DNA of 23,148 nucleotides from a virus: positions 1 through 23,148 of the IMG/VR virus record IMGVR_UViG_3300030060_002567, one strand, 5' to 3'. How positions within the stretch are numbered: the first letter of the stretch is position 1; every line of letters starts with the position of its first letter. The translations under genes and the position numbers were made by a program. The notes under the pieces were generated by a model. That model was not told the origin of the DNA. It was given only the letters and a program-made list of their open reading frames with translations, and did no database searches. Shown one piece after another: positions 1 to 23,148 of this stretch.

Positions 1-355
1 AAACAGTGATTTCATTCTTAATCAAATCACCCAAGTCGTTATTTCGAAGCCAGTTAAATGCGCCTTCTCTTTTATCTAGAGGTATTGTTGCGCTGTAAAT
101 CTCTTTAATTTCTATTGCAGAACCATCTCTTAATTTCATAGTTTTCAATTTCATAGAGTCCATAATTTCTGGTATCACTTGTTGAGATAGTTTATCTGCT
201 TGTTGTTTTTTTCTAGTTAATTTTTCTTCGTCCATTTTTATTTCGTCTTCTAGTTTTTGTAACTCTAAAACATGGCTAGATAATGACTCTACATTATTTA
301 ATTCATTTACTTGTTGAGGTGCATCCTCAATAAACATTTTTTCTAAATTACTCAT
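1..355 (-). CDS. Hypothetical phage protein, N-terminal coiled coil (3' end cut by window)
   Basis: The frame opens at ATG 355-353 and stays open to the left edge, giving 118 codons with no stop, so the C-terminus is missing. An SD-like GAGG lies 8 nt upstream. Residues 1-20 are acidic. Residues 21-60 are rich in E, K, Q and L with a heptad-like pattern and are probably coiled coil. Residues 67-118 form a more globular segment with an IEIKEIYSATIP stretch and end in an NEITV strand. The start overlaps the upstream gene's stop by 8 nt, so the two are probably co-translated. I recall similar short proteins beside replication genes of marine podoviruses, but none with a secure function. Acidic charge plus coiled coil could fit a DNA-mimic or host-interaction protein; that is only a guess. 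The gene is certain, the function unknown. Confidence 0.8.
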   Translation of the reverse strand, partial: MSNLEKMFIEDAPQQVNELNNVESLSSHVLELQKLEDEIKMDEEKLTRKKQQADKLSQQVIPEIMDSMKLKTMKLRDGSAIEIKEIYSATIPLDKREGAFNWLRNNDLGDLIKNEITV

Positions 356-704
356 CTATCTTTCCTCTTTCATATAAGTTTATTTCTATTGGGTAGTATT
401 TTCTTTCTTGCTTGTCCCATTTTAACAAATTGTATTTACCATTTGTCATATCAGATACAATAGAACATGCAACACCAATTATTGCAGGATCGCCTGTAAG
501 TAGTAAATAATCTTTTGTTGTAAAATTTTTTAACAAAGATCTTAATTTATATATTAATGGTCCTGGTGAAAAAATAATTTGTGATAACTCAGGAAGTAAA
601 AATTTAAATTCACCATACTCAGAAGCACCCATAATATTTATTCTAGGATTGCCTTCTTTAGTTCCCGGTATTTCTTGAATTACATAAACTATATTTTCTT
701 TCAT
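348..704 (-). CDS. Hypothetical phage protein, 118 aa
   Basis: This complete frame runs from ATG 704-702 to TAA 350-348. It starts with an MKENIVYVIQEIPG segment, which reads like a buried beta-strand. GNPRINIMGA follows near residues 19-28, and residues 50-85 are hydrophobic with a 'LLLTGDPAIIGVACSIVSD' run. The C-terminus is basic and aromatic. No signal peptide or clear membrane helix is visible. The 'LLTGDPA' run might suggest a nucleotide-binding loop, but there is no GKT/S, so I do not call one. It is the first gene of a leftward unit that begins at the divergent gap 705-758, and its stop overlaps the next start by 8 nt. A purine-rich AGAAG sits about 7 nt before the start codon. I have a weak memory of homologues in pelagiphage genomes annotated only as hypothetical. 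Function unknown. Confidence 0.8.
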   Translation of the reverse strand: MKENIVYVIQEIPGTKEGNPRINIMGASEYGEFKFLLPELSQIIFSPGPLIYKLRSLLKNFTTKDYLLLTGDPAIIGVACSIVSDMTNGKYNLLKWDKQERKYYPIEINLYERGKIDE

Positions 705-706
705 GC

Positions 707-734
707 TTGACTTCTATTTTATATTTGATACATT
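707..734 (+). promoter_or_regulatory. Possible sigma70-like promoter for the helicase
   Basis: TTGACT at 707-712 matches five of six -35 bases. After 16 nt comes TACATT at 729-734, which matches four of six -10 bases. Transcription would start near 741 and give a short leader carrying the purine-rich AAGAAG before ATG 759. The region is very AT-rich, so a chance match is possible, but this is the only gap from which the lone plus-strand gene could be expressed. Confidence 0.35.
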
Positions 735-739
735 GTCAA
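711..739 (-). promoter_or_regulatory. Possible leftward promoter for the 118-aa gene pair
   Basis: On the minus strand a perfect TTGACA (739-734) is followed after 17 nt by TAGAAG (716-711), four of six matches to TATAAT. A start six or seven bases further on would fall at or beside the ATG at 704, implying a leaderless or nearly leaderless mRNA. The same TAGAAG could instead serve as a weak ribosome-binding site for a longer transcript, so this is tentative. It overlaps the rightward promoter candidate. Confidence 0.3.
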
Positions 740-742
740 ATA
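722..742. promoter_or_regulatory. 7-bp inverted repeat, operator-like
   Basis: TATTTGA (722-728) and TCAAATA (736-742) are perfect inverted copies separated by 7 nt. The dyad is centred in the 54-bp divergent gap and overlaps both promoter candidates. That arrangement suits a dimeric regulator controlling both directions. No repressor gene lies in the window. AT-rich dyads also arise by chance. Confidence 0.4.
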
Positions 743-758
743 GAAAGAAGAAAATAAT

Positions 759-2189
759 ATGAACTACAAATTTAAGACTAAGCCATACACACATCAACTT
801 AAAGCATTAGAAATGTCTTGGGATAAAAAGGCTTATGCATATTTTATGGAAATGGGTACAGGTAAATCTAAAGTATTAATAGATAACGTTGCTATGTTAT
901 ATGACAAAGGCAAGATCAATGGTGTCTTAATTGTGGCACCAAAAGGTGTATACAAAAACTGGTATAGTTCAGAAATACCTACACACTTACCAGATCATAT
1001 AGAAAAAGTGTCCGTATTGTGGCAAGCAAATATTACAAAACAACAACAACAAAATTTAAACACATTATTTAAAACAGGCACAGATTTACATATTTTAATC
1101 ATGAATGTAGAAGCATTATCTACTAAAAAAGGTGTAGATTTTGCAGCTAAATTTATCAATTCACATAACACTATGATGGCCATAGATGAGTCTACTACAA
1201 TAAAAAATCCAGAGGCTAAACGTACAAAAAGCATTGTACAATTAGGTGTTAATGCAAAATATAAAAGAATACTTACTGGATCACCAGTAACTAAATCACC
1301 GTTGGATTTATATAAACAATGTGAGTTCCTTGATCCTTGGCTCTTGGATCATAATTCTTATTATTCTTTTCGTACTAGATATGCTGTCATGAAGACTGCA
1401 AACTTTGGTGGTAGATCTGTGCAAATAGTGGTTGGTTATCGTAATCTTGGTGAGTTGTCAGATAAATTAAAAAATTTTTCTTACCGTGTATTAAAAGATG
1501 ATTGTTTAGATTTACCTAAAAAAACTTTTATGAAACGCACAGTTCAATTAACACCAGACCAACATAAAGTATATCAACAGATGAAAAAAGAAGCCCTTGC
1601 AATTATGAATGGTAAGATGATTACTACTGCAAATGCATTAACACAGTTGATGAGATTACAACAAATAACTTGTGGTCATTTTAAATCTGATGATGGCACA
1701 ACGCAAAAGATAAAAAGCAATAGACTAGATGAACTTATAGATGTGTTAGATGAGATAGAAGGTAAAGTTGTAATATGGGCTCACTGGCAAAATGATGTTA
1801 AACAAATAATAAAAGCTATTATTGATGAGTTTGGTCCAGATTCTTATGTAGATTACTATGGCTTAACACCACAAGATGAAAGACAACAAAACATAAAACG
1901 TTTTCAAGAAGATAATAAATGTAGATTTTTTATTGGTACACCTCAAACAGGTGGTTATGGTATTACACTAACGGCTGCTAGTAATATGATTTATTATTCT
2001 AATGGTTATGATTTAGAAAAAAGACAACAATCAGAAGCTAGAATAGATCGTATTGGTCAAACAAAACCTATGACATATATTGATATTATATGTGAAGATA
2101 CGGTTGATGATAGAATAGTAAAAGCTTTACGTAAAAAAGTTAATATTGCAAGTCAAGTTATGGGAGAAGAATTAAAAGCTTGGATTTAA
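759..2189 (+). CDS. SNF2/SF2-family DNA helicase
   Basis: ATP-driven DNA translocase or helicase, probably acting in phage DNA replication, recombination or repair in the host cytoplasm. The motifs are in SF2 order: a Q-motif-like YTHQLKAL at 10-17, Walker A MGTGKS at 32-37, motif Ia LIVAPKGV at 57-64, Walker B DEST at 143-146 (a variant of DEAD/DEAH), motif III TGSP at 173-176, motif V GGYGITLTAAS at 398-408 and motif VI QSEARIDRIGQ at 424-434. The RIGQ ending is typical of SNF2/Rad54-like proteins. At 476 aa it holds two RecA-like domains with little else, as is common for phage versions. It is the only plus-strand gene here. A purine-rich AAGAAG precedes the ATG. Its stop overlaps the stop of the 58-aa gene by 4 nt. 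The family call is very secure; the in vivo role is inferred. Confidence 0.95.
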   Translation: MNYKFKTKPYTHQLKALEMSWDKKAYAYFMEMGTGKSKVLIDNVAMLYDKGKINGVLIVAPKGVYKNWYSSEIPTHLPDHIEKVSVLWQANITKQQQQNLNTLFKTGTDLHILIMNVEALSTKKGVDFAAKFINSHNTMMAIDESTTIKNPEAKRTKSIVQLGVNAKYKRILTGSPVTKSPLDLYKQCEFLDPWLLDHNSYYSFRTRYAVMKTANFGGRSVQIVVGYRNLGELSDKLKNFSYRVLKDDCLDLPKKTFMKRTVQLTPDQHKVYQQMKKEALAIMNGKMITTANALTQLMRLQQITCGHFKSDDGTTQKIKSNRLDELIDVLDEIEGKVVIWAHWQNDVKQIIKAIIDEFGPDSYVDYYGLTPQDERQQNIKRFQEDNKCRFFIGTPQTGGYGITLTAASNMIYYSNGYDLEKRQQSEARIDRIGQTKPMTYIDIICEDTVDDRIVKALRKKVNIASQVMGEELKAWI

Positions 2190-2362
2190 AAAATTTTATC
2201 TATTAAACTAATTATTATAAAAGCAGCTGTACCAATTAACAATCTTTCTATTCTAACAATTTGTGTTTTTAATTCTTTGATTTGATCAAAAGTTTGTCTT
2301 TGCATTATTCGACAAAGTTTTTCGTGAGCTTCTATTTTTTGTAATGCTGATTTTCTAGTCAT
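2186..2362 (-). CDS. 58-aa coiled-coil plus single-TM protein, XhlA/holin-like candidate
   Basis: Too short for most gene callers, but well formed: ATG 2362-2360, 58 codons, TAA 2188-2186. Residues 4-40 are charged and helical (QKIEAHEKLCRIMQRQ, then DQIKELKTQIVRIER), suggesting an amphipathic or coiled-coil region. Residues 41-53 (LLIGTAAFIIISL) form one hydrophobic helix, ending in IDKIF. Cytoplasmic coiled coil followed by a C-terminal TM helix is the layout of XhlA-type proteins, which help holins or endolysins reach or damage the inner membrane. The start shares one base with the preceding stop (TAATG), so it is probably translated by coupling as the last late gene. No SD is obvious. No endolysin is seen nearby, so the lysis role is inference; a small virion membrane-associated protein is the alternative. 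Confidence 0.75.
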   Translation of the reverse strand: MTRKSALQKIEAHEKLCRIMQRQTFDQIKELKTQIVRIERLLIGTAAFIIISLIDKIF

Positions 2363-3900
2363 TAGAATGAACCCATTTCATCTGATCCACCCGGTCCTGC
2401 AGATCCTGGAGACCCACCGCCTCCGCCGCCATTGCCTCTATCACCTCTTCCTCTATCAGGTATGTCAGCTGGTGCAGAAGCTGGTGCAGAAGCTGGTTCT
2501 GGTGAAGGATCAAATCCTCCAGAATCAAATCCTTCAAAACTAGGTGTGCCTACATTAACTGCTGCTTCATTTGTTACATCAAAATCATCTGCTCGTCCTC
2601 TATCAGGTATATCTAAAGTTGGATCTGTAGCTTGAATATCACTAGGTGCAAACTCATCTACAATATTTCCACCACGTAATTCTGCCTGTGCTTGTTTACT
2701 AGCAAAATCTTGAGCAATTTCTTCTGCTGTACTTGTTTCATCTAAGGCTCCCTCTCCTCCAGGCACACTTCCTATATTTTCTTGCGGTGCAGCTTGTTTA
2801 GCTTTTATTGAAGTTGCTTTTTGTATAAAATCATTAAGTTCTTGTACTTTTTTTATACTAGCGTCTGTTTGTGGTGCAGCTCTATTTTCAATATTATCAA
2901 TTCTTTCTTGTGCAGCTTGAACAATATCACCAAACATAGAGTTTGGAGCATATCCAGCCATTGGTCCACTTGTTAATCTACCAATATCATCCATGCCATA
3001 TTCTTTTCCAAGTTCATTTGCAAATTCTCCACGGCCACCTTCAAGACCAGCTGCTTGTAATAAATCAAAAACTAAACTTATTGGTGCACCTACAACTCTA
3101 TTAACAGCAGCAGTTGCTAAAGTTCTACCAACATTAAGTTTTTGTCCAAATATGTCTACAGTTTGATTTGCAAAATCTACTACAGCTCCTGGTACTTTAC
3201 CTAATTCATTTAATGCATTATCAACAGTTTGACCTGCTTTACCTAATACATTTTGAAGAAAACCTTCTTGTTGTTCTGGTGTTCCGGTTCCAGTTAATGC
3301 AACTTCATCAAATTTATTTCCTAAGTATTGTTCTGTTTGAGCATCAAATATATTACCTTGTGCATCAATGCTTGTTGTTACAGGTGAAATTGGTATATCC
3401 TCTATAACTCCTGTTTGATTAGGTAAATCAGGTGCCGTTGTAATTTGAAAATCTCCAATATTACTTGGTTGTGTTAAATCTTCTATCGCTATGCTTGTAT
3501 CTGTGGGTGTGGTTACAGTTGTTGCTGGCACAGTTGCCATGTCAGCTCCACCGCCTGCTGGTTGTGTAATTGTTGGTGTTGTGACTGTTGGTGTTGTATC
3601 TAATATAGAGTCACCGGCTGGTTGATCCATGGCACTTGTATCAACGATTGGTGTTGTATCTACAACTGGTGTTTCAACAACCGGCTCTGGTATTGTAGGT
3701 AACCCACCACCATAAATACTATATAAATCTCTTATGTAATCTCTATTTGTAAAATCATATTTTAACCCTGAAAACTCTGGAACATTGGCTAGTAATTCTG
3801 ATCTTGTATCAGTAGTAGTTCTTAAACCAGATGTATCTATACTTGGATCCGTTAACTGTGGATCTGCTATAATTGATTGTAAAATTTGATCTTCGTCCAT
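2362..3900 (-). CDS. Hypothetical virion-associated protein with Pro/Thr-rich and Gly-rich low-complexity regions
   Basis: 512 aa, starting at ATG 3900-3898, which overlaps the stop of the 1298-aa gene by one base. Residues 1-65 look globular. Residues 66-175 are Pro/Thr/Val-rich and probably disordered, with repeated 'QPAG' and 'TTPT' units. Residues 205-345 are more ordered and helical, including a GPMAGYAPNSMFGDIVQAA stretch at 312-330 of a kind I associate with marine-phage core proteins. Residues 346-410 are Ala/Gln/Lys-rich. The tail carries DIPDRGRAD and DIPDRGRGD (from about 430 and 479), then a Ser/Ala/Pro linker and a glycine run at 490-496. There are no enzyme motifs, signal peptide or TM helix. 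Its place beside the 1298-aa protein suggests an internal-core or ejection partner; that is inference. Confidence 0.8.
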   Translation of the reverse strand: MDEDQILQSIIADPQLTDPSIDTSGLRTTTDTRSELLANVPEFSGLKYDFTNRDYIRDLYSIYGGGLPTIPEPVVETPVVDTTPIVDTSAMDQPAGDSILDTTPTVTTPTITQPAGGGADMATVPATTVTTPTDTSIAIEDLTQPSNIGDFQITTAPDLPNQTGVIEDIPISPVTTSIDAQGNIFDAQTEQYLGNKFDEVALTGTGTPEQQEGFLQNVLGKAGQTVDNALNELGKVPGAVVDFANQTVDIFGQKLNVGRTLATAAVNRVVGAPISLVFDLLQAAGLEGGRGEFANELGKEYGMDDIGRLTSGPMAGYAPNSMFGDIVQAAQERIDNIENRAAPQTDASIKKVQELNDFIQKATSIKAKQAAPQENIGSVPGGEGALDETSTAEEIAQDFASKQAQAELRGGNIVDEFAPSDIQATDPTLDIPDRGRADDFDVTNEAAVNVGTPSFEGFDSGGFDPSPEPASAPASAPADIPDRGRGDRGNGGGGGGSPGSAGPGGSDEMGSF

Positions 3901-6900
3901 TACGCCATTCCCCTTTGTCTTAATCTTATAGCCTGTTCTTCAGGTGATAGCAACGCTTGTTCTGTAGGTGTTAATCCTGTCTGTGATACAGAGGCTAATT
4001 GATTTGTTTGTACTAATGCAGGATTTACTGGTGGTGTTTCTGGTAGTGCTGATTGTTTTAATGGGTCTTCATCAGGTAAATAATCATCTAAATTTAAATT
4101 AAACTCACCATCTAATCTTAAACGATTTAATCTTCTAGACATAGATCTAATTATTCCTAGTGCTCCTTTCATGGGGTTAGGTTCACCTATTCTTCTAGAT
4201 ATTTGTTCAAACTCTCTAAATATATCTTGTGATGGAAAGTATGGATTAAAATCTTTTCGTCTTAATCTTCCATAAGTTTTACCGAGACCCCTTTCAGAAA
4301 ACTCTTGACCAAATTTTCTCATGTCAACACCTAAAATATTTGCTGCTTCTATGTTTTTTAACATTTCTTTTTGAACTTTAAATCTTGCTTTGTTTGCAAC
4401 AAAAAATCTTTCAACTACATCTTTAGGTGTTTTAGGTCCACCTTTTAAAACTGATTCTGCGCCACCTGTAAACAACTGTCTAGATTCTCTAATACCTCTT
4501 TGGTAATCTGCTATTTTAAAACCAATAGATCTTACAGGATCTAATTTTACAGCTCTGTATCCTGCAAATCCTAATAATTCATCCGGTAGTTCAAAGAACT
4601 CACCACGTTTAGATGGCTTATCTGTTGCAGCTTGGTATAATCTAGTTATCTGTGGGTATGAAAAAGGTAACATCGATTGTGCTAAATGGTTTGTAATAAT
4701 TTTTATTTTCTCACCAGTCGGTGTTCTTTCAGTATATAGCTGTCTACCTTCTCTTGTTCTACCTTCTCTTGCAATAATATCTAATGCAGCTTCTGTATAA
4801 ATAGCTTCTGATATAAATGGAGATGAAAGCTCAGCTGCAGCTCCAGCCATACCACGTAATACACCTTTCATTAATACCTCTTCATCTGTTATACCTCTTT
4901 GCACCTCATTTATTAGTGTTTGTATTGGTCTCGTTGCTACATCGTATGCATTACCATGACTAAAATCTATATATTTTAATGTGCCATCTTTTGTTCTAAT
5001 AGGTAATATTGTAGAATTTTTTGACCACTGTGGTAGATATTGTTTCATCGCTTGTAATTGTTCGTTTGTAACATCATTAAGTATTTGAAAACCTGACTGC
5101 ACTACATTTGGTGCGATATACATAACTGTACCTAAACCAATTAATCTTTTAATACCTATATTTCTTAGCACAGGATCATTTATTTCTCTTATTGCTCTTT
5201 GTGCAATATTAGTTGTTGTTCTCAATATCTCTGATGGAAACGACATAAATGTTCCAAGTGGTAAACGTCTTAATGCTCTTACCGTATCAGATACATATGC
5301 ATAGTTAGGTACAGTATTTCTTACAATGTTTGCTGCCTCTTGATCTAAAAAATCTTCTGTAACTTTTCTACCTGCTGTAGTGTAAGCATTTTTTAAACGC
5401 AGTCTTTCTACAGCAAAATTAGCTATTTTAAATAAATCGTCCTCTGCTGTATATAAATCCTCTGCACCCTTAAAAAAACCTTTTACTTTTCTACCTGTGC
5501 CAGCAGTTAGTTTTTTCATTAAAGACTCTAGTGGTTTTTCAAGATTTAAATTTTCACCAAATCTAACGTCACGCAAAAGATTTTTTACATCACCAAGTTG
5601 CACCTGTGAGTTTACAACACCAAGATCTAATAGTTTTCTATATCTTTTGTTTGCAGCAGCTTCATCAAAAGGTGTGCCTGTTACTTTACCTATTGCTCTT
5701 TTTATAGGTGCACCTGTTTGTAGTGGTCCAAATGCATCTGCAAATGCCCTACCTACAACGGCAGGGTTTTCAAAAAATATACCATTTGCTGCAGAAAATC
5801 CTGTTGCAGAAAATATATTTCTAAAGTGTGTTACAGGTGCAAGTATTGTTTTTGCTACTTGTGATAGTGCTTTTGGAAATAAAATTAAATTACGATATCC
5901 CCATGTTAAACCTTTTTCTACACCTGTAGCCCCTGCTCTTGGTTCAAATAAAAATTGTAAAGCTTTTGAAGAATCACCTAATCCTTCTGCTATTGCTTTT
6001 GATGTAAACTTACCTGCTAGTGGGTTGACTGTAAATTCATCTTTAAAAAATGGTAAAAGATATTTATCTAACTCTACTATGTCTTGATTAGGTAATGCTG
6101 CTGATGCTTTTAATGGATCATCAAAAAAGAAACCTCTTGCACCTGCAGGTGTATTTTTTGTAACTGCTTTTTGCACAGCTTCATTTTGTTTTGCAAGTCT
6201 TTCAAATAATTCATTTTTTCTAGCAATCGACGATAACTTTGTCATGCTATTGTAAATAGAAAATCTAGGGTCTTCTATTTTACCAAATAATGCTTGTATT
6301 GTAGCTTTATCTTTACCTTTTGTTTCTGCAAGAATACGTGTTGGTTTAATTTGATCTGTTAATATATTTTTAAAAAACTTATCTAGTTCTGGTCCTTCAT
6401 CTGCAGCTGTATCATCAATATATTTAAAAGGTAAACCTGGAGGTCCTTTTTGTTTTTGTGCTGATTTAATAACAGTGTTAACCATGGTCTCTGCTTGAAA
6501 GTCCGTAAGTTGTTTACCATTTTTAGCTGCATAATCTTTAAAAAATTTTTTTGTATTATTTATAGCTTCTTCTGTTGGTGCATATCTCATGTAAGGTAAA
6601 ATAGAATTATCCTCAAATATTCTATATGTATTTCCAAGATAATCTTTTACCCTGTTGCCCATTAAAGATTGTAATGTTTTTACATCTTTAGGTGCATTAG
6701 AAGATGCATTTATTAACTCAGTAAAAGTTTGTCTTGCGCCATTTAATGATTTAAATATTTCATTAATCGCATCACCTTTAGCCCCTTTATCTTTTAAAAA
6801 TTTTGTAACTTTTGTAACATTAGCTTTAGAAATATCTCGACCTATGTTGTCAGAAAATAAAACATCATTTAATGTTTTGTATATTTCTGCTCTTGTTTTT

Positions 6901-7796
6901 ATGTTTGATTTATCAAAAGAACCTTTAAACATAGGAAAGATGCTATCAACTTGTCTATCTATATTTTTTACCAACTCCATAGCTCTGTTAGTATCAGCCA
7001 TAGTTGCACCTTTTTCTGCCATTTTTGCTTCAAATACTTCTTGTGGTTTTGCACCTCTTGCTCTTAATGCAGAAAAAACTTTGTTAAAATATTGATCTAA
7101 TTTAGAATTGCTAAACTCTAATCTTCTACCACGTTGCACAGCTGCTTTGATTGCTTTCCCTGCACCGTAACCAAACAATAAAGTCACTGGACTTTCTGCA
7201 CCAAACTTTAATCTGTTCATTAATTTTCTACCAGCATCCTCTCTACCACCCTCATCTGTGGTTTCTTCTAGTTGCGTGGGTCCAGCTTCAAATACATCAC
7301 CAAAGCTTCCTATATCTTTTACATTTGCAACAAAAGCTTCACCTCCTACACCGCCAGCCATACCAGCTAAAAATTTTTTTCTACCTAATGTTTTATTATA
7401 GTCATTTGCTTTCTTTGCAGCTTTTTGTAGATTGCCACCTGTTGCATCCATATAGTTACCAGCTTTCTTTGCTTTGACAGCACTGCTTGCTAATTTAAAA
7501 CCTATACCACCAGGTACACCTATTTGTATTATTGTTTCTGCTAATTTACCAATAGCTCTATCGTCAGCTACTTCTTCAAAAATATTAAATCTATCAAACG
7601 CTGTTTCTACTTTAGCAGCAAGATCTGTATCAAAACCTAGATCTATTAATTCTGCACCAAGAGATACAACACCTTCAGGTACTTTTATTATACCTGATGC
7701 GATACCTGCCATTGCTGCTGTGATTGCACTTGTTTCTGAACTTTGTTCTTGTGGAGTTAGGTCAAAGTAGCCAAATGCATCTATATCTTTAGCCAT
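3900..7796 (-). CDS. Very large virion protein, probable internal-core/DNA-ejection protein
   Basis: At 1298 aa this is by far the largest gene. Short-tailed phages usually carry one giant internal protein (as gp16 of T7), ejected into the cell envelope to help DNA entry; I infer that role. Gly/Ala-rich hydrophobic segments lie at about 22-52, 86-107, 142-158 and 200-220 and could insert into membrane. The middle is long, Lys/Glu-rich and helical. A motif-like LPLGTFMSFPSEILRTTTN occurs near residue 843, of the type found in large polyvalent phage proteins. A hydrophobic LGTVMYIAPNVVQSGFQIL segment follows. The C-terminal 90 residues are Pro/Gln-rich. I see no lysozyme or transglycosylase signature. 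A perfect AGGAGG at 7801-7806 overlaps the previous stop and leaves 4 nt before the ATG. The start is secure, the function moderately so. Confidence 0.8.
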   Translation of the reverse strand: MAKDIDAFGYFDLTPQEQSSETSAITAAMAGIASGIIKVPEGVVSLGAELIDLGFDTDLAAKVETAFDRFNIFEEVADDRAIGKLAETIIQIGVPGGIGFKLASSAVKAKKAGNYMDATGGNLQKAAKKANDYNKTLGRKKFLAGMAGGVGGEAFVANVKDIGSFGDVFEAGPTQLEETTDEGGREDAGRKLMNRLKFGAESPVTLLFGYGAGKAIKAAVQRGRRLEFSNSKLDQYFNKVFSALRARGAKPQEVFEAKMAEKGATMADTNRAMELVKNIDRQVDSIFPMFKGSFDKSNIKTRAEIYKTLNDVLFSDNIGRDISKANVTKVTKFLKDKGAKGDAINEIFKSLNGARQTFTELINASSNAPKDVKTLQSLMGNRVKDYLGNTYRIFEDNSILPYMRYAPTEEAINNTKKFFKDYAAKNGKQLTDFQAETMVNTVIKSAQKQKGPPGLPFKYIDDTAADEGPELDKFFKNILTDQIKPTRILAETKGKDKATIQALFGKIEDPRFSIYNSMTKLSSIARKNELFERLAKQNEAVQKAVTKNTPAGARGFFFDDPLKASAALPNQDIVELDKYLLPFFKDEFTVNPLAGKFTSKAIAEGLGDSSKALQFLFEPRAGATGVEKGLTWGYRNLILFPKALSQVAKTILAPVTHFRNIFSATGFSAANGIFFENPAVVGRAFADAFGPLQTGAPIKRAIGKVTGTPFDEAAANKRYRKLLDLGVVNSQVQLGDVKNLLRDVRFGENLNLEKPLESLMKKLTAGTGRKVKGFFKGAEDLYTAEDDLFKIANFAVERLRLKNAYTTAGRKVTEDFLDQEAANIVRNTVPNYAYVSDTVRALRRLPLGTFMSFPSEILRTTTNIAQRAIREINDPVLRNIGIKRLIGLGTVMYIAPNVVQSGFQILNDVTNEQLQAMKQYLPQWSKNSTILPIRTKDGTLKYIDFSHGNAYDVATRPIQTLINEVQRGITDEEVLMKGVLRGMAGAAAELSSPFISEAIYTEAALDIIAREGRTREGRQLYTERTPTGEKIKIITNHLAQSMLPFSYPQITRLYQAATDKPSKRGEFFELPDELLGFAGYRAVKLDPVRSIGFKIADYQRGIRESRQLFTGGAESVLKGGPKTPKDVVERFFVANKARFKVQKEMLKNIEAANILGVDMRKFGQEFSERGLGKTYGRLRRKDFNPYFPSQDIFREFEQISRRIGEPNPMKGALGIIRSMSRRLNRLRLDGEFNLNLDDYLPDEDPLKQSALPETPPVNPALVQTNQLASVSQTGLTPTEQALLSPEEQAIRLRQRGMA

Positions 7797-7800
7797 CTAA

Positions 7801-7806
7801 CCTCCT
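7801..7806 (-). promoter_or_regulatory. Strong Shine-Dalgarno AGGAGG for the giant core gene
   Basis: AGGAGG shares its first two bases with the TAG stop of the 266-aa gene and lies 4 nt before ATG 7796-7794. It is the only perfect six-base SD I noted in the window. The stop, SD and start are compressed into 14 nt. Confidence 0.7.
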
Positions 7807-8605
7807 AATATAAACTCTTTAAATCTATTATCTCGTAATTTTCTGCTGTAAAAGATTCTTTGTTACCACCTGGTTTTAACACATATAGTTTACCACTACC
7901 TGTATCTACAAATCCATCACCAGGTCCAAAATCTTCACTATCTGTAATATCTTCTCTATCTGCTCTAATTGTTAAATCTTTTTTACCAAAGTCTGTGCCT
8001 TCTATTTTAATTAAACCTTCGTCTTTTAATACATCGTATATTGCCTCTCCTTCAGTTCCACCTGTTCCTGCATAAAAAGTTTTAAACCTATCCATTATTT
8101 TTTGTTCTGTTGAAGCTCTAGTTATATCTCCTGCACTTCTACTATATTTTTTAAATGCTGCATTTCTACCTGCAGGAGTATCTGGAAACTCTCCAGCTTG
8201 AATAGATAAATCTATCATTTTTTCTACTGCAATTTTACTCTGACCTTTTCTAGATAATTGAGATCCTAGTGCTGTTGATACAGCTGCTTGTTCTCTTTTT
8301 TTAGCTGCCGCTCTTCTAACATCATCTCTTTTTATAAAATCTGCATAACCAACAGTTAATGCATCTTTTATAGGTGCACCACTAACTAAGGCAGCACCGA
8401 TTGAACCAAGTGGTAATCTTGTTTTTGGTATGGGTGATAATTCATTAAATATGTCTTGTATTGCTTTTGATTCTAATCTTGCTCTATCTACATCAAGACC
8501 AGTAGTGCCATTAGCTAATTGTTCTCTATCAGTAAGTCCAGACATGATACCATCATTAGTGGACCCACCTCTTCTAAACATAGGTCTTTTTAAAGTTCTA
8601 GACAT
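7805..8605 (-). CDS. Hypothetical virion protein with N-terminal MFRRGG motif
   Basis: 266 aa, ATG 8605-8603, one-base overlap (TAATG) with the preceding gene. GAGGAT lies about 8 nt upstream. The N-terminus is basic and glycine-containing (LKRPMFRRGGSTNDGIMSGL, residues 5-24). I recognise this as a recurrent opening of small structural proteins in uncultured marine phages, without a known function. Residues 25-150 are mostly helical and rich in Ala, Lys, Arg and Asp. Residues 200-266 look like short beta-strands rich in Gly and Asp, ending in EIIDLKSLY. There is no TM helix and no enzyme motif. It sits between the 386-aa and 1298-aa genes, so an internal-core or scaffold-like role is plausible. 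Gene certain, function unknown. Confidence 0.8.
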   Translation of the reverse strand: MSRTLKRPMFRRGGSTNDGIMSGLTDREQLANGTTGLDVDRARLESKAIQDIFNELSPIPKTRLPLGSIGAALVSGAPIKDALTVGYADFIKRDDVRRAAAKKREQAAVSTALGSQLSRKGQSKIAVEKMIDLSIQAGEFPDTPAGRNAAFKKYSRSAGDITRASTEQKIMDRFKTFYAGTGGTEGEAIYDVLKDEGLIKIEGTDFGKKDLTIRADREDITDSEDFGPGDGFVDTGSGKLYVLKPGGNKESFTAENYEIIDLKSLY

Positions 8606-9765
8606 TAATTTGATCCTCTAAATATTCTTCCGTATATATCAGCACCCATCAATCCAAAACCTAAAGCTTGTGATAATGGACTAGCCGCTGCTGCCATTGG
8701 TGTCTCTTGTAATGTTACACCTCCAGCGCCTGGTGTTATTGATGTGATACCAGTTCCTAATAATCCTAATCTTCTTCTTGGATCATCAACAGCCATTTGT
8801 GCTGCTTGTCTCTGTGCATCAAGTATTGCTTGGTTTTGTGCTTGTTGTGCTGCACCTAATGTACCAAGACCAGATATTTGTGCTCTACTAAAGTCTTGTG
8901 CTGCTGCACCCAATCCTCTTTGTTGATTAGCTATTGCTTGTTGGTTTGCTAAATCTTGTTGTCTTCTTGCAGCTGCATTTTGAAAACCTTGTTGTAATAA
9001 ATTAGCTTGTACTGCTGCCCGATTCCTGTCACTTGCTGCATCAAACTCTGCTATTTGCACACCTTCACGGCCACCACCAAATGCACCTGGTACACCAAGT
9101 GTAGCTGCTGCTTGTTGATTTTTTCTTATCTGAGCTTGTCTGTCAAACTCTGCTAGAGTTGTGTCAATAACTTGTTGTTGGTATGGTGATTGATATGATG
9201 CAATAGATCCTGCACCTGTGCCTGCACCAGTTCCAGTCAGTGCTGTTGCTGCATCTGCAGCTGTTGTAGCTTTTGTTAAAAATGGTTGAAACGATCCAAG
9301 ACCTGTTGTTGGATCTGTTGCTTGTGTATATGCCGCTGCTTGTAATGCATCTTGCGCTGCAACTTGTGGTGCAAGTTCAGCCATACCTGCTCTGGTAATA
9401 CCAAACTGTTGTGCTTGTGCTTGTCTTGCTGCAAATTGCTCTGCAGTCTCACCAGGTTGTTGTGTTGTTGCTGTTGTAACACTTGGTAATCCAGCTTGTC
9501 TTGTAAGATCTGCTAAAAATGTTTTCTGTGCTGCCTCAATAAACTCTGGTGGTAATTGTCTTGACTCTGTTATACCGCCTGTTTGTTTTGATACTCTACC
9601 ACCATCTGCCATAAACTTAGATCTTAATCTATCAATCTCTTCATCTAATAATTCTAATTCCGACTCTGTTAAATCTTTTAATTGTTTACCAAACATTTCC
9701 ATAGCCATGTCATTCTTCTCAGACATAGGATCTAGGTAACCAGCCATTTTCATTTCTTTGTCCAT
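8605..9765 (-). CDS. Hypothetical Ala/Gln-rich virion protein with DGGRV..QTGGI motif
   Basis: 386 aa, ATG 9765-9763, one-base overlap with the 701-aa gene's stop. Residues 15-50 are acidic and helical. Residues 53-65 read ADGGRVSKQTGGI, nearly matching a motif in the upstream 701-aa protein. QQPGETAEQ near residue 100 also has a counterpart there. Residues 105-340 are extremely rich in Ala and Gln with few charged residues, suggesting long helices or coiled coils as in internal-core or filament proteins. The C-terminus ends in a hydrophobic, glycine-rich LSQALGFGLMGADIYGRIF segment that could touch membrane or protein. Composition and position (before the 266- and 1298-aa genes) suggest an ejectosome or inner-core protein comparable in role to T7 gp14/gp15. 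This is inference; I see no diagnostic homology. Confidence 0.8.
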   Translation of the reverse strand: MDKEMKMAGYLDPMSEKNDMAMEMFGKQLKDLTESELELLDEEIDRLRSKFMADGGRVSKQTGGITESRQLPPEFIEAAQKTFLADLTRQAGLPSVTTATTQQPGETAEQFAARQAQAQQFGITRAGMAELAPQVAAQDALQAAAYTQATDPTTGLGSFQPFLTKATTAADAATALTGTGAGTGAGSIASYQSPYQQQVIDTTLAEFDRQAQIRKNQQAAATLGVPGAFGGGREGVQIAEFDAASDRNRAAVQANLLQQGFQNAAARRQQDLANQQAIANQQRGLGAAAQDFSRAQISGLGTLGAAQQAQNQAILDAQRQAAQMAVDDPRRRLGLLGTGITSITPGAGGVTLQETPMAAAASPLSQALGFGLMGADIYGRIFRGSN

Positions 9766-11870
9766 TATACTACTCTTTTCTCCAATCGTTTCATGGTATC
9801 ATACATCTTTTGTGCTCCTCTTTCAATGCTACCATTACCAGCTCCTCTTACAGCATCTGCTGTAAAAACAAACTCATTTTTTGATAGCATAGCAGGCACA
9901 TCGTCTGCTTTTTCTTTGATACCTACTGGTACAAAACCACCTGTTTCTCTGTAATCTCTCTCTTTGACTCCAGCTTTATTTGTTGTCATAATACCTGTTG
10001 GCATGCCGCCTGATGCTAGACCAAATATTCTTTGTTGAAGATCTGTATCACCTGACATTTGAGTTTTATAAAAATCTATCAATGCATCATCTACTGTGGT
10101 TCTATAAGGTTTTATTCCTTCTTTACCTAATATTGATTCTAATTCACCTAATTCATTTCTTAAATTATATCCTCTTAATTGACTAGATAATTGAAGAGGA
10201 TTTCCCTGCATATTAAATTGTTCCATATATTGTGGACCATATCTAAAAAATGGATCACCCCTTCCTATACGTCCTCTACTAAAATCTGGATTTTGAAAAT
10301 TTTGACCTTGAAGATATTTATTGTCTAATGCTAATTTTATTTCATCTGGATTTAAAGTTTTTAAATAATCTAAATCAAGTCCAGTTTTAAATTGATCTAA
10401 AAAATTTCTATTTGCTTCAGTATTATCCATTTGAAAAGTAGGTTCTATATCTTTTAAAATTCTTTGTATTATTGTTTCTCTTGATGGACCCGCAACATCT
10501 GCCATTGTTGGTCTACCTATACCAGCATCAGGTGTCTGGGTTGTTTCTGCTGCTTCGGCTGTTGATGGTGTTAGTAAATCGGAAACTTTAGCTTTAACAC
10601 CTCCTTGATTAACAAAATCTAATATAGCATTACCTGTGCTTCCTGTATCTTGATCAGGGGTAAAATCATATTTTAAATCAGTACGACCTTCAGGACTAAA
10701 TCCATATCTTCCTGCACTTCCTGCTAAAGCAAAATCAACAGGGTTACTTAAAGCTAATTTAGGTAAACCTCCTGTAAATCTTCCTCCAGAAGTTGCAACA
10801 GGTAAACCATAATCTTCATATCCAATACTTCCAGTAGGTCCTTTTGTAGCTTCTAATTCTTTCATTCTATCTCCCATAGAAGGTGTTCCTATAGGATCTT
10901 GTAAACCTAAAATACCTCTGCCTAAATTTATTGCAGGTGCAGCAACATTCATTAAAGTTTCTGCTACAGGAAAACTTCTTTTTAATTTTTCTACAATTCT
11001 TTGTCTACTTGGATTAATTGACTTTTGAAACGCATCTTGTGCAGCTCTATTACGTCTTATATTTTCTGCAAGTGTATTAGCTGAACTAATACCACCAGTT
11101 TGATATCCTACTCTACCACCATCACGAATATTGTATCTATCCACAAGTGCATTTTTACCTGCTTCGTCTAGTTTCATATATTCTGGATCATTTGCATAAT
11201 AATTATCCATGTAAACTCTCATTTGTTGTCCTACGTATTCTCTTCTTCTTTCCATATATTCTGCAGTAGTCTCACCAGGTTGTTGTTCTTCAAACTCTCC
11301 TTGAAAATAACTTGCTAATAAAGAGGCACCTGCCGTAATACCACCCGCTGTTAATTGTGCTACAACTCCATCTGGTAATTTTTTAATACCTGCTCTTATT
11401 ACATCTCTTGCAGTTGATATTAAACTTGGTTTATCACCAGCTATATCTCTCATGTTTGGTCTAGTAAATGTAGGATCTGCTGCTTGCTTGTCAAACAATC
11501 TACCAATAGGTCCCTGATCAAATCCAGCTTCTGTAAATTGTTGACGACCTAAAAATGTTTCTGGAGCTTGAGCTCCACCCAACATACCTACTCCTCTACC
11601 AAATGCATAAGTTCCAATACCTTGTTTAACTGCATCACTAAGACTACCTCTTTTATCAAATCTACCTATACCTCTCATTAAAGATGCAGTGCCTGGAAAA
11701 AAAGGTGCAACTAATGGTGCAGCTTTACTTGCTACACTTGCAAGTTCATTGGGTATAAGTTTTCTAATTCTATCTTTAATACCACCAAATAAATAATTAG
11801 TTCTTGGAACAACACTAGTTATTCCTCCTTTATTACGTAACTGTCGTGGCATTTGCATTCTTGTAATCAT
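9765..11870 (-). CDS. Large virion protein with C-terminal VPAMLSKNEFVF motif
   Basis: 701 aa. ATG 11870-11868 is used because an in-frame TAA lies 12 codons upstream; a start at Met5 is possible and neither has a good SD. The N-terminus is basic and glycine-containing. Residues 75-110 and 165-190 are Gly/Ala-rich and mildly hydrophobic. QQPGETTAE lies at 196-204, and RDGGRVGYQTGGI at 249-261 is a motif shared with the 386-aa protein. The middle is Pro/Gly/Asp-rich and probably extended. The last 60 residues carry ETGGFVPVG, DDVPAMLSKNEFVFTADAV, RGAGNG and GAQKMYD. I recognise that kind of ending in many phage structural and tape-measure-like proteins of marine phages. It follows the only real gap in the late block. 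Probably a core, tail-interior or ejection protein; exact role unknown. Confidence 0.8.
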   Translation of the reverse strand: MITRMQMPRQLRNKGGITSVVPRTNYLFGGIKDRIRKLIPNELASVASKAAPLVAPFFPGTASLMRGIGRFDKRGSLSDAVKQGIGTYAFGRGVGMLGGAQAPETFLGRQQFTEAGFDQGPIGRLFDKQAADPTFTRPNMRDIAGDKPSLISTARDVIRAGIKKLPDGVVAQLTAGGITAGASLLASYFQGEFEEQQPGETTAEYMERRREYVGQQMRVYMDNYYANDPEYMKLDEAGKNALVDRYNIRDGGRVGYQTGGISSANTLAENIRRNRAAQDAFQKSINPSRQRIVEKLKRSFPVAETLMNVAAPAINLGRGILGLQDPIGTPSMGDRMKELEATKGPTGSIGYEDYGLPVATSGGRFTGGLPKLALSNPVDFALAGSAGRYGFSPEGRTDLKYDFTPDQDTGSTGNAILDFVNQGGVKAKVSDLLTPSTAEAAETTQTPDAGIGRPTMADVAGPSRETIIQRILKDIEPTFQMDNTEANRNFLDQFKTGLDLDYLKTLNPDEIKLALDNKYLQGQNFQNPDFSRGRIGRGDPFFRYGPQYMEQFNMQGNPLQLSSQLRGYNLRNELGELESILGKEGIKPYRTTVDDALIDFYKTQMSGDTDLQQRIFGLASGGMPTGIMTTNKAGVKERDYRETGGFVPVGIKEKADDVPAMLSKNEFVFTADAVRGAGNGSIERGAQKMYDTMKRLEKRVV

Positions 11871-11923
11871 ATATGTTAAATTTTATTAATTTTAAAAAGG
11901 CAGGGATTTCACCTGAATTTACA

Positions 11924-11952
11924 TTAATACTTGCTTTTTGCAAGTAAATCAA
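11924..11952 (-). promoter_or_regulatory. Possible promoter for the core-protein genes
   Basis: On the minus strand TTGATT (11952-11947) and TATTAA (11929-11924) are separated by exactly 17 nt, each with four of six consensus bases. The spacer is the hairpin described separately. Transcription would start about 50 nt upstream of the 701-aa ATG. AT-rich sequence makes such matches common, so this is weak evidence. Confidence 0.3.
11928..11946. repeat. 7-bp stem, 5-nt loop hairpin
   Basis: TACTTGC and GCAAGTA are perfect inverted copies around a TTTTT (plus strand) or AAAAA (minus strand) loop. It lies 9 nt past the stop of the 113-aa gene. No U-run follows on the minus strand, so it is not a classic terminator. 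It could be an RNA-processing or 3'-end-protecting structure, or a protein-binding dyad inside the promoter spacer. Confidence 0.55.
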
Positions 11953-11954
11953 GA

Positions 11955-12296
11955 CTATGTTGTAACTTCTCTTGGCTTAGATTGTAGGGCCGAAAGAACC
12001 ACATGTAGTCTATTTGCTGTTGCTGCAGTCACTTTTAATATTTCACTTTCTTCTAATATTAAAGGGGCTGATAATAACTCTGTTGTGCCATTAGCTGATA
12101 TGGACTTTGTCTTAAAAAGACTAAATACGTTATCACTAGTATCGGTAATAGTTACTGTTATAGTATCTGCGTTTCCAGAGTCTTCTGATACTAATATAGA
12201 TTTTACTATTGCAGTTGTAGCTGAGGGTACAGTATACAATGTTGTAGCTGACGTAGTTGTTAAATCTACTTTTTTATTTATAAATGAATTAGCCAA
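11955..12296 (-). CDS. Small beta-rich virion protein, TTG start
   Basis: 113 aa. The frame begins at TTG 12296-12294 with GGCGGAGG 9 nt upstream; no ATG or GTG lies in this frame near the N-terminus, so TTG is the natural start. It overlaps the preceding gene's stop by 8 nt. The sequence alternates polar and hydrophobic residues (TTLYTVPSATTAIVKSILVSE, residues 18-38; TITVTITDTSDNVFSLF; LILEESEILKVTAAT), which predicts a beta-sandwich. Cysteine is absent. I recall near-identical N-termini (MANSFINKK...TTLYTVPS) in marine podovirus and pelagiphage structural genes. A minor tail or decoration component is likely, role unproven. The Thr/Ser-rich, low-charge composition resembles the fibre proteins upstream. 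Confidence 0.85.
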   Translation of the reverse strand: MANSFINKKVDLTTTSATTLYTVPSATTAIVKSILVSEDSGNADTITVTITDTSDNVFSLFKTKSISANGTTELLSAPLILEESEILKVTAATANRLHVVLSALQSKPREVTT

Positions 12297-12453
12297 AGAA
12301 ATATGCCTCCGCCTCTGCTTCGTCTTTTAAATCTTGTTGATAAGTAGTGTTTAATTTTTGCACAATACTATCTACATCTCTAACAAAAGATTGTTGTAAT
12401 TGTTGATCGTAATTTTCTGCGGGTTGCGTTAATGCTTGTACTATTCTAGCCAC
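12289..12453 (-). CDS. 54-aa acidic helical protein, GTG start
   Basis: The frame starts at GTG 12453-12451 and ends at TAA 12291-12289. A strong AAAGGAG lies 9 nt upstream, inside the previous gene; there is no ATG alternative. The product starts MARIVQALTQPAENYDQQLQQ and continues through FVRDVDSIVQKLNTTYQQDLK to a very acidic EAEAEAYFFG end. It should be one or two amphipathic helices, with no TM segment. It overlaps its upstream neighbour by 8 nt (GTGGCTAG) and its downstream neighbour by 8 nt (TTGGCTAA), so the three tiny genes form a tight coupled set. Its own 3' coding sequence supplies the SD of the 113-aa gene. Perhaps a small tail or core accessory protein or chaperone; function unknown. 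Confidence 0.8.
   Translation of the reverse strand: MARIVQALTQPAENYDQQLQQSFVRDVDSIVQKLNTTYQQDLKDEAEAEAYFFG
12306..12310 (-). promoter_or_regulatory. Shine-Dalgarno GGAGG deciding a TTG start
   Basis: GGAGG (within GGCGGAGGC) lies 9 nt before TTG 12296 and inside the acidic Glu/Ala codons of the 54-aa gene. It supports TTG initiation of the 113-aa gene. Confidence 0.65.
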
Positions 12454-12577
12454 GTTTTTTAACTCCTTTAATAGTTTTTTTATTTAATGATGCATAAAAA
12501 ACTTGCTCACCACGTTTTTTACCATATTGTTTTTTCATTGAAGTCATAATCTTTTTACCTTTTTTATTTAATGGCAT
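12446..12577 (-). CDS. 43-aa highly basic protein
   Basis: ATG 12577-12575 to TAG 12448-12446. The product is Lys-rich: MPLNKKGKKIMTSMKKQYGK, then a KKRGEQVFYASLNKKTIKGV core and a KKRG end. About one third of residues are Lys or Arg, so nucleic-acid or acidic-partner binding is plausible; the acidic 54-aa protein is encoded immediately after it. I recall very similar short basic proteins at this position in pelagiphage-like genomes, uncharacterised. The start overlaps the stop of the 715-aa gene by one base (TAATG), and the end overlaps the GTG start of the next gene by 8 nt. The 3' codons contain the SD of that gene. No TM segment. Confidence 0.8.
   Translation of the reverse strand: MPLNKKGKKIMTSMKKQYGKKRGEQVFYASLNKKTIKGVKKRG
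12463..12470 (-). promoter_or_regulatory. Shine-Dalgarno TAAAGGAG deciding a GTG start
   Basis: TAAAGGAG lies 9 nt before GTG 12453, within the codons of the 43-aa gene. It is what justifies calling the 54-aa gene with a GTG start. Confidence 0.7.
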
Positions 12578-14724
12578 TATCTTCTACCGTCCGGTTGATA
12601 GTCTATTCTAAATGTACCTAGTTTCCAAAATTGACTTGTACTAGTATTTTCTATTTTTAAAGATATTTCTCTAGCTCTTGCACGTGTATCTATTTTTTGT
12701 GTGCCACTAGCTATTGTAAATGGTCCTAATGTAGAACTAGCTGCCGTGTCATTTGGAAAGTCTCTTAAATTTAATGTAACTCTTGCATCTCCTGTTTGTG
12801 CTAAAAAGTCTGGTATGACTCTTCTAATCTTCATCATAAACTCACCATCACCAGCTAAACCTTGTGAGCCAATATCAAAATTACCAGATTGTATATTTGA
12901 TGTTATAGCAGTTGTTTGACCTAACTTAACTTGATTTAATCCTGTTTCATGTTCATAGTATGTAGATGCTCCATCAGTGTTACCGTGTACATAATTAACA
13001 TCTGTATCAGCTGTCTCTGCACTAGAATCATATTCTGTTGCATGTGGTTTACCAAATACAGCAGAGTCTTGCCATGCAGTTCTAGCTAATGTACCTGTAG
13101 TCCATACTGGTCGCTCGTTGCTTGAGTCTAGATAATTGTATGCTACCATTCTATTTACTGTTCCTGAACCTGAGTTAGGATAAAACCACATTACTTCACC
13201 AAACAAATTATTTAATCCTGCATTAATATGTTGTTTAGGAATTGTATTAATATCATCGTAGACATGGTCTTCAACTAAACATGGTAATGATTCTAGTTTA
13301 CCAGTGTATCTAAAGAAACCATTTTCTGACATCCAGTATGCTGTGCCATCAACCTCAACAGCTGCGTTCTGTCCTATTAATCCACAGTTTGTACCAACTT
13401 GTTGAAATGAGAAAGTAAATGGTGGACCCACAAAACGCATAATAAATAATGCACTATCAGTCCAAATATAAATTGCATCACGCCCTCTAATCGCTCCAAC
13501 AATTTTAGATCCATCTGCAAGCCTTTGTGTACCAGCAGTGTTAGTAGCTGATGGTGTGTATGTGTTAATATCTTCTTGAGAAGAGAATCTTATAAACATA
13601 GGGTCCTGTGTGGATTTAGTTCCAATAGTTGTTTCTGTACCAAAAAATATTAAGTGACGATCTGGTGTAGAAACTAAACTAAATGCAGATGCGGTTGGTG
13701 CACCTGTTATAATAGTTGCTCTGGTATTATTAGCACCTGTTGGGTTTGAGTCCCATTCAAAACTTTCACCACCGTTAATTGTAGCAATTAATTTATTACC
13801 TAAATTATCTAGTGACCAGAGTCCTGGTGCAGTTACAACGTCTCCTGATGCTGCAGCGTTCCATGCAAAAAAGTTAGATGCATCTGTTACTGTTGCACCT
13901 GATGAATGTGAGGCAGCTGTGGTTCCTAAAGCACCCCTAGTTAATCCCGTTAAACTATTACCACTGTTACCAGTATAAGTAATTAATTCTGTTCCAATTA
14001 ATACCGTACCTGAAGATGGAAACGATGAAGAACTTGCCATACTTAAAGATGTTACACTAGTATTTATTGATGAGGATAGTGTTGATGTAAACTGGCCCCC
14101 TTGTTGCCCGCCCCATGGTCCAAGACTCCAACCTGTGGATGCGACCTCAACTGCTGGTCCTACTGGATAGTAATGTTGAACTCTAATACCACCAGATGTT
14201 GATGCACCAGATCCAGATTCATTAGATTCCATTTCTATTGTAAGCGTAGTACTTGTTGGTATAGATGTTACCATAAATTTTTTATCTGTAAAATCACCGG
14301 ATACAAAACCAGAATTGGTTATAGATGTAAAATTATCTAATAATATAATATCAAATTTATTAATATTATGGTCTGATGAAAAAGTTAAAGTTACAGTTTT
14401 AGACCCATTAGTTGTAGAAAACGCTGATGTTAATGTTGTAGTAGATTTAATTGGATGTATGTCATAAAATATACCACCAGAATATGCGTATAAAATTCTG
14501 TTTGTTCCTAAAACTGCATATTTAATACCTGATGTATTTACAAAATGATGGATAGCTGTAGCTCTACCTGTAATTTGAACAGAACCTAATTGTGACCAAC
14601 CACCAATTTTTTCAGGTGTACCATATCTAAAACGAACATTATCACCATCAACCCATTGGCTTTCACCACCTGTTGAGGTTACTTGTTTATTAAATCCTGG
14701 TGCAAATTTTACTTTTTGTAACAT
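12577..14724 (-). CDS. Tail nozzle/tail tubular-like protein (P22 gp10 / T7 gp12-type role)
   Basis: 715 aa, ATG 14724-14722, with GGTAGGA about 7 nt upstream overlapping the previous stop. The N-terminus (KFAPGFNKQVTSTGGESQWV, then DNVRFRYGTPEKIGGWSQLG) matches a pattern I know from marine-phage tail proteins where a 'lead-in' precedes a beta-propeller. Later segments repeat strand-rich units with aromatic turns (AIHHFV, AVLGTNRILYAYSGG, FFRYTGKLESLPC), fitting a propeller nozzle. Residues 92-187 and 215-282 look like inserted beta-domains; the second carries SFPSSGTVLIGTELITYTG and LTGLTRGALGTTAASHSSGA, a module seen in many phage tail proteins. The C-terminus is a strand-rich jelly-roll-like segment. 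It would close the tail below the adaptor. The family-level role is inferred from sequence style, not a detected profile. Confidence 0.75.
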   Translation of the reverse strand: MLQKVKFAPGFNKQVTSTGGESQWVDGDNVRFRYGTPEKIGGWSQLGSVQITGRATAIHHFVNTSGIKYAVLGTNRILYAYSGGIFYDIHPIKSTTTLTSAFSTTNGSKTVTLTFSSDHNINKFDIILLDNFTSITNSGFVSGDFTDKKFMVTSIPTSTTLTIEMESNESGSGASTSGGIRVQHYYPVGPAVEVASTGWSLGPWGGQQGGQFTSTLSSSINTSVTSLSMASSSSFPSSGTVLIGTELITYTGNSGNSLTGLTRGALGTTAASHSSGATVTDASNFFAWNAAASGDVVTAPGLWSLDNLGNKLIATINGGESFEWDSNPTGANNTRATIITGAPTASAFSLVSTPDRHLIFFGTETTIGTKSTQDPMFIRFSSQEDINTYTPSATNTAGTQRLADGSKIVGAIRGRDAIYIWTDSALFIMRFVGPPFTFSFQQVGTNCGLIGQNAAVEVDGTAYWMSENGFFRYTGKLESLPCLVEDHVYDDINTIPKQHINAGLNNLFGEVMWFYPNSGSGTVNRMVAYNYLDSSNERPVWTTGTLARTAWQDSAVFGKPHATEYDSSAETADTDVNYVHGNTDGASTYYEHETGLNQVKLGQTTAITSNIQSGNFDIGSQGLAGDGEFMMKIRRVIPDFLAQTGDARVTLNLRDFPNDTAASSTLGPFTIASGTQKIDTRARAREISLKIENTSTSQFWKLGTFRIDYQPDGRR

Positions 14725-14733
14725 AATTTTATC

Positions 14734-15786
14734 CTACCTAGCATTATTTGGAACGCCATTGCTATTAACAAATGGTGATTCTGCAAACGCCATGTAAATT
14801 ACAGTATTGCCAGAGCCATTTATACTATCAGATGATGTTTTTAATTTAAAACCATTACTTAATATATCTATTAAACTATCTGATGTTTCTACAGTATTTG
14901 CGTTTGGATATAATCTGTAATTTGCTGCATTATAACCAATTCTTTTGTTGTCAAATATTTTCCAATCACCATCAGTGCTTGATGCCTTGCAAATAACCAT
15001 AGAGGGTTTAAATCCTAAATGAACATATGTTCCATCAGCATTTCCATTTCCTGTGTAGCTTCCAAATTTTGAGTAGCCTTTAACTTCGCTAAAGCAGTAG
15101 GCTATTAAATTATGTCCATTACCAACTACTGCATCATAAGTTCCAACACTAAATACTGTAGATGTTGGAGAAGTATCATTAAACCAATTAGAATTTGTTT
15201 CAGCAGCACTAGTTGTATTTAAAAACATAGCTTTAGTGCCATTTAAACTTTGATGATAAACCACCCAATTTTGTGATGCACTTCTATTTTTTACTATAAT
15301 CATTTCTGGTGCAGATCCTAATCCATGTGCTACTGTACCAGTACTCCCTGTGCCCGTGTATGAAATTATGCTAAACCCAGCAGTGGTATTTATAGATCCA
15401 GTGCTATCAATAGTTCCAACACTTGTTGCACTTGCATCATTACTAAATGATGTACCAGCCTTCCAGCACCAGGCTACAAGATCATTTCCTGAATAAGCAT
15501 TTCCCCATGAGGTATCAACTGTAAATCCATCAGTATTGAAACCAACTAAACCATCAGCATTAGTAGCTTCTGCAGAACTAGAAGCTGTCATTATATATTT
15601 TGTTACACCTCTTACAGAATCATATAAGTCATGGGATACTGATACCTCTCTATTTTTTATCCAAACCCAATCTGGTTGCATATCTTCAGAGCCATCTAGA
15701 GTTATTAATCTATTTGCTGTTTGGTCCCCTGTATAGGTTTTTGTCTGAAAGTGCAATTCGGGGTTATCTATAGTCGTATAAGCCAT
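14734..15786 (-). CDS. Three-repeat tail fibre/appendage protein (DUF7483-like)
   Basis: 350 aa, ATG 15786-15784, overlapping the previous stop by one base; GGAG is 8 nt upstream. Three diverged repeats of about 95 residues lie at 17-109, 142-236 and 243-338. Each begins with (T/S)YTG, has a W/M-hydrophobic-IVK core (PDWVWIKNR, PEMIIVKNR, PSMVICK), and ends with a hydrophobic strand (LVAWCWKAG, LIAYCFSEV, VIYMAFAES). The organisation matches the marine-phage domain I know as DUF7483, usually in fibre or appendage genes. Residues are Thr/Ser/Gly/Asn-rich with few charges, as expected for a beta-structured surface protein. With the adjacent lectin-like gene it probably forms a receptor-binding complex. 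Target unknown. Confidence 0.8.
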   Translation of the reverse strand: MAYTTIDNPELHFQTKTYTGDQTANRLITLDGSEDMQPDWVWIKNREVSVSHDLYDSVRGVTKYIMTASSSAEATNADGLVGFNTDGFTVDTSWGNAYSGNDLVAWCWKAGTSFSNDASATSVGTIDSTGSINTTAGFSIISYTGTGSTGTVAHGLGSAPEMIIVKNRSASQNWVVYHQSLNGTKAMFLNTTSAAETNSNWFNDTSPTSTVFSVGTYDAVVGNGHNLIAYCFSEVKGYSKFGSYTGNGNADGTYVHLGFKPSMVICKASSTDGDWKIFDNKRIGYNAANYRLYPNANTVETSDSLIDILSNGFKLKTSSDSINGSGNTVIYMAFAESPFVNSNGVPNNAR

Positions 15787-17222
15787 TATCCAAACTCCGC
15801 TAGGTTTTTTGTGTTAACACTATAAAATGATTTAGCTGAACCATCTCCTGTTATATTTGGAGAGTATTCAAAGTTTCCATACCCATTATCATCTGTATTA
15901 CCAGATGAAATTGAATAATAGGGACTTCCAAAATTCCATTCCAAAATAGTATCATCTCCAGATTGTCGGTCTTGACCAGCAAAAAAATAATTTCCAGTTG
16001 TTGTTGAAGATGGTGCAGTAATTGAGATTCCTGTTCCTGAATTTTGTAATGATCCATTAATACTAAAATATAATTTATTGTTATCTAAATCTAAATAAAT
16101 TCCAATAATATTTCCATTACTCATGGCACTTATAGTGTATGAAACAACAGAATTAGCATTTCCTATCTGACCATCTCCCCTATAACCCCAATCATAAACA
16201 TTTCCAGATTGCTCTCCTAATCTATTGCTTGAACTTGTTGTTGGTGCATTTGCGATTCCTACAATAGAATCAGTATTTTGAGGATCATTTATTTTTACTT
16301 CACAATACCATCGGCCTGAAGATAATCCAAATGTAGTAGTATTCCAACTATAAGCTGAGTTAGTTGTTGTTTGTTTTAGATTACCCTCTGTTAAAGCTGA
16401 TCCTGCATAATAATTATCTAGTGAATTTATTGTTGTAAAATTATTTGTGCAAGTATCAGTAGATTGATCTGTTGCTGCTAAATTATTTTCTCCCCAATCA
16501 TTTCCATTACCACTTTCATCATCTCCTAAATCTCCACTATCTTCAAAATCTAAATAAAAACCATTATTACCAAAAGTCAAACTAGATACATCTATTGGCT
16601 TCCATATTGTAGGGCTATCAGAATCAAATTCTCCAAATGATGTTTGATCTAATTGTTGACCATCTACCCAAACAACTTCTGCCATATAACCATCAAAATA
16701 ATAATCGTTACTGCTATCTGTATGTCTTCCTAAATATTGAACTTTACCATTTCTATTTAGATGCATATTACTATTTTGACTGGGATAAGTAGAAGTGCTA
16801 AAAGAAGTTTCTTGAGTTCCATTAACATAAATTTTTACTCTATTTGACTCTGTTCCTTGTGTAGTGTCTATTGCTAAAATAATATTATACCAAGCACTAA
16901 CATCCCTAAAAACTCTATTGGTTATAAAATTAAGTTCTCCACCACCACTACCCTCTGTACAATTTAATCTATCTGAACTATCAAACCATATAGCACCAAA
17001 GTTTGTATCATCTCCACCAACAGTGCCTATCATACTTTTAGCACCCAATGTTGATCTTTTAACCCATAAGGAAATTGTAAATTTTAATCTATTTGTAACT
17101 GTGCTAACAGATGTAACATTCATATAAGCACTATCACCACTATTAAATCTACATGAGTTAGCTACATTGTAACCGGTAGCCGCTGTTGCTGATCCTACAT
17201 TGCCAGGTAAAATTAATGGCAT
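15786..17222 (-). CDS. LamG-like plus SPRY-like lectin tail protein
   Basis: 478 aa, ATG 17222-17220; junction TAATATG with the upstream gene, GGAG 8 nt before the ATG. Residues about 22-195 form a LamG/concanavalin-A-like domain: CRFNSGDSAYMN start, FTISLWVKRS at 48-57, WYNIILAID at 111-119, VKIYVNGTQETSF at 129-141, and DGYMAEVVWVDGQQLDQTSF at 177-196. Residues about 300-435 resemble a SPRY/B30.2 fold: GRWYCEVKI at 303-311, SIVGIAN at 319-325, and GIYLDLDNNKLYFSINGSLQ at 374-393. The link at 225-245 is Asp/Gly-rich and could bind Ca2+. It ends in NTKNLAEFG. Both domains bind sugars or proteins, so it is likely a host-surface recognition protein. The fold call is by motif, ligand unknown. 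Confidence 0.85.
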   Translation of the reverse strand: MPLILPGNVGSATAATGYNVANSCRFNSGDSAYMNVTSVSTVTNRLKFTISLWVKRSTLGAKSMIGTVGGDDTNFGAIWFDSSDRLNCTEGSGGGELNFITNRVFRDVSAWYNIILAIDTTQGTESNRVKIYVNGTQETSFSTSTYPSQNSNMHLNRNGKVQYLGRHTDSSNDYYFDGYMAEVVWVDGQQLDQTSFGEFDSDSPTIWKPIDVSSLTFGNNGFYLDFEDSGDLGDDESGNGNDWGENNLAATDQSTDTCTNNFTTINSLDNYYAGSALTEGNLKQTTTNSAYSWNTTTFGLSSGRWYCEVKINDPQNTDSIVGIANAPTTSSSNRLGEQSGNVYDWGYRGDGQIGNANSVVSYTISAMSNGNIIGIYLDLDNNKLYFSINGSLQNSGTGISITAPSSTTTGNYFFAGQDRQSGDDTILEWNFGSPYYSISSGNTDDNGYGNFEYSPNITGDGSAKSFYSVNTKNLAEFG

Positions 17223-17223
17223 A

Positions 17224-17850
17224 TTAAGACTCCAACGTTGGTAGTTCGCCTAATGGTCTAGTAACTGATCCATCCTCTTGTTTTGTGTATGTGTATAAAG
17301 TCTCTAACGCTGGTGTATCTGCAGCATTTGTAATTGCAGTTTCCATTTCAGCTGCTTTAGTTCTAACCGCTGCTCTATGAGTTGTAATAGATGATGGCAC
17401 TGCTGTGCCTGCATCTGCTTTTCTAACTATATACCAATCTGTTTTTTGAAGTTCTCCTGCAGCTTGTTGTTTTAAAGTTTGTATTAAATTATATTTTAAT
17501 CCTCTAGATTTTAGATCTCCAACTTCTTTGTCATCTGGTAAATCTCCATCATCTGAATCTGCTTGTGTCCATAAGCTATCTGCGTGTGCTTTAGCGGTTG
17601 CATCCCCATATGCTGCAGTAACTGTTCCAGCAGATGCATCATAAGTATAAGTTTGATCAGTATTATTATACCATTTTTCATCTTTTTTCTTACTATTATC
17701 AAAAGTTACTTTTATAATTCCAATAGCTGCTAATTCACTTGCAGTCCATATAGAAAATATTTTAGCTGGATATTGAACATCCCCTATAGTTATTGGTTTA
17801 GGGTAATTTATATATCCCGAAATTGATCCATCTGTTATTATTGCATACAT
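17224..17850 (-). CDS. Tail fibre assembly/chaperone-like protein
   Basis: 208 aa, ATG 17850-17848, 8 nt after the fibre gene's stop. The N-terminal half is beta-rich (MYAIITDGSISGYINYPKPI, then YPAKIFSIWTASELAAIGI). WTASELAAIGI resembles the opening of phage tail-fibre-assembly or tail-assembly-chaperone proteins, where a 'W..eel..iGi' segment is common. The C-terminal half is helical and carries LQKTDWYIVRKAD at 138-150 followed by SSITTHRAAVRTKAAEMETAI, a region typical of chaperones encoded right after fibre genes ('TDW...R..E...' followed by helices). Position just downstream of the 936-aa fibre supports this. It would act in trans and may not remain in the virion. A structural fibre component is the alternative. 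Confidence 0.7.
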   Translation of the reverse strand: MYAIITDGSISGYINYPKPITIGDVQYPAKIFSIWTASELAAIGIIKVTFDNSKKKDEKWYNNTDQTYTYDASAGTVTAAYGDATAKAHADSLWTQADSDDGDLPDDKEVGDLKSRGLKYNLIQTLKQQAAGELQKTDWYIVRKADAGTAVPSSITTHRAAVRTKAAEMETAITNAADTPALETLYTYTKQEDGSVTRPLGELPTLES

Positions 17851-17858
17851 ATTATATC

Positions 17859-20669
17859 CTAACTTTCACTTAAATTTAATGTTCTACCTACTTCTTGCCA
17901 AACTGAACCATTGTATCTAAAAACTAATATGTCTGTTTTACCATCAGTTGAAGTAAATGTTGGTGCAGTTGATGCTGCAAATTCAAAAATAGTATTAAAT
18001 GCAATAGTGTGTGAACCATTGTAATTAATTTCTAAAGCTATAAATGCACCCTCAACATTGTTAGAAGGTGCTGAAAAAGTTGTGTTTTCTGTTGTAACAT
18101 GAAAAGCATTTGGTTTAGCACTTGCATCCCAAGCGACAGCATTTGATGATGATGTTAATGCTTCTTGAGCAACATTAGCTGCAACAAATGAAGATACTGC
18201 TCCACTAAAAGTAATAGCAGTGGTTGTTCCTGATTTAATAATTAAATTACCACTATTGTTTGCAAGTTGTCCGTAAGTTGTACCGCCACCAGCTTTTAAA
18301 GTACAAGCTGTGCCACCACCATCTAAAGTAACACCATTTGCTGCATCAACTGTAAATGAATTAGACGAACTTATTGTTAAATTAGTTCCATCACCTACAA
18401 TGTTTTCTCCAGCATCACCTAATTGTAAAATACCATCATTAGGTAAAACAACATTATGATTAAATGTAGCCGAACCTGCATCTGACATATCAAAGCTTAA
18501 TGCTGTAACAGTTGAACCGCCATCATTACCTTTAATTAATAAATCTCCATCTGAAATTTTAGAAAAAATAATAGCATCGTTAGATGAATTAGATAGATTT
18601 AGAAATAAAGTTGCATTATTTCTTAAATTAACATCTCCTCCAGCGGCGTCTAGCTGAATGTCAGCTGCAGCATCAACTGTTACATCATTAGATGAAGCTA
18701 TTGTTAAATCAGTTCCATCTCCTGTAATTTTTTCTCCAGCATCACCAAATTGTACAAAAGAGTCATTTGCTAAAATCACATCATGATTAAATGTAGCTGT
18801 TCCAGCAGCTGACATATCTAATGTTAATGCTGTAATTGCAGAACCGTTATCGTCACCTTTAAATAGTATGTCTTTGTCTTGTACATCATTTTCAATAACA
18901 AAATCACTAGATGAATTACTTAATTTTCCAATAACTGTATCACCACTCATTAATTGAACATGGCCATCATGAGTAGCACGAAATACTCTTGCAGTAGTTC
19001 CTGATGAATTAGTTGTATGAATATCTAAATTACCTGCTGTTGCACCTTTAGATTTTAATTCTACATTTGGAGAACTATATCCAAAAGTTCCCATATTATT
19101 TGCTAGAGTCGGGGATCCTGAAGCTATAACTCCATCTGAGAAAGTTTTATTTGTTAAAGTTTGTGTTGCAACAAGAGATACTAACGTTGAGTCAGCGCCA
19201 TCAGGTAATAACATTTCATTTGTTACACCTGCTGAATGTGGCTGTGCTTTTAATATTTGACCATGTGAATTAGATTCACAATTAAATTGTATAGCACCTG
19301 AATTTGTATTACCAACAATAGTTACATGTCCTGTTCCTTTTGCTAATAAATTTAAATCTATATTAGAATCTCCACCTGTTGCTGATAATTGTGGTGGATT
19401 ACCTGTTGCAGCATTTGTTACATCAAATTGATTAACTGCTGAACTTGTTGTTTGAAATATAATTTGTTCATTACCATTTTCATCACCAATAAAATGTGCA
19501 TCATCTATTAAAATATTATGTGAATTAGTATCTAAGTTTGCACCTAATTGTGGAGATGTATCTTCTACAATATTTGATATTGCACCTGATGTAGCAAGTC
19601 CTGATACTATTGCTGATCTTGCAATTTTTTTAAGACCACCACCTGAAGTATCAACTGCTAAAAATACATCATCATTAGCAACCGTAGATATTTCTGATAA
19701 TGAACCTACTGCTACTGAATTAAAATTTGTACCATCTGCAATTAATAAATTACCTGCAGTATTGGTACCCATAGTAATATCATCACCAGATACTGTAAGA
19801 TCTCCTGTAATACTTAAATTTCTAAATCCAGATATATCTTTATTTGAATCCACTATAACTGCTAAAGATGCAGATACAGTTCCTGCAGTGATACCATCTA
19901 ATAAATTTAATTCTGCTGCTGTTGATGTTACACCATCAAGTATATTTAATTCTGCAGCCGTTGATGTTACACCATCTAAAATATTTAACTCTGCTGCTGT
20001 AGATGTTACACCGTCTAAAATATTTAACTCTGCTGCAGTTGAAGTTATCGCTGTGCTTCCAAAAGTAAGTCCGCCCTCTGGCACAACAACACTACTACCC
20101 GATTGTGCAGTAAAAGTATTTGCTGTAAATTGAAAATCATCAGCACCTGCTATTTTAATATCTATCTGGTCATCTGTATCTGCTGTAATAGTTGTATCAC
20201 CATCAGCGTCTAAAACTAATTCTCTACCCTCTAAATCAAGAGATCCACCAAAACCTGCATCAACAAGATTTGTTCCATCTGAATAAACTAATCTTGTAGT
20301 TTTTTCTGATACTCCAAAAGTAATACCTGTTCCTGATGCTGTTTTAAATTGAACTGTGTATGCACCTGATGTGCCGTTTGTTACAATATAAACTTTTTCA
20401 ATTGAATCTGGCACAGTTACAATAGAATTTCCTGTTATTGTACCTGTTAATTTTATGACAGCGTGCCTTGCAACTGATGTAGATTCTGTTGCATCACCAT
20501 CTGTAATAGTTAATGCTGTTGTGCCACCACTAGTTACTGCTTGTTCAACATAACCAGCAATAGCTTTTTCTACTATCTGTAAATTGGTATTAGTTTTTGT
20601 TCCCCATGTACCGGCGTTTTCGCCAGTTGCCATTAGTTCTATACCGAGATCTGAAAATGATGATGCCAT
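17859..20669 (-). CDS. Long repeat-containing tail fibre
   Basis: 936 aa, ATG 20669-20667, with only a weak AAAGA upstream. The N-terminus (FSDLGIELMATGENAGTWGT at 5-24) is a marine-phage fibre attachment-type segment. Residues 210-261 hold four copies of STAAELNILDGVT, a well-known phage fibre shaft repeat. EDTSPQLGANLDTNSHNI at 369-386 is another common shaft element. Residues 583-800 contain two 109-aa repeats, and a third, partial copy begins near 801. The C-terminal 80 residues (FHVTTENTTFSAPSN, then FRYNGSVWQEVGRTL) resemble a head or receptor-binding tip found in such fibres. Composition is Thr/Ser/Gly/Asn/Asp-rich and almost cysteine-free. It should trimerise to a beta-helical shaft protruding from the tail and set host range. 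Confident as a fibre; receptor unknown. Confidence 0.9.
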   Translation of the reverse strand: MASSFSDLGIELMATGENAGTWGTKTNTNLQIVEKAIAGYVEQAVTSGGTTALTITDGDATESTSVARHAVIKLTGTITGNSIVTVPDSIEKVYIVTNGTSGAYTVQFKTASGTGITFGVSEKTTRLVYSDGTNLVDAGFGGSLDLEGRELVLDADGDTTITADTDDQIDIKIAGADDFQFTANTFTAQSGSSVVVPEGGLTFGSTAITSTAAELNILDGVTSTAAELNILDGVTSTAAELNILDGVTSTAAELNLLDGITAGTVSASLAVIVDSNKDISGFRNLSITGDLTVSGDDITMGTNTAGNLLIADGTNFNSVAVGSLSEISTVANDDVFLAVDTSGGGLKKIARSAIVSGLATSGAISNIVEDTSPQLGANLDTNSHNILIDDAHFIGDENGNEQIIFQTTSSAVNQFDVTNAATGNPPQLSATGGDSNIDLNLLAKGTGHVTIVGNTNSGAIQFNCESNSHGQILKAQPHSAGVTNEMLLPDGADSTLVSLVATQTLTNKTFSDGVIASGSPTLANNMGTFGYSSPNVELKSKGATAGNLDIHTTNSSGTTARVFRATHDGHVQLMSGDTVIGKLSNSSSDFVIENDVQDKDILFKGDDNGSAITALTLDMSAAGTATFNHDVILANDSFVQFGDAGEKITGDGTDLTIASSNDVTVDAAADIQLDAAGGDVNLRNNATLFLNLSNSSNDAIIFSKISDGDLLIKGNDGGSTVTALSFDMSDAGSATFNHNVVLPNDGILQLGDAGENIVGDGTNLTISSSNSFTVDAANGVTLDGGGTACTLKAGGGTTYGQLANNSGNLIIKSGTTTAITFSGAVSSFVAANVAQEALTSSSNAVAWDASAKPNAFHVTTENTTFSAPSNNVEGAFIALEINYNGSHTIAFNTIFEFAASTAPTFTSTDGKTDILVFRYNGSVWQEVGRTLNLSES
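18270..18923 (-). repeat. Two 109-aa (327-bp) tandem repeats inside the fibre gene
   Basis: Repeat A (18597-18923, residues 583-691) and repeat B (18270-18596, residues 692-800) align without gaps at shared anchors: LSNSS, KG(D/N)D(N/G)GS, DMS(A/D)AG(T/S)ATFNH, GDAGE, GDGT(D/N)LTI. A partial third copy starts near residue 801 (QLANNSGNLIIKSG). The copies have diverged in sequence but kept their spacing. Confidence 0.8.
19887..20042 (-). repeat. Four 39-bp tandem repeats encoding STAAELNILDGVT
   Basis: The period is exactly 39 bp (anchor ACCATC/ACCGTC at 19893, 19932, 19971 and 20010). The four copies encode three identical STAAELNILDGVT units and one STAAELNLLDGIT. Nucleotide differences among the first three are synonymous, which points to selection on the protein rather than a very recent expansion. 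Confidence 0.9.
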
Positions 20670-20679
20670 AATTTAATCT

Positions 20680-21384
20680 TTAAGGTGTTCTAGAAGGCAC
20701 TGGGATTCTTACTGTTCCATCTGTGTAATCATCTCTTCTTCTTCTACCTATTTGTTCTCCTCCAAATTTTTGTACTTCTTGTTGATATTTTTGTTCATAT
20801 AATTGCAGCATATCAGCTGGGCCTTTTAAGAAACCATAAGTTTCTGCTAAACAACAATATAGCAGACCATTTGGAAAATTTAAACTAATATAATTAGTGT
20901 CATTGTTTTCCAATAAAGCTGGTATTGCATTGTAGTGTATTTTATAAGCAAAGGTGCTACCTGGTGTTGGTGATACAATTATAGATCCAGAGTTTGATGA
21001 GCTTTCTCCAGTTGCCCCTGTATCTAACATAGCATAGTATTTTGGTGTTCCAGTAGATGTGGTTGCTGAAATATACTCTTCTAAAAATGTTATATCTCTT
21101 TTCTCTAAATATACATTTGCACCAGTAAAAGTGGATCCAGTTGCAGTATAAACTTGCACTGCTCTAACAAATACAGCTCCTGCCGGTACGGTTACAGTGC
21201 CTGTTCCAGATGTAAAATTACCTGTAGATGTTTTTCTATCTGCATCTATAGGTACATCTCTAAAAATTCTATATTGTGCATTTAAAATAATATTTTCTAA
21301 TACACTATCTGATAAAACAGTTGAGTCTACTTCTGTGTAACTTCTTATTTGAGTTTTTAATCCTGATGCACTTAATCCTGCCAT
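20680..21384 (-). CDS. Head-tail adaptor/tail-tubular-A-like protein
   Basis: 234 aa, ATG 21384-21382; junction TAATATG with the gene upstream. Residues 1-48 are helical (LKTQIRSYTEVDSTVLSDSV, then LENIILNAQYRIFRDVPID), typical of the N-terminal helix of tail-tubular/adaptor families. Beta-rich residues 55-165 follow. A C-terminal helical segment (NFPNGLLYCCLAETYGFLKG from 169, then MLQLYEQKYQQEVQKFG) resembles the 'P..LY.A.L.E...FL...' block of gp4/gp11-type connectors. RRRR at 214-217 may contact DNA or capsid. It probably forms part of the dodecameric ring below the portal. Two genes in this window have such blocks; which is the true adaptor is not decidable here. Confidence 0.75.
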   Translation of the reverse strand: MAGLSASGLKTQIRSYTEVDSTVLSDSVLENIILNAQYRIFRDVPIDADRKTSTGNFTSGTGTVTVPAGAVFVRAVQVYTATGSTFTGANVYLEKRDITFLEEYISATTSTGTPKYYAMLDTGATGESSSNSGSIIVSPTPGSTFAYKIHYNAIPALLENNDTNYISLNFPNGLLYCCLAETYGFLKGPADMLQLYEQKYQQEVQKFGGEQIGRRRRDDYTDGTVRIPVPSRTP

Positions 21385-21385
21385 A

Positions 21386-21955
21386 TTATGCCGTCAATGT
21401 TGCTGGACCAGCCGAACAACTATTGCCTCCTCCTGATATACCACCTGTTGTAGCAGTGTTTGTATCTACAGTAAAGTGGTAGAAATCTACTGTATTTGTA
21501 ATGTTTCCACTAGAATCTCTTTTACCAACAGTAATAGAATACCCTGCAGATTTTGCTAAATTAGCTCCCGTTATTCCATCAAATCCAAGTGGATTATTAA
21601 AAGCATCTGGATCTGATGTTGTATAAATAGGTCCTCTAAATCTTACGGTATCACTTGTTGATCTACCATGAGATTTTTCAAATACATTTATAATACCTGA
21701 TGACGCTGCAATTGTTTCAAAAGGATTAGGGCCTAAGATTCTAGCGACTTCGTTTTCAGTTCTATCAGGTCTTACATTAAACAAACCTTGTGCATCACCA
21801 GATCTAGATCTTAATTCTAATTGTGGATGTTTAGCTTCAAATTCTGATTTGTGAACTAAATGACCATTCCATTCTTTAACCATTTCATTATATGGAAACT
21901 CTAATCCTGATCTATCTGATATTGCTTTTGCGTATTTTCCTCTTGCTTGTGCCAT
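21386..21955 (-). CDS. Conserved virion protein with SDRSG..EFPYNEMVKEWNG start
   Basis: 189 aa, ATG 21955-21953, one-base overlap with the upstream stop; AGGA is 5 nt before the ATG. Residues 13-31 (SDRSGLEFPYNEMVKEWNG) followed by LVHKSEFEAKHPQLELRSRS at 33-52 are a pattern I recall across many marine podo- and myoviruses in the connector/tail module. Function there is uncharacterised. The remainder is Gly/Ser/Thr-rich with beta character, including TVDFYHFTVDTNTATTGG, and ends GGGNSCSAGPATLTA. A single cysteine lies near the C-terminus. The gene is sandwiched between two adaptor-like genes, so a head-tail joining or tail-hub role is likely. No enzymatic motif is visible. Confidence 0.8.
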   Translation of the reverse strand: MAQARGKYAKAISDRSGLEFPYNEMVKEWNGHLVHKSEFEAKHPQLELRSRSGDAQGLFNVRPDRTENEVARILGPNPFETIAASSGIINVFEKSHGRSTSDTVRFRGPIYTTSDPDAFNNPLGFDGITGANLAKSAGYSITVGKRDSSGNITNTVDFYHFTVDTNTATTGGISGGGNSCSAGPATLTA

Positions 21956-22719
21956 TAAGTTCCTGGGTAATAAGTTTTTGGTGTTATGTATGTACTAGAA
22001 GAAGATCCATCTTCAGCTAATGCTCTTGCTAATTCATCTTCATAATACAATTTTAATTGTTGTGATGCTTGTGGATTAAATTTTTGTGATAAATAAAAAG
22101 CTAATCCTGAGACCATACAAGGTACAAATCTATATGGCACATCTGTTGCATCTGTATAAGTTGAGTCTGCATCTTGTATTCTTTTTACAAAGAAAATATG
22201 CATATCTTTTGTAGCTGCAGTTGCATCAGGACATGGGTAAACAGTGACTGTAGTTTTATCAATAAATCTTTGTACAAAATATTGAGAAGGAGTTCCTTTA
22301 GATAATTTACCAGATAAACTAGAATATGTTGATCTATCAATTTTTGTCATTGCAGAATCAGATTGTGTAGTTTGTGTTCTGTTTTGTCTAAACGTTGCCT
22401 CAAGAACATCAGCGATACCAAAAGTGCTGGTGCCACTTGTACCACCAACTGTAACAGATGATGTGCCATCAGCACTAGATCTAAAAAAAGTATACTCTGC
22501 TTGACCTTCTATAAGATCAATATTTGTATCTCCTATTTCCCAATAGTGTAAACCTCTGTTACCCCATTCTTGAAAAAGAATATTTAAAGATCTTCTTGCA
22601 GATTTTAATTGATATCCGGATGTTACTTGTGAGCCAATTCGTTCATATGCTTCTGCTATTAAATCATCAACAGCAAAACTTTTATCGAAAGTAACTGTGC
22701 CGGAAGTTGTATTTCCCAT
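21955..22719 (-). CDS. P22 gp4-like head-tail adaptor protein
   Basis: 254 aa, ATG 22719-22717; AGGAG overlaps the previous stop (TAGGAG) and lies 6 nt before the ATG. Residues 17-31 (VDDLIAEAYERIGSQ) and 41-56 (ARRSLNILFQEWGNRG) form the pattern 'eAyeRiG...aRrsLN.l..eW.nrG' that I associate with gp4-type adaptors of podoviruses. Later hallmark-like pieces are LIEGQAEYTFF, SKGTPSQYFVQRF, VTVYPCPDA, DVPYRFVPCMVSGLAFYLSQKF and an acidic C-terminal helix with YEDELARALAEDG. In phages of that type the protein ring sits under the portal and receives the tail. The gene is well supported; the exact family is assigned from memory of the pattern. Confidence 0.8.
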   Translation of the reverse strand: MGNTTSGTVTFDKSFAVDDLIAEAYERIGSQVTSGYQLKSARRSLNILFQEWGNRGLHYWEIGDTNIDLIEGQAEYTFFRSSADGTSSVTVGGTSGTSTFGIADVLEATFRQNRTQTTQSDSAMTKIDRSTYSSLSGKLSKGTPSQYFVQRFIDKTTVTVYPCPDATAATKDMHIFFVKRIQDADSTYTDATDVPYRFVPCMVSGLAFYLSQKFNPQASQQLKLYYEDELARALAEDGSSSSTYITPKTYYPGT

Positions 22720-22728
22720 GCGTTACTC

Positions 22729-23148
22729 CTAATAAATTTTTTGAAACTCTGCTATAACCGTATACATGTTACCATCATCAGCGCCACCGGGTACAACAAA
22801 ATTAACATCACTTTGATTACTATTACTAGATTTATCTGCTGGTATTCCACCAAATTCTCTAAAGTCCCAATATCCTGCACCAGTTAATCCGATGATAGGA
22901 ATATCTCCATCAGAGTCTTCTTCATCTAAACGTGCAAAAGAATCTCCACCATCTCCACCTTGACATGAATACCAGACTCTAAGTAGTCCTAAGTGAGCTA
23001 CTGCAGTTCCATCTGATCTAGCAGCTAGTGCTGATACATCTCCAAAAACTGTAGTTCCACCTGTTCCGTCTGATTGGTTTACTATTTTAATAACAACTCT
23101 CTTATCATTTTGTTGTAAGATAGTTGGTCCTGTTACTGTGTCTGCCAT
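22729..23148 (-). CDS. Small virion protein, possibly capsid-associated (start at window edge)
   Basis: 139 aa from an ATG at the last base of the window (23148) to TAG 22731-22729. MADTVTGPTILQQNDKRVVI looks like a genuine N-terminus, but a start further upstream cannot be excluded. The protein is beta-rich: VVIKIVNQSDG at 18-28, LGLLRVWYSCQGG near 53-65, GYWDFREFGGIP, and a final MYTVIAEFQKIY strand. I recall homologues in marine podoviruses as small virion proteins near the capsid genes. No enzyme motif or TM helix. Its stop codon overlaps the SD of the 254-aa gene (TAGGAG), so the two are co-translated. Decoration or head-fibre-like role is a guess. Confidence 0.75.
   Translation of the reverse strand: MADTVTGPTILQQNDKRVVIKIVNQSDGTGGTTVFGDVSALAARSDGTAVAHLGLLRVWYSCQGGDGGDSFARLDEEDSDGDIPIIGLTGAGYWDFREFGGIPADKSSNSNQSDVNFVVPGGADDGNMYTVIAEFQKIY

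Follow-up and report, generated by a model that had tools for sequence, protein, structure and literature searches.

A short glycine-arginine motif at module seams in two neighbouring, probably ejection-type proteins of a pelagiphage-like virus

DNA ejection proteins of podoviruses (PHROG 4287) have functional analogues in gp14, gp15, and gp16 of T7 and in gp7, gp16, and gp20 of P22. Tape-measure proteins also act at DNA entry, and the glycine-rich C-terminal region of some of them is described by PHROG 5448 and related families. Modular mosaicism at conserved linkers in general is already known from phage tail fibres, whose domains swap at such linkers, including collagen-like repeats. Among head-packaged proteins, the T4 internal proteins carry an N-terminal capsid-targeting sequence that is cut by the gp21 protease.

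The window, by which we mean the whole 23,148-base virus record analysed here, represents one side of a podovirus-like genome. Its minus strand holds most of the genes, with tail and virion structural genes followed by p701, p386, p266, p1298, and p512, and a SNF2-type helicase is encoded on the plus strand beyond them. The cultured pelagiphage HTVC027P and phage 023Pt_psg01 have a matching gene order, short variants included; p701-p386-p266-p1298 correspond to gp82-85 of HTVC027P, in which the helicase is gp87. Comparisons drew on a set of about 130 relatives for both families, with about 115 distinct relatives of p701. The features considered below are as follows.

9765 to 11870, minus strand: p701, long form, a modular protein with an N-module, an inserted cassette region, and a tape-measure-like C-module (open reading frame, PHROG, and relatives)
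11115 to 11870, minus strand: p701 N-module, residues 1-252, ending ..YNIRDGG, conserved in short and long relatives
11259 to 11285, minus strand: QQPGETTAE (196-204), a helix start in the p701 N-module; the predicted helix 202-224 starts inside it
11088 to 11126, minus strand: p701 left seam motif RDGGRVGYQTGGI (249-261), with R[IVA]x[YF] associated with long forms and a predicted coil with pLDDT <50 at 250-265
10005 to 11114, minus strand: p701 inserted cassette region, residues 253-622, missing from short forms
9987 to 10019, minus strand: p701 right seam LASGG/MPTGIM (618-628; the slash marks the junction); short forms have GG/MPTGIM directly after the N-module, and pLDDT is <50 at 617-624
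9765 to 10004, minus strand: p701 C-module, residues 623-701, ..KADDVPAMLSKNEFVFTADAVRGAGNG.., present in HTVC027P gp82 (68% identity) and in roughly one in three motif proteins of the scan described below
8605 to 9765, minus strand: p386, DNA-ejection-protein-like (PHROG 4287, "DNA ejection protein," E = 2.4e-05)
9610 to 9765, minus strand: p386 N-terminal variable module, residues 1-52, different or missing in relatives, with two predicted helices and pLDDT across the block mostly 76-93
9571 to 9609, minus strand: p386 seam motif ADGGRVSKQTGGI (53-65), with a predicted coil with pLDDT <50 at 55-71; nucleotide alignments of 88-98% identity end here
8605 to 9570, minus strand: p386 constant body, residues 66-386, the start point of unextended relatives
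9436 to 9462, minus strand: QQPGETAEQ (102-110), a helix start in the p386 body; the predicted helix 108-131 starts inside it

Judged by its family, p386 is probably a DNA-ejection-protein-like protein: its match to PHROG 4287 spans residues 84-379, and 42 of 50 p386 relatives also match this profile (best, 6e-15). It differs from ejection proteins of the T7 and P22 type in having no sequence match to a solved structure (a search of the PDB by sequence found no relative) and in its variable N-terminal modules and glycine seam, which the papers that we found do not describe for such proteins. The AlphaFold models of p386 and p701 are weak (50 and 47 aligned sequences, pTM of 0.27 and 0.26, and mean pLDDT of 65 and 58.6, respectively), and structure comparison returned only uncharacterised viral proteins with poor superposition.

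The p701 C-module is weakly similar to the tape-measure C-terminal region, with a match to PHROG 5448 at residues 643-679 only (E = 0.0012). Unlike tape-measure proteins, p701 matches over no more than about 40-60 residues, lies in a podovirus-like gene set, lacks a long helical rod, and has exchangeable cassettes. We rejected p701 as a tail tape-measure protein by profile, since most of the protein falls outside the PHROG 5448 match, and as a tape-measure rod, the model (weak as it is) consisting of short helices and long low-confidence stretches.

As originally predicted from the sequence of the locus, p701 and p386 share a glycine motif, RDGGRVGYQTGGI at residues 249-261 of p701 and ADGGRVSKQTGGI at residues 53-65 of p386, and both carry a QQPGET-type motif, with the order of the two motifs reversed between the proteins. 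The recurrent form of the glycine motif is roughly A-x-G-G-R-[VIA]-G-[YF]-x-x-G-[GST], and HTVC027P gp82 carries the copies GGRIGFNSGT and GGRVNYAMGT. The shared motif is genuine, exceeding the expectation from within-protein shuffles hundreds-fold in both families: 53 copies against 0.055 in 64 non-redundant p386 relatives, and 84 against 0.145 in 79 p701 relatives. Rather than being equally frequent in non-virion proteins, an outcome that the original prediction had named as counting against it, the motif occurs nine times across the 442 other genes on these contigs, several of these occurrences falling in fragments or neighbours of p701 and p386 genes, and the neighbours of motif genes include portal, terminase, adaptor, and virion structural genes. 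Phage tape-measure proteins often have glycine-rich linkers, and the likeness might on that account be put down to chance or to plain shared descent of two meaningless low-complexity stretches; given the excess over shuffles, the rarity in other genes, and the strict association with inserts described below, this explanation is scarcely credible.

The original prediction had also treated the glycine and QQPGET motifs as a pair. Both are indeed conserved in both families, the QQPGET-type motifs with 49 and 36 copies observed where fewer than 0.4 are expected, but the latter are confined to the p701 and p386 families, and other proteins that have the glycine motif lack them. PGET stands at a helix start in both models (108-131 in p386 and 202-224 in p701), and QQPGET is therefore best read, as far as these models go, as a helix-capping sequence; with its limitation to two families, this position led us to reject the two motifs as one signal. 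Both copies of the glycine motif are modelled as coil with pLDDT <50 between predicted helices, in models that are weak overall.

The relatives of p701 fall into forms that differ at the glycine motif. Both flanks could be anchored in 55 of them, 31 short and 24 long. The short forms pass straight from the N-module into the C-module (..RYNVRDGG/MPTGIM..), with 3-4 residues separating the GG from the C-module, whereas the long forms, to which p701 of the window belongs, have 60-528 extra residues between the same two points. The insert opens with GGR[IVA]x[YF], in which x is nearly always Gly, in all 24 long forms and in none of the 31 short ones (under a looser anchor, R follows GG in 22/24 distinct sequences), and it ends at or near a second Gly seam ahead of the C-module. 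A segment 65% identical to p701 residues 387-622, within the insert, is found in a different protein in contig L095, where it ends ..FGLASGGRVGLNKGGLAPLLGE. Part of the insert in a p701 relative (L002:3654-5951, YTGTPSADKIAKEGFKAG...TTPNIDVAKTYG) resembles by eye an ADP-ribosyltransferase-type fold, with no Pfam match.

The motif occupies a corresponding position in p386, on the N-terminal side of the constant body. Unextended relatives (L082, L041, L043, L051, L054, and L060) start with MAITE[ST]R.LPPE and have no copy of the glycine motif. Extended relatives have many kinds of N-terminal module, often several in series, spaced by variants such as GGRVKYAEGT, and they enter the body via A-x-GGR-[VIA]-x-x-QTGG-ITES. 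Three contigs (L012, L023, and L129) have the p386 body preceded by modules of the p701-insert type (GGITMANTLxxN and downstream segments) and a p701 that is short or nearly short, and one cassette type can therefore occupy either of the adjacent genes. Length compensation, with a p701 insert making up for a missing p386 extension, was rejected, the two being uncorrelated (rho = -0.17, P = 0.17, 70 contigs). Many p386 cassettes open with Met (MKMAS or MASAP; L101, L120, and L138), as if modules had been added before older starts. Internal translation starts at the cassette MKMA/MASAP Mets were considered and rejected: Shine-Dalgarno-like sequences were found at 6 of 51 such Mets, compared with 34 of 583 Mets in the body and 5 of 109 genuine start codons. 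The cassettes gave no convincing match to Pfam (best E = 0.0057) and marginal matches only to PADLOC (best E = 0.0017).

Nucleotide comparisons place the break between constant and variable sequence at the motif. Pairs of contigs that are 88-98% identical on one side lose this identity there: L106 and L114 are 96.3% identical across 1,604 nt up to the p386 motif, and L091 and L093 are 96.0% identical across 1,335 nt up to it, with differing cassettes before the motif in each pair; L137 and L138 keep high identity across 1,076 nt and lose it at the motif, and other pairs behave likewise. In contigs retrieved by homology, 15.6% of alignment ends lie within 15 nt of a motif, compared with 5.6% for random positions, and among proteins collected by the motif alone, 22.8% lie within 5 amino acids, compared with 6.7%, the counts in both cases being redundant and mutually non-independent. 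The relatives thus have the arrangement of a modular mosaic, with variable modules on one side and constant sequence on the other. Conserved sequence beside variable sequence gives such ends whatever the cause, and we therefore take them to mark a seam and not as proof of recombination. High-identity alignment ends across the two genes were not found in the comparison of relatives.

These breaks could also be expected if the nucleotides were the conserved element, as a recombination signal or site-specific element of which the peptide is a by-product. The synonymous codons of the motif-core G, G, R, and Q, however, vary between relatives as much as they do elsewhere, and the motif Thr is encoded by ACT in p701 and by ACA in p386; it is therefore the peptide, not a DNA site, that is conserved. 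Codon constancy of the kind that such a signal calls for appears beside the core, on the body side of the p386 seam (residues 64-70, window 9556-9576), where relatives use almost the same synonymous codons for G64, T66, and S68 (mismatch of 0.00-0.10, compared with about 0.4 where these amino acids occur elsewhere). With a freely varying core and no recombinase-like family found in the cassettes, a DNA-level signal is highly improbable. The p701 and p386 copies of the motif resemble each other no more closely within a contig than between contigs (P = 0.62 for protein and 0.67 for DNA). Similarity within contigs equals that of permuted pairs, and we therefore rejected the idea that a genome copies its motif from one of the two genes to the other.

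A degenerate DNA pattern run against viral contigs gave at least 84 matches, and among the matches listed, 83 are in frame with the longest open reading frame. They fall in many unrelated protein families, in agreement with the expectation that marine phage proteins repeatedly carry glycine motifs of this sort. Among the 78 distinct motif proteins listed, 26 have the C-module signature under a strict pattern, 22 match a tape-measure PHROG (5448 or related), and two match an endolysin. The neighbours of listed motif genes that lack the C-module include portal (11/65), terminase, head-tail adaptor, and virion structural genes, portal-type genes being frequent; together with the annotated motif proteins, which among the matches listed are mostly tape-measure proteins, they bear out the proposed link to virion or internal proteins, as far as gene content can indicate it. 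Several smaller regularities accompany these matches. Several motif proteins end in GGLASIL or GG[LI]A.MLGE (L152:427-1581, L216:1221-3394, L173:6561-7499, and L206:9354-11423), and L216 has a period-8 run, GGRVGYFF-GGRVNYKA-GGRVSFKN-GGLASIL. Two small basic proteins of 86 amino acids (L169:2907-3164 and L205:2624-2881) have the motif before the C-terminus GCGKVMSNRRKVTKVY. The N-terminus of p266 (window 8550-8605) carries RPMFRRGG..GIMSGL, and a similar N-terminus is found in motif proteins of L184, L186, L193, L198, and L221 and in HTVC027P gp84.

Not every copy lies between modules. Among the matches listed, the motif is near the N-terminus in L172, L187, L197, and L226 and at the very C-terminus in L152, L173, and L216; in L187, L152, and L216, there is no module pair for it to join, which counts against a purely joining role. 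Such terminal copies would suit a docking or packaging peptide, bound by a conserved virion partner such as the portal or an internal core ring that brings the protein and its cassettes in. Docking would also accommodate the Arg, aliphatic, and aromatic positions kept among otherwise unrelated proteins, the presence of several copies per protein, and the portal and terminase genes that often adjoin. The 31 short p701 relatives and the unextended p386 relatives lack the motif, however, which is therefore not needed for their incorporation, and the two copies in one genome do not covary. We regard docking to the portal or core as the main rival, if an unlikely one. A broader version, in which GGR[VI]G[YF]xxG[GT] would be a common virion docking code across unrelated marine phage proteins and the modules coupled to it would be taken into the ejection apparatus as a cargo pool, is somewhat less probable still; were it true, these phages would maintain a set of interchangeable cargo modules for delivery into the host at entry.

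The original prediction also offered cleavage. Some viral proteases use double-glycine sites, and a cut after the second GG (QTGG/ITES) would free the modules and leave p386 with nearly the MAITES N-terminus of its unextended forms. HTVC027P has no maturation protease recognised by annotation, PHROGs, or Pfam, several head genes there being unassigned, gp56-58 among them; where its gp59 matches protease-capsid fusion profiles, it does so in their C-terminal (capsid) part alone. The residues after the GG are variable, a cut in p701 would part the N- and C-modules that are joined in short forms, and 31 relatives of p701 do without the motif altogether. Cleavage at the motif is thus less likely and unsupported, and we hold it to be very improbable.

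The reading that we favour, and judge on balance probable, is that the motif is a flexible, module-joining peptide seam in DNA-ejection proteins at which modules have repeatedly been swapped. A short, flexible Gly-Arg segment would couple modules of the ejection apparatus that fold independently and are mostly helical. Since similar encoded segments stand at either end of a module and in several genes, exchange nearby would keep the reading frame and break no fold, so that modules would be gained, lost, swapped, or shifted from p701 to p386 at the seam. We infer that p701 and p386 are virion components that exit together with the DNA, the segment perhaps serving as a hinge in assembly or in passage through the portal. 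Exchange may take place when partly similar DNAs recombine in co-infected cells, and selection from the host envelope or from entry defences may maintain the variation. The conserved Arg, aliphatic, and aromatic positions exceed what a passive linker needs, and it is therefore likely, judging from this conservation, that something also recognises the motif segment.

A peptide seam of this kind is like tail-fibre modularity in that variable domains are swapped at short, conserved, Gly-rich segments, and it differs in involving ejection-type proteins, a defined nine-residue Gly-Arg motif in place of Gly-X-Y repeats, and one cassette type in two adjacent genes. With the T4 internal proteins it has in common a short conserved segment alongside hypervariable parts of head-packaged proteins; the seams here, in contrast, lie inside the proteins, and no protease was recognised. 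A search that covered open-licence PMC text found no description of the motif, and a defined motif serving as a seam in ejection-type proteins, common to neighbouring genes and to many phage protein families, appears to be new as far as that literature goes.

Phage proteins that enter the host are usually seen as slow-changing machinery, and in these relatives of pelagiphages they appear instead to be mosaics with a coupling peptide. A metavirome study found hypervariable islands to include internal virion proteins, for a reason that it described as obscure (PMC3909814); exchange at the seam would explain that hypervariability. A recent study showed a host nuclease acting at phage tape-measure proteins as the DNA enters the cell (PMC13190303), which would give one testable reason to swap parts of proteins of this class. 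The motif may also serve as a sequence handle for entry-apparatus genes in unannotated marine phages.
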